A stretch of DNA of 64,000 nucleotides. Origin: Rhynchonema sp. JSB1_4 (lineage: Eukaryota; Nematoda; Chromadorea; Monhysterida; Xyalidae). The stretch lies in the NCBI GenBank assembly GCA_030248065.1, contig JASAMV010004377.1, positions 34,345-98,344 of the forward strand. Direction: 5' to 3'. A model generated the notes under the pieces. The model saw only the letters and a program-made list of their open reading frames with translations, was not told the DNA's origin and searched no databases. Positions 1 through 64,000 of this stretch are shown in pieces. Position numbers and translations under genes: made by a program. Every line of letters starts with the position of its first letter. Position 1 is the first letter of the stretch.

Positions 1-431
1 ATAGCTTAGCTAAGTGTAACTTAACAATGTGTTCTCAATGAAGGTGTGTTCATAAACGTTGCGGTATCGTAAATATGAACGGAAGAGGGGGATCCAGGCA
101 ACGTAGGTCTAGCCGGCTCCGAGACGGGCGCTTGTAGGATGCGCAGCAGTTCTACACGCAGCAGAGATCCGTGCTACCTGGGTGGGGATGATAGGAAGAG
201 GGGCGCGGGTGGATCTCTCACTTATGCACAAGGGCCGGCCCTTCACTTATATGCAGACTGAACAGCGCCAGCCAGGCAGGCTACAGTAGAAAAGGGGCGC
301 GGGGTGCGCATATTTTCCCGCCGAAACTTAAAACACACCCTGTAATTTGGCCGATTTACCGCACGGAACTCGTTTTACATCAAATACATGGGGGCGCGGG
401 GGGGCGCGGGGGGACGCGATGTGTGAAATGG
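1..431. other. No gene recognised
   Basis: No coding exon or RNA gene was recognised. A short G-rich patch (384-418) with repeated GGGGGCGCG precedes the element that starts at 441. Confidence 0.4.
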
Positions 432-440
432 CCCATGAGC

Positions 441-653
441 GCATGTTGGGAAAAGCTAGTCCCGTTGCCTTGACAGAGAGAAAACGCGAATTTTCGATTT
501 CGCGATAGAAGGCACGGGTTGGCTCAAGGTTTGGCCTAAGCCTAAGCCTAAGCCTAATAGTAAGCCTAAGCCTAAGCCTAAGCCTAAGCCCAAGCCTAAG
601 CCTGAGAAAAAGGGAAGTCAATTTTGAAACGGGACTAGCTTTTCCCAAAATGC
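441..653. mobile_element. Mutator-like MITE carrying nematode telomere repeats
   Basis: The ends are 26-bp inverted repeats (GCATNTTGGGAAAAGCTAGT at each end, one mismatch). They are flanked by a perfect 9-bp direct repeat, CCCATGAGC, at 432-440 and 654-662. Nine-base duplications are typical of Mutator-like (MULE) transposons. The interior at 534-604 is about 12 units of GCCTAA, the complement of the nematode telomeric repeat TTAGGC, with two imperfect units. No transposase is encoded, so this is a non-autonomous element. Confidence 0.75.
534..604. repeat. Interstitial TTAGGC telomeric repeat tract
   Basis: GCCTAA repeats with one AATAGT interruption and one C substitution. TTAGGC is the canonical nematode telomere unit, so this supports a nematode origin. 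The tract lies wholly inside the 441-653 element and is not at a chromosome end, because unique sequence follows on both sides. Confidence 0.9.
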
Positions 654-759
654 CCCATGAGCAGAAGAAAAAATGAAAAGTGAAACAAGCATGCATTCTA
701 TGCTCAATGGCTCCCATTTGTTTAAGGGTGCGCTTATACACGTTTCGCGGAACTGAAGT

Positions 760-870
760 CAGGGTTGGGCAAAAATCGTCTCGGTTGTTTTTAGCCTTTT
801 TAAATCCTGAATTTCCTTGATTTTCCCAGGAAAGTATCCTGATTTTCAATGAAAGTCAATTTTGAGCCCA
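760..870. mobile_element. Half-copy of the hAT-like element found at 6445-6917
   Basis: Starts CAGGGTTGGGCAAAAA and continues with the same CCTGAATTTCCTTGATTTTC and CAGGAAAGTA segments as the reverse complement of 6917-6770. Only one end is present, so it is a truncated remnant. Confidence 0.6.
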
Positions 871-1207
871 ACATTTGTCAAAGTTTCTTTGTTCTACTTT
901 GGCGAGATACATCGATGCACGGAGCTTGATTTTCATACCCTCCGCCAAACGTAACATAGATTATGTGGGCCAAATTAGAATTTTGGCTAGAAAAGCGTTA
1001 AAACACGTTTATTTTGCCTTATAACACACAGAACTTTACTTCGTTTAGCCATCATTTCTTCCTAAAACGCACCTTTTCAAACTTTTTTCACTCGTTTCTT
1101 TACTTGTTCCGCGGAACAGGTATAAGCGCACCCCATCTTATTACGAAAGCTTTCGGGTCAATCGCAACTTCAGGTCTCAACAGAAATCTGACAAGTCAAT
1201 GAAAAAC

Positions 1208-2096
1208 TGCGGACTCTTACCAGTGTTATAGCACCGCTGCCGTCAATGCATCCCGTGACTGCCACATTACGTATGATGGGTCTTGAGTTTGTGATTTCAG
1301 CGTACACCCCTGTGAATAGTCCTAACATTGCACTTGTTCCGTGCAACGTTGGCTGGCTTTGCGGGTTGACGAATACGGTTCTGTCCTTGCGGTCGAGGTC
1401 GATATAGCCTGCCTAAAAATTAAATTGTGTACTTTTTCACTATTCTTGACTGAGCCTTGGTACAGTATTTCGCGCGCTCATTGTGTGACATGGGATTGAA
1501 AATGCCATGCCACATTTCTTCGAAACCATAAATAGCTATACTCTGAGAATACCTTTGGGAGAAACTTTTCAAAGCGTTGCCTGATCCGTAAAGCGCATTA
1601 TGCGTGTGTTAGCTGCAGCGGTCACTTGACTGCCAATCACTCAACACACAAGTCTAACGTAGTGATTTGCGAAATGCTACGAAACTCAGCTGGCTGCGCG
1701 AGCTGCGTGCGCTGTACACGGATTACCTAGACTAACAGTTAGGCATGCAATGTTTCAAAGCGAGCGAAACACCGCAGTGTGTTTCCCACGCCTACGCCAC
1801 GGAACGAGGGGCGAACAAAGGTTGACAACTGGAATGGAAAATTAAGTTGAAAGTGCAACCAACTGTGATCAGCAACTTGATTGCTTTGATCACCATTGAG
1901 ACGCCGTTGGCGAATGAAAGGTCCGGATATGGGTCCACCACGATGGTTAGATTAGCCTTTTCGCCGATATCTTCCGACATAAAGAAGGCTGTCGATGGAA
2001 TTTGATCGCGCTGAATTCGCTCGTTTGTGCTGTCGAATACCAGCACGAAACAGCCACCTTCCGTACATTCTTCTCCCGGTGGCACTTCTTCGTTAC
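1208..2096 (-). CDS. Two exons of an unnamed gene with a Lon(S16)-like segment
   Basis: Exon a starts at 2096 after a TTTCAG acceptor and is open to about 1880. It is hydrophilic at first, then contains DPYPDLSFANGVSMV. Exon b runs about 1413 to 1208 and ends at a GTAAGA donor. It encodes GTSAMLGLFTGVYAEI followed by NSRPIIRNVAVTGCIDGSG. That order resembles the S16 Lon proteolytic domain (G-x-SA helix with the catalytic serine, then RP-x-R-x-DVAMTGEI-x-x-G). The downstream catalytic lysine segment would lie in further exons that I could not place. The exon a donor, the start and the end of the gene are not defined. The Lon assignment rests on one short motif; the exons themselves are better supported. 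Confidence 0.4.
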
Positions 2097-2099
2097 CTG

Positions 2100-2409
2100 A
2101 AATGAATGCACTTGTTTAATGGGGGCATTTTTCTACTCAAAGCTTCTTCAAACTTCGCACGAAGTTAGCCACAACTTAAGACGTCATAAAAGTCAAGACA
2201 CCGGGAGTCTAACGTTTAACATGCGACCAGGAGATACATTTGAAGAGGATCATCCAGAAACAAAACCCACTGCAGCCCAGCCCAATTTATAGCTGCGCAT
2301 TCAGGCAAACCACCTGATTAATGTGCAGCTATAAATTGGGCTGGTTCGCTGCGGGTTTTGACCCTTTTTGCTCTGTTGCAATGCTTCCGAGTTTACGTTC
2401 CCCTAAATA
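2100..2409. other. Gap containing a hairpin repeat, 2261-2360
   Basis: Imperfect inverted repeat of about 36 bp: CAGCCCAATTTATAGCTGC near 2276 against its complement ending near 2345, with AAACCC and GGGTTT outside. It could be a small palindromic MITE; no clear target duplication was found. Nothing else was seen. Confidence 0.45.
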
Positions 2410-2824
2410 CAGTCGGCCCTCTTTATAGTGACTCTCTACATATAGACGAACCCTCTTTCTTAAGAGAAACTGGCCGGGTCCCAAATTTTTATGTGCAATA
2501 GCTCACTTTTTGCGCAAATTTCTGTATTGTGTGTGGGGACAAGCTTTGCACTCTGACTACTACTTTAACGACTGGAACCTCGCACCTGAAAGTGACACAA
2601 ATTTGAGGCACCACTGGTTAAGCATCAAAAATAGTTCAGCATAAAGTACAAAAGAAAACAGAACGCTGTGCAATTCAAGCACCCATTGCAAGAATTATTG
2701 TGTTGTTTCGGCAATTTCACGTCTGAAATGGTGTTGGTATTTATACGATCATGATCTACAAAAACGCACTGTTCCAAATTCAGTTAATGTCCGGCCACAT
2801 GCGATATACATACATACATACTGT

Positions 2825-3504
2825 CAGGGTTGGGCAAAAAACATGTAAAAAAATTTTTTTAAACAGGTTTTTGAAAAAAAAATTACAAAAATTTTTTTTA
2901 AAATTTTTCGGGAAACAATATGTCCTAAAACGTCCAAAAATGGCCTTTTTGGGGGGGTTATTTTTTGTCATTTTTTCTCAAGGGTATAGTAAATTTCTAA
3001 TTTCATTGCCTCATGCATTTTTACAGACGCAGGGAAATTCCCGTTCGAAGTCGTGGCAGGCAACATACTCAACACGCAGTCAACAAGCCACGCAGCTGGC
3101 TCATGTGCGTTTCGAATGTTTCAGTCACACAAAGCTGTGCGTGTCAGCTGCGTGGATTGTTGACTGTGTGTTGAGCTTGTAGCCTGCTTCGACTTCGAAC
3201 GGGAGTTTCCCTGCGTCTGTAAAAATGCATGAGGCAAAGAAATTAGAAACTTACTATAGCAAAATTTTCTTCACAAAATCACCTTTGGGGCATGTATTTG
3301 GTACCTAAGATGCCACAAATGATGTTATTACGCAAACCAAGTCACAAAAGTGACTTGCCGATTAAAGTTGCATTTTTTCGCGTTTTTGCGGTTTTTTTGG
3401 GCAAATTTGATCAATTTTCCCCGAATCTGGGCGACTTTTCAAAAAAAAAATTTTATTAAAACAATTTTTTTAAAAAACGTGTCTAAAATTTTTTTCCAAC
3501 CCTG
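2825..3504. mobile_element. hAT-like MITE nested in the 2410-3613 element
   Basis: Ends are CAGGGTTGGGCAAAAAA at the left and a degraded complement (CCAACCCTG) at the right. The flanking 8-bp direct repeat CATACTGT is perfect (2817-2824 and 3505-3512). An 8-bp duplication plus a CAGGG terminus is the hAT signature. Same family as 6445-6917. It contains the palindromic element at 2985-3258. Confidence 0.75.
2985..3258. mobile_element. 274-bp palindromic MITE, innermost of the nest
   Basis: Almost the whole length is an inverted repeat: TATAGTAAATTTCTAATTTC at the left and its near-complement at the right, followed inward by GCCTCATGCATTTTTACAG and CCCGTTCGAAGTCG arms. A second copy, strongly similar along its length, occupies 53693-53964. 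A partial arm is also visible at about 7165-7215. Confidence 0.8.
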
Positions 3505-3613
3505 CATACTGTATGTCGTGTGCGGGCATCTTGCAGATTCTTTACAGTGGAAATTCTTTATGGTGACATAAATGAGCAGCTCCCGTTTATGTCACTATCA
3601 AGAGGGCAGACTG

Positions 3614-4334
3614 TACTGCACGATGTGGATAACCAGCCTTTTGGGGTCTTAGTTTGCTGAGCTGTCAAGCACGCCACCGTTTTGTGCTCAACAACTGTCA
3701 TACAATCGGGTGTTGCTGACACGTGTAAAGCTTGAACGCCCTTCACCGGCTGCTGGCATCCCACACATGTGCCAGGCGTCTAAACGAAATGGTGCACATG
3801 ATTCGTATTGTTTTCGTGTTCAAGTTGTAACTGAGCACCTATGTATACAGATCCAGGATGAAGGTTACCCAGATCAACATTGTACATACCTGGGTACCTT
3901 CGACTTTAATAAATTGAAGGTCATACGGTGGCCGTACATAAAAGTAGATAAAAAGAAAAATGGGCATTTTACGTGTCAAATTGCAAAATTTACTATTTCT
4001 TATTTCCGAGTTTCACAAAAGATTGGCAGTAGGAAATATTCCCTATACTTTCGTGCTGCGATTTTTGAAACTAGGAAATACAGAAAAGGCATATATTTCC
4101 TACTTCATGTTTCCTACTTTTGCACAAAACCAAAACCAATCATATTCATGCGCTGATTACGTTGCGGTTTAGAGCTATCATCATCTATGATCTAATCTTT
4201 TGCTCGTCCACGAAACACCAGTGTACCCGTGCTGATTACTTCATCTGATTATAAACGCACATGGAAACATCCCGAAAATACCGAAAACCCCGAAAATCTT
4301 AAATAGCGTACATACATGTGTGTTGTACAGCATG
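3614..4334. other. No gene recognised
   Basis: AT-rich sequence with no convincing exon or repeat structure. Confidence 0.35.
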
Positions 4335-6101
4335 TTATTGGTGTCCCGTTTCTGCCTGATTTCGCAGACGGACGGTGCACCAGGTCATCGTCGGCGTATA
4401 AAGTATGTTTATGATCAATTTGTTAAATTGTGCAGCTATGATAATTTCCTCCCAGCATACCATTTTCAAGTCCTGAGATTGCTCCTTCCTTTGCAGATAC
4501 TTCACGGTCTCCTCACGATTTTTCTTCCCTTCACTCGACTCCTTATTCTCTTCTTGCTCAGATGAAAAGTCTGTGTCCTGTTCATCTGGAGCACCCGTCG
4601 TCATCTCTCGATTTTCTTCTTGTTCACCCGACTCTGTTTTTGTTGCCCCTGCTGATAGTTCCCCTGAATTACAGTACTTTTCATCAGGCAGTTCCTGCTT
4701 CTTCTGCTGTTCAACTGGCGCAGCAGCTGTTTCATCTCGATTTTTCTCCCCTTCACTCGACTCCTTGTCTTTTTCAGATGAAAATTCTGTGGCCCTGGGC
4801 TCTTGGACTGGCACTGCCTGTTTCTTGTGCTGTTTAGCTGGGACAACAGTTGTCTTCTCTCCATTCTTCTCTCGTTCATCCGACTCTGTTTTCGCCTCTT
4901 CGCACCTCATGTGATTGCGCTGTTGGTTGTTCCGGATTTTCAAACTGAGTGCTTGATGCTCCGGAGACATCTTCCGGGTTCTCCTTGAGAATCTTATTGG
5001 CGTGTTATGTTTTAGCGATTGTGCTTGAATGGTTGGTGTGGGGTTTTGTTGTTGGGTGGTTGGTTTTGGGTTTTGTTGTTGAGTGGTTGGTGTGAGTTCT
5101 TGTGTTTGAGTGGTGGTTGGTTTTGGGTCTTGTTGTTGGGTGGTTGGCTTTGGATCTTGTTGTAGAGTGGTTGGTTTTGGGTCTTGTTGTGGGGTGGTTG
5201 GCTTTGGATCTTGTTGTAGAGTGGTTGGTTTTGGGTCTTGTTGTTGGGTGGTTGGTGTGAGGTCTTGTTGTTGAGTGGTTGGTGTGAGTTCTTGTGTTTG
5301 AGTGGTGGTTGGCTTTGGATCTTGTTGTAGAGTGGTTGGTTTTGGGTCTTGTTGTGGGGTGGTTGGCTTTGGATCTTGTTGTAGAGTGGTTGGTTTTGGG
5401 TCTTGTTGTTGGGTGGTTGGTGTGAGGTCTTGTTGTTGAGTGGTTGGTGTGAGTTCTTGTGTTTGAGTGGTGGTTGGTTTTGGGTCTTGTTGTTGCGTGG
5501 TTGGTTTTGGGTCTTGTTGTTGGGTGGTTGGTGTGAGGTCTTGCTGTTGAGTGGTTGGTGTGAGTTCTTGTGTTTGAGTGGTGCTTGGTTTTGGGTCTTG
5601 CTGTTGCGTGGTTGGTTTTGGGTCTTGTTGTAGAGTGGTTGGTTTTGGGTCTTGTTGTAGAGTGGTTGGTTTTGGGTCTTGTTGTTGCGTGGTTGGTTTT
5701 GGGCATTGTTGTAGAGTGGTTGGTTTTGGGTCTTGTTGTTGGGTGGTTGGTATGAGTTCTTGTTGTTGAGTGGTTGGTCTTGGTTCTTGTTGTTCAGTGG
5801 TTGGTGTGAGTTCTTGTTGTTGAGCGGTTTGTTTTGGTTCTTGTTGTTGAGAGGTTGGTTTTGGGTCTTGTTGTTGGGTGGTTGGTTTCGGGTATTGTTG
5901 TTGAGAGGTTGGTTTTGGGTCTTGTTGTTGGGTGGTTGGTTTCGGGTCTTGTTGTTGGGTGGTTGGTGTGAGTTCTTGCTGTTGGGTGGTTGGTGTGGCG
6001 TCTTGTTGTTGAGTGGCTGGTTTTGGGTTTTCTTGTTGAGTGGTTGGTGTTGGGTCATGTTGTTTAGTGATTGGTGCTGGATTTTGCTGTTGAGTGAGCA
6101 A
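4335..6101 (-). CDS. Low-complexity TTQQQ-repeat protein
   Basis: One continuous minus-strand frame of nearly 590 codons, open upstream to about 6183. The N-terminal two thirds are tandem 9-10 residue units such as DPKPTTQQQ, ELTPTTQQQ, DLTPTTQQQ, DPKPTTLQQ and DPKPTTTQTQ. These are arranged in a longer higher-order period. The C-terminal part is K/E/S-rich and contains three diverged copies of a block with ESSEGEKN-like and EQQKKQ-like segments. That part is not simple-sequence, yet stays open in the same frame, which argues for real coding. Other frames are also partly open across the repeat and are shadows. No start codon or signal peptide is evident at 6101, so an upstream exon is likely. 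A GTGAAG after the last repeat (near 4520) may be a donor. Predicted to be disordered; function unknown. Confidence 0.55.
   Translation of the reverse strand: MLTQQQNPAPITKQHDPTPTTQQENPKPATQQQDATPTTQQQELTPTTQQQDPKPTTQQQDPKPTSQQQYPKPTTQQQDPKPTSQQQEPKQTAQQQELTPTTEQQEPRPTTQQQELIPTTQQQDPKPTTLQQCPKPTTQQQDPKPTTLQQDPKPTTLQQDPKPTTQQQDPKPSTTQTQELTPTTQQQDLTPTTQQQDPKPTTQQQDPKPTTTQTQELTPTTQQQDLTPTTQQQDPKPTTLQQDPKPTTPQQDPKPTTLQQDPKPTTTQTQELTPTTQQQDLTPTTQQQDPKPTTLQQDPKPTTPQQDPKPTTLQQDPKPTTQQQDPKPTTTQTQELTPTTQQQNPKPTTQQQNPTPTIQAQSLKHNTPIRFSRRTRKMSPEHQALSLKIRNNQQRNHMRCEEAKTESDEREKNGEKTTVVPAKQHKKQAVPVQEPRATEFSSEKDKESSEGEKNRDETAAAPVEQQKKQELPDEKYCNSGELSAGATKTESGEQEENREMTTGAPDEQDTDFSSEQEENKESSEGKKNREETVKYLQRKEQSQDLKMVCWEEIIIAAQFNKLIINILYTPTMTWCTVRLRNQAETGHQ
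5015..6100. repeat. Minisatellite of 27-30 bp units
   Basis: About 36 tandem units of the type GGTTTTGGGTCTTGTTGTTG. Several variants alternate in a higher-order pattern, for example a roughly 180-bp block repeated at 5100-5290, 5290-5460 and 5460-5590. It codes for the QQQ-rich array on the minus strand. Confidence 0.9.
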
Positions 6102-6444
6102 AGTGGCTTCTTTGTGCTGAAAGTATGCTGCTGCTTCAAAACTGTGGTTTATGCAGTATAAGTGATTCCGAACCTTATGGGGTCAGTCCTGATTCACCAG
6201 GGTTTTGCATGTGTAACAGCCACATTTAGTACGCCAGTACTGTAACCCTATTATACTTTTAGTAGGCATATTTTCGTGTGCGAACACGCCACCGTATGTT
6301 TTGACGTGTTCTTCTGACGTTATTTCACTCTGGTTTTGTGTAGTTTTAGCCAGCTACCAGTTCAGTTACAGTTCCGTGTGCAATTCTAGGCTGAAAGTTG
6401 AAGTCGCGTGCACGCGCGTGCACGCGACTTCCTAGTGCTAAAAC

Positions 6445-6917
6445 CAGGGTTGGGCAAAAAACTTTTTTTTCAAAAAATCGTTTTTTTAAAACGCCCAGAT
6501 GACCAAAATATGCCCCCAAAAAAATGGAAAACGCTCATGTTGGGAAGAAAACGTGGTTAAATGAAGTAATTCTATGTGTTCTGAGGCAAAATAAACGGGG
6601 TTCAACCCTTTTCTAGCGAGTTGTTAAGATCCCATATCAGACCCGCATTATGGGACCAACTTTGGCCGGGGTCATCACTGAAAGTCAAACTCCGTATATC
6701 GACGTATCTTGACAAAATAAAAATTGGTCGAAAATTTTTTGAAAAAAATGGAACAAAAAATTGATTTTCCTTGATAATCAGGGTACTTTCCCTGAACAAT
6801 CAGGGAAAATCAAGGAAATTCAGGGTTTAAAAAAAACGAAAAGCGACCCAGGCGTTTTTTTTGAAAAAAAACGTCGTTTCTTAAGAAAAACGCCGTCGTT
6901 TTTTTTGCCCAACCCTG
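6445..6917. mobile_element. Intact hAT-like MITE
   Basis: Perfect terminal inverted repeats CAGGGTTGGGCAAAAA and TTTTTGCCCAACCCTG, flanked by a perfect 8-bp duplication GCTAAAAC (6437-6444 and 6918-6925). Length 473 bp, no coding capacity. The reference copy for the family seen at 760 and 2825. Confidence 0.85.
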
Positions 6918-6925
6918 GCTAAAAC

Positions 6926-8610
6926 ATAGGGAGCGCACGCCAGCGCACGCGCAAAACTTCGCAGCAAAATTTCGCTCTCCGCTGGCGGAGTCGTCAGTCA
7001 TCTCACTCATGCACCGCAGGCTGTGAAACATTTTCTTGATCGGTCGTCTGTGATTAAGCGCAACGATATTGATGTTGCTGTTGTAAATGTTTTGTGCTCT
7101 TTTCGCTGAGCGAAAGTTCGCTCGTGCTCTCTGATAAAAGCGAAATTCCGCACCCAAAGGATATATGTTTCCATAAATTTCTAATTTCGCGTTGGATCCT
7201 GCATTTTTGCGGACGCAGGGAACGCTGGTATCAGAGAGCACGAGCGAAATTTCGCTCTCCGCTGGCGTCAGAGAGCGGCCTTACATCGATCTACAACCAA
7301 AAATCAACTGATCAAACTAGCGCAGCTTTAACCGACACGACGATAGCAACCGATAAAACATCGCATCACATGCCGTTCCGAGCGAAAAATTGGAGATTGG
7401 CTGGGAAACGTCAGTCAGTCAACAACCAGTCAGGCCTGGCTCTGTGATGAGGTTGTATAATGACGAAATCTCTCTTATTCACTATTAGCTTTCTATTACT
7501 TCTTTATTCCATTCCGTTCCTACCGCACTGCAACTGAACAAGCAACGCCAGGGCCACACATTATAAGCATTCACATTCCGTTATCAGTAATAAGTGGGTT
7601 TTCTAGCCCGCGCACTCATGCCAGACACAACATAAGCTTGCACAAACATCGTCACGAGATTCTCCCCCTCAAGAAGCTCAACGTAAATGAATATGCCTCA
7701 AATTTCAAACTCAAATGAATCATCACTACGTTCAAATGAATCTCGCTTAATAATGAATCTATCACAATTCCAGTCCAATCAGCTGGGTGTCACCACCTTG
7801 AGTGACCGTCAGGCATGAATCTCATCATGAACCTCCCATCTGTGGCCCTCCCAACTGTCCTCGGTCCGGCTTTCTCCGCAACGTCAGGCAGCCTGTCGGT
7901 GACTCCATACGTATTTGGGGAGTGTCGTCTGTTCGTTTCGTCGTCGTTTGTTGCTGTTTGTTGCACCTCGTAGCCATCGACTGCGACTATTGTTGACCGT
8001 TTGGAGTGACGGGTTGGCTATTGGAGTTGATGTTCGACTTATCAGTGTTGAAGGGCGGTTGTACTGGAGGTGCGACCACCTTCCAGGAGCGGCATGCAGT
8101 GGTCGACTCTGCTCCTCCGCCCCCTCGGGAAGTGCGCGACGTTGCCAACCACACGCATTGAATATCACGCGACGTTGATTAATTCCTCACTGAATTTCGA
8201 CTATTCGTTGACTTTGCGTACACGTGGCCATAAATTTTTCATTGCACTTCAAAAAATGTGCACGTAATCATCTTTCGTGAAAAATTTTGTGCCAGCTCAC
8301 ATAACTAGGAAAAAAGAGCCTAAACAGGCTTACGGAATTATGCAACAGACCTAGCCTAGACTTCTGATGGTACAATGGGGAGAAACAAATCTAACCGTAT
8401 ACTTATGACGGTACAATGGGGAGAAACAAGGATTATCGAGCAACAGTTATGCGGTCCGACCACGTGATGTAGAAAAAATGGCGTTGCATAGTTCCGGCGC
8501 CCGCTCGGTGTTCGGCACCCCTCCGTTTTTTGTCCATTTCCGTTTCTTTCAGCAGCATTTTTCAGTAACAGAACACAATCTTCGAGCGCAATTACACACC
8601 TTTCATTTTT
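6926..8610. other. Non-coding; small inverted repeat at about 7105-7275
   Basis: No exon recognised. An inverted repeat (TCGCTCGTGCTCTCTGATA at about 7118 and its complement at about 7227) brackets a partial arm of the palindromic MITE. At 8362-8430 a roughly 23-bp segment containing GGTACAATGGGGAGAAACAA is present twice. Confidence 0.4.
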
Positions 8611-9704
8611 CGTCGGTATCAGTAAAAATAAGACCAACCCCCAAAACCACTTTTTCGAGAAAAAAGCGTTTGAAGTTGGCCTGACCGCATTTCCAACACG
8701 GTTTGGTTCCGGTAGGCTGATGTTTGGCATGGCTACGTAAGGGAGCATGCTGATCATCATAGAAACAAAAGTAGACTTTGAAACATCATATCCAAGTAAA
8801 AACAAAGCTATTTGTCTGTTGGTTTTAGTTCACAAAAAAATAAATATAGACCAAGCCCCTTGGCGGAGCAGTTGAAAACCGAAAAATAGCCCAACCCCCA
8901 TTTTCTCTGCCATTTATTTTTCACCTGCTTGAAAATGATTTAATACGGGGTTCATTAAAATGTCTTAAAAGAAGCATTATCATTCAAGACGCTTGTTACA
9001 GAGGTGGGAATCGGGCCGGGTTACCTCGGTCCGGCATGGCCGGATTCAAAAAAAGTCAGCCCGGTCCTATCCGGCCCGATTTTTTGGGCCGGGTTTTTCT
9101 GATTGTATTTTGAAGCAAACGTCGGGTGTGAAAAGATTGTTTCTGTTTGTTGAAATCGTTGATATTTACACATTGAAAACATAAACAAAAACATCAAAAG
9201 GCTTGTCTGTGAGAAGCTTTGAACTCATGGCTCTCACAACCACAGTCAGATATGCTTCCCACTGTGCTAAAGACGCCGACAGCCAAGCCGCCTTACGATA
9301 CGTTATAAACGTAATGATCGGGCCAGCAGCGACGCACTCAACGAGAGAACGTAAAGTCCCTAATACAACACACACACACAGCTGGGGTATTGTGCAACAA
9401 CTCATGTGCTGAAGCAATCTTTTGTGTGTGTGTGTGTTGGGGTCGCGTGCTTTGGGGCTTGGTCTATTTTGTCCGCGAAAATTCCTCCGCCAACCAACTT
9501 GGTTTTCTTTTTCAAAAATAAGAAACTAGACCAACCCCCAACCGGAACTAGCAGGTGTTTTCAACATGCTGTAACTCAATGTACATAGCGTTTTGAGACA
9601 AAATTTTTGGTGAATGTTTAGAATAGTTTTCCAGCTACACGCTGCACACAAAAAGTGGGTTGGTCTTTGGTTGGGGCTTGGTCTTATTTTTACTGATACC
9701 GACG
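8611..9704. mobile_element. 1.1-kb element with long perfect inverted ends (family W)
   Basis: The ends match perfectly for about 27 bp, beginning CGTCGGTATCAGTAAAAATA. A short word AGACCAA[C/G]CCC recurs inside (near 8845, 8890, 9455, 9528, 9656). No unambiguous target duplication was found, so the exact ends are uncertain. A one-ended copy of the GGCCCGG family (CAGAGGTGGGAATCGGGCC at about 8999) lies within it. Confidence 0.55.
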
Positions 9705-10496
9705 TTTTCTTCTTATCATTAGTCAGTGTGAGAAACAAGTGCTGTATGATTTCACCCGCCACATAATCCCACAATAGCACCCATTATCACATTTACTATG
9801 TATATTAGGTCTTATTATCCCGATTCTTATGCAACTTAACGGAATCGATTTGTTCAAATCGCTAATAATCATCAGTTGGCTTTTGTAAGAATTGGCGCCA
9901 AAATAGCAAATTCAAACAAATGTTTCAAATTCAAAACAAATGCAATGAGAAGCAGTTGGATACTGTAACTCGCAAGCAGACTTGCTTGACCGACCTGACA
10001 CACTGCTTCAAATGATGTTTCACGTTGTGTGTTGCACGCTGTCGACTGCTGCACAAGTGCATGTACGTCGAACGTGGTGGGGCAGCAGACAAGTGCTGCA
10101 AAAGAAATACAGGTTGTTGATTTAATTTCGATGTGGTTTTTTTATCAGGCAGGATCTTATCAGAGCACGAGAGCTAAGCCGGTCAGTGCTTCGGTCATCT
10201 GATGTTTCACTGCGTCTTAGTATGAGCAAACGGGCTACGGTAGACAAGACACAGTAAACTAACCCAATCTGGCAGTAAAATAAGACAAACTTGACCACGG
10301 ACCTCCATGATCGCATGATGATGAGATCAGCTGATGGGCGCGTGAGTTTGGCGCAAGAATTTGGTGAATTTCGCGAAATGATGGTCGGAAATTATGGTGT
10401 TGGCCGCCTGAAAATGAAAGGAATTTTGAGCTGATCAATATGTTTATACATATGTACCTTTCAGATTATGAGTTATTATTATCAAATCTATACTAC
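9705..10496. other. No gene recognised
   Basis: No convincing exon. Contains two copies of the GATGTTTC motif (about 10013 and 10200). Confidence 0.35.
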
Positions 10497-10665
10497 TAAA
10501 ACAGGAAGACGTATGTCTGTATGTGTGTCTGTGGCCCCCTCCCTCGGAGGTGCAGACGGATCAATTTTCACGGGTAGCTTTGGGTATGCTAACGGGTCTT
10601 CGGGGAGGGGGGGCACGATACGGGCGCGGCGCTGAAGCCGGGCCGTAGGCACGGGTCCCGTCTAG
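10497..10665 (+). mobile_element. Short Helitron-like element
   Basis: Begins TCTATACTACTAAAACAGGA after an A and ends in CTAG before a T. Just upstream of the end is the palindromic ACGGGTCCCGT. A 5' TC, a 3' CTRR, a subterminal palindrome and insertion between A and T are Helitron hallmarks. A second, larger copy with the same left end and the same GGAGGTGC / TAGCTTTGGGTATGCTAAC segments lies inverted at about 20885-21615. Confidence 0.55.
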
Positions 10666-12962
10666 TTACCATGTAAACCTTCAAGGCAGCTCAAAAACTT
10701 CAATTTCGTAATAAAACTCGGGCTGCAACAAGTTCGGAATTGAACAATCAGAAAAATCAAGAAATTTGGAAAGCTGGTGTGAGTGGTCAAAGCAGCGCGC
10801 GCACGATGAAACGGGCACACAACCGAAAAACACACAAATGAAAAAGGGGACAGGGAAAGAGAATCAAGCAGAAGCACCGAATTGTTAATCCCCTAAACAG
10901 CATGTTGCATGACGGCATAATTGTGCTCAATCCTCTGGCAGAAAAAGACAACAAGCGTGTAATGTGGTGCTGCTATTTTTTGGCCGAACTGAGGTGTGAT
11001 ACAGACAGACTGACCTGCGACAAAATTGACCTGCAAATGCATGCAAGCCACAGCAACGCAGCACGTGCACAATGCAATTGAGTCGCATTTGAGCAGCGCT
11101 GACACTCATTGGCGGTCGATTGTTCTAATCTGGGCTTGTGGAAAACACCCCCAACACTGACCAAAACGTTCCACAACAAAAACGGTCAGGCAAGGACAGC
11201 AGAGCAGAGATCATAGCGCGCAGCATGCTTCAAAGTGACCACCACTTGTATGTATTGAGCGCTCAATGTGTGAGAGAGAGGTCTGCCCCACACTTCAATT
11301 CATATTTTTATGTGGCGTGACAATTATGATTGGTGTCAATTTTAAGCGGACGCGGGTGTACGCGGTTTTGCTTTGATCATGTTTTGGAGACAGAGTTGGA
11401 GCCCCAATTTTCGCCTGTGTGAACGTTATTGATTTGGCAGAAATGAACATTTTTTGCGCTGGTCAAAATTAAGTGCTGCCAAATTGTTATAAATTGTCAC
11501 AAGATAAGATTCGAACAAAACTATCCCAACTCGGAAGGGCCTCCGCATGTATCCGCGACCGCGTCAAGTTGCTGAGATGCGCATTGTGCGCCTCACGGGT
11601 TGGGTGGGACATATCGGGGGGACAACAACAATAAAGCACATGGAACAGAACAGAGAACGAGGTGGTGCATCTGCACACCAGAGCACCACAACAACGCAGC
11701 GTGGAACTTTTGGCTTAATTGTCATGTCGTCAGCTCGGCCCTGATGCCATTGTGCACATTCAGAGCTGCTGGGGACGCATTGTGACAACAAAATAATCCG
11801 ATTCTTTTGCATGATCAACACCGAATAAATTGCACATCGTGCACGAAAGTGCGCGGCGTTCAAATGTGATGTTTCAATGCTCGTATTATGTATGTCGCGC
11901 ATGTGAAAAGAGCATTTGATGCTTCAACGTGTCAAACACAAGCATGTTGCTGTCAAATAATTTCAATGTCATCACTTGATTATACACGTTCCATTTTGGG
12001 CCCAAACGATAACCCCATTCAGGGTTTGGTTTCAATGTTCAAACGCATGCAAAATTTGGTGGATTCTTGTTCATAACATTCTTGCGGATTTCGAAACAAC
12101 TTGAAACAAGAAAGAAAAATGCCCCAAGGGGCATAAAACAAATATTTTTCCCTGGCTGACTGGCATAAAAGAACGATACTTTCTTGCACCACTTTGTTGA
12201 TGTTTCATGAAGCACTGGAACAAACGTAAGTGTGTTCTGAGCTGTTTGATGCCGATATTTTTATGTTTGAACCATATTCCCGGTGCGAACTCTTCTGAAC
12301 CAACACCAGGCCGATATCGGTACATACATTATGTCGATTGCTTCTCATCACGAGCAGTCTCTGCTGAGCAGACTATGCATTTGTGGTCAAATTAATATTA
12401 GTTGTTGAGAAATTTGAAGAGAGATTTGAAAGGTAGTGTTTACAGAATCAGAAGATATGTAATCTCATAATTGGGTGCACCACTTTTCTGCCACCTAAAG
12501 TTTTGGACTTATAGTATTGTCAGGCAGATGAATCAATTTTTCTGTTGTATTGTTCTGTGCAAAATCAGCCGCGTTTGCTTTTGTGTTTCTTGGCACTTTT
12601 CGGCCCCGAGTCTGTTAAATGTCGATTGGCCAATTGTCGTGTGGTTCGATGTTTGTGCGACGTTCGCTGCAATCTTCTCCATGGTCGCACCCACGATCTC
12701 GACTTGGCCAGTTCTGCAACGGCGCTCAATCATTGCCATACTGATTTGTAAGCTCATTATGTATGTATAAGATAAACTCTTTACAGTTAACCCTCTGCAT
12801 AGTGAGTGACGGACAATTCGGTTCTCCAGTCGTTTTTTTTCAGAGACTTCCATTCTTTTGTGGAGACTTTATCGGTTTTAATCGGAAAAATATCGATGCA
12901 TTACCCAACGGTTTTTTGCAACAAAAACGCTTTTTACGAAAAATGGAGAACGGTGCTTTATG
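10666..12962. other. Mostly non-coding; possible downstream exon of the kinase at 12533-12750
   Basis: No recognisable independent gene. The minus-strand stretch 12533-12750 is open and polar, encoding QVEIVGATMEKIAANVAQTS. It could be an alternative 3' exon of the kinase gene, because a GTGGGC donor exists in that gene's last exon near 13020. Two GATGTTTC motifs lie near 11868 and 12199. Confidence 0.3.
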
Positions 12963-14861
12963 TCAGTATAAGCACATGGTATTTTCTGACGAAATTTTTT
13001 TTGCAAAAATAAGTTCTTGCCCACCTCCAGTCTTCTCCTCCTGATCTTCCGAATTGGCTTCCGAATCTTCAATCGTCATTTTGTTGTCGTCCAACGGCTC
13101 CTGACCGACTGACGGACCGCGGTAACCGGGCTTCTCCCAATCGAATTGATCTTGCTGACAGTAGCCCAGACTGGAATGGACAAAATTTCGGTTTTTTGCT
13201 GTGCCTGATCAGCTGTGCTTAGACATGATATGATAACTCACGGAGCACTTAGGTCATCTATTTTTTTATAACTGCATTTCTCAGTGAGCAATTTCCGAGA
13301 ATCAATCATGCCAACCGTCGATGAGCGGCGATCATCAACGAGTTGATGTTGTCATAGTCTGGTTCATCGAAATAGTTGAGTCGAAATATCTGGTCGAGAA
13401 TGTCGCCGAATTCGGACGGACAGCCCTTCAGCAACGCGTTCTTCGCCACCGGTTCCTTTCGGATGTTCTCTTTCCATCTTTAATGTTTCAAGTACTTTTT
13501 TAGGTGCAATCTTTTTGTGATTATTGTTATGAAATCCTGATCATCTGACCGACTTTCCTATCTCAATTCTGTCGCTGAGTCCTTTCCACGGCAGGGCGGC
13601 TTTGGTGATCTCAATTTGTTGATAAAACCACGATTCGACGTCGTCTTTGCGCGAGTATTCCTCTTCACTGAAACATCAGCAGATGAAAATGGGTTGATCG
13701 CAATAAACAATCGTTTTAGAGAATACCGGTGACACGCCAGTGGGGCATAGCGAATGGTGCCCTTGAACGGCACACCACGGCGCGGACGACGATGGCGACC
13801 TTCGGCGTTCGTGTATCTGAACGGTGATGTTTCATATAAGGTGGTAAAATAATGAAAACCGGTTTCATTTACTTTCGAGCCATGCCAAAATCGAGCATGT
13901 AGATTGTGCGTTGATCGTTGAGCTCGGCGTTGCCGACTGAATAGTTGCCGGGCTTGATGTCACGATGCAGGAATTGCACGCTGCAAATAAACCATGGCAT
14001 TGTTATTTATTCAGGCTGCTTTTTGTGATAAAACGCGAGGCAGCGTTAGAAACAACTCCTGGGCAGGGCATGGGCATGACAATCAGAATGATAACAACGA
14101 CAGAACTGTCCAAGAAGACAATGACTCACGACTTGTCCCAAAGAGTGACCTTTCTGCCGAAAAAGCAGCTAATTTTTCAGTTACATAAGAACGCACGAAC
14201 CTGTGTAGTCCCTTGATGGCTGTCAAGCACTGAGCGCCGGCCATGAGCGCGGTCGACATTGAGAATCGTTGGGCCGGGTAGGATTTGCGAATGTCGTGCA
14301 GACTCGTTCCAACCATCGTCATCACAAGGTACAAAAACTGACGACTCTGCGTGACGATAATGAAATTAGGATTCGTCGAGATCGGTCATAGGTGTACCGA
14401 AAAGTTATGTGTGATGATTCGAAAGAAAGATCTCATCGAAATCCAACCTCGATCTTTCCCGTGTCCTTCACACGACAGAAATTGGGCGCGTTGTTGACCT
14501 GCAACGATTGGAGCACCATCATTTCCATCTGAATCGGTCCCGGACGCTGAAATTGGGTACGATTTGGTGTGCTGCTGTGGACATGACATGAAACATCATC
14601 CAACTAAACAGCCGCGCAAACTCACATCACCGGGTTTGATCGACTCGACCTTGGCCGCCCACACCTCGTTGGTCGTCTCGTGTCGCACCTAACGAGATAC
14701 ACCAACAATGGATACTGTTTTCCCACAAGCTATGTTTAGAAAGCTAAAGTCCCTTTTATCACCTTGTAAACAGCGCCGAATCCGCCTTCGCCCAATTTCC
14801 CCACAACGATCCACTCATTGATCTTCTCGCCGTCAGCCATTTGACAGTTCGGCGGCGCCAT
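12963..14861 (-). CDS. Tau-tubulin-kinase-like protein kinase (CK1 group)
   Basis: Nine exons: 14861-14763, 14688-14626, 14546-14449, 14344-14201, 13980-13873, 13816-13727, 13667-13554, 13477-13316 and 13170-12963. They sum to 361 codons. The order of motifs is that of an active kinase: glycine loop GKLGEGGFGAVYK, then WAAKVES (VAIK lysine), FCR before the hinge, LVMTMVGTSLHDIRK, catalytic loop LHRDIKPGN, and LDFGMARKY. The CK1/TTBK-specific activation segment GTIRYAPL replaces APE. It is followed by ALPWKGL and a C-lobe NYFDEPDYDNI segment. TTBK-like kinases are greatly expanded in nematodes, often in the germ line. The acidic C-terminal tail (DQFDWEKPGYRGP onward) is an inference from frame and splice sites. 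If exon 8 is not spliced the protein stops at 13306. Substrate unknown. Confidence 0.85.
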
Positions 14862-15455
14862 TGTATATTTGGGAGGTGGTTTGTATTTTGAATTGTTTGT
14901 TTCTTTTGATGGTCGATATTCGATTGGAAGTCAAAATCGGTAATGTTTGGCTCACAATCGGTTTGAGATCAGAGATGCGGCAAAATCGGCAATCAAAGTC
15001 GGTGATGTTGTGGTCAGGGAACCAGCAGAAAAGTTGAGGAAAGTTTGGGGCTTGGACAGAGCAGGGATCGATGATTTAGGTTAGGGCGGAAGTCAGAAAA
15101 TTCAAGTTGTATCTTTTGGTTGGTCGATGAATGAAATGACAAAAACTCTTTGGTCCAGCACCTATCTATTGGCCTTTGCGGTACTGCAAAAAACGTGAAA
15201 AGTGCACAACACAGGGATGCGTTGAGCTTGCTCCTCCACATGGAATAAAAAGAGAGCGAGTAGAAGCAAGGTTCAAATTCAAATTCAAATTTTATCTGCA
15301 CGCTTTCGCAAAGACCTTTACTACACAAGATCCGGAGAAACCCTAAAATGAACATGAGTATTAATAAACGAAAATGTGAACATGAACGAACAAACGACAA
15401 AGAAAACGTAATTCGTTCGTAATACGTTCAAAAATTTAAAATTTTATCTGCGAGT
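14862..15455. other. Upstream region of the kinase gene; nothing else seen
   Basis: Presumed promoter side of the kinase. No TATA-like element or other gene was recognised. Confidence 0.35.
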
Positions 15456-15479
15456 CAGGGATCGGAAACGGGCCGGTTA

Positions 15480-15901
15480 CCGTATTGTCGGAAATAGAAC
15501 CCGGGGGGTCTATTTTTTCACTGGGGTCATTTTGGGGGGTTCAATTTATGGGGGGGGGTCAATTATTGGGGGGTTATATTTTTCATTTGGCCCCCCGATG
15601 AAAAAACCATTGTTAATAATGCCCATAAAAATGGCTTGTTTTCGGTATTTTCTAACTTCAACAGCGGCAATTATGCTTAAAAAGCTGTATTCTGTTGTGT
15701 ACGCAAGCTTAAACAACGTTTGACACAACAACACAGCCCTACCATACCACTAATCTGTGGTACGGTGAAGGTTGGGGTGGGGTTCTATTAATGGGGGGGT
15801 CAATTAATGGGGGGGTTCTACTTTTGATTTCGAGCCAGTTAGGGGGGTTCAATTAATGGGGGGGGGTCAATTAATGGGGGGTTCTATTTCCGACAATACG
15901 G
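15480..15901. mobile_element. N-family element, GGGGTCAATTAATG type, TA duplication
   Basis: Inverted ends CCGTATTGTCGGAAATAGAA and complement, flanked by TA on both sides (15478-15479, 15902-15903). Subterminal word GGGGGGTCAATTAATGGGGG occurs several times. Inserted 24 bp inside the left end of L1. Confidence 0.75.
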
Positions 15902-15964
15902 TAAGTCGGCCCGGCCCGGTCGGCGAAAAGTCCGGCCCGGCCCGGCCTGGTGGAGGGCTGCAGG

Positions 15965-16966
15965 TACGGGTGGGCACAATACCCAATACCAATACCACCC
16001 AATACCAATACCAATACCGTGTTTGGTATTGGTATTGGGTCTAATTCTGGTATTGGGTATTGGTATTGAAGCTGGCCTGGTATTGGTATTGGGTATTGCT
16101 ATTGGGTTTGCCGAGGTATTGGGTAAAAACCAATACCCAATCCTAATCCAGAAAAACCCAATACCACACCAATACCAAACCCAATACCTGACTCAAAACC
16201 CAATACCAAACCAATACCAAACCCAATACCAACTCAATACCAGACCAAAAACCCAATACCAAACCAATACTAAGACCAATACCCAATACCCAATACCAAT
16301 ACCAACCCAATACCCAATACTCAATACCAATACCAACCCAATACCAAACCCAATACCAGGCACTGCAGTAGTATTGATTTGGTATTGGGTATTGGTATTG
16401 GTATTGGGTCTCGCCCGGTATTGGTGTTGGGTATTGGTATTGGGTCCCCAATTTGGTATTGGTATTGGGTATTGGGTATTGGTACAGGGCCGGTATTGGT
16501 ATTGGGTATTGGTATTGGGTGTCAAAAGTGGTATTGTGCCCAGGCCCAATGGTGTGGCTGGGGGGGGGGGGGGGGGGGGGTCCCCCCCCAAGGTACAGTA
16601 GGTAGGTTGCCGCCCCTCGCCTGGTACAGTAGGTAGGTTGCCGCCCCTCCCCTGGTACAGTAGGTAGGTTGCCGCCCCACCTAACTTTTCACCCAAAACA
16701 TCCATTTTTGGCTTAAAATTGCATAAAATTAGCATATTTGTCTGCAAATAGGCGAAAAATCGCGCGCTGCGCGCGAAATTAGTGTTTTAGGCCACATTTT
16801 CTTCAGTATTTAGACATAAAAAATTTCGGTTTCCAGATGACCCCCCCCCAAGTGGTACGACCCCCCCCTAGCTCGGCTGGTACAGTAGGTAGGTTGCCGC
16901 CCCGCATTTTGGGTGGTACAGTAGGTTGCCGCCCCGCCTGGGTAGCTACACCACTGCCCAGGCCTA
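15965..16966. mobile_element. GGTATTGG-word element (M)
   Basis: Ends TACGGGTGGGCACAATACC and the complement of TAGGCCTGGGCACAATACC, flanked by a perfect 8-bp duplication GCTGCAGG (15957-15964, 16967-16974). Filled with CCAATACC / GGTATTGGTATTGGG words in both orientations. The C1 element is inserted close to its right end. The TAGG..GTGGGC end and 8-bp duplication fit hAT. Confidence 0.85.
16547..16956. mobile_element. GTACAGTAGGTAGG-word element (C1)
   Basis: Ends CAATGGTGTGGCTGGGG and the complement of CAGTGGTGTAGCTACC, with a perfect duplication CCCAGGCC (16539-16546, 16957-16964). The word GGTACAGTAGGTAGGTTGCC, usually followed by GCCCC, is repeated five times near the two ends. The core has the hairpin CGCGCGCTGCGCGCG. 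Confidence 0.88.
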
Positions 16967-17128
16967 GCTGCAGGTCGGCCCGGCCCGGCACGTTTTGGCT
17001 TGAGGTCGGCCCGGCCCGGCCCGGTCAGCCAATTTTCAAGGGCCGAAAACTGAAAAAGTCCAAAAAGCTGAAAAAATTCGGAAATTTTCTGCAGAATAGG
17101 TACTTGTTTTCACTGGTGCAGCTGGGGG

Positions 17129-17997
17129 CAGTGTAGTGGCTGGGGGGGGATGGGGTGTGATTCCCCCCCCTAAGGAGTAGGTACCTTGCAACCACCCCTT
17201 GGGGGGGGATGGGGGGGAGGAAGGGTAGGTACCTTGCAACCACGCCGGAGGGTACCTTGCAACCATAAACTTATGGTTTTTATAGGCAAAAATGGGTGTT
17301 TTTCGACCTCAAAACCCCAAAAATCGCGCGCTCCGCGCGCAAACCTCCATATAATAGCTATTTTGGGCAAATTTTCGGCCAAAATGCAAAAAAGTACCAT
17401 TTTTTCGGCCAATTTTGCAGAAAAAAGCATGCAAAAAACACCCTTTTTTCGGACCCCAGGGGTACCTTGCAACCTTCTGGAGGCTGGGTAGGGGGGTACC
17501 TTGCAACTATCTGGATCCATCCCCCCCAAGGGTACCTTGCAACCAGTGTAGTTCCTGGTCCGACGCGGCGGTTAGTGTACCTACCCCTTTTTTCCGTGCG
17601 GCGGTTAGTGTACCTCCCTGGGGGGGGGAAGGGGGGGGGGAAGACCCAAATCCAGGAAAAAGTCACTTTTTGAGGTAGAAAATTTGACCGATTTTTGCCC
17701 CTTTTTGGAAAAAATTCTCCATAAAAAGGGTATTTTGGCGACTTTTGACATCATTGACCTAAAAATCACCCATTTTAGGCCTAAAAATGGCCATTTTAGG
17801 CCTAAAAATGGCCATTTTAGGCCTAAAAATGCCGATTTTAGGCAAAAATTGAGGCGGTTAGTGTACCTGGCGCGGCGGTTAGTGTACTAGTGTACCTTGG
17901 TCGCGGCGGTTAGTGTACCTTAGGGGGGGGGGACCCCCCCCCTCCCCCCCCCCCCAGGAACTACACTGCTTGCAACCATCTGCCTGCCACTACACTG
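17129..17997. mobile_element. GGTTGCAAGGTACC-word element (A1), split by B1
   Basis: Ends CAGTGTAGTGGCTGGGG and CTGCCACTACACTG, with a perfect duplication GCTGGGGG (17121-17128, 17998-18005). GGTACCTTGCAACC is repeated about six times near the ends. The central core contains AAATCGCGCGCTCCGCGCGC. B1 sits 29 bp from its right end. Confidence 0.9.
17544..17968. mobile_element. GCGGTTAGTGTACC-word element (B1)
   Basis: Ends CAGTGTAGTTCCTGG and CCAGGAACTACACTG, with a perfect duplication CTTGCAAC (17536-17543, 17969-17976) made from the host's own word. GCGGCGGTTAGTGTACC occurs five times. The core has repeated TTAGGCCTAAAAATGGCC. Confidence 0.9.
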
Positions 17998-18639
17998 GCT
18001 GGGGGGACGGGGTAAGTAGCAGTAGGTAGGTAAGTGATGCGCCATCCTGATGCAGCACGTAAGTCGCCTCCCCGGCTGGTACAGTAGCAGCAGCAGAGCA
18101 GGTATAATTTTTGGCTCAAAATTTTTTAAAATCGGTATTTTTCACTCCATATAGGGGAAAATACGCGCGAAATTAGCGCCTTAGAATACATTAACATCAA
18201 TATGTCGACATAAAAATTTTGTTCCCGGATGACCCCCCTAGCTCGGCTGGTCGGTCGGTACAGTACCTAGGTAGGTTGATTGCAGGCAGGCTTTTTTGGT
18301 GGTACAGGTTGATTGCAAAGGCCTGGGTATTGGCAGCTACACCACCGATTCTTTCTTCAAAACAATGACTGAAAAGATCAAGAACAAGGAAATGTTATTG
18401 CGCGAAGCGCAAAAATTTTGAAAATTTTGCTTCAAAAAATGGTAATTTCGCTCGAATTTAGGCATACCGGGCCGGGCTGCTCGGCCCGGTCCCCCCAAAT
18501 CTCCGGCCCGGCCCGGCCCGGCCCGGTCGACCAAGTCCAAAATCGCGGCCCGGCCTGGCCCGTGTACCGGGCCGGGCCGGCCCGTTTCCGATCTCTACTG
18601 CAAATGCGTGCGCGTGGGTGTGTTGTGTCTGCGTGGGTT

Positions 18640-18770
18640 TTCAAAACCGGTGTGGTGGCAGGCCAGTCGACCCAAGATACCCTAGGGGGGGGGGAAGGTT
18701 TCGGAGTTGCTCGAGATACCCCCAGTCTGGGGGTCCTCTGGGGGCCCCAGAGGATGGTGAAATTTGGGTG
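18640..18770. mobile_element. Truncated D-family copy
   Basis: Shares GTGTGGTGGCAGGCCA, CGACCCAAGATACCCTAGG and CTCGAGATACCCCC with D1 at 18855, then loses similarity. One end only. Confidence 0.6.
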
Positions 18771-18854
18771 AAAAGCGCTTTATTAATTGGAAGTGGATAA
18801 ATTACCAAGGTTCTCAACCTGGTCACATCCAGGGTAGAGGGTAGTACTTGGGGG

Positions 18855-19292
18855 CAGTGTGGTGGCAGGCCAATCGACCCAAGATACCCTAGGGGGGGGG
18901 GAAGGTTTCGGACTTACTCGAGATACCCCCCAGAGGCTACCCAAGATACCCCTATGGTCCGTCAAAAGGCGAAAAAAGGCCGTTTTTTGCATGCAATTTT
19001 ACTGCAAAATTGGCCTAAAAATGGGTATTTTTTGACATTTTTGCCGAAAATTGGCCTAAAATGACCATTTTTGGGTGTCTGCGCGCGGAGCGCGCGATTT
19101 TTGGGGGTCCCGAGGTCGAAAAACACCTATTTTTGCCTTTGAAAACCATAAATCTACTTACTCGAGATACCATTTGGGGTCGGCTCGAGATAGATACCCT
19201 TCCCCCCCCCCATCCCCCCCCTAAGGGTTGACTCGAGATAGATACCCCTTAGGGGGGGGAATCCCCCCCAAGCCCCCCCAGCCACTACAGTG
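18855..19292. mobile_element. CTCGAGATACC-word element (D1)
   Basis: Ends CAGTGTGGTGGCAGGC and CCAGCCACTACAGTG, with a perfect duplication CTTGGGGG (18847-18854, 19293-19300). ACTCGAGATACC and ACCCAAGATACC words lie at both ends. The core hairpin is GCGCGCGGAGCGCGCG. Confidence 0.9.
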
Positions 19293-19340
19293 CTTGGGGG
19301 GGTGGGGGGGTCCCCCCAAATTCATCTATCTATCGTCAAC

Positions 19341-19726
19341 CAGTGATGTGGTTGGGGGGGGGTATGGGGGGTGTTACCCCCCCCCCAACTGCTAGGTAGC
19401 TTTCTTGCTCCGAAACCCATACCCCCCAAACAGGCTAGCTAGCTTTCTTGCTCCGGTCATCAAGTAAGAAAAGTGTTGATTTTAGTGCCAAAATGACCAT
19501 TTTATGGGACAAAATGGTAAAATTCGTTCAAATTTTCTCACGCGTGCACAAAAATACGCATTTTAAGGCTTATTTTAGCATAATTTAGACCAAATTTTAT
19601 ACTCCTGTTTTTGACTTCTGGACCAATACCCCCCCCCAAATCGGGGTACCCGGTTAGCTAGCTAGCTTTCTTGTGCCGGACCCCTCCAGCTAGCTAGCTT
19701 TCTTGCTCGGACCAACTACATCACTG
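19341..19726. mobile_element. TAGCTAGCTTTCTTGC-word element (F1)
   Basis: Ends CAGTGATGTGGTTGGGG and CCAACTACATCACTG, with a perfect duplication TCGTCAAC (19333-19340, 19727-19734), again inside the host's word. GCTAGCTTTCTTGCTCCGG is repeated four to five times. A decayed relative is at about 30835-31120. Confidence 0.9.
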
Positions 19727-20339
19727 TCGTCAACACTTTTTGATTTCATCTATCTATCGTCAACACATATGGGCAAATCTATCTATCGTCAACAAATTTT
19801 GGGAACAATCTATCTATCGTCAACACATTTCGAACCCAAAATTGACATTTTTGCCTCAAAATGGCCCAAAATCGGTATTTTTCACCACAAATAGGCAAAA
19901 ATCGCGCGCTACGCGCGGATTTAGTACATCTATACACATTTTCATTAATATTTACACGTTATTACCTACTTAATGCACTATACTATACCTTGATTTTTGG
20001 CGACCCCCCCCCCCCACCATCTATCTATCGTCAACAAGTTTGGGTCGACCCCCCCCCCAGATTTCGGACTTGGGTCATCTATCTATCGTCAACACATTTC
20101 GGGTCCCAATCTATCTATCGTCAACACCTTGACCAAGTACTACACACTGGTCACATCATGCAAGTAGCGATAATAGCCACCTGACTCGAAATTCAACTGG
20201 CGATTTGGAAATCTCAAGTGGTGAAACCGCCACCTCAGGTGGCCATTAAAAACCATGATGCATAAATATTGAAACTTTTCATTTGGGAACAAAAAATTCA
20301 AGAAAAATTAGCAATTTTGGTATAAACATTGGGTGAAAA

Positions 20340-20456
20340 AGTTACATACCGACACTACCGACACCTCAGAAAAAACGACACTTTTGGCCGCCGACACCGA
20401 CATTAGTAGTGTCGCTACCGACACCGACCTTTTTCCGACATCGACGCCGATCCCTA
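20340..20456. mobile_element. Remnant with CCGACAC words (O)
   Basis: ACCGACACTACCGACACC and variants recur, ending GCCGATCCCTA. Resembles one end of an element of the same general type. No partner end or duplication was identified. Confidence 0.4.
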
Positions 20457-20480
20457 CAAACCCCCCCCCCCACCTCCAAC

Positions 20481-20873
20481 CAGTGTAGTGGCAGGCAGAT
20501 GGTTGCAAGGTACCCTTGGGGGGGATGGATCCAGATGGTTGCAAGGTACCCCCCTACCCAGCCTCCAGAAGGTTGCAAGGTACCCCTGGGGTCCGAAAAA
20601 AGGGTGTTTTTTGCATGCTTTTTTCTGCAAAATTGGCCGAAAAAATGGTACTTTTTTGCATTTTGGCCGAAAATTTGCCCAAAATAGATATTATATGGTG
20701 GTTTGAGGTCGAAAAACACCCATTTTCCCCTATAAAAACCATAAATTGATGGTTGCAAGGTACCCTCCGGGGTGGTTGCAAGGTACCTACCCTTCCCCCC
20801 CCATCCCCCCCAAGGGGTGGTTGCAAGGTACCTACTCCTTAGGGGGGGAATCCCCCCCCCAGCCACTACACTG
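20481..20873. mobile_element. Intact A-family element (A2)
   Basis: Ends CAGTGTAGTGGCAGGCAG and CCCCAGCCACTACACTG, with a perfect duplication CCTCCAAC (20473-20480, 20874-20881). GGTTGCAAGGTACC occurs six times. Opposite orientation to A1 and nearly the same core, but the CGCGCG hairpin segment is deleted. Confidence 0.92.
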
Positions 20874-20983
20874 CCTCCAACACTCCAACACTGCCCCCGC
20901 CCCCCCCCCAAGACCCGGTTAGCATACCCAAAGCTACCGATGAAAATTAACCCGTCCGCACCTCCGAGGGAGGGGGCCACACA

Positions 20984-21396
20984 CAGTGGTGTCGTTGAGA
21001 AATCGAAAGTTTCCCATACCCAATTTTCGGGAAATTTCCCATACATACCCCCAAAAATCAAAAATTTCCCATACCAGGGGGGGTTTTTCCAAAAACTCAA
21101 AAATTTCCCATACCCGAGGGTGGGGGTTTTGAAAAAAAGACCCCAAAAATCTTCTAAAAGTGCCAAAATTGGTCTAAAAAGTGCTTAAAACAGAGTTTTC
21201 TTGCGGTAGTAAGCGATTTTTGACATTTTTGGACGAAAAATGGCCAATTTTGGTACTTCTCGGGGTCAAAAAGTCATTTCTTAGGGGTGCTTGTTCCAAA
21301 AGTGAAAAATTTCCCATACCCCATACCCCCGGCCGATTTCCCATACCCCATACCAGGGGGGGTAACCCCCCCCAACCCCCCCCAACGACACCACTG
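20984..21396. mobile_element. TTTCCCATACCC-word element (G1)
   Basis: Perfect 14-bp ends CAGTGGTGTCGTTG and complement, with a perfect duplication GCCACACA (20976-20983, 21397-21404). AATTTCCCATACCCC is repeated seven or more times. No CGCGCG hairpin in this core. Confidence 0.9.
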
Positions 21397-21416
21397 GCCA
21401 CACACACATATATAGA

Positions 21417-21584
21417 CAAACTACACCAACACGAGCTGGCAGAATAGTGAAACATTCATACGTGGCTGCAGATTTGGGAAATGTTACACGTTGAAGAATA
21501 GAAAACGGAGCATGATGATTTTCTCTTTCTATTCGTTTTGAACACACACCACCTTCGAAATCGAGCTCATGTTGGTGTAGTTTG
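21417..21584. mobile_element. P-family short element, copy 1
   Basis: Inverted ends CAAACTACACCAACA and complement. A second copy in the opposite orientation lies at 42097-42282 (CAAACCACACCAACA ends), sharing GTTTCACTATT, CCCAAATC, AACGTG and CTTTCTATTCGTTTTGAA segments. Confidence 0.65.
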
Positions 21585-21617
21585 CCTATACGTCTTCCTG
21601 TTTTAGTAGTATAGATT

Positions 21618-21721
21618 GGGGAAATTAGTGTAACCGGAGGGGAAATTAGTGTACTAGTGTACCTTGGTCGGGGACATTAGTGTATCTTAGGGGGGTCCCC
21701 CTCCCCCCAGGAACTACACTG
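21618..21721. mobile_element. Truncated B-family copy (B2)
   Basis: GGGGAAATTAGTGTA words followed by the intact end CCCCAGGAACTACACTG. The left half is missing. The word matches the remnant at 40675. Confidence 0.7.
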
Positions 21722-21730
21722 CTCCCCAGA

Positions 21731-22598
21731 CAGTGTAGTGGCAGGCAGATGGTTGCAAGGTACCCTTGGGGGGGATGGATCCAGATGGTTGCAAGGTACC
21801 CCCTACCCAGCCTCCGGAAGGTTGCAAAGTACCGCTGGGGTCCGAAAAAGGGTATTTTTTGCATGCCTTATACTGCAAAATTGGCCAAAAAATTGGTACT
21901 TTTTTTTTGCATGTTGGCCGAAAATTTGCCTAAAATAGCTATTATGTAGGTTTGCACGCGAAGTGCGCGATTTTTGGGGTTTTGAGGTTGAAAAATACCC
22001 ATTTTTGCCTATGAAAACCACGAATTGATGGTTGCAAGGTACCCTCCGGGATGGTTGCAACGTACCTACCCTCCCCCCATCCCCCCTCCAAGGGGTGGTT
22101 GCAAGGTACCTACCCCTTAGTGGGGTTAGAGAGATGTCGGGTGTCGGGTGCCAAAAAAAGTGTAGGTGTCGGGTACCCCCAGATGTCGGGTGTCGGGTCC
22201 GAAAAAAACCGCCGACCCCCGACACTTGCGGTTCAAAACATCAGTATTGCTGAGAGAAGAATTTTGAGAGAAAATTTTCTTCGAACCAAATGTTTCCGAA
22301 GACGCAGAATGTGACATTTTGGTGTTTATTTCGTGTGAAAATACTTGAATTCAGTAACTTGAGCCAAAAAATTGCACTCATGATGCAAATGAGCAAAAAT
22401 TTGCCTGTTTTTGTTCCAAAAACAGGTGTCGGGTTTTTTTTCAAAAACTAGATGTCGGGTGCCGGGTTATTTTGCAACTGTCGGGTGTCGGGTGTCGGCT
22501 TTTTTTCTGAGATGTCGGGTGTCGGGTACCCCCCACGACCTCTAACCTTACCCCTTAGGGGGGGAATCCCCCATCCCCCCACCCCAGCCACTACACTG
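21731..22598. mobile_element. A-family element (A3), split by H1
   Basis: Ends CAGTGTAGTGGCAGGCAG and CCAGCCACTACACTG. The flanks TCCCCAGA and GCTCCAGA match at 6 of 8 positions. GGTTGCAAGGTACC words are present. The core hairpin is decayed to GCACGCGAAGTGCGCG. H1 lies 48 bp from its right end. Confidence 0.85.
22121..22550. mobile_element. GATGTCGGGTGTCGGG-word element (H1)
   Basis: Ends TGGGGTTAGAGAGATGTC and the complement of TAAGGTTAGAGGTCGTG, with a perfect duplication CCCCTTAG (22113-22120, 22551-22558). The word GATGTCGGGTGTCGGGT occurs in about ten copies. Its core is unlike that of the A/B/C group. A relative is in ARFRP1 at 59909. Confidence 0.85.
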
Positions 22599-22766
22599 GC
22601 TCCAGATTCCGATCCCTACTCGTTCATTCAGCGGGCTTCAGGCATAGATGTAGGGATCGGCGTTGTTCTTCCTAATCTAAAGTGAACGGGGGCTAACTTT
22701 TCAGCGTTTATTTCAGGTTTATGGCTTGCGCTTCGATTTCTTCTGCCTGCCTGCGACCATCCGAAA

Positions 22767-24154
22767 ATGGAGCACGATAAAGCAGAAAACACTGCGGCCG
22801 CCGTCACGAATGATAAAATACAAGCCGACGACCTGAATCAAGGCGTGGTCGTTGGTGACATTTCGGACTTTCCTGGCATCGCCGATGTGAAATACGAATA
22901 CCTGGATCATACGGCCGACGTGCAGCTGCATTCATGGGGCGATGATGTGAAGGAAGCCTTTGAACAAACGGCAATGGCAATGTTCGGTTATGTGACAGGT
23001 ACGGCCAGCGTCAGCGATGCAGATCAGTGTTTTGTTTTCAATAAATGGCCATTGCCAAAAATCGCCGCCGTCACCCGACTTTGACCCAAATTTCTGGTGG
23101 CGATCATCGTCAAATTAAAATGTCAACTTGGCTGTAAAAATTGCAGTTTTGGGGTTCCAAAGTCGTGCTTTTGGTCGGAAGCGCCCTATTTCGGATGGAG
23201 CTTAGAAACGGAAAAATTACAGACGTTGACGTTACATATTTTGGTCCGAGGCGCAATGTTTGGTTGTTCGGAGCTCTCAGCACTAACACACGTGCCGCAT
23301 GCACCCAGTGTAGTTCCGGGGGGAGGGGGTCCCCCTCGGCAGTGTAGTTCCTGGGGGGGAGGCCCCCCGTCGGGTACACTATCCCCCTATCTCCCCCTCC
23401 TCCGGGTACACTATCTCCCCCAATTTTTGCCTAAAATGCCCATTTTTGGGCCTAAAATGGGCATTTCTTGGCCTAAAATGTGCAATTCAATGTTCTCAAA
23501 AGTCGCCAAAATGCCCTTTTTATGAAGAATTTTTTCCAAAAAAGGGCAAAAATAGGTAAAAATTTTCGACCCCAAAAAGTGACTTTTTCCTGAATTTGGG
23601 TCTTCCCCCTGGGTATCTATCTCCCTCCGAAAAAAAACGGGGGTCCGCTATCCCCCCTCCGGACCAGGAACTACACTGCCCCTCGGGTACGGTATCTCCC
23701 CCTCAGGTGGTACACTACTCCCATCTTCCCCTCCGGGAACAATATCTCCTCCAGCTCCATGTTGTCAAAAATTGCCAGAATATCCTCTTATTGGGATTTT
23801 TTCCAAAAAGGGGCAAAATTTTCTGCAGACATCGACACGGTGACGGTCGAGTACACGTTCGACATCGAGGCATCGGGTCACGACATGCACACACTTTTGT
23901 TCGCATTCCTCGACGAATGGCTGTTCAACTTCTGCGCCGAGCCGTACTTCATACCGAGAGCGGTGCGAATTGAGAGTTTCGATCGCCAAAATTGGCGAAT
24001 CAAAGCGAGAGGCTGGGGCGAGTCGTTCGAAGCGCGAACCAAACATCCGCAGGGCACCGAAGTCAAGGCGATCACCTATTCGAACATGCAGGTGCACGAA
24101 CGCGATGATGATGATGGACACAAAGCTGAGATATTTGTCATCATCGATATTTGA
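22767..24154 (+). CDS. ZBTB8OS: Archease, RTCB tRNA-ligase cofactor
   Basis: Two exons, 22767-22998 and 23829-24154, make 185 residues. Archease promotes guanylylation and turnover of the RTCB RNA ligase that joins tRNA exons, and in metazoans XBP1 mRNA halves. Exon 1 carries a variable acidic N-terminus and the family signature [17 protein letters not shown] followed by [15 protein letters not shown]. Exon 2 carries [25 protein letters not shown] and the C-terminal VFVIIDI-like end (IFVIIDI), including the conserved Asp. This is the usual archease length plus a short N-terminal extension. The single 830-bp intron holds two nested transposons, and exon 2 begins 15-20 bp after the inner remnant. 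DDX18 follows 404 bp downstream on the same strand. Confidence 0.95.
23306..23814. mobile_element. I-family remnant (I2) in the archease intron
   Basis: Begins CAGTGTAGTTCCGGGGGG, is interrupted 34 bp later by I1, and resumes with TACGGTATCTCCCCC words. Its core CCAAAAAGGGGCAAAA then stops directly before the TTTTCTGCAG acceptor of archease exon 2. The right end is missing. Confidence 0.7.
23340..23678. mobile_element. GGAGATAGTGTACC-word element (I1)
   Basis: Ends CAGTGTAGTTCCTGG and CCAGGAACTACACTG, with a perfect duplication CCCCTCGG (23332-23339, 23679-23686). The word is read on this strand as GGGTACACTATCTCCCCC. The core is homologous to B1 in reverse orientation (CAAAAAGTGACTTTTTCCTG). 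Confidence 0.9.
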
Positions 24155-24558
24155 TTGATGTTGCGTGATTTCGATGCTGCGTGCCTTTTTCAGTCGTTTT
24201 CAGTTTTTATATTCTGATTTTTTTTCAAACAGAAATGTCTTCATTCATTTCATTCTGTCGCGTATTAACTCCTTGTGTGGATATCTGGCTGGCTGTGATA
24301 CCTTTGCAATCACTGATCATCATATCTTGCAAACAATCAGACAATCGAAAAACGTATAAAGTTGAATTCACGAAAATGGTAACGGAATTGTGCTCTCTGC
24401 GCATTGCGTAGTGGTTGTACTCAACCACGCCACATCCAAAGATTCGGGTGATGCTATTTTTATTTTTTTTTCTCATTGGAAGGTACGAATCTCACAACTT
24501 TCCATGACTTAATTCAAGTCTGACGTATCTGTCGTCGTTCTGACCGACGTCACTCACA
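24155..24558. other. Archease-DDX18 spacer
   Basis: 404 bp between two same-strand genes. No separate gene seen. The short distance is compatible with an operon whose downstream gene is trans-spliced. Confidence 0.4.
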
Positions 24559-27500
24559 ATGGGCAGCGTTCAAGACCGGACGTTCAAGCGAAAGCTGAAG
24601 AAAATGCACAAGCATCGGGCGGAGAAAATGGCCAAAGTTGAGCAAAACGCCCAAACCAAACAGGCTGACGAGGATTCGCAGGAACCGAGGCCCGAAAATG
24701 GTTGGTCACGTTATTTGCGATGTAGTGGCTTGACCTTTGAAAAATCACTCGCTGGTTTTGAGTACAGTTGCAGCAAAAGATGTTGCGAAAACGCACGTTG
24801 AAGGACATTTCTCCAGAAAAATTGTGCCTGTTTTCAGAACCTGAAAAAGCCGAACCGGCCGACATTACATTTCCGGTCAACCGATCGGGCGTTGGACTGA
24901 GCATTCTGAGTGGCACGAAATTCGATTCGCTCAAGGAACACGTGAGCGAACCGACGATGAAAGGCATTCGCGATATGGGATTTGAGAATATGACCGAGAT
25001 TCAGGCCAAGTCCATATCGCCGCTTTTGGAAGGAAGGTGCGAAATGGAAAACGTCGAAATGTATTTATTTTAACGACGTCGACTTTCATTTCAATGTTCT
25101 ACAGAGATCTAATGGGCGCCGCTCGTACGGGCAGCGGCAAAACGTTGGCCTTTCTCATTCCTGCGATCGAGCTATTGTACAAGCTCAAGTTCATGCCACG
25201 AAATGGTCGGCCGTCTCGATTGATTTTTATTGAAAATTTTCAGTCGATTTTGCGAATTTCAATTTCACTTTTGTGCTCAGGCACCGGCTGCGTAATCATC
25301 AGTCCCACACGCGAATTGTCGCTGCAAACTTATGGCGTACTGACCGAAATGTTGGCGCATCACAAGTTGACGCACGGCCTCATCATGGGCGGGGCCAATC
25401 GACAAGCTGAACAGCAGAAGTTGGAGAAAGGCGTCAATATGCTCGTGGCCACGCCCGGGCGGCTGCTCGATCATCTGCAGGTTAAAGGGGTGCTGCCAGG
25501 AACGTGATTTGTTCCGAAACTTTTGCGGTTCGTGTTGCTGATACTATGAACATTTCGGTGTCATCTTGTCGAAATAGTAGTCAGTGCAGTGCAGTCAACA
25601 AATTTTATCTTTTAAACCTGATACTCTGTACAAATCATGGTCAACTATGTACGTTCTGCTGGTCAATCATTTCTATAATAGTCCTCTAAAATTTGAATTT
25701 CAAAATGTACATGCGGAATCGAAAATAGCACGTAGTCTCAACAGAAACGGTCACGTTTTGATGTCACGTCATAGTTTCGAGTCTTCGGACGGCACGTCAC
25801 GCAGCGATTCCAGCTGAGTCGTGTCGGTCCGGTCGACTTGGAAGAATTCACGCATTTCACGGTATGCAGTCATGCACTGCTCGTGCTGTTCACTCTCGTT
25901 TGGCACTTGTATCGGTTTGGATCCTGTGAGTTTGTCAAAAAAGAATTTCAGTCTGATGTTCAACACACAGACAATCGGCTCGGTGTCATCCCTAGTGTAG
26001 TTGACGTGAGGTTCTCCTCCTCGGGTACTCCAACCCACCAACATCGTCTTCGCCTTTTCGCCTTAAATAGGTAATTTCAGGCGTAGAATATGCATTTTGG
26101 GGACTAGCCTTCACAGTGAACTTTTTGAAAAAAAAGGTTCAATAATACACGGCTCAATTTTTTGATCTCGAAACGTAGCTTTTCCTATTTGGTCTCCTCC
26201 TCCCGTCCGGGAGCAGCCAAATATTCTCCCCAAAGAGTCCCATTTCGGTAGCTCCAAATCCCCATCCAGCCACTGCAGCAGACCTTTCATCTTCGTCACA
26301 TTTTTGCGTTTTCGCACGGCGCTCGTGCCCGGTTGACTGCCGGTAGTCGATGTTTCACTGATGCTCCCACCTGGCTCTCGCTGTGTCTGATCATCTGGCA
26401 GATTCGGGTCGTCGTCCTGCGTATTGATCTGTGATTTGTGAAACATCATTTTGCTAAGTAAGTCGTTTTTGGTGGTTGGCGAAACATCAGCAAGCCAACA
26501 ACGTACATAGAATGTGAGCAGCCGGGTAACGTCCGTGCGCAACATCTGCGAGCAATAGACCAACTCGCTGTAGTCGCGTCGCGCTGCCACCCGATTGTGC
26601 AACACTTGCACCAGCAGCCAGATGAGCAGGGCTAGCGCGGCGACGATTGAGATCACGCAACCGACTGGATAAGATAATGTTTCAGTTGTTGTATGTGTTT
26701 TTTGTGGATAAATAGGCCGGGAGTGTCTTTTACGCTGGTCGAAACTGGCGGCATCATCTAAACTCCTTAGAATCCTTAATTCAAAAAAGTCGCGTGACCA
26801 AGGCCGATCCGATCCGGTCACCAAGCTTGATGTGGCTCGTACATAATTTTTTTTTGAAAAAAAGCAATTCGAATAACCAATCAGAATCCATAAGTATCCG
26901 GCGCTGCCCGAACCAGCAACGCAGAAAATGGTGCGAAAATCGTGCGTGTGGTGGAGATGACGCGCCATGGTGATCAGAAAGAACAGATCGTTTGTTGCTG
27001 TTGTCGATTTCAATAGAAAATGCTATTCTTCCATAAAAATGCTATGAAAAAGATGAATAACTAAAAATTCTGGTTTGTTGCAGAATACGAAAGAGTTCAT
27101 GGTGAAAAATCTAAAGTGCTTGGTGATTGATGAGGCCGATCGAATCATGGACGTGGGATTTGAACAGGAATTGAATCAGATTATCCGACTGCTGCCAAGT
27201 CAGTTCAAAACGTTTTTTCTCGAGTCTTATTTTCTTCGCAACTTGGTCTCTTTTTTTGCGCAGAAAAACGCCAGACGATGCTGTTTTCGGCCACGCAGTC
27301 GAAAAAGATCGATGATCTCGCCAAACTGGCTCTGTCGAAGGAGCCTTTGTACGTCGGTGTGGACGATGATAGGGATATGGCGACTGTGGAAGGATTGCAA
27401 CAGGTTCGAAATTTTAAACTTTTTTGTTGTAAAAATCCGTTCTAATCTTTTTTACGCATAATGTTCCTTTATTTTACAGGGTTACGTTGCGTGCCCGTCC

Positions 27501-29929
27501 GACAAGCGATTTCTGTTGCTGTTCACATTTCTGAAAAAGAATCGCACCAAGAAAGTGATGGTATTCATGTCGTCGTGTGCCGCTGTGAAATACTATCATG
27601 AATTGTTGAACTACATCGATCTGCCGGTCACCTGCATTCATGTGAGCGCACTGATTTGCTCTGATTCATACTTTCATGTTTAGTTTGCTGTTTTCTCTTT
27701 TTCTTGACTTCCCCCGGTTTTTAGGGCAAACAGAAACAGCAGAAACGGACGACCACATTCTTCACATTCTCACAAGCGACCACCGGCATCCTATTATGTA
27801 CGGATGTGGCGGCGAGGGGATTGGACATTCCCGCGGTGGATTGGATTGTGCAGTATGACCCACCAGATGATCCGAAGGTGACATTTTTCTGGCACAAGTT
27901 GATTGTTGTGCATTTTCTTTGCTGCGAATCGTAGCCGCGAAACCACCATGAGCGCATGCGCCACTGAATAATGTCCAAAATAACAGCACATTATTCAAGC
28001 AGATGGTGTCAGTCGGACCAAGTGGCCTGCGTGTTTAGCTTTAAAATGTTCAACACACCGTTCTAGTTTTGCAAGTTTTCTGTTTCGGGCTGTCAGTTTT
28101 GTGTCAAAGATGTTGCATGTCTGAGGAACAGTCAGAAAAGTCAAGTCAAGTCAAAATCCCGGCCCGATTGACACTACCGCCTTCAAGATGCAGCCAGAAA
28201 CCGAAATGTAATCGATGGTTTGCGTGTCCAGGAGTACATCCATCGAGTCGGTCGAACGGCACGGGGTGAGGGCGGCATTGGCAACGCGTTGATCATGTTG
28301 AGGCCGGAGGAGCTCGGCTTCCTGCGATATCTGAAGCACGCGCGCGTCCCGTTGAACGAGTACGAGTTCTCGTGGAACAAAATCGCCAACATACAGCCGC
28401 AGGTTGGATGGATGCGAGAGTGTCTGGTGCGCAGTTGCATTTTGACGATGTTTACAACTGTGAAAATTAGAAACGGAATCTTTCAAATGTGTAACCGCAC
28501 TTTGACGTTGAACGATTTATGGATGGATGTAGTTCCGCCGGACGGAGAAGAAGAAAGAACATTCTTCCAAACAGTGCTGTGGCTACTTTTGCGGGGCGGG
28601 TAGGGTACATACGTGAAAAATTCGGGGCGGGTAGGGGGTAGCGTACCTGGAATCTTGGGGGGGGAATCCGGTTTGGGGAGGAGGGGGGGAAGATTTTTCG
28701 GGGCGGGTAGGGTACAATACAAGTTTTTTGGGTGCCTATTTTTATATGCTATAAAGTGCATATATCGCGCGTAGCGCGCGATTTTTTGCACTTTTAAAGG
28801 TTTTCGGTCGAAATTTGTATACTTGCGTATTTTTCCGCAAAATATATTTTTGGAAAAAAAACCGTTTTTTTTCCGGAAAAAAAACCGTTTTTTTTCCAAA
28901 TATTTTTCCAGTACTTAAGGATACCCATGGTTCAAAAATGCCTATTTTGGAGAAAATTTTGTCGGGAAATGGCCTGAAACATGCTAAAAATGCACTTAGA
29001 GATTAAAAAGTGCTCATTTTGAACTGTTTAGTACCGATTTACATTAGTTTCGACAACATCCTTTCGTAACCCTTGAAAATATTTCGGAAATTTTTGGAAA
29101 AAAAACCGTTTTTTTTTCCAAAAGTTGCCACTTGGAAAAATTTCCGGAAAAATAAAAACGTATTTTTCCGGGCCTCGGAAAAAAAACGGTTTTTTTTCGG
29201 TTTTTTTTCCGGAAAAAAAACGGTTTTTTTTCCGGCCCGCAAGTATAGAAATTTGGGCATTTTTGACCGAAAAATGGGCATTTTGAGGGCAAAAATCGGG
29301 GCGGGTAGGGTACCAGAGCGGTACGGGTAGGGGGTAGGGTACCGGAGCGGGGCGGGTAGGGGGTAGTGTACCAGGCCGGGGCGGGTAGGGTACCATTGCG
29401 GGGACCCCCTCCCCCCAGCCACAGCACTGCTTCCAAAAATATCAACAAAAAACCTTAATGAAATATGATCCATGATGGTTTGAGTCAGAATTTCACCCCC
29501 TCAGCCATCCTTCTGTTTCAGTTGGAGAAGTTGATATCGCAGAACTACTACCTGAACAAGTCAGCCAAGGAGGCGTACAAGGGCTACGTACGGTCTTACG
29601 ACTCGCACAGTCTCAAGGACATCTTTGACGTCAACACGTTGGAATTGGTCAGTGTCGCAAAATCGTTCGGATTCGAAACACCGCCGTTTGTCGACTTGCG
29701 TACGTTTTTTTCTTTATTTGTTGTCGTGAAACTTGTTTTAAATGTGCCAATTTGACGTTTATCGTTAATTACTTTAGCTGTGAGCGGCAGATCGAAAGTC
29801 GCACCGCAGCAGCGCAGTGGACGCAAGACGGTATCCTTTGGGTACAGTCGGCCAAAAACAGAGTTTAAACAAAAAGTCTACAAGCAACATCAGGGAAAGA
29901 AACACGACAAACGACAGTTTACGCGTTGA
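24559..29929 (+). CDS. DDX18: DEAD-box RNA helicase DDX18 / Has1
   Basis: Eleven exons (24559-24700, 24838-25036, 25105-25205, 25281-25480, 27084-27198, 27264-27403, 27480-27641, 27725-27877, 28232-28402, 29522-29699, 29778-29929) give 570 residues. Nucleolar ATPase needed for 60S ribosomal-subunit assembly. After a basic N-terminus come all helicase motifs: Q-motif ([12 protein letters not shown]), I (ARTGSGKT), Ia (PTRELSLQ), GG, Ib (TPGR), II (DEAD), III (SAT), [23 protein letters not shown] ([12 protein letters not shown]) and VI (HRVGRTARG). The Has1-type tail [13 protein letters not shown] and [11 protein letters not shown] follows, then a basic end. The SxYLR/AYDSHSLK block separates DDX18 from other DEAD-box proteins. 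Intron 4 (1.6 kb) contains an opposite-strand gene; intron 9 contains transposon J1. Confidence 0.97.
25769..26968 (-). CDS. Small single-pass membrane protein nested in a DDX18 intron
   Basis: Opposite-strand gene inside DDX18 intron 4. Exon 1 is 26968-26878 (starts [11 protein letters not shown]), exon 2 is 26664-26507 and exon 3 starts at 26428. Exons 1-2 join in phase to give one continuous hydrophobic helix across [20 protein letters not shown]. An amphipathic region follows with [15 protein letters not shown]. Exon 3 is polar and disordered, then [12 protein letters not shown]. Acceptors CACAG and CCAG both lie just after a GATGTTTC-type motif. The C-terminal exons (open at 26044-25769, including [15 protein letters not shown]) are uncertain: the donor after exon 3 and the acceptor near 26060 are not resolved. 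The family was not recognised. A type I or signal-anchored membrane protein is the best guess. Confidence 0.5.
28572..29429. mobile_element. GGGCGGGTAGGGTACC-word element (J1) in DDX18 intron 9
   Basis: Ends CAGTGCTGTGGCTAC and CCAGCCACAGCACTG, with a perfect duplication CTTCCAAA (28564-28571, 29430-29437). GGGGCGGGTAGGG(TACC) words lie at both ends. The core has the hairpin ATCGCGCGTAGCGCGCGAT and several AAAAAAACCGTTTTTTT palindromes, making it about twice the usual size. Confidence 0.88.
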
Positions 29930-30195
29930 TTGTTGATGATATTGATATCATCTGAGACCTGGAGAGTTTTTGATGTTCATGTTGTCTGTTCTTGTTAGAA
30001 AATGCTGATATGAGAAATAAAATTGACCAATATTCAATTTTCATTGTTTTTTGCTGTCTGGAAGTGTGTTGATACAATTATATCACAAGTGCTTTGCACA
30101 ATCAGCCAGCACTTTATCAAAAGCGTCGTATATACAGTGTATCATGCTTTTGTATCGTGTCACAATGGAGCCACGTGTTCAAGCACATCACCGAA
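29930..30195. promoter_or_regulatory. DDX18 3' end and SAC3 upstream region
   Basis: A poly(A) signal AATAAA lies at about 30016 (GAGAAATAAAATTG), 87 bp after the DDX18 stop. The next same-strand start codon is at 30196. Such short spacing is seen in nematode operons; no spliced-leader acceptor could be confirmed by eye. Confidence 0.45.
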
Positions 30196-33100
30196 ATGCG
30201 ACTGAATCGCGCGAGTGGCAGTGGCGGTGATCCGGACCAAGGTTCCGAGTCGCAGTCCCGGGCTCGTGCATTCCAGTTTTCGTCACCGATGCGTCAAGGT
30301 GCTGGCGCGGTGACCGCCAGCGGTGGCTCCCCGCTTCGACAACATCAACCACCGCCGTCTTTACTTGATGTCGACCTGACACGGCCACCACCCCTGGCTG
30401 CTGCCGCGACGACAAACTCGCCTGGTCGTTCGCTGTTCGCTGCCGACCTCGCAACGCAACCGCGCACCAGCGCGACCGGCAATTCTGTGTCGAATTTCTC
30501 GTTTCGACCCGCGGTGATGAAGGCGAAAACGACCGCCGTGCCGTCTCCGATCAAACAACGCAGTGCGCTGCTGCAGGACCCGGCCGACGTGAAACGAGCC
30601 GCTGCACACCCCGGTTGGGTTTGAGATATTATTCTTCAGAATAGTTTTTTCTCACATTTTGTGGTAATATCGGTACCGGTGCCTCCACGGGTTGAAATTT
30701 GTGTTCTGTCTGACGCAACACAACGTGGGCACGACACCAAGTTGACAGCGCATCTTGAACTGTTCAGGTCTGAGACTGCTTCTCATTCATAGCGCTGGGT
30801 TAGCCTGCGTTTGCGAGAATGTTGCAACTATTTCTGCCATGTCCGGACATGTGCCAAAAAGTGCTGATTTTAGTGCCTCCGAAATGGCCGTTTTATGGCC
30901 CAAAATGAGCAAACTTTCTCATATTTCCACCGATGCGCCAAAAATTCCCCCATTTTAAGGCCGATTTTAGCCTAATTGATACCTTGCTCCTAATTTTGAC
31001 CTCTGGACCAATAGGCACATACCCGCAAAATCGGCATGTCCGGCGAGCCATCCCTGTATGTCCATCGATCTGGATCCCTCCAGCTATCTATGTCTAACAC
31101 CTGGACCAACTGCGTCACCGTGTGTGGTGTAACTGACGCGATCGCTTGACAATCAATAACGTCTTGCCACCTTTCGTTGCAGACGTGACTGCTCCCGTGT
31201 TTCTCAAACGCTCATCAGCGCGTCGCAGCAGCGAACTGAGCGTGGACGCCAACAACGACATCAAAGCCAGTTTGGCTGCCAGGAAATTGGCGGCGTTGAA
31301 GTCCGGCAGATGGCACACGCGCGCACCGATGATGACGTCACCGGGAGCGGGCGCTGTGAGACGGTGAGATCGGCGTCGGTTCATCGTCCATTTGTGTTTG
31401 TCGCTCATACGGTTTCAGTCAGTTAACGACCGTTAGATTTTCCGCCTGAGAAATTTGGTTTGTAAACGTTGTTTTATTTTTAGAGAATTTGTCTGCCTTT
31501 ATGGTGACGCACGTAACTGAAAATTTTCCGGTCGCCGATCATGTCATTGCAAAGAGGGAAGAAAGACTGTAATAGGCTTTGGACATTTAGGACTCACTAG
31601 ACCGGGGCTGTCAGTTTTGGAGACTCCGAGCTTGTTGCGGAACAACTGAAACGATTCACGCGTCTAATTTTGATTTGTAATATTTATATAATTACTTCTG
31701 AACCAGATCATCCACCAACGCACCGAATCTGACGCACGCGGCCGCAAATGTGCGAAAATCGGCGATCAAAACACAGCGCACACTGCAACAGCAGAAACGA
31801 AAAAGCTCGGAGACCGTATTTGGGCTGACGAAAGCGCCAGCGACGTCAAGCGCCAGCGATCAGAAAATGGACAGCGACTTGGGTATATTATGATTTGTTT
31901 CGTTTTTGGTAAAAATGTGGTGCTTGTACAGGAAAAACATTTTCAGCGCCAACCCAAATTCCTGCCATAAAATCAACAACTGCGCTCAAAACACAACAAC
32001 CCCCGCTAGCGTCGATGCTGATCACGCCGGCAATGCGCGGTCAAGTGGCTAACGAACTTCGATCACTGATCGGTCGTAGATGCGATGGTGCTTATGATAA
32101 ATACGTGTTGTTGGAGGAAAGGGACAAGATTCTCAGGAAGCTGCAGCCGAAATGCAGCGATGTGCAACGAGCCACGGTCGGTTGGAGACCTGTTGTTATT
32201 GGGATATTTTTGTGTTATCGTTTACCTTTGGGCTGGGCTATGTTTTTTGTGTTGCCCATGGGCATCATTAACCTTTTTGGCTGTATGTACATATCAAATT
32301 TGGGGGATAAGCCAAATCCAACGGCGAAAATTTGAATGTAGGATGTTAAAAAATACTGGCGTAAAAGTTGTACCCACACAGCAAACCGACACAATTTTTA
32401 CGCTGATCGAAATGGGTGCTCCATCTCGATCACAAAAGGCGGATCAAGCATAAGATTTACTTACCAATGCCAAGTCGTTGCGTGAGCGTTAGTCGCAGTG
32501 GTAGTGTTGATAATACATCAATTTGTGTCAAACCTGCAGGCGTTTGTGGGCACCTGCCAAGACATGTGTCCGGAGAAGGAGCGTTACCAGCGATTGGTGC
32601 AGAAGCGCGTCAGTTCGTTTGAGAGTGACGCAACGGGCGTAATGCAACACTCGCTTTGCGTCAAGGATTACAGTCGATCGTCGGCTGATCAGGTACGTAT
32701 TATACGGCGGCCGACGGAATAAACCGTTTTTTATTGAACAAAAAAAAACGAAAGACAACGGTTTTTACGAGGCCCCAATACTTCTCGTTACCAAGGATTT
32801 ATTTATCATTTTTTGTCGTATCAAACAATTGTAATGCAAAAATCAGTGCTGGAATAGTATTTGAAAAGTTAAATCGAGTCAGAAAACAGTTCTAAAACTC
32901 TGTTCAAGGAAGAGCCACTGCCACACGACCTTCGACCGGCTGGTGTGCTTGTGACCACGATGAACTATCTGCTGCACAAAATCGGCAGTCGACTACCAGT
33001 GGCGAAAGACGATCTGAGCGCCTGGTATGACTTCCTCTGGAATCGTACGCGTGCAATTCGAAAGGTACAACTACCCGGATTTCGTTTGGCTTCGTTTTTC

Positions 33101-36100
33101 ATGGGATTGTCCCTTTTTTCATTCACACTGCTGCTTGCTTGCTTGCTGACGCTATTGTGGTCGACGGAACTGCCTGTGATTCGTGCTGCAAGCGCAGTTC
33201 GTTTGGTCGCCAGTCATCGTGTTGCGTTTGCGTGAAGCACGTATGGTCAATCCATCGGCTCATGGCACTTTTTATACACACAGCGCATGCAGCAGCACAC
33301 GCCGTTTTCTAAACAAATTGTACACTTTGAGCGAGTGTCATACTTTGATGACCGCTTTTTAATTTATCCGGTTTTCATTTGCTGCTTGACATAATACTTT
33401 TCTGCACTGTTGCAAAATTTGGGGATGTTTCAGCTGATAACTGCAGAGAATAGATGAATTCATTGACGGCAGTAATGTAGCATGCAGCCTGTGTTTGCGA
33501 GTGCCATGAGCTGGCGGATTGCCTATATGCAGATGCGTTGACGACATTACTCTAAGCCTGTTTGAGGACTATGAGGACCCGGATGCATTGTGACATACAT
33601 TTGTCTCCTGAGAGGGTCCGAAACTATATATGCAGCTTTAGACTACTCTATTATTATAAAAATTGCTAACATTTATAAAAAAACTAAATAAAACACTGCT
33701 ACACACTCCTTTTGCTTGTTACACCGCAGGACATTACACAACAAATGATCAACGATCAAACAGCCGTTCATCTGGTCGAGTGTTGTGCCCGATTGCACAT
33801 ATTCGCTGCCTATTACCTGTGTGAATTGGACAGATCGATGTTTGAACAGAAAATGAACACCGGTGTGTAAATTTTCAGAATCTTTTTGTTTCGGTTTTTT
33901 ATTTTCGCAAAATGTTTCGCTCAATTTCGTAGAGAATCTCGTCAAATCACTGCAAACGTTGCGACATTTGTATGAGGATCTGTCAAAGAAGGGCATAGAA
34001 TGCGAGAATGAGGCCGAATTCCGTGCGTATGACATTCTGCTCAATTTGACTGATGCGAATATACTCAGGTGATGATTGTGTTTATCAGATGGATTGGTGT
34101 GAATTTGAAGTGCAAGTCTGTAGCTCAATCGGTTGAGCGATCGACTGCTCCTGGTAGGCTGTGTCGGGTTCGAATCCCACTGTGGATATTGCACAATGAT
34201 GTAATTATGAATTTCTTCATCACAATTGCACACCGCGTCTGCAGCGTGACTGATAGGTTGACACTGAGTGCACAGGGCCCGACTCAGACCAGGACCTGTG
34301 TATTTTGTCAATTAATACGATCGCAAAGTGTCTAACTGTTCCTGTTGTCAACGTTTCAGACAAGTGCTGACGTACCCTGAAGCGGTGCGCAGTTCTCCGC
34401 TGGTGAGATTGGCAGTCAAATTATTCACAGCAAATCAGAACAAGAATTATGTACGATTCTTCAAACTGGCGACGGCCGAAACCAATTGTCTACAGCTGTG
34501 CATTGTTCATCGGTGCGTGGTTCGGATTTGATTTTATTGATGGTTCTGTGTCGGCCTATCAACTTTGCGGCCATAACTGCAATTACGATTTAGCGTAGGG
34601 AAATTTTGTATGACCCGTATTTTGTCATCTAGTTGCGGAACTAATTTTAACCAGCTTTGCTGCTTTTTTGTATCGGGAAACAACTTTCATACTGGTCGAA
34701 GCCATAAAACCCCATTTTTTTGATATCCGTTGGCCAATATTTCGCTAAATCCAAGCCCCAAATTTGCCCTATTATTGACGCCTGTGAAACATCACTGCAG
34801 CCATTTCCCACACATTCGTCGGCAAGCGCTCGATATTCTCTGTCATGCATCGGGTCGCGGGGCGCACTATCCGGTGGAAAGTCTGACTCGAATACTCGCA
34901 TTCAACAATCACATGGAGACGCTGGAGTTCTGTGCGCAAGTTGGCATAAGGTTGGTTGGGTGTGATGTGATGGCTTTTGGCGATTTTTTTTGCAAAAAAA
35001 CTGATTATAAGTAATCGGATTTTTTTGAAACATCATATCCATTTTAGGCCAGACCCGATTTCGGGTGCAACCGTCGGATTGGAGAAAGGCGCGATGGAGG
35101 AACCGGAAGCCGGCGTGTCGCTATTGAGGCGATGCGATGCGTTGATGCAAGGTTTCATTCTTTTATCTTTTTTATTGGAAGTACGATTGTGTCACATTGG
35201 GCTGTTTTTTATATATAATATACTGATCCGTGAGACCCCAGCTAGCTGGCCATGTGCGTCTAAGTGGCTGGCTGCTGCTCCACAATAATGTGTAATTTTG
35301 TGCCAAGTCACAGATGAACAGAAGCCAAACCCGGCGCAGACCACAACCAATCCGGAATGCCAGCAAAGTACCTATCAGCCAGCCATTGTGTCTGTTTTCA
35401 GCCAAACTCTCTCGTTATTCGAACGTCGGCGAACTGCTCAGTGGTCAATCGAGCACATTCTTCCAGCAGCCGGACTTTGACGGCGCACGTCAACCGGCGT
35501 GCAGTTTCGACGCGAACAATTGCTATGTGAATGATCCGGTGATTGAACCGTATTTGAGCGGCGAACTTCCAGCTGGGCAGGACAACAACTGTGAATCGAG
35601 TCAGCAGGTCCGGCAAGGTTCCTATGTTGAGGATCTTGATTTGAGGATTTTGATTATATGGTCATCATCTGCTGTACTGGTAAAAGCAATGACGAAGTTC
35701 TGGTGCACCGACGTCCGTTTGTGGTGAACCACGCACATCATAGGTCAGGTCAGGTTCTTGCCCAGTCGCCCAAATCGACTCGTAGAGTAAAAAATCGCAG
35801 CGCGCTGGGGTGGTCGGTTCGAAAAGATCCGAAGAAGGCATTGTCCCAGTGCAAACTGAAGAAAATCGCATAAAATTGATCGTTGCTTCATAATTAGGGC
35901 GCAAGACAGTTCTACAAGGGATGTATGATGAGGAACTATGCACGAAGCGTTAAATGTAAGAACTGGGCTCCAAAGTGAATTTTGGCTTGCTGGCCCGGGC
36001 CCGTCCCGGTCCATTTTCTTCGTCGCGAGGAGGCAACCAAGCACGTGTTTCCATTACAGCCGATGTCCACTCCTCCAACATCAACAACGATTGAAACATC

Positions 36101-38458
36101 ACCGTTCAGCAGACAAGATCGGCGTTGGCTGCGCGAGCAGAGCGACATGGTAGTTCGGCTGGCCGAGCGGCATTTCCCGGACTGGACCGACCCGCTCGTG
36201 GCCGAAATAGCCTACCGTACTCTGATGGAGGAGAGATTGGTGGATAGACTGTGGCAGGGCGTGGTGGCAACCGCCGTCGATAATGTGGTGTGCGCGGCTA
36301 GAGAGGTGCGCTGGGTCAAAGAATGGTATTTATTTTGATGATACTCATTCCGGAAAAATATTGGCTGATGTCAAACTTCGGCCGATATTGTCTGGATCAC
36401 GTGACTTTTTTGCCGCTACCGTTTGACTGACGCCACCGCACCAATTTCGACAGGTGTCTGAGTTTTTCCTCAGCTGTCTGGGTATAAATGTTAAGCTGAA
36501 AGAACTCCAAAAAATCTTTCTTGTATAAAACGTCACGACGTGACCAAAACTGACTCGCCCCTGATCCGTTAACGAAAGTGCTTGATACCGCTAACTCGAT
36601 CGTTGCACATCCAGGCCGAGCGAACCGCGCAACGTCAACTTCGGATCGACAGACAGCGCGAAATGATCAGTTTGGTGTCAACAACGATTCTACACGATTT
36701 CATCACCACTCATCTTGATAATCACACCAGACAATTGGTGTTGAATGAATTGCGCACGATCAAACAAGAACGCAATCGAAGAGTGATCGATGCAAAAGCC
36801 AAAGTGCTCACGGATGAGTTCCTCGATTGTTTCGTGGACTGGTGGGCCGAGCAGGTCATTGATGCGGTCTTTGATCATGATGTGATTGGCATCCGACAAC
36901 GACTGCGTGTCATCAAGGAACGACTGCAGATGGTATGGTAAACTTCTAAATTCGCTGCCGTGCAATAAGATACGCCACACAGTTGATATCAAGTTCTAAA
37001 CCCGAACGCTAACCTCGCGTGGTTCTGAAACATTGCGCACAGCTGCCTGGCAGGCTGCACGTGTGTCCGTTGACCGAATGTTTCAAAAGTTGGTTTTCGG
37101 GCTTACAACTTGACAGTAACTATGGGGCGCATTTTATTGTGCGGCAGCAAATTAGGTTTTTGCTTCATGTGACCCGCGTATTGAATATCATTGGTCGCAT
37201 GGTCGGTGTGCATTTTGCTGGCGTGCTGGGTGCAAGATGGGTGGTTTGGCAATTTCGTTGTTTCTTCAGTTTAGACCCAGCGTAAGCACAGCTCACAAGG
37301 GAAGGACTTTTAAGCTGATCGAGATTACTGAACACAACCCATTTTGCACGCCAGCAAAGTGCATACCGTAAAACGGCGGCCATTATAGATTTTATTCCGT
37401 TAGCGAGCACTCGGATGAGCGTCGTCTTTTAGGCCGGTGTGCGCAGATGTTTCAACAAGTGGCGTCGCGTGACAAAATCGCGCAATGACCTGCGACGCGT
37501 GATGTTTGACTTTCCGTCGGTGCCCGGTGGTGCGCTGGGTCGCACGCGTGCCACAACAACACGATCGGACCTGAATCTGCACCGTTATGCGCCTATTGGT
37601 CTGTTTGGTATTTCACACATCGTTTTGAGGCTTATAATAGGTATATACTAATGTTGTCAACGCAACTGCCTGAGTTTCGTTCAAATCTCAACAGGATGTC
37701 TGTTGATTCGTTATCGCACTTGTGTCGCGCGTTTACAATCGCGGTGTTAGCCTTCCTTGAAGTGTGCCAAACTTTTTGCAGCTCATGATAATGTTTCAGA
37801 TGCTCATTTCTCTCATAAACACGTAATGGATCAATTGGAGCGGGCCAGATACAATCCAGTTCATTTGACCGACGCATATTTCCGTTCATACTACGGCGGA
37901 CAGGTTTGTTGTTATTGTTTATCTTTTTTTGTTATTTGCCATAAAAAAGCTGATCATTTTTATTTCTCTTGCCCTGTTCCCAATTTGCTGTTTATAACGT
38001 TTCAGGCCGGCGTTGACAAATTCCACCATCTTCAATCCATTCGACAAACTCGTCTATTGAAAACGTACGGCCGTCGCTGGCTGCGAACGACGAGGAAACG
38101 GCGATACCAGCGATTGGTCATTGATCAATTCCCGCCCATTCACTGTCTCGCCTTGCACGATCAGGGAGCATTGGCTCAGAAATCTACTAAACGAAAGCGA
38201 TACAGTGTCCAGGACTGGCCGCCGCATCGAATCGATTGGGAACAGTTCAGCCGACCGGAAACTGAAACATCGAGCTTGAGTCTGATGCAAGTGGCCAGAA
38301 TGGATGAATCCAGGCAGCAAAGCAGGCGACCGCGACTAAAAATGCACAAAAGTGAATTGGAATTGGCAGCTGACCGATTGGGCCACAATGTGTCGACGCT
38401 GTTGGGCAGAATGGAAAGTGATGCTGACTGGCTGCAGAGAATTGTGAATGAACGGTGA
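30196..38458 (+). CDS. SAC3/GANP-domain mRNA-export protein (GANP/MCM3AP/xmas family)
   Basis: Eighteen exons: 30196-30613, 31183-31363, 31707-31882, 31947-32176, 32540-32692, 32909-33064, 33730-33862, 33933-34068, 34360-34512, 34801-34950, 35048-35151, 35314-35367, 35402-35607, 36060-36305, 36615-36932, 37433-37598, 37800-37903 and 38006-38458. They give 1,178 residues in one frame. SAC3/GANP is the scaffold of TREX-2 at the nuclear pore. Diagnostic motifs are GTCQDMCPEKERY, VKDYSRSSADQEEPLPHDLR, DYL-like [27 protein letters not shown] and RFFKLA. The N-terminus is disordered and S/P/R-rich with several FxFxP-like patches (FQFSSP, FSFRP), which may bind nucleoporins. The C-terminal half is helical and charged; I see no acetyltransferase domain. 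Exon 12 to 13 needs a 34-nt intron to stay in frame. DDX18 lies 266 bp upstream. Confidence 0.93.
30835..31120. mobile_element. Decayed F-family remnant in SAC3 intron 1
   Basis: Shares GATTTTAGTGCC, CCGTTTTATGG and TTGACCTCTGGACCAATA with F1, and ends GGACCAACTGCGTCACCGTG, matching F1's right end. Words are largely mutated. Confidence 0.6.
34115..34189 (+). pseudogene. tRNA-like sequence (pol III A and B boxes) in a SAC3 intron
   Basis: TAGCTCAATCGGTTGAGC gives a good D-arm/A-box and GGGTTCGAATCCCAC a perfect B-box/T-arm. The acceptor stem and anticodon arm do not pair well. It is more likely a tRNA pseudogene or the head of a tRNA-derived SINE than a working tRNA. Confidence 0.45.
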
Positions 38459-39555
38459 TGCACGTCTATGTGGCTTATACAGATGTAGTCAACGCACAGC
38501 GTCAAGTCAATCTCAATTCCATGTGTTGCAATCTTTCCTGTGCTGATTCAGTTGACAACCTGAGCTGACGATTTGCGCCGACGACCAAACACATTTAGCC
38601 GTCAATGTTCGGATATTTGTTCATGTGCAAATCTTACATTTATTTTAATATGATTGAATTATATCTGAATGTATGATTGATTAATCTGGTATAAAACGAT
38701 CAAATAATAACCAAGTTTGGCGTGTTTCAGTTTGGGTACGTGTGTCCAGCTTTCTATCCCAAGCTAGTGGTTGCCCGTGATCAACCATTTCTCAGCTATT
38801 CTTTCCATTCCCCATTTATCACACCTCACCGCTTTGTTGTCGCATGTTTCAGCGCACACAAGATTCATACGTGCGTTTGATCATGATTCATCGATTGACA
38901 ACAACGCTGTTCATCTGCATTCAATTGTGTGTGTGTGTCTCATCAAACATGCCTGTATTCATCCTCGGATCACAATTGCAAGCCAACGCTGACATACGGG
39001 AAAGTGCGCGTGCTGATGTTTCTTTTCGAGTGCTTCACGCGCGTGCTGTTGTGCCCTGTGTGTCCATGATGTGAAACCGGCGTTTGTTGTTGGTCCCTCG
39101 TTCTTTTCTTGCCAACGATATAATGTAATTTCTGGTCGGGCGGGGAATCATGTGAGTGTACCCTCGGTATTTTTGGAGGGGGGAAGTAAGTGCACCCCCA
39201 AGGGTGGAAAAGCCCATTTTCGGTAAAAAGTTTTTTTGGAGTAGAAAAATTTCGCCATAGCCCCCCTCCCCCCAGAAACTACAATGCTTGCCTGCCAGTT
39301 TTACTTTTTCTCCATGTTGTACTTGTGAACTGCAAAAACGGTTTCCCGTTTTCTTTGACGGATTTTTTAGTTGAAAACAGCTGAAAAACCGCCAAAAAGT
39401 CCCATGTATCTTTCTGCAAACTTGAGCAATCTCTTTTGCAAAACTTCGAAAAACATTTCCCAAAGACCGACCTTGTTCGAAGGAGCAACGTAAAATATAA
39501 AAGTTTTTTGTTTTGATCATTTCGGTCATCATGGGCGGGCGCTAAAAACACGTCA
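38459..39555. other. Mostly non-coding; truncated element end at about 39139-39288
   Basis: A short open stretch (38883-39060) begins MIHRLTTTLFICIQLCVCVS, signal-peptide-like, but no following exon was found. At 39288 an element end reads CCCCCCAGAAACTACAATG, matching the B/I terminus, with GTAAGTGCACCC-like words before it. Confidence 0.35.
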
Positions 39556-40329
39556 AGACTTGGGATCGGGATCCGGCGGGGAACCCGACAGCGACACCCG
39601 ACCACCTACACTTTCGAAAACCCGGACAGGACACCCGACATTAGAAAATAAAGCCGACACCGCGACACCCGACATCGTGGGGGCCTCTATTAATTCACTG
39701 ACCTGAAAAAATTGTTCCCAGAAATACCCCCAAAAACCCCTAAAAAGGGGTTTGAAAGGATGTTTTTTCGCTTGTAATCGCATTTATTCGTGTCTATTCG
39801 TCAATAAGAGGCGTATTATGTGCTCTGAACGAACAACAAACGTGCATAAATGTACCTGTGCACCACTATCAAGCGTTAATACACTACTGTATAGAGGATG
39901 TTGCTTAGGGGGGGCTCTATTAATTCACTGACCCCTTTTTGGGGGGCTGTATTACGGGGGGCCGTATTTAGGTTTTTACCCCCGCAGGTGGTGGTGGTGC
40001 ACTATCCCCGATCCGATCTCCCCGTCTGGGTACATTATCTCCCTCAATTTTGCCCAAAATAGGCAAATTTAGGCCCAAAATAAGCATTTTTTGGCCTACG
40101 ATAGGTGATTTTTAGATCAAGGTTGTCAAAAATCGCCAAGATACCCTTTTTATGGAATTTCTTCCAAAAATGTCAAAAATAGGACACATGTTTCACCTCT
40201 AAGCTACTTTCACCTCAATTTGGGTCTACCCCCCTCAGAGGTACACCATCTACCCCTCTGAAAAAAGGGGGGCCCGCCCCCCTCCCCCCCGCCCCCACCA
40301 ACCCACCCCCCCCAACCCCCCTCCCCCCA

Positions 40330-40390
<61 letters not shown>

Positions 40391-40665
40391 TTCCCCCCCC
40401 CGCCACACACATTATGTACAACGTTTGTGGTTGAGTATATGGTGATGTAAAGCCTTTTATGGCAGATCTGCACCTAAAAACACTCAATAATGACCAGTAA
40501 CACCCTGACAGAACTCCATTTGAGGGGCATTTTTGGGAACATTTTTTGAGATTTTGGGCAGCGAAAAAATACCGCCCCCCCAAAAATAGAGCCCCCCAGA
40601 AATACAGTCCCCCTAAAAGGGGTCAGTGAAAAAATACAGCCCCCCTTGTATTTTAGGTTTTACGG
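39556..40665. mobile_element. Composite of element remnants (H, N, I types) and a poly-C run
   Basis: 39560-39690 has ACACCCGACA words (H type). 39690-39980 and 40570-40665 have GGGGCTCTATTAATTCACTGA and GTATTTAGGTTTTTACGG segments of the N family, the right one ending before TA. 39990-40270 has TACATTATCTCC and the B/I core. About 40338-40390 is an uninterrupted C-run, probably of unreliable length. Confidence 0.6.
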
Positions 40666-40674
40666 TATTGAATG

Positions 40675-40957
40675 CAGTGTAGTTCCTGGGGGGAGGGGGG
40701 ACCCCCCTAAGGTTCACTAATTTCCCCGACCAAGGTACACTAGTTTCCCCTCCGGGTACACTAATGTCCCCAATTTTTGCCTAAAGTGGCTATTTTTAGG
40801 CCTAAAATGGGCATTTTTAGGCCTAAAATGTGTGATTTTTAGGTAATGTTCTCAAAAGTCGCCAAAATACACTTTTTATGAAGAATTTTTCCAAAAAGGG
40901 GCAAAAATAGGTCAAATTTTCCACCTCAAAAAGTGACTTTTCTCTGATTTTGGGTCT
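40675..40957. mobile_element. B-family element lacking its right end (B3)
   Basis: Starts CAGTGTAGTTCCTGGGGG. Words TACACTAATGTCCCC (complement GGGGACATTAGTGTA), then the core CAAAAAGTGACTTTTCTCTGA, then stops. Shares its word with B2. Confidence 0.75.
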
Positions 40958-41351
40958 TCTGAGAACATTTTTTTCCGAAGTCTGCACGCGCCCTGTCCTC
41001 TGGACCAACTGAGAAATGTAGATCCAATTCTACAGTATGTATGTGTTTTGAGCACGCGGCAAAGTTTGCAGAATCGTCGTCATCGTCTTTTGTGGCTAAT
41101 CTTTCAACTCCGTTATAGGCGATTGGTATGCATGTGTCGAAAATAGTTGAATGTCCGAAATGCAGGTTCTTTGATCTGTTATCGGGCATGAATAAGTAGA
41201 GCAGGAGAGCACGCTTATATGCGAGCAGTTCGTCCCATGCATACAGATGGCATTTTATTCCATTTTCAGCTTCTTTATTTTCTATGCTAAACGACCTTTT
41301 TTTGTCCCCCTTTTGGCTCATGTTGATTAGGAAAGAAGCAAATCTCGCCAT
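40926..41351 (-). CDS. Hypothetical 141-codon ORF ending in transposon sequence
   Basis: Begins MARFASFLINMSQKGDKKRS and contains WDELLAYKRALLLYLFMPDN and an acidic DDDDD run. The last dozen codons lie within the B3 remnant. No homologue recognised and no splice context. It may be chance. Confidence 0.2.
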   Translation of the reverse strand: MARFASFLINMSQKGDKKRSFSIENKEAENGIKCHLYAWDELLAYKRALLLYLFMPDNRSKNLHFGHSTIFDTCIPIAYNGVERLATKDDDDDSANFAACSKHIHTVELDLHFSVGPEDRARADFGKKCSQKTQNQRKVTF

Positions 41352-41574
41352 GATTTCGTCATTTCACACAAGCATTTCCACGAAAATTTCAGCCAATTGT
41401 TGCTGTCGGCGTCCCTGAATTTGAAGGGAGAACCGGAGATTTGCATAATCGTCTCTAATAATTATTGACAATAAAACAATTCATTTAATCATTGCCGCTT
41501 CCCGCGACGAATCAGGTTGCAACTGACGAGGTCTTCGTGCTTCTGGTGAAGACAACCATAGCTAGCCAGTCGCT

Positions 41575-44500
41575 ATGCAGCACATCGAGCAAGTACTACA
41601 CAACCCCGTGCCTTTCACAGCCGGCGGACAAACGCTATCTGATCGAATCAATGGTTAGTTGGCACTTTTTAGGTCTTGTTGGTTGCCGTGCCTGAACTAG
41701 GTGACGGTGCTGAAGATGTTGGTAGTCTTTCTTCGACCACTGATATTCACGGAAGACTTGGGTCGCTGGTGTTTCACACGAGCATCTCCTGCTAAGCCCG
41801 GATTGTCCAGTGTTTCCTTCGATGCGTTAGCAACTACAGTTAAATGCCCAAAAATTAAAAAAAACACCAAACGTTTTCTTGGCGGTCAGCAAGGTTTTCG
41901 TCAAGAACAGCGAAATTTATCTCAAAACGTGCGAACGAAAATCTATCGTGATTCTGTTTGTTTTCAGCCGCCAAATTTTCACTTTCTGGTTCGCAACTTG
42001 GCAAAACGGTGTGCAAGGCAACGACGGAGGAGGTGATGGGACCGAAGAAGAAACATCTCGATTGTGAGTTGGCAACGGGGGGTTTGATTGTAAAGGCAAA
42101 CCACACCAACACAAGCCCGGTTTCGAAGGTGGTGTGTATTCAAAACGAATAGAAAGAGAAAATCCTCATGCTCCGTTTTGTATTCTGCAACGTGTAATAT
42201 TTCCCAAATCAGCAGCCAACTCAGAATGTTTCACTATTTCTGCCAGCTGCGAAATCGAGCCCATGCATGTTGGTGTGGTTTGTTTTTAGATTTCTAGTTG
42301 GGTTGGGCCCCCAGCCAGACCAGTTGACTCCTTGCGGTAGACCGAGGGATTTTGTGACGTGTTCGGCCAAGCGTGCACCTGGAGTGAACCTGACCTGTGA
42401 GGAGTCACAATTTGGCAACAACTTTTTAGATAGGACCCGAACAATTTGCTGTTTTCTGTTTGCTTTTATTTCTAGTGCATACATATTTGGTATTTGAAGC
42501 ACCGGGAAGCTTTCTTTGTTCCTGGTCGATCCGCCGCCTATCTGTCTACGGCAACGCGGTGCAGATGTGGCCCATTTTGCGCGGATGTATACCATCGTTA
42601 GGCATTCGACGTAGCCGGACCTGGCTGGTCGCGTATCGTTCATATATCTCTTTTACGAATTATTTTGCGCGGCTGTTTTTTTTCGCATTTCGCGTTGTCT
42701 GTCGCACTGCCTCGCGCATGGCCAACATCGATTCGACTGGTCCCAGCGTCCAGCTGTGTGTGTGTGTGTGTGGCTCGCTCGATTGCACACACGGGCACAC
42801 AGCCGGCCTCATGCTTGGCTCGCATGGCTCTCAGATGTTGAGGCTGACGCTGCAAGCCTAACCGCCCAGCCACGCAGCGCGCGCTGGCGTGCGACTTGGG
42901 CCTGTATACATGCGCACATATGACTGGAAGCGTGCGCCTGCCTCACACACACACACTCACTGCACACGTAACAGCCAGATGAACAGGGCGTTTTTGGATC
43001 AGCGTTTGGTTGGTGTGTGCGTGTGTGTGTGTGCTGCGTCCTGTGCCCCACTATGTCCTGCGCACCTAAGTTTCGTGCATGTACACTCAACTATAGCACT
43101 GCACTCTCCACGAGAACTCGGGCAGGGCGCAGCTAGCATATTAGCTCGGTTGGGTCAAGTTTTCGGCTCGATTCTGCTGCCTAATCTTTTTTGATGCACT
43201 TCTACTGGGGCTGGGGGAAATAAGTGTTGAATTGTACAACACATGGTCGATTACATAGGTGGGAGAAACTGGGTTTTAGCATTTTGTCAAACGTTACTAA
43301 ACGTACAGTATTATTTCGTGGCGCATCATTTCGCAGTGCTTGCTTGAAACACCAACAGCCGACACTTGCAACCTTTGTGATGTGCGTAATGGAACTGATT
43401 CTTATCTTTTGTCACGCGTGCGTGTGTGGAGCATTTATGGTGTGTTCGTGTGGTGTGTGACACACATAATGCGTTTTGGGGCCCGTTTTGTGGTTGTCGT
43501 CGCGTCGCAGTGCAGGTGTCACTACGCATTCCCCGTTTAACAACTTGTTATCCATCTCGTTCCAACAAGTGTTATTGTGCAACCCCGAAATTGCAGACAC
43601 ACAAGCAGAAAAATTGAAACGGTTTCGCGTTTTTGCGTTTGTATTAACTTGCCTGTTTGACATGGTATGGTGCGGGCAAAGGTTTTGTGTTTTTATATCT
43701 GGCACAGAAATAATCAATGCTGCAATGCACATCTGCAAGTGCGAAATGTGGAGATATGTATGTTATGTTGGTGGTGGTGTTTATTACTACTTCACAGTCA
43801 ACCAACGGCTGCTGGCTCTGGTTGTATAATTATTGTGCACATAAAAACCAAGTTAAAACTTACGCGATCGTCGGTTTGAAAAGAATTCATTGTGTCTCTT
43901 CTCAAGACAACCCATGCAAGTTATTGTGCGCCTGGGATTTGGATATGGCACGGCACGTGCTTTCTGCAGACATATGATTGGTTGTTTTGTGCTGTTAAAA
44001 TCTGGGATTTCATAAAAGTGTCGATGATACGTGCGCACTGTCACAATCACACTGTGCAGAGCAAGCAGGTGCGAGGTAATAGCCGAACAGCCTACTCGAT
44101 CCCCGTGCTTTGATCCCTTTTGCACACAATAAACCATCTTGTCTAACAGCCGTTCTAAATCAAGCGCACATCCCGTGAACACGACATTAAAATAGGGTGT
44201 AGAGGTACATGTTCAAACGCCAGAGTGTGCGCGAATATTATATTGATTGTCATCCACATGTCTTGCGGTGGTTTGATGTTTGCTGGCTGGCTGGTTAGTT
44301 AGACACACAGCTGTGCTCTGCTGGAACAATGTTCAATATGCCGTGCATACGTGTGTAGTACATGATGTGCAACACTGGAGCGGTCGGTGACACACACCGC
44401 ATAAACACCAGGCACAATTGCACAATGTTGTGACATTGATATGAAATGGGTATTAAAATTAGGAAGGGGAGAAAGCGAGGGAAGAATTTCTGGTTGGAAG

Positions 44501-47500
44501 TTGGAGGGATAACACCACACATTGGCATTGGATGATATCGACTGATCGACGATTCCATAATCTTCCTGATTTCCTTTGCAGACCTGCTGCACTGCACTCA
44601 CGAACCGAATGTTTCAATACCACAACTGGCCAACTTGTTGATCGAACGGACGCACGACGAACAGTGGTGTGTGGCGTTCAAGTCGCTCATCACCATACAC
44701 AATCTTATGTGTTATGGCAATGAGGTAATAGGGATGGACATTAGAGTTGTTGTTGTTGTTGTTGTTGTTGTCGAGGTCGGGCTACACATCAGTCGGTTAT
44801 TTCATGCTTCCACCAGCCACCAGGTGTCAATAGCTAGCTCAAAGCCTCAAGCAACTGAAAAATGGCAAAAAGTGTTTTTAGGGGTGTTTTTTGCGATTTT
44901 TGGACAAACATCTGAAATTTGCGGGAACTAACTCGAGTAACCTGACCAATACTGACTATCTATATCCCTGATCCTGACTGACATGGAATAAAGTGTTTGA
45001 TTATTTTTCAATTTTGAGATTATACACTGTCTCTTTCCAGCGTTTCGCCCAGTATCTGGCATCATGCAACGCCACGCTTGATCTGGAGAATTTCATGGAC
45101 AAACAAAGCGTGCACGGTTAGTTTCCGACCAATCGGCGTCAGATCCATCGCATTCAACAACGTTTCCTTGCTATATCAGGCTACGATATGTCGCAATACG
45201 TGCGTCAATACGCGTGCTACATCACGGGCAAGATTCGATCGTATCGACTGATGGCGTTCGATTTCTGCAAAGTGAAACGCGGCCGTGATGACGGACTGTT
45301 ACGCACGATGGCCACTGATAATGTTCGTTGTTGTATGGTGTGATCGAGCATTCTGTTATTGTTTTGTGATTTTTGGGGTTTTGTAATCAGCGATATCAAA
45401 CTTGGTGATCGGGTCGGACCTGTCTTGGACACGTGTGAGCTTTGCATTGAACTGGGGCCACTAATTTCGATCTGAGTGTAGGTTGTTCGTTTAATTTCTA
45501 GGCCTGTGAGCAACCTTTGCTCTGGTAGAAATTAGTGGCTCCAGTGAATCTCTTATTACCCTCTCTCAGTGCGAAAGTCGCTCGTGGCAGGACCAATGCG
45601 ACCACTAAGATTGACATCGCTCAACTGTCAGAGTTTCATTGCTTGTCAAATTTTTTCAGCTGCACAAAACAATTCCAGTGCTGACCGATCAAATCGATTC
45701 GTTGCTGCAGTTCCAGGTATAAATATGTGGCTTTTCATACGCGCTCTCATTCGACATATTGGGTGCTGCCACATTTTGTGTCCCCGCATTTTCGGACAGA
45801 GTTGCAGTTAAGAAAATATTAATTTTTGACCTCAAGTTTCAGGCCGAGAGGCGACACCTGAACAACGGCGTGATCAACAGCGCATTTATACTGCTTTTCC
45901 GCGATCTCATACGTTTGTTCGCCTGCTACAACGATGGCATCATTAATATGCTCGGTAATGGATCGATAATGCAGATATATAATTTTAAAATTTTATGCTT
46001 GTTCGCTACACACATTTTCGTTCATTGGTTTTTTCAGAGAAATATTTTGATATGAACAAGAAGCAATGTCGCGATTCGTTGAACATGTACAAGAGTTTTC
46101 TGGTTCGTATGGACAAGGTGGCGGAATTTCTGAAGGTGGCCGAGGTATGATGGAAACAGGCTGTATACTGATCATTTATGTTCAACTTGGCAGGATAATT
46201 TCTAATTGTGTTGATTTTAGCGCTCACGACCCATACTAAGTCTTCTCACTGTGAGTCACAAAGTATCGATAAATTACAGTTTGTAGTTTGAGAAACACTG
46301 GATTGCTGGGGGTAAAGGTCCTCTTGCTGAACAACACTATTTTCTCAACATTTGGTTGTGGAAGCGAATTCTCCTTGTTGCTCAATTCCTGTTCGATAAT
46401 TGTCCGAAATTTGCACATTTTGACATCAAAAAATAATCAAACCGATATTTTCAGGCCGTTGGTATTGACAAGGGCGAGATTCCGGATCTGGCGCGAGCGC
46501 CGGCCAGTTTGTTGCAAGCGCTCGAGGCACATTTGGCACAGTTGGAAGGTCGAAGTCCACCAACGTCATCACACAACATCTCGTCACCAACGTATGTGCG
46601 GTTATTGCGTAAAATCATTGGTGTCCTTGGGTTGGGGTACCCCCTGCTAGGTGGCATGGTCAAGTTCCCTAAAAATGGCAAAAAACGTGCTTTACCTGTA
46701 TATTTTTGCCCAAGATTTTGGCTATACACAAGATCGAAAGTTCCAAAGTGTGCCGCGTGGCTAAATCAGCTGTGACGCGACCTGCCAATTAAAACCGCAA
46801 CACTATGTGTAATTATGGTTGCTTTCTCGTGGAGCAGAGAGCGATGTGGTTGGACTGAGAATTACTCGTTTCACATTTATATTACTTAATAATAATATCG
46901 GCGGGCCAGAGTGTCGTGATGACGTCTCTATGCGCTTGATGTCGAAATGATGGATCGACTATTGCGCTAAGCCCATTGAAAGGTGGCGATGGCAGACTGA
47001 AAAGAGAGGGATGGCATTTTTTTTTAGACCTGGTAGTTGCGCTATTAGTCATGGCATAGATAGCAATGAGTATTATCAGGGTGATCCTAAAGTTCTATTT
47101 ATATTACTTGGTCGTTTCATATTTGCATTCAACGATTGTTTGGCAGTGCTGCGACGGAGAAAGCGATCAGCCAACTGGCGTCGGGCGTCGACACATCGCA
47201 GCTGGACGAGTACACAAAGCGCAAATATCTGGAGGAGGAGCAACGACATCTCGAAAAACTCAAGGTTCGGTCGGGTGACAAATAATTGACGATTATTACA
47301 AAATAAATCTTGATCATCGCCATCGCACATTTTTCGTTTCTTTTTTGTTTGTGTTTTCGCACAGTTGACAGTTGCACACCTGTGTTTGTGACTGATGTAC
47401 CCGTGGTGGTTGTTTCATTTCTTCGGTGTTGTTCGTTCTGACCGCTTTTTCCTTGTTTTTTTGACAGGCCTAGTTGAGAAAGACCAGATTTATTTTAGAC

Positions 47501-50500
47501 ACTTTTCTGTGCGATTTGCACCTAAAAATCAGAGGGTTAGTTGTAAATTGCACCTAAATGAACTATTCAAATTTTGCACTTGAAGTGCCTAAATTTGCGC
47601 CCAATCTGTCAATTTGCACCTAAACTCCTGCCATCTGGATGCAAGTAGCGTCTGGAAAACTTTGCAGTATACAAAAACCCTTCGGATAGACTGTTGTTGG
47701 TGATTTGGTGGCGTCGCGCTCTTAGTTTGACTGTTGTGTTGTGTTTGAAGGAGCAGAAATCGATCGAGCTCAGTTTCGAACCACCCAAACGTCGGTCGCC
47801 CAACAACGGTCAGCGATCACCGACATCGACCGCCAGAATCGGCCAACCCCAACCGCCAGCCCCGACCACTAATGGTCAAACCACGTCGTCTATTGATCTC
47901 CTAATGAGCGAGGGACTCGGCGACCCTCCGCCCGCTCAAATGCACCCGGCACAACAGGATGTCGACTTTTGGACATCGACCGTAAGTCGGTATGAAGGCG
48001 GACTCGTACTTGACCATTTTGGGCTTGTAGACATAGACTATGAGGACAAGTGTTTTTGTTATATAATTCAAACAAAAATTTGTCTTCATTATCTGCAAGC
48101 TTAAAATGTACAAGTATAGCTTCACCTCAACTGCACCTTCGGCACATTTTGGTCTGCTCAGTATTGATCACCATACTTTTACCACCCATCTATGATCTAT
48201 CAGTTGGTGTTGTACATGCTGTTGTGTTGTGTTTATGTGTGTTCAAGCACTGCACCGTCGTAGTTAGCGGATCTGGAATGTGCGTATGTCTCGGTGCGTG
48301 CGGTAGGTAAAAAGACCGATTGTAAACTTACAGCAGAGGAGGGTATCAAGTTACACCACTTACATGTCATAAAACGGGGGGGGGGGTTAAATGCGTCAAT
48401 CAAGCTTCTCCCAGACACAATAATTTGCAGTGTACACATAAATGTGGTGCACCCATGATGCAGGCACACCCGCCGTCGCGTCCCGCCCCTCCACCCTCGC
48501 GTCCGCCACCGCCCGGCCGCCCGGCATTCGACCCGTTCGCGGCGTCCGCGGCGCCACCCGCGCGACCCATGCAACCGGCCTTTGACCCGTTTGACACGTC
48601 GCACGTGTCGCACGCGTATCCAGCCGCACCCGCTGCCACGTTCAATCCGTTTGGCGCACCTGGTTGGTCTGGGCTGAGGGTTGCTGCTTTTTGGAAAAAA
48701 ATGGAAGCAGAATGTTGTTGGTGATGTCTGACTGGAAGCGTTTGAGGTGGGGCCCGGTCCCCGGCTTTGCCGACCGCAAAACTTGTTTTTGTGTCGTTGT
48801 TGTGCGCCCCTGCATATTGTTGTGGAGTTTAGTTTTTGATTGGATAGAACACTTGCACACTAGATTTGTGGAAATGCTCGTGGCTGGTTTCGAAACCCGC
48901 GATTGGTGTTGTGGCTTAAAAATTTTGACATTGCAATGTGCCCCCTCCCTCCCATTATCTCCCCGGTGCTGGTAGTGAATCAGCCCAAATTATGGGTTAA
49001 ATGTCGTGCAAAGCTTGTGTTGAGTGCGTTTGTTTGTGGCTGTTTTAGTTCAGCAACGCCCACACCAACATCCGTCGATGCAACAACAACGACAACAACA
49101 GCCAGGGGCAGGCCACAATGCGTTTGCGCCTGATTTCGGTCGAGCTTTCGGTGCACCCGAGCATAGCAACAGGACTGGTGGTATGGCCATGTCATCAACC
49201 AATGGTTAGGCTACGTTCCAGGACATTGGCGCGTTATGTCATGGTGTATTCATCATCTTATTTTTATTTTTCGAATAACGCAGTGGCAGTGCAGCGCAGT
49301 TGTTGTTTCATTGGTTTGTCATTGTTTGTTGCCATTGAAGTATTCTGTCTGTTATTATGTTTGTGTGGTTGTTTTTTCTGACGGATTTGCACAGTAGTTG
49401 TGCTGGAATTCCCAATGCTATATTTCAATTTTGTTGTATATCTGTCTTTCAAATCTTCCTTATTATTTATTGTCAAGCTAATGTGGTCCAGAAATCCATC
49501 CACTGCCCTTCTACAGCCCCACCGCCGCCGCCACCGCCAGTTGCCGGTAAGTCGTTGCACAAATTCTTGTTTGTTTGTTTGTTTTATGTTGTGTTACGAA
49601 TTTTATAATGTCCCTTTCATGAAAATATTTTTTGCACTTTTCGTGTATGTGGTGCTTTCTTGGCGCGCGAACGCACGTTCTAGCAGGACTTCACATATTC
49701 TTGAACCAGCCCATGATAGCTTCTCAACGAAAATTTTCTTCACAAGATCAAAAACAATATTCAGACCCGTACACGGCTGAAGACATGGAAACTCAGCACA
49801 TAATGGGTAAACGCACAGATTTGATTTTTGGGGCGTGTGCTGTAGTTTTTGATTGATTGTATGCCTAATGTACTCGTATGCAAGAAATTCAGTCTGTAAC
49901 TTAGCGATCTAACTCCCTGTTTTAGGCGATTGATGTTGGTGGCAGCTAATATGCCATGCCAGTACCCCTGCCTGTGGAGTGACTGTTTGTGCGTCACAAA
50001 TGCATACCGTCATTGAATCAAACAGCACACGTTACAATTTGGCGGCAAAACAGCGAAAACAATCATGAAACTGTGACGATGCCCGTCGTTGCAGGTGGAG
50101 GAGACGCTTTCAATCCGTTTCTGGCCGAAGCCGCCCCGGCCGCCTCAGCGTTCAACCCGTTCGCCGATAGTGCACCCGCGCCAGCTGCCGCTGCCAGTAA
50201 TCCGTTCGCTGCGAATTTTGACGGTGAATTTTTGGTTGATGTTTTTGTAATTTTCGGTTGAAGCCTTTTTCTGGAATTTGTACGACATCCACGAGGTGGA
50301 TATTATTATTATTATAAAAGTTTCAGAACCTGCCGCCCCCGAGCCAGCTGCCGCAGCAAACCCGTTCAATCCGTTTGCATCCGACGGTAGGATGGCTTGG
50401 ATATATTATCATTTTGACTCGCATTTTGACCGCTTATCTGCACAATTTTTTTTTGAAAAAATATCACATGACAGTTGTTTCCATCGCCAACAACGCATGT

Positions 50501-51118
50501 TTTGTATACGTACAATACGATGCTCTATTTTGCAGCTACCGCAGATTCGACCGCCGATGAAGGTGCCCTTACTACACTTTGTTGCAGTGATTGTCCACGC
50601 ATGGTTGTTGTATTGTACTGTGTTTTTATCATAAAATATGATGTAACATTGTGTTGTGCTGTATTTTATATCACTTTGTTGGTGTTCTTTTAGAGAAATC
50701 GATATTTTTCATTCTGCACTGCACCTGCGTCATCGTGGATAGATACAATTGTGCACGGGAAGCCATTTCATACTTACGACTCCTCTTCCTGATTCAGGCT
50801 TGGATCCACTCGGTGAAGTGCTGTCGCCGTCGCAAGCCGGCGGCGGTGGGTCAGCGGTCAACGGTACGGGCGGAGGAGTGAAGAAGACAGCGGATGGTAA
50901 GATGATAACCGGCGATCTTGACTCGTCGTTGGCAACGCTCGCGCAGAATCTGGACTTTGAAAAGAAGAAAGCACCTGAATCGTATGTTATGGTGTTTTAT
51001 CTTCCAATTGGTTTATTTATTAATGATTACAAAGAGAAACTGATGTTGCAGGAAGCCGGTGCAATGGGGCTCCGGTGGAGCAGCCGGCAAGCCAACGTCT
51101 ACGAACCCTTTCGCGTGA
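41575..51118 (+). CDS. unc-11: Clathrin adaptor AP180/CALM (UNC-11)
   Basis: Twenty exons: 41575-41653, 41968-42063, 44582-44724, 45041-45116, 45180-45322, 45660-45716, 45843-45954, 46038-46144, 46455-46591, 47147-47264, 47751-47981, 48464-48662, 49049-49204, 49517-49546, 49687-49806, 50095-50223, 50327-50386, 50536-50562, 50798-50981 and 51052-51118. They give 756 residues. The N-terminal ANTH domain binds PI(4,5)P2 and synaptobrevin: [20 protein letters not shown] holds the lysine cluster. It is followed by [35 protein letters not shown] and FDMNKKQC. The disordered tail carries three FDPF-type and four NPF-type motifs for AP-2 and EH-domain partners. It ends with [13 protein letters not shown] and PVQWGS, both typical of UNC-11, and a terminal TNPFA. 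It recruits clathrin and sets vesicle size at synapses. Six middle tail exons are multiples of three in phase 1. Confidence 0.96.
42097..42282. mobile_element. P-family short element, copy 2 (unc-11 intron 2)
   Basis: Inverted ends CAAACCACACCAACA and complement. Inverted relative to the copy at 21417-21584, with the same internal segments but more diverged. Confidence 0.6.
44740..44772. repeat. GTT microsatellite in an unc-11 intron
   Basis: About nine GTT units. Nearby introns also hold GT runs at about 42757 and 43013. Confidence 0.8.
45452..45544. mobile_element. 93-bp hairpin element in an unc-11 intron
   Basis: Inverted ends CTGGGGCCACTAATTTC and complement of CTGGAGCCACTAATTTC, flanked by TGAA on each side (45448-45451, 45545-45548). 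No coding content. Confidence 0.5.
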
Positions 51119-52051
51119 GCTCGCGCGCGCCGCCAAATCTACATGTATACCGATCCGTGGAGCTTATCCAAACGATCATGTTTATTTATTCGTTGTCAGA
51201 CTGCAACCGTATGTATATCACCGATGCTTCATGGATTTTTTTTGTCTGTTTGTCTTTACTTTCTGTTTTGCTTGCTGTCTGGCGTATAGTTTATGTTTGC
51301 AGTTTCACGTCCTGCGCTGATGCATTCTGTTACTATAACGATAGTTTTCTGGCTCTATTTATTTTGTCAATGTGTGCGATACAGTTAGTTTGTTTCGGTT
51401 TTGTCTCTTGTCCGTGTTCGGTGTTTACCCAGCGCGTGTGTGTGAATCTTATGATGTGTATTTTTTACTTCTTCTGTTTTTTTGTCCTGTGGTTTACTGT
51501 GATAACAAACTGTTGTTTTCATTGCAATTTATTTATGTGTCCATAGTTGCAATGTTCCTGCACCTTTCATTGTATACTTAGTTGACTGACATACTGACTT
51601 TTGTTTTGATTATTTCAATGTTACATTTTTGTCCACACTTTGCTTGTACAATTCGAATTTATTACATTTTATCGCTTGCTGGATACGCATACTCCCCTGT
51701 GTTCAAGCTTGAACCCCCGTTCTACCTAACCTAATCCCGATTTTAGTCAATTCCTTGTGTTACATTACAGTCTTAGTTGTTATTTGTCCCAACCGAAACT
51801 ACGCCATGTGTTTATGAGAAAACCCTGAACTCACCGACCGCACTTTGCATGCGATTGAGAGTGTTTTTTTGCTTTGTGGGCGGCCGGAATCGCTTGCGTA
51901 TTGATTCTGTCGTGCTTCGTGTTGATTAGTTGATCAATTGATTAATCCAAGCTCTGTGTGATGTGCTCAGACCAGATGTGAGTTGATTGTAGCTCTGTCT
52001 TTTTTTGTAAATTTTCGAAGTGCGTATCTTTGTCAAAATGACAATATGGTA
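51119..52051. other. unc-11 3' region; nothing else recognised
   Basis: T-rich sequence following the unc-11 stop. An open frame runs across it but has no conserved features. Confidence 0.35.
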
Positions 52052-52325
52052 TTGGTCGCACAATGACTTTATAAGAATTGGTCAAATTTTTTTCCTGAAT
52101 CGTAAAGAGGGAAAGTGACGGGGTAATGACGTTGCGTTGCGTGATCGCACACAAAGCATGTGGTAAAGAGAATGTTTCAGACCCGCAGCAACGTGGGAGC
52201 ACTGCTAGATTATTTTCAGCTGAAAATGTTTTGTGAGAATCACAAATAGCACAGTGGTTAAGAGTGACTGAACGTGAAAATCAGGATTGATTTGATGAAT
52301 TCTTATATAGTCATTGTGCGACCAA
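52052..52325. mobile_element. TA-duplication element with 17+-bp inverted ends
   Basis: Ends TTGGTCGCACAATGACT and complement, extending imperfectly through TATAAGAATT, flanked by TA (52050-52051, 52326-52327). 274 bp, non-coding. Confidence 0.65.
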
Positions 52326-52327
52326 TA

Positions 52328-53216
52328 GTTGTCAGTGGAACAAAATTGTATGTTTGGCTTATCCAGTTGATGTTTCATATGCCATCGTGTCCTATAGACT
52401 GTAAGCTCTTATCGACCATTTACTCGTGTGCTTTGTGCCCGTGTCGTTTGCTCTACTTTTCTGTGAAAAAATATGTTTATGAACACTAATATAATTGAGA
52501 GGTCTTTTTATACATATTTGGTCAACATTCGAGCCTGGGCCCGGAAGTCCTGGCGCCGTCACCACTGACGAAATTGCGCACAACTTCTTCTGTCGAAATT
52601 TATCTGGTGTCGGGTGGTGTGCCATATCGTGTAAATTTCTGTGCTGCAGTGCGACGTCTAGGCCTCAGCAATAAATGTTGTAATGAAACATCGCTCGTAA
52701 CATTGTTCGTTTGTTTGTCAAGCGAGCGGATGCCTTGGTTGGTCATCGGCCGAAGATGTGGCATTCGTTTTGTTTGGAATAATTTATTTACATCCACATA
52801 CAAACCCGTAAGGTGAAGAAATAACCATCAAAATTGAGTGAGTTTATGTATTAATATTACAGTAACAATCTGCAGTGTACCGCCCACTAAATTTGCAATT
52901 CCGTTGGAAAGGCACAGCTTTGCACAAAAAAAGAAGTCTCGTATTCCGAAAACATGACCAAAAGAAAACATAAAACTAAAATCGGTCATTTTTGCACAAA
53001 AGAACAATGTTTGAGAGTACCAATAAATAGGATATGGTTAATGGGAGAAACGACGTATTAATTATGCGAACGCAAAACCAATGTGAAAGCAGGTGTCTGT
53101 AAGTGGCTTCAGTGTTTCGACTAGAGAAGCTCGATCAATCTACTGCAACTGTATCATACATGACCACACTAAAAAAATGTACCATCACGAAGTTATCACA
53201 TTTGAACGTGCATGAA
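52328..53216. other. No gene recognised
   Basis: Intergenic region between unc-11 and the convergent gene at 53217. Contains two GATGTTTC/GAAACATC motifs (about 52370 and 52684). Confidence 0.35.
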
Positions 53217-54406
53217 TCAGTCCTTGGGGTACACCTTTTTAAGCCAAGGCCGTCCCAAGTATTGGGCACCATCGAAACCCTCGAAGTAATGGTCAACCAG
53301 CGGGTGCATCACACGGATGTTGGTTACGATCTCGATGTTCTCTTCGACGACGTACGAAAGTTGCGGCGTGAGACGATCGCGTGTGTCGATGATCACCGAA
53401 TAGTTGGGCATCTCGCGGTAATCCTGCGACAACAAATGGACACACTCAACCACCTGATTTATGTGCAGGTGCTTGCCCGCAGGTTTGAGATGTGAGATCT
53501 TACCGGTCTGTCCTTCGGGTGCATTCGTTGAAACCACTCCTCAGGCGCCTTCGCTTTCTCGTCCCAGCCGATGATCACGCCTTTGTAGCCCCACTTTTTG
53601 TGTTTGATCACTTGACCGATTCGATATTTGACATGAGGCGGACGTGGCGAGCGGATGTCCATGGAAGCTGTAATACATCAATGTAAAGTTTCTATAGTAA
53701 ATTTCTAATTTCGTTGCCTCATGCATTCTTACAGTCGCAGGGAAACTCCCGTTCGAAGTCGAGGCAGGCAAGAAGCTCAACACACAGTGAACAAGCCACG
53801 CAGCTGACACATACAGCTTGTGTGACTGAAACGTTGCAAACGCACACGAGCCAGCTGCGTGGCTTGTTGACTGTGTGTTGAACTTGTTGCCTGCTTCGAC
53901 TTCGAACGGGAGTTTTCCCACGTCTGTAAAAATGCATGAGGCAACGAAATTAGAAACTTACTATGCAAAAACCATTTTATTTATCTGGTCAACAGTTGTC
54001 CCAATTTGACGACAGCGGTAACTCACAAGCAAAATGTCCATTCTGATGTTTCCTTTGCTGAAGCACTTGATCGGGCGGCGCTTCGATTTGATCGGTGCCC
54101 GATAAGTGATTCCAAACGTCGTTGCACCACGTCGACCAGACACTGATGTTGAAATAGTTGGCACGAATGTCGTTCAGCGCTGTCAGGAACCTAAAATGCA
54201 TGAGCGTGAAACATCAGGTTGTTAAACACAAGAAACATCATCGTCATCATCATGAATACGTCAACGAACTTTGTTAATTCGTATTGTCTCATTGATTCGG
54301 TGCTGGAGACGGTGAGCCAATATTGAACGGGCACAGCTGCCATCAACACAACCAACTGGAACACGTGCACGTAATTCAATCGCTGTTCACCGGCGAACTC
54401 GGGCAT
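53217..54406 (-). CDS. YccV-like (hemimethylated-DNA-binding) domain protein
   Basis: Four exons, 54406-54270, 54190-54027, 53667-53504 and 53423-53217, make 223 residues. The N-terminus has a hydrophobic stretch, FQLVVLMAAVPVQYWLTV, that could be a signal anchor. The rest of exon 2 is helical with NISVWSTWCNDVWNHL. Exons 3-4 carry the domain found in bacterial YccV/HspQ and metazoan FBXO21: KYRIGQVIKHKKWGYKGVII and GWDEKAKAPEEW, then PNYSVIIDTRDR, YVVEENIE and HPLVDHYFEGFDGAQY, ending VYPKD. In animals this domain is linked to substrate recognition rather than proven DNA binding. No F-box is visible here. Intron 2 (359 bp) consists mainly of the 272-bp palindromic MITE. Confidence 0.85.
53693..53964. 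mobile_element. 272-bp palindromic MITE, second copy
   Basis: Same full-length inverted-repeat structure as 2985-3258 (TATAGTAAATTTCTAATTTC ends, GCCTCATGCATT and CCCGTTCGAAGTCG arms). It fills most of an intron of the YccV-domain gene and ends 26 bp before the next exon. Confidence 0.8.
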
Positions 54407-54752
54407 GATGGAATTGATAAAGCTGATCCTTTCGAAAGCTTTGAGTGCAGATTTTTCTCCAGATTATCAATATGAAGTGAAATAAGTAATGGAGATGTCA
54501 CAAATCGCGAATTTTTTATGTGTTTGACAATGTTCGTCGTCGCTGCCGAGCCATGACGGCCGATCATTCGAGCAGAAGACACGAATGTGCAGTCAATTCA
54601 TCTTGGATATATGGCTTGTTTTGTCTGAAACCAAATTATTGCAGTCTGAAATGCTGCAGATACTGTATAATATAATAATAATAGTGCACAGTATTCGGGG
54701 AAAAGCCGCGATAGAACTGTGCTTGATGTGGTTGGTGATCCATAGGGTCCAG

Positions 54753-55230
54753 CAGTGCTGTGGCTACTTTGGCGGGGCGGGTAGGGTACATATAGTGCTT
54801 CATTTTATTCTCGGTCCAAACAAAGTATACAGCAAATGTTTCATCGCAACTGCAGCCATCAAGTAACACGCATGTTTCGAGCCACGTTGTCGGCCTGTTA
54901 GTTATCATCGACGACGATGACTGCTGTTTTCAAGGCGTTGAAACATTTTCTGTATACCGCCTCTGGACTGTTATAAAACGGAAAGACTATAGGTGGAAAA
55001 AATCGGGGCGGGTATGTTTTCACCTGTTTCAACCGCTTTTTAATCGATTTTGTAACATGGTTTCGGACCCTCAAGAAAAGTTTTTCGCCATTTTAGACCA
55101 AAAAGACATTTTTCCACGAAAAATAAATTACCGGTAATTTTTTAGGTAATTTATTTTGGAAATTTGTCTGGATCAGGGAAAAAACGGTTTTTTTTCGTTT
55201 TTTTTACCAGGAAAAAACGGTTTTTTTCAC
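54753..55230. mobile_element. J-type element remnant with AAAAAACGG palindromes
   Basis: Begins CAGTGCTGTGGCTACTTTGG and GGGGCGGGTAGGGTACAT as J1 does. Later holds AATTACCGGTAATT and GGAAAAAACGGTTTTTTT segments shared with 57325-57500. No right end found. Confidence 0.55.
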
Positions 55231-55885
55231 GATGGGCACTATATGGTGACCTGTTATGGTGGTTATCACATAACCATGACGGGACCACAGGAGGGATGTG
55301 GTTGTGGGAGCACATTGCAAGTTACAATTACGGCACAGCATGGTTCGGTGTTAAAGCAACGGGTATATCCACGTGCTCGTGCACGTATTCTATCTGTTTC
55401 ACTCCACTCCATGGAAACAACTTGACCCAAAAACATGTGACTGAAGGCAAGGAGGCTGTCACAAAAATGAGAAAGTGAAGCCGCATCGTCCGCCGCGACG
55501 AAATTGTTGATGAATGCCGCTTATTGAATACAAAATGACAAAAATAGAATAAAATGCTTCACGCATCGATTCACGTCAGGAAAAACACGAAAACTGCCTG
55601 TGCCACCAACCACACACAGCAAGCAAATCACACGTCACACGTCATCCCTGTTTGATAAAGGCCGAAACATCAAAAAGCTGCGGTCTACCGTTCGAAACAG
55701 GAGGTTAGTTTGCACGGTATTACGGTTTGTTGCACTTCACTTCCGAGTTCCGCCGACTTCCTAGTTCCTAACACGTTGAAAAATTCAAGACATCGAAACT
55801 GTGGTGACTGACTGGAAAACCCGTTGTATTTCCGGGAAATCCGTTTTTTGTCCATTCTACCGTAAAAACCTAAATAGAAGGGGGG

Positions 55886-56754
55886 CAGAGGTCGCAATCG
55901 GGCCGGGTTTGGCCGGCCCGGCCCGGCCCGAGCCCCCAAATCTCCGGCCCGGCCCGGCCCGGCCCGACCCGTACCCCCAAACCTCCGGCCCGGCCCGGCC
56001 CGAACCCCCAAATCTCCGGCCCGGCCCGGCCCGGCCCGGCCCGATTTTTTGGCTCAGATTTTAACCCAATTTTTGTCATAATTTTTGCGATTTTTTTGAA
56101 CCTATTTTTTGGTTGAAAACAACGGTGTTGCAGGGGTTGGGGGTCCCCCCTAGGTACAGTAGGTAGGTAGGTTGACGCTCCATCCTGGTACACTATGTAG
56201 GTCGCCGCCCGGCGGCTAGTACAGTAAGTTGCGATTTTTGGCTCAAAATGGTATATAAAATCGGTACTTTTCACTCCAAATTGGCGATAAATCGCCGCGC
56301 TACGCGCGAAATTAGGGTTTTAGAGCACATTTTCTTCAAAATTTCGACCGAAAAAATTTTGTTCCCCCTTAGCCCGGCCGGTACAGTAGGTAGGTTGCCG
56401 TCCCACATTTTTGGTGGTACTGTAGGTTGCCGCCCCGCCTGGGTAGCCACACCACTGGTTGAAAATACATTGTTTTCCATGAAATGGTCGTCAGATAGAG
56501 ACAATACTGATCACTTACTTGCCGAATCCGTCAGAAATTTTAGTATTTTTGACAAAAAAATCCCCACATTTTCAGTAAAATAAGTCACTTCAGAAGCTTC
56601 GGGCCGGGGTGCCCGGCCCGGCCCGGCCCGACCCTCCAAATCTCCGGCCCGGCCCGGCCCGGCCCGAGCCAAAAGCCCAAAATCGCGGCCCGGCCCGGCC
56701 CGGCCCGGCCCGCCGGCCCGGCCCGAGGTCGGGCCGGCCCGATTGCGACCTCTG
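55886..56754. mobile_element. GGCCCGG-word element (L2), host of C2
   Basis: Ends CAGAGGTCGCAATCGGGCC and complement, with a perfect duplication AAGGGGGG (55878-55885, 56755-56762). Dense CCGGCCCGGCCCGG arrays at both ends. Confidence 0.9.
56120..56457. mobile_element. C-family element (C2)
   Basis: Ends CAACGGTGTTGCAGGGG and GGGTAGCCACACCACTG, with a perfect duplication GTTGAAAA (56112-56119, 56458-56465). GGTACAGTAGGTAGG words and the core hairpin CCGCGCTACGCGCG are shared with C1. Confidence 0.9.
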
Positions 56755-56876
56755 AAGGGGGGCTCTATTAACTCACTGACCCCATTTTGTGGGGCTCTTC
56801 TATTACGGGGGGGGCTCTATTCCGGCTCTATTAATTCACTGACCCCTTCTTGGGGGGCTGTATTACGGGGGCGGCC

Positions 56877-57267
56877 AGTGTAGTGGCAGGCCCATGTGTG
56901 GGAGGTAAGTATGATGCGGGGTTGGGACCGGAAGCGTGAGAGGTATGATTTTGGTCACCCAAAAAGGCGAAAAAACACCGTTTTTGTGATACAATTTTGG
57001 CCAAAAATTGAGGTAAAAATAGTACTTTTTCAAAATTTTCGCCGAAAATCGCCTAAAAATAGGTATTATGGGTGGGTTTGCGATTTTTGCGAAAATAAGG
57101 TCGAAAAACACCGATTTTTGCCTTAAAAAGGTATAAAATTGCTTGTGAGAGGTATGATTTGGAGTTGTGAGAGGTAAGTACTCAACCCCCCCCCCCCAAC
57201 CCCCCCCTCGGGTTTTGTGGTAGGTAAGTACTGAGAGGGGGGTAACCCCCCCCCAGCCACTACTATG
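56877..57267. mobile_element. GTGAGAGGTATGATT-word element (K1)
   Basis: Ends CAGTGTAGTGGCAGGCC and CCCAGCCACTACTATG, with a perfect duplication GGGGCGGC (56869-56876, 57268-57275). Words GAGAGGTATGATTT and GGTAGGTAAGTACT. The core is related to the A family (CGAAAAACACCGATTTTTGCC). Confidence 0.88.
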
Positions 57268-57324
57268 GGGGCGGCTCTATTCCGGGGGGGCTGTATTTAG
57301 GTTTTTACGGTATTTCCAGTGACC

Positions 57325-57500
57325 AACTGAAAAAAACCGTTTTTTCTGGAAAAAAACGAAAAAAACCGTTTTTTCCCGGAGCCGGAGTCCGGTAATTTTC
57401 GAAAATAAATTACGCGGAAAAATTACCGGTAATTTATTTTTCCGAGAAAGTGTGTTTTTGGTCTGAAAATGGCGAAAATTTTTCTTGAGGGTTCGAACCT
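57325..57500. repeat. AAAAAACCGTTTTTT / AATTACCGGTAATT repeat block
   Basis: Contains AAAAAACCGTTTTTT twice and ATTACCGGTAATTTATTTTT. The same two motifs recur at 55100-55230, and the first also at about 58420, 59300 and 59530. Boundaries are unclear. Confidence 0.5.
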
Positions 57501-57555
57501 ACGTTACGTTTTAAAACGTCCTGAAACAGCTGAAACTGAAAGCGACCCTTTTTCG

Positions 57556-57743
57556 GGGAACGTAATTCGTGGACCGGCCGACCGGCTGACCGGTACATTT
57601 AGCTACGGTAGCTATAGCACAGGCAGCATAGCTACCGTAACCCATATTTCCGATAGCATTCTCCGTCCGCTGGGACAGCTTGCAGATAACTTACCGTAGC
57701 TAAATGTACCGGTCAGCGGTCGGCCGGTCCACGAATTACGGCC
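57556..57743. mobile_element. 188-bp palindromic element with long inverted ends
   Basis: Inverted ends of about 50 bp (CGTAATTCGTGGACCGGCCG at the left, continuing through CTGACCGGTACATTTAGCTA). They lie between direct repeats CCCTTTTTCG (57546-57555, 57744-57753). The long ends and a duplication of about 9-10 bp suggest a MULE-type MITE. Confidence 0.65.
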
Positions 57744-58051
57744 CCCTTTTTCGTGCCTGAAGCACGCAGGCGGGGATTAACACACCATAAGCAAAAGTTG
57801 CTCAAGAATGGGTGTTTTTGACTTCGGAATTCCTCAAGTGATTTTACTACAATACCTGTTTTTTAACAAATTCTGGGAGGCGAGATAATTGTAAAACGCC
57901 AAAATTTCGATAGTTGCGCGTTCACTGGATAAAAATAGTTCTTTGCTTTCGCTCAAAGTTTTCTCGAAACCTGTCAACGTCACTGACTTCAGGATCAGAA
58001 CATTGTTGTCGTAAATACCAGGAAGAGAACTGAACTTGTCCGCACCTGAGG

Positions 58052-61015
58052 ATGTACACGCTCGTTTCGGGGTTTTGGCGATACTTATTCAAAAAGGACG
58101 AGTACTTCGTCTTGATTCTTGGACTTGATAACGCTGGGAAAACGGTACGCTGTATGTAATCGCTTTTGTGCTCGATTGTTTGATTGTCCGTATTTCACGC
58201 TGTCGAAAAAGTGTATGTATTGCAAGGATTTGCGTCATTTTAGACGTTTCTGGAAAGTACGAAGACAAAATTCAATCCCGATTACCACATGATGCAGCCG
58301 TCAAAAATCACGAGCACCGTCGGACTGAACAGTGAAGTTGCTTTTTTGCTTTCGTTCATTCTGATCGTGAAAACGTCAGCGATTTACAAGTAGATTTTAG
58401 ATTCCGATCTATGCTTTTTTGAAAAACGGTTTTTTTATTTTTTCGGAAATATTTCCGAAAAAAACGAAAAAGGAACCGATAAAGAACCGCAGTGTATAAG
58501 GATAGGGGAACACCAAATACCCTATTCTTAACGCACATGGGTCCATCAACTTTTGCGGGCAAGCGCCGTCCATGCCAATGGATTTGCCTTCAAAGGTAAT
58601 ACGGTTCATCGTGTCTCAATGTATTTTGGCACTCATTATTACCAAACTGATAAAAACGAGGCGCATTTACCATAGATATCGCGCTTTCGGTCAAAGTCGG
58701 TTTCAGTAAAACTTTTGTCCGCGCTTTGGAAAAAAATGCTCACTTTTGCAGAAAAAATACGGAAGTTTTCTGGCCGCTGAGGGCTTTTTGGTTTGTTTTT
58801 TTCACCTCAAAAATCCATCGCAAAAACCAAAAAAAACTTTCACGGATAAAAACGGTCCTGAGCGGCTGGCCACCGCGGAAAAAGATGCGCTACGGACTCA
58901 AAGATGGACGATCTAACAGATTGCTTTCGGATTTTATGTCACAGTATTCCACACCGTCCGGTATTGCACCGTTGTACATTGTTGTGGCTCTGTCTGCGTA
59001 CATTTAGTTTCTGATTGCATGTTGTCTGTCTGTCCGTGATTTCGTCCACCTTCTCACCCTTTCCTGTTCTGGTTTGTGTTTATTTTTCATTCCCTCATTC
59101 ATTTTCATATTTTCATTCATAACCTGCACACCCTGTCTTGTATTTATTTTCATGTCGGTAAACTCCACACCCGGTCTTTTAATTATGCTTCTTTCACTTA
59201 ATCTTCTTGTTTATGTATTATTGAGTTGGTGTCGACGCAATAAACTAACTAACGGATAAAAACCGTTTATTTCCATACGCTGGTTTATACTGGCAGACGC
59301 ACAAAACGGTTTTTTCCGAGCCTCGAGTACTTTTCCGTTTTTGATTTTACTTTTCCCCAAAAATTGCAACACAAAACCGATGAGTTTGTTGGTTCGGGTC
59401 AAATTCTGGTCGGATGTTCGGACCAAAATTTTTTTTTGAAACCCTACTTTTGTGTCATGTGCTCATATTTTGTGCCCAAGCACTTCACTTTTTTGACCGG
59501 ATCACCTTACGTACTGGAAAGGTTTTTGAAAAAAAAACGGTTTTTTTTCAACGAAAGATAAAGAACGGCACTTTACGCCAGTATACGCTGGTTTAGATTG
59601 ACCTGAACTTTTATTTTCAGTTGGCAAAATCGATGTCGACGGGTCTCGACTGAATTTTTGGGATCTTGGCGGTCAGGAGGAACTTCAAGCGCTCTGGGAC
59701 AAAGTATGCACACGTTGGCGGTGTGGTGACTTAATTACAACAAAAAACGTTCTTTCGAAAGTTGGCCTTCCGCGCTTTCAGTACTACCAAGAATGCCACG
59801 GTGTCATTTATGTGATCGATTCGAGTGATCAGGAACGACTACAAGAATCGTATCAGGCTTTCGGTTTGTAGTGATTTATTTCTTTCCCCATCGAAAGCAT
59901 CTCTCTTGTGGGGTTGGAGAGATGTCGGGTGTCCCTAGATGTCTTGTTGTTTATTACCCGACACTTGCACTTCAAAACATCAATCTTGCTGAGAGAAATT
60001 ATTTGAGTGAACTTTTCTTTTGACCAAATCTTCCAACAAGGTGTGGAAAGTTTTATTGTTGTGACCATTTTGTTCAAAAACCTTTGCCAAGAATTGCATC
60101 AATGAGGCAAATTTCGCTTTTTTGGTCCAAGAACATCAGGTATTTTTCGAACCGCCGGGTATCCGTGTTTTCTCAAATATCGGTTGTCGTGTCGGGTTCA
60201 TTCAGATGTCGACTGTCATGCAGTGTAGTGGCTGGGGGGGGGGGGGGGGCCCCCCCCCAGACCCCACCACCCCCCCCCGGGGGGGGGGGGGGGGGGGGCC
60301 CCCCCCCCCCCCACATTAAAATTCCCACCCAACCCCCCCACCCAACAAAAAACAAAACAAAAAAAAACCCACAAAACAAAAAACACCCCCCCCCCCCCCC
60401 CCCCCCCGCACGGGCACCACCCCCCAAACCCCCCCAACCACCCCCCACCCCCACCACCCCCCTGTCAGGTGCACCCCCATCTCTGAGTCTGCTGTCTGGG
60501 TCTATTTTGATAATAATAATGTTAGTTAGTTTTGTTTGTTGCTTAATAAACTAACATAATAATTTCGTCACCAACATTTCATATTTCAGACAAAATGCTC
60601 GATTCGGACCATTTGACTGGCGTACCGCTGTTGGTGGTTTGCAACAAACAGGATATTGAGGTATGATCATCGACCAATCTTCGCTTGGTGGTATTCAGTT
60701 GCATACTTCGATCACCAGTTCCAAAATGAATAATTGCAGAATTGTTTATCGGTGAGCGAAATCAAAACAGTCTTCCATGAAAGCGTGCACAAACTCGGCA
60801 AACGATCGTGCTCGGTCGTGCCTGCTTCGGCTTTAACTGGGTTGGTTAATTTTTCTCTTTTTTAACTTGTTTTCTCTTGGCGCATACTAGCATTGTGCAC
60901 TTATTCATCTGCATTCCTAATTTATTTCAGTAACAATGTGCAAGAAAGTATTTCCTGGCTAATATCGTCGTTGAAACGCAATTCGTGGCATCGGCCACCC
61001 ATCCACAATTCATGA
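58052..61015 (+). CDS. ARFRP1: ARF-related GTPase ARFRP1
   Basis: Seven exons (58052-58144, 58244-58331, 59621-59703, 59782-59863, 60590-60660, 60740-60840, 60931-61015) give 200 residues, against about 201 in mammals. Small GTPase of the trans-Golgi that recruits ARL1 and, through it, GRIP-domain golgins. It starts MYTLVSGFWRYLFKKDEYFV with no myristoylation glycine, as in ARFRP1/Arl3p, whose N-terminus is acetylated instead. P-loop GLDNAGKT, switch I threonine in TSTVGLN, switch II FWDLGGQEELQALWDKYY, CHGVIYVIDSSD, NKQD and PASALTG are all present. The C-terminal RPP motif (HRPPIHNS) matches the family. Introns 2 and 4 contain transposon remnants. Confidence 0.97.
59909..60485. mobile_element. 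H-family remnant (H2) with an inserted G/C-run element
   Basis: Begins TGGGGTTGGAGAGATGTC as H1 does and shares CACTTGCACTTCAAAACATCA and TTGCTGAGAGAA. At 60221 CAGTGTAGTGGCTGGGGG starts a second element, lost in long G and C runs up to about 60462. Its flanks CTGTCATG and CTGTCAGG match at 7 of 8. The right end of both is unclear and the G/C runs may be misassembled. Confidence 0.6.
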
Positions 61016-61716
61016 TTGGCATCACACATTCGGTATGTAAATGACTTTCTGTGGTGTTCGTACTGTGATTATCCTGTTGTTTATTGTTGTTTCTTGCTGT
61101 TTCATACTTGTTCATCGAGCATAATACCTGCGTTCATCCATAAAAGCAACAATCGAATTGCAAACAATTGCATTTATATTTTGTTCTGAAACTCGTCTAG
61201 TACGATGCCGCGAGATTATACCACTAATGTAGTGTAGATTTTAAGTGACAGGCACTGCAGAATGGTCGAATAACACGGGGTTGGGACAAACATAAGAACA
61301 AACAATCTTCGAGAACAATATAGTGTGAAAAATTATAAGAAGAACGGGTGAAAAGCAGGCGTACACGTTTGCAGATTCAAGATTGGTCTCTTTACGACCC
61401 ATACCTCGCGGACCGAGGTTCAGAACAGCGATGGCCAGTGCCCAAAACGTGGGTCTTGTATGGCATATGTATAAAACAGAATAGCTGGTTTCATACAATT
61501 CACGAATATTTATAGGGCGAACTTAAAAGTTCGTGATCGGTTCAGAGTCTTGTCTTGGTCAGGTGAATTTTTGCATTTGAGCAACCTTAAAGCTTGTCAA
61601 AGTTAGTGGCATAAGAAGATGTCCCCAAACTGCAAAAGTCACGTGACCGCCGCGGCAATCAAGACCAAGACACGTTTGATTTCGCGCACGTAAAAATTAT
61701 ACTGTCGCTTTTTTTG
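61016..61716. other. Convergent 3' region of ARFRP1 and the Nudix gene
   Basis: No gene recognised. Confidence 0.4.
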
Positions 61717-62310
61717 TCACGACGATGACTGTCCGTCGTCGACGTCGCTAACGCTGATGCTGCGGTCGATGGTCGACCAGGAACTGGCAGTGGTGGGCAC
61801 GGGACGGTTGGTTACAGTCGCCAGATAATGTTGTTGTGATGGCTTGAGCACGCACAACGCCTCGTCCACCGGCATCCAACGACGTTTGCGACCTGGAAAT
61901 TTTTTGGTCCGTTTTTACGTCTGGTGCGAAATCAGATTACAACATCATATCCTATGCGGGGTTGTTGCTGTCGGCACTCTCACCGTAATTTTGTTCGGCC
62001 CAGGTCGAGCGTTCTTCGGTGACACTGAGCACGAACACTTGCGTTTTGGCTTTGTGCGCGCTGTCCTGAAATTCGTTTATGAACTTGTATGCATATAGCA
62101 CAGTGTTAGTGAAACATCACAAGAAAAAATCGATATGGTCATGCCCGCACCAACCACGAACTCGCCGACATCGCGCACAATGTTCGTACACACACCCGCT
62201 TCTTCGAGCACCTCGCGTTGGACGGCCTTGTCTGATGTTTCACCCTCTTCCAGACCGCCGCCCGGAATCACCCATCTCGACTGAGACCGGGAGCTGGTTA
62301 CCAGTAGCAC
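61717..62310 (-). CDS. Diphosphoinositol-polyphosphate phosphohydrolase-type Nudix hydrolase (5' end missing)
   Basis: Three exons, 62310-62158, 62065-61984 and 61892-61717, give 137 codons to the stop. The Nudix box is complete: GGGLEEGETSDKAVQ followed by REVLEEAGV, giving the metal-binding glutamates. It opens VLLVTSSRSQSRWVIP as in NUDT3/NUDT4/Aps1. After the box come VGEF, the HKAKTQVFVLSVTEE strand and GRKRRWMPVDEALCVLK, also DIPP-like. DIPP enzymes remove the beta-phosphate from inositol pyrophosphates and hydrolyse diadenosine polyphosphates. The first exon (usually MxK..KRAACL) was not found upstream, so the 5' end is open. The tail is Ser/Asp-rich. Confidence 0.88.
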
Positions 62311-63238
62311 CTAGAATGCGAAGGCATTTATTTGGAGATATGTAATTAGGAAACATCAGGCAGAAATATGTGGGTTTTACGTAAACTGTGTGTGCGTGTG
62401 CAGCAGTTCAGACGTGCATCATCATGTGGACTTGTATCACGGCTTTCATAGCGATAAAGATAATGTTCATGAAGGGGCCATGAAGCTGGATGAAAGCTCA
62501 TGTGAGCATGCGTGCGTGTCTAGCTGCCGTTTTGGTGAAATGAACATTCCTATTCGAGCTGTACATTTGCGTGTTGGTATCATGTGTGCATGTATGTACA
62601 TATAGTGTTTCCTTTTTATGCAAGTCAAAGGAAACAAGCTACCCCACGTTATAACTCAACTCCAGTTTGGGGTCGAGATTTCAGAAATCAATGAAAGAGA
62701 TTAAGAATGTGTCCTTGTTAATCCAAGCACGACACTCAGCAGCAAACATGGTGAAATGTTTCATTGACATGCTGGCAGCACACACGCACAAAGCTCACAG
62801 CGAGCATGTGAAACATTGTTGTTGTCAGAATCCACAGGCAAACTTTGACACGTTTTTGCCAACCGCCTGATTGAATCGAAATTGTAATCTCGACCTCAAC
62901 TAGAAGTTCAGTTATAACACGGACCCGCGCATTTCCTTTGGACCAAGAAAAACAGGAAACACTTATACATGGCCATGATCGCCTGTTGGTGCGCAAGGAT
63001 GGTTCAACTGGAAAGAGCACGGTAACCCAATATCTCAAAATCTCGTCTAATCTGCCTTCACTCTCGAACACAGAAATTTCTTGTGATCCACTGCCCTAAC
63101 ACGCTCGCTGTTTACCGACCCAGGGCTTTCGTACTTTTCCGACTTACAGAACTCGCGGAGCAGAGGCTCATTCTTGCATTCTTCTGTTCCAAAAATCCGA
63201 CAAAATTATCCCACCCAACGCGGACCATCCATCCGATA
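62311..63238. other. Between two divergent genes; missing Nudix first exon expected here
   Basis: No exon could be assigned. Contains a GAAACATC motif at 62351. Confidence 0.35.
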
Positions 63239-63460
63239 ATGCCATACACGCTGGTGTGGGAGGAGATAAAGTCGCCGAGCGGCATGCGTGTGACGTGCGT
63301 GCAGACGAAGGACAAGCACATTTTCGAGCGTGTCAGCGTCGAACATCCCGAGTATTGTCTGTCAATGCCGCCGGCCAGTTTTCTTGACGCGTACTCGCGC
63401 GTCTACGACCGACTGCCACCCGTGCTACTGTTGAACATGCTCGAAAAGCACGGATATCAG
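63239..63460 (+). CDS. Probable GTP-cyclohydrolase-I feedback regulatory protein, first exon
   Basis: ATG at 63239 opens MPYTLVWEEIKSPSGMRV and the exon ends GYQ at a GTACCT donor (63461). GFRP/GCHFR proteins are about 84 residues, begin MPYLLISTQIRMExGPT, and have PPRIVLDKLEKRGYRV before a C-terminal TGVGQTLVWCLHKE. Here PPVLLLNMLEKHGYQ occupies the second position. The middle is diverged. GFRP forms pentamers that lock GTP cyclohydrolase in a BH4-inhibited or phenylalanine-stimulated state. The final exon with GVGQT was not found before the window ends, so the gene is partial. The family call rests on two short motifs and the length. Confidence 0.5.
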
Positions 63461-64000
63461 GTACCTATGCCGGGGGCAGGAACGGATTGTGGGCTAATAC
63501 CGTTGTTGTCAGCGCAACTGCCTGTTCCCTGAATGAGCGCGAAGAAATATGAATACAATGTTGCTATAACACACTTGGATAGCGCGACGGCGTGCGTTTG
63601 CGACAACAGCTGCGTGTTTGTACGAAACACTGTCATTTGCGTTGACAACATAAGTATAAGCCGGATTACGAATCTTTCCGACAAAAAATGCCGTACTCTA
63701 TGCTTTGATCAGCTGTTCACAATTTTAGATTGTCTCATCAAACCGATCCGATAACTGTTTCGCATGGACACTTCACAAGGACAACGCCTGACGCAAAGTG
63801 CACTGATCTTTGCTATTTCATAACATCATTTTTTTCGTTTTTGACTTGATTTGTTTTTTAACGTGTTAAGCTCTGCATCGTTTTTCAGCTATCTGCGATT
63901 ACTATTCATTTATAAATGGCAACACAGTGGCACAAAGGATAAAAAAATTTCATAATTCACCCAGCTTTCATGATATAAATCCACTGATCTGTTGCGTATA
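63461..64000. other. Intron or downstream sequence of the 63239 gene
   Basis: No second exon could be confirmed. A TTTTTCAG acceptor at about 63889 is followed by only eight sense codons. Confidence 0.3.

Follow-up and report, generated by a model that had tools for sequence, protein, structure and literature searches.

Alternative sets of subterminal words on shared frames of nested hAT-like MITEs in a nematode genome

Nested elements in the window and in the genome

In a window of 64,000 nucleotides from the nematode Rhynchonema sp. JSB1_4 (contig JASAMV010004377.1), the region between positions 15,456 and 22,598 is filled with short elements inserted into one another, which carry short motifs ("words") repeated near their ends. 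The locus thus raises the question of what these words are, and of how elements with the same type of ends came to carry different ones. The elements of this region and others in the window are the following (window coordinates, with the strand where one is assigned):

15456..18597: L, an old hAT-like element that holds M, D1, A and B; ends CAGGGATCGGAAACGGGC / TAGAGATCGGAAACGGGC, CGGCCCGG words, flanks CTGCGAGT / CTGCAAAT (6/8)
15965..16966: M, a GGTATTGG-word element interrupted by D1; perfect duplication GCTGCAGG
16547..16956, minus strand: D1 copy, ends CAATGGTGTGGC / CAGTGGTGTAGC, word GGTACAGTAGGTAGGTTGCCGCCCC; duplication CCCAGGCC
17129..17997, minus strand: A1 copy with B1 inside, word GGTTGCAAGGTACC; duplication GCTGGGGG
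17544..17968, plus strand: B1 copy lying inside one of the words of the A1 copy, its own word being GCGGCGGTTAGTGTACC; duplication CTTGCAAC
18830..20149, minus strand: E, with ATCTATCTATCGTCAACA words, containing G and C; duplication GTCACATC
18855..19292, plus strand: G, which is A2 (frame A with the other word, CTCGAGATACC); duplication CTTGGGGG; aligns with A1 over its full length
19341..19726, minus strand: C copy that interrupts one of the E words, its own word being GCTAGCTAGCTTTCTTGCTC; duplication TCGTCAAC
20481..20873, plus strand: A1 copy, GGTTGCAAGGTACC six times on a single strand; duplication CCTCCAAC
20984..21396, plus strand: F1 copy, word TTTCCCATACC; duplication GCCACACA
21731..22598, plus strand: A1 copy with a TGTCGGGTG-word element inside; flanks TCCCCAGA / GCTCCAGA (6/8)
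22121..22550, plus strand: the TGTCGGGTG-word element, TAGGGTTAGAG-type ends; duplication CCCCTTAG (from the flanks); complete relatives at L059, L061 and L070
23340..23678, minus strand: B3 copy with damaged words; duplication CCCCTCGG
28572..29429, plus strand: H copy (CAGTGCTGTGGC), word GGGGCGGGTAGGGTACC; duplication CTTCCAAA
55886..56754: CAGAGGTCGCAA element with CGGCCCGG words; duplication AAGGGGGG

Nested hAT-like MITEs that combine ends of the CAGTG type and an exact 8-bp duplication with a repeated subterminal word occur in thousands across the 204-Mb assembly, where CAGTGTAGTTCC ends number 4,685 and a reversed-pattern control gave 0. Perfect 8-bp duplications were found at CAGTGNWGTNG elements in a scan of the window, with control counts of 0, 0, 1 and 0, and 8-bp duplications reached 111 matches (overlaps included) as against 2–11 in shifted registers. 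A chance origin was rejected on the shifted-register and reversed-pattern controls. The elements are short (about 340–450 bp if not nested) and non-coding, have short terminal inverted repeats of the CAGTG type, as in the hAT superfamily, and are present in high copy number, with thousands of ends genome-wide, as is typical of MITEs. The hAT superfamily has a consensus preference for nTnnnnAn in the target duplication, and this preference was found in the CAGTGNWGTNG elements, with T2 in 19 and A7 in 20 of 39 independent duplications; the elements with hAT remnants described below have the same bias in stronger form (T2 in 23 and A7 in 22 of 31). We conclude that the CAGTGNWGTNG elements are nonautonomous hAT-superfamily MITEs. 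The initial annotation had described mini-elements with CAGTG-type ends, 8-bp duplications and repeated subterminal words, and the duplications, set against their controls, together with the genome counts, confirm that description.

Word types on shared frames

The suggestion that a single chassis carries several words was borne out by frame B, on which four word types (B1–B4) were found, and by frames A and F, with two clean types each. In all 20 intact B copies, corresponding to 17 independent insertions, the sites agree within every copy, the repeated sites of one copy not being independent observations. Three of the 20 are second views of the same insertions, from an inverted duplicate inside one contig (C9), and the statistics were repeated without them; the alignment left out four nested copies of at least 460 bp. 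Across the 17 independent insertions, divergence in the words was 0.046 within and 0.360 between types, as against 0.101 within and 0.162 between types in the non-word columns. Two B2 clades differ by 0.040 in their words and 0.214 in the backbone, and the B1–B4 comparison gave 0.248 in words and 0.100 in backbone; in the backbone tree, B3 and B4 do not separate cleanly. Copies of the same word type have drifted in the backbone but kept their words almost unchanged, and a change of type affects all the words together.

Copies with mixed plain-end words were absent from the places listed for each of the three frames: 0 of 100 genome-wide for frame B (including four C9 inverted-duplicate pairs), 0 of the 69 frame A places at which both words could be read, and 0 of 85 for frame F, the places being the first by contig number and the word types being called by eye rather than by script. 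The initial proposal that words track element clusters thus holds among these places. Frame D lacks an excess of word divergence over that of the backbone (D1–D2, 0.153 in words versus 0.249 in backbone), and the words do not change faster between D and K either (D1–K, 0.299 versus 0.410).

Read from the G-hairpin end, most words consist of a GGTAC or GGTAT half followed by a variable half, and between types of one frame the change lies mainly in the half beyond GGTAC/GGTAT, in B and in the two types each of A and F. The words of any one element are all on one strand, which makes the G-hairpin end unlike the plain end. The types are graded, B3 and B4 being intermediate between B1 and B2, and the spacers between words are homologous and align throughout the word regions across types. 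The words were initially taken to be largely unrelated, which does not hold, since most share the GGTAC/GGTAT half and B1–B4 form a graded series. Frame B words also include compound sites that look like partial duplications.

Transposase remnants

The CAGTGTTCGAAC and TAGGGATCGGCG elements contain a BED finger and a hAT dimerisation domain as remnants, with no whole transposases: L015 holds both domains, L081 a BED finger and L012 a dimerisation domain. The words of these two families differ (GATCCCGATCCC and GGTGTCGG for L015 and L081). Their dimerisation domains are identical at 30 of 60 positions but their BED regions cannot be aligned, which makes a rule of one word for one DNA-binding domain plausible, as judged from the sequences of two families. 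A search with PF05699 gave 330 candidates, of which 150 were scored and 42 loci examined, and among these 42 any association with a CAGTGNWGTNG element that has its own duplication was that of a neighbour or a nested insert, so that these elements yielded no transposase. Profile searches with PF14372, PF10683 and PF14291 gave no matches, nor did their controls, and one of the BED regions, used as query against proteins, returned no relatives. With an archease as query, relatives at about 59–70% identity came from animals of several phyla. BED matches at contig C3010 (L082) were set aside, as they are outside every element that the scan for ends and duplications detected. The initial view of each word as a private code for a distinct DNA-binding domain therefore stands in part: it agrees with the different words and unalignable BED fingers of the two remnant families, but among the 42 loci examined no transposase had ends of its own bearing a CAGTGNWGTNG word.

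Possible origin of the word types

We consider it fairly probable that these are MITEs whose words are read by transposases, that the words were retuned in concert after changes in a DNA-binding domain, and that the word types are separate mobilisation groups. The word set near the ends is most likely an address for the mobilising enzyme. The 12-bp CAGTG ends would be the cut sites, and the subterminal words, as predicted transposase-binding repeats, would be read by the BED-type domain of transposases supplied in trans. The one-strand polarity would let the transpososome tell left from right, as proposed here by analogy with the asymmetric repeats of Hermes. Each retuning would most likely come after the DNA-binding domain of a transposase had changed, in which case the word types would become separate mobilisation groups. 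More tentatively, the data may reflect a transposon speciation by recognition code, in which, on several frames, all the words of a set were repeatedly shifted together to match a new DNA-binding specificity of the transposase, with the anchor half (GGTAC/GGTAT) and the polarity retained, so that sister MITE families passed into separate mobilisation groups.

Molecular drive would require no change in recognition: in master copies, the words, as same-strand repeats, would become uniform through slippage and gene conversion, and each family would descend from few such masters. The words are indeed same-strand repeats, every word type is homogeneous, and the compound sites of frame B resemble partial duplications; moreover, the word excess is absent in frame D, and is less certain elsewhere if each word set counts as one event. 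However, such drive explains the uniformity within copies but not a divergence between types above that of the backbone (0.36 versus 0.16), nor would it be expected to limit the B2 words to 4% divergence against 21% in their backbone, so that we consider it unlikely.

Less likely still is a reading in which some protein that is not the transposase recognises the words, either a VANC-like anti-silencing factor encoded by an element or a host repressor, with an arms race driving word change. The VANDAL motifs, as described, are formally of the same pattern, being dense, repeated and in one orientation, with units that diverge together between related elements (PMC5735166), but the elements studied here are short and bounded by hAT-type ends, and repeats in that position are known to be bound by hAT transposases (PMC10368747, PMC3143072, PMC4890040), and pure escape from a repressor leaves the strong constancy of words within types unexplained.

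Diversification by word swapping, as initially suggested, is a poorer fit than concerted retuning because most words are related, and literal cassette swapping, with entire word blocks exchanged between families through recombination or template switching, would place several words on one frame at all sites but is very improbable and was rejected, because the spacers can be aligned as homologous all along the word regions and the types are graded, with B3 and B4 between B1 and B2, and there are no mixed copies among those listed.

As a rule, the way in which transposases and their binding sites co-evolve is deduced element by element. Here, thousands of copies on few frames in one genome, with internally consistent alternative word sets, make the rate, order and limits of recognition-code change directly readable. 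If confirmed, concerted retuning would account for the coexistence of many MITE families that do not all rely on a single enzyme.

Comparison with known systems

The initial statement that nothing of this kind had been described was too strong, since the binding of hAT subterminal repeats by BED fingers has been published (PMC10368747), as have diverse specificities of hAT-derived proteins and the joint divergence of VANDAL motifs and VANC. Hermes, whose two ends have an asymmetric repeat orientation (PMC10368747), and Tgf2/Tol2, Herves and Ac/Ds are reported to have short inverted ends, 8-bp duplications and subterminal motifs bound by transposase (PMC10368747, PMC4890040, PMC3143072, PMC3260210). 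The elements studied here share the inverted ends, the 8-bp duplications and the repeated subterminal motifs, with binding being predicted. In contrast to those systems, in which each element as described has its own motif, here alternative word sets are found on several related frames within a single genome, and sister types share a backbone. On the protein side, a survey of hAT-derived CGG-binding proteins and of the DNA-binding domains of hAT-19 describes diverse specificities for BED plus Hermes-type domains, and the motifs of its four hAT proteins have matches in the subterminal regions of the respective elements (PMC8097297); it does not, in the parts consulted, describe a concerted change of sites on one MITE frame. 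In the VANDAL elements of Arabidopsis, related elements have repeated motifs in the same orientation, whose units diverge together and are matched by a diverging element-encoded VANC protein (PMC5735166, PMC10398659). As described, however, these are long plant elements of the Mutator-like kind that encode VANC and have their motifs in non-coding regions, whereas here the words are subterminal in animal hAT MITEs of 400 bp. Hermes, the hAT-derived CGG-binding proteins and VANDAL/VANC are thus close precedents, and the word switching is unusually clear in the present elements.

Concerted change of words on a shared frame

Frame B, one of the backbones shared by these hAT-like miniature elements (MITEs), carries four types of word, the short motif repeated just inside both ends. 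The 20 intact copies comprise two of B1, nine of B2, six of B3 and three of B4, and each copy has one type at every word site, with irregularities in B3, where the copy at window position 23340 has damaged sites and one copy lacks one site. Three copies (L004:1554, L004:2427 and L045:1501, in other loci of the assembly) each show an insertion already represented among the 20, leaving 17; contig C9 (L003/L004 and L044/L045) contains an apparent inverted duplication, by which the same insertions are seen twice. Among the 17 copies, whose word sites are non-independent events within one copy, divergence in the word columns was 0.046 within types and 0.360 between them, and in all other columns 0.101 and 0.162, respectively (all 20 copies: 0.041 and 0.359 for words, 0.093 and 0.161 for other columns). 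Of 5,000 trials with randomly placed blocks of equal sizes, 9 attained a difference as large as that observed and 13 attained the ratio; the circular shifts that reached the difference (14 of 386) were all by 1-8 columns, still overlapping the words. The contrast between words and backbone is sharpest when two B2 lineages (backbone difference 0.214, words 0.040) are set against the B1-B4 pair (0.100 and 0.248). On frame B, words are constant within types and change in concert between types. In the backbone tree the B2 branch has a support of 99 and both B1 copies group together, while B3 has a support of 27 and B4 forms no clade, so that a single origin is not shown for B3 and B4.

A frame B pattern spanning both words of the plain end, which lacks the G-hairpin, was found at 1,364 + 1,407 places in the assembly (control 0 + 0). 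The 100 matches listed, typed by eye, consist of 30 B1, among them a copy whose second word has decayed, 25 B2, 32 B3 and 12 B4, plus a single diverged copy resembling B1, and four pairs are due to the C9 duplicates; none of these 100 combines two types, where about 27% agreement would be expected were the words independent. Frames A and F each have two clean word types. The frame A pattern gave 772 + 1,294 matches (control 0 + 0; reverse-strand places may count twice), and the 100 listed represent 72 distinct places, 51 A1 and 21 A2, with no mixed copy among the 69 with both words readable. For frame F (693 + 956 matches, control 0 + 0), 85 distinct places among the matches listed comprise 44 F1 and 41 F2, none of them mixed. 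All three listings hold the first places by contig number rather than a random draw, and the patterns require TACC, so that copies with quite different words would escape.

Common layout and polarity of the words

A potential hairpin, made of a G-run and then a C-run, marks just one end in frames A, B, C, D, F, H and K. The words are placed on both sides of a core richer in AT (12 representatives, central GC 0.30-0.44), each set between the core and the end. Words at both ends are on one strand: the commonest 9-mer has no opposite-strand copy in 25 of the 28 CAGTG/CAATG elements listed (of 42; at most 8 per end type), the other three being a copy that is nested, a C element with a self-complementary stretch and a single B copy (5 vs 1), and a reverse copy of the own word was found in none of eight representatives tested. 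Most words begin with GGTAC or GGTAT, followed by a variable part; this half is not clear in the words of C and of element E.

Words read from the G-hairpin end
A1: GGTACCTTGCAACC
A2: GGTATCTCGAGT
B1: GGTACACTAACCGCCGC
B2: GGTACGTCTGTTCCCCC
B3: GGTACACTATCTCCCCC
B4: GGTACACTAATTTCCCC
D1: GGTACAGTAGGTAGGTTGCCGCCCC
K: GGTACAGTAGGTATCCCCCC
H: GGTACCCTACCCGCCCC
F1: GGTATGGGAAA
F2: GGTATCC

A GC palindrome (e.g. CGCGCGCNGCGCGCG) is found mid-core in A2, D1, D2, E and K.

Elements, ends and insertion sites

Short DNA transposons are densely nested in the window. A scan that allowed up to 3 mismatches over the 12 positions of the inverted ends, and at most one in the 8-bp target duplication, found 11 elements, each with a perfect duplication; with the register shifted by 3, 5, 7 and 11 it found 0, 0, 1 and 0. 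Further reading added G (an A2 copy), M, E and the following element:

Window 22121-22550: TGTCGGGTG element, recognised by reading beyond the end-and-duplication scan

A slightly stricter scan of a wider sequence set from the assembly (204 Mb, 5,747 contigs) gave 111 matches, overlapping loci counted, against 2-11 in six shifted registers. Across the assembly, the CAGTGNWGTNGNNGGGGG end occurs 4,429 times (reversed control 60) and the CAGTGTAGTTCCNGGNNCG end 4,685 times (reversed control 0). T at position 2 (T2) is present in 19 and A at position 7 (A7) in 20 of the 39 independent duplications of CAGTG/CAATG insertions. The CAGTG-type elements are probably of hAT type, as supported by resemblance in the 8-bp duplication, the T2/A7 bias and the hAT remnants in neighbouring families.

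Window 2825-3504 and 6445-6917 and L073:1485-2173 hold members of a distinct family that has CAGGGTTGG ends, perfect duplications of 8 bp and no obvious repeated word; another inverted-repeat element (window 15480-15901) has CCGTATTGTCGGAAATAGAACCC ends and its own repeated GGGGGGTCAATTAATGG motif.

Words of other families are often the landing sites of new insertions: 10 of the 39 independent CAGTG/CAATG insertions have their duplication inside such a word, against 4.6% of all 8-mers (binomial 7e-6) and 13.8% of those within elements (binomial 0.035). The T2/A7 site CTTGCAAC, within the A word, was struck three times.

Insertions in words
Window 17544
Window 19341
L001:1627
L002:2580
L003:195
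L003:1061
L054:1115
L068:1158
L076:148
L076:4421

Transposase remnants and proposed mechanism

Matches to the hAT dimerisation domain (PF05699) are plentiful in the assembly (150 scored of 330 candidates). The 42 loci examined include 29 CAGTGTTCGAAC elements with a duplication, five with one or two CAGTGTTCGAAC ends without a matching duplication, seven TAGGGATCGGCG elements and one in neither group. Measuring 0.8-1.9 kb, save one 2.4-kb composite, the CAGTGTTCGAAC and TAGGGATCGGCG elements (L009-L038, L069-L081) look like internal deletion derivatives; L015 retains both BED finger and dimerisation domain, and L081 a BED finger. A combined BED finger/dimerisation product of such derivatives could act as a transposition repressor. 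The words of the two families differ (GATCCCGATCCC and GGTGTCGG, respectively) and are wholly or almost wholly one-stranded. Their dimerisation domains are identical at 30 of 60 positions, and comparison of their BED regions (14 of 58 identical, E 0.49) gave no significant match. The two families illustrate, short of a test, the idea of word-specific DNA-binding domains.

The initial annotation proposed that each word is the private code of a different transposase DNA-binding domain. Its expectation that words follow element clusters held, with no mixed copies among the B, A and F matches listed; the matching enzymes did not appear, as no transposase was found inside CAGTGNWGTNG elements among the 42 PF05699 loci, nested insertions apart. 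We propose that the words may be BED-finger sites, that their one-strand arrangement would supply the left/right asymmetry for a Hermes-like transpososome, and that each word type could form a separate mobilisation group.

Comparison with known systems

Binding of transposases to hAT subterminal repeats is well described (PMC10368747, PMC4890040, PMC3143072, PMC3260210). For Hermes, LE repeats STR2-STR7 are given as antisense and RE repeats STR1-STR5 as sense, with STR1 exceptional, in that paper's own convention (PMC10368747). Another study reports diverse specificities of hAT-type DNA-binding domains, those of four tested proteins matching the subterminal regions of their own elements (PMC8097297). 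Among papers largely outside subscription, our literature search found no hAT MITE frame described as carrying several word sets. In VANDAL transposons, the motifs share one orientation and their units have diverged jointly between related elements, matched by a binding protein that diverges as well (PMC5735166, PMC10398659).
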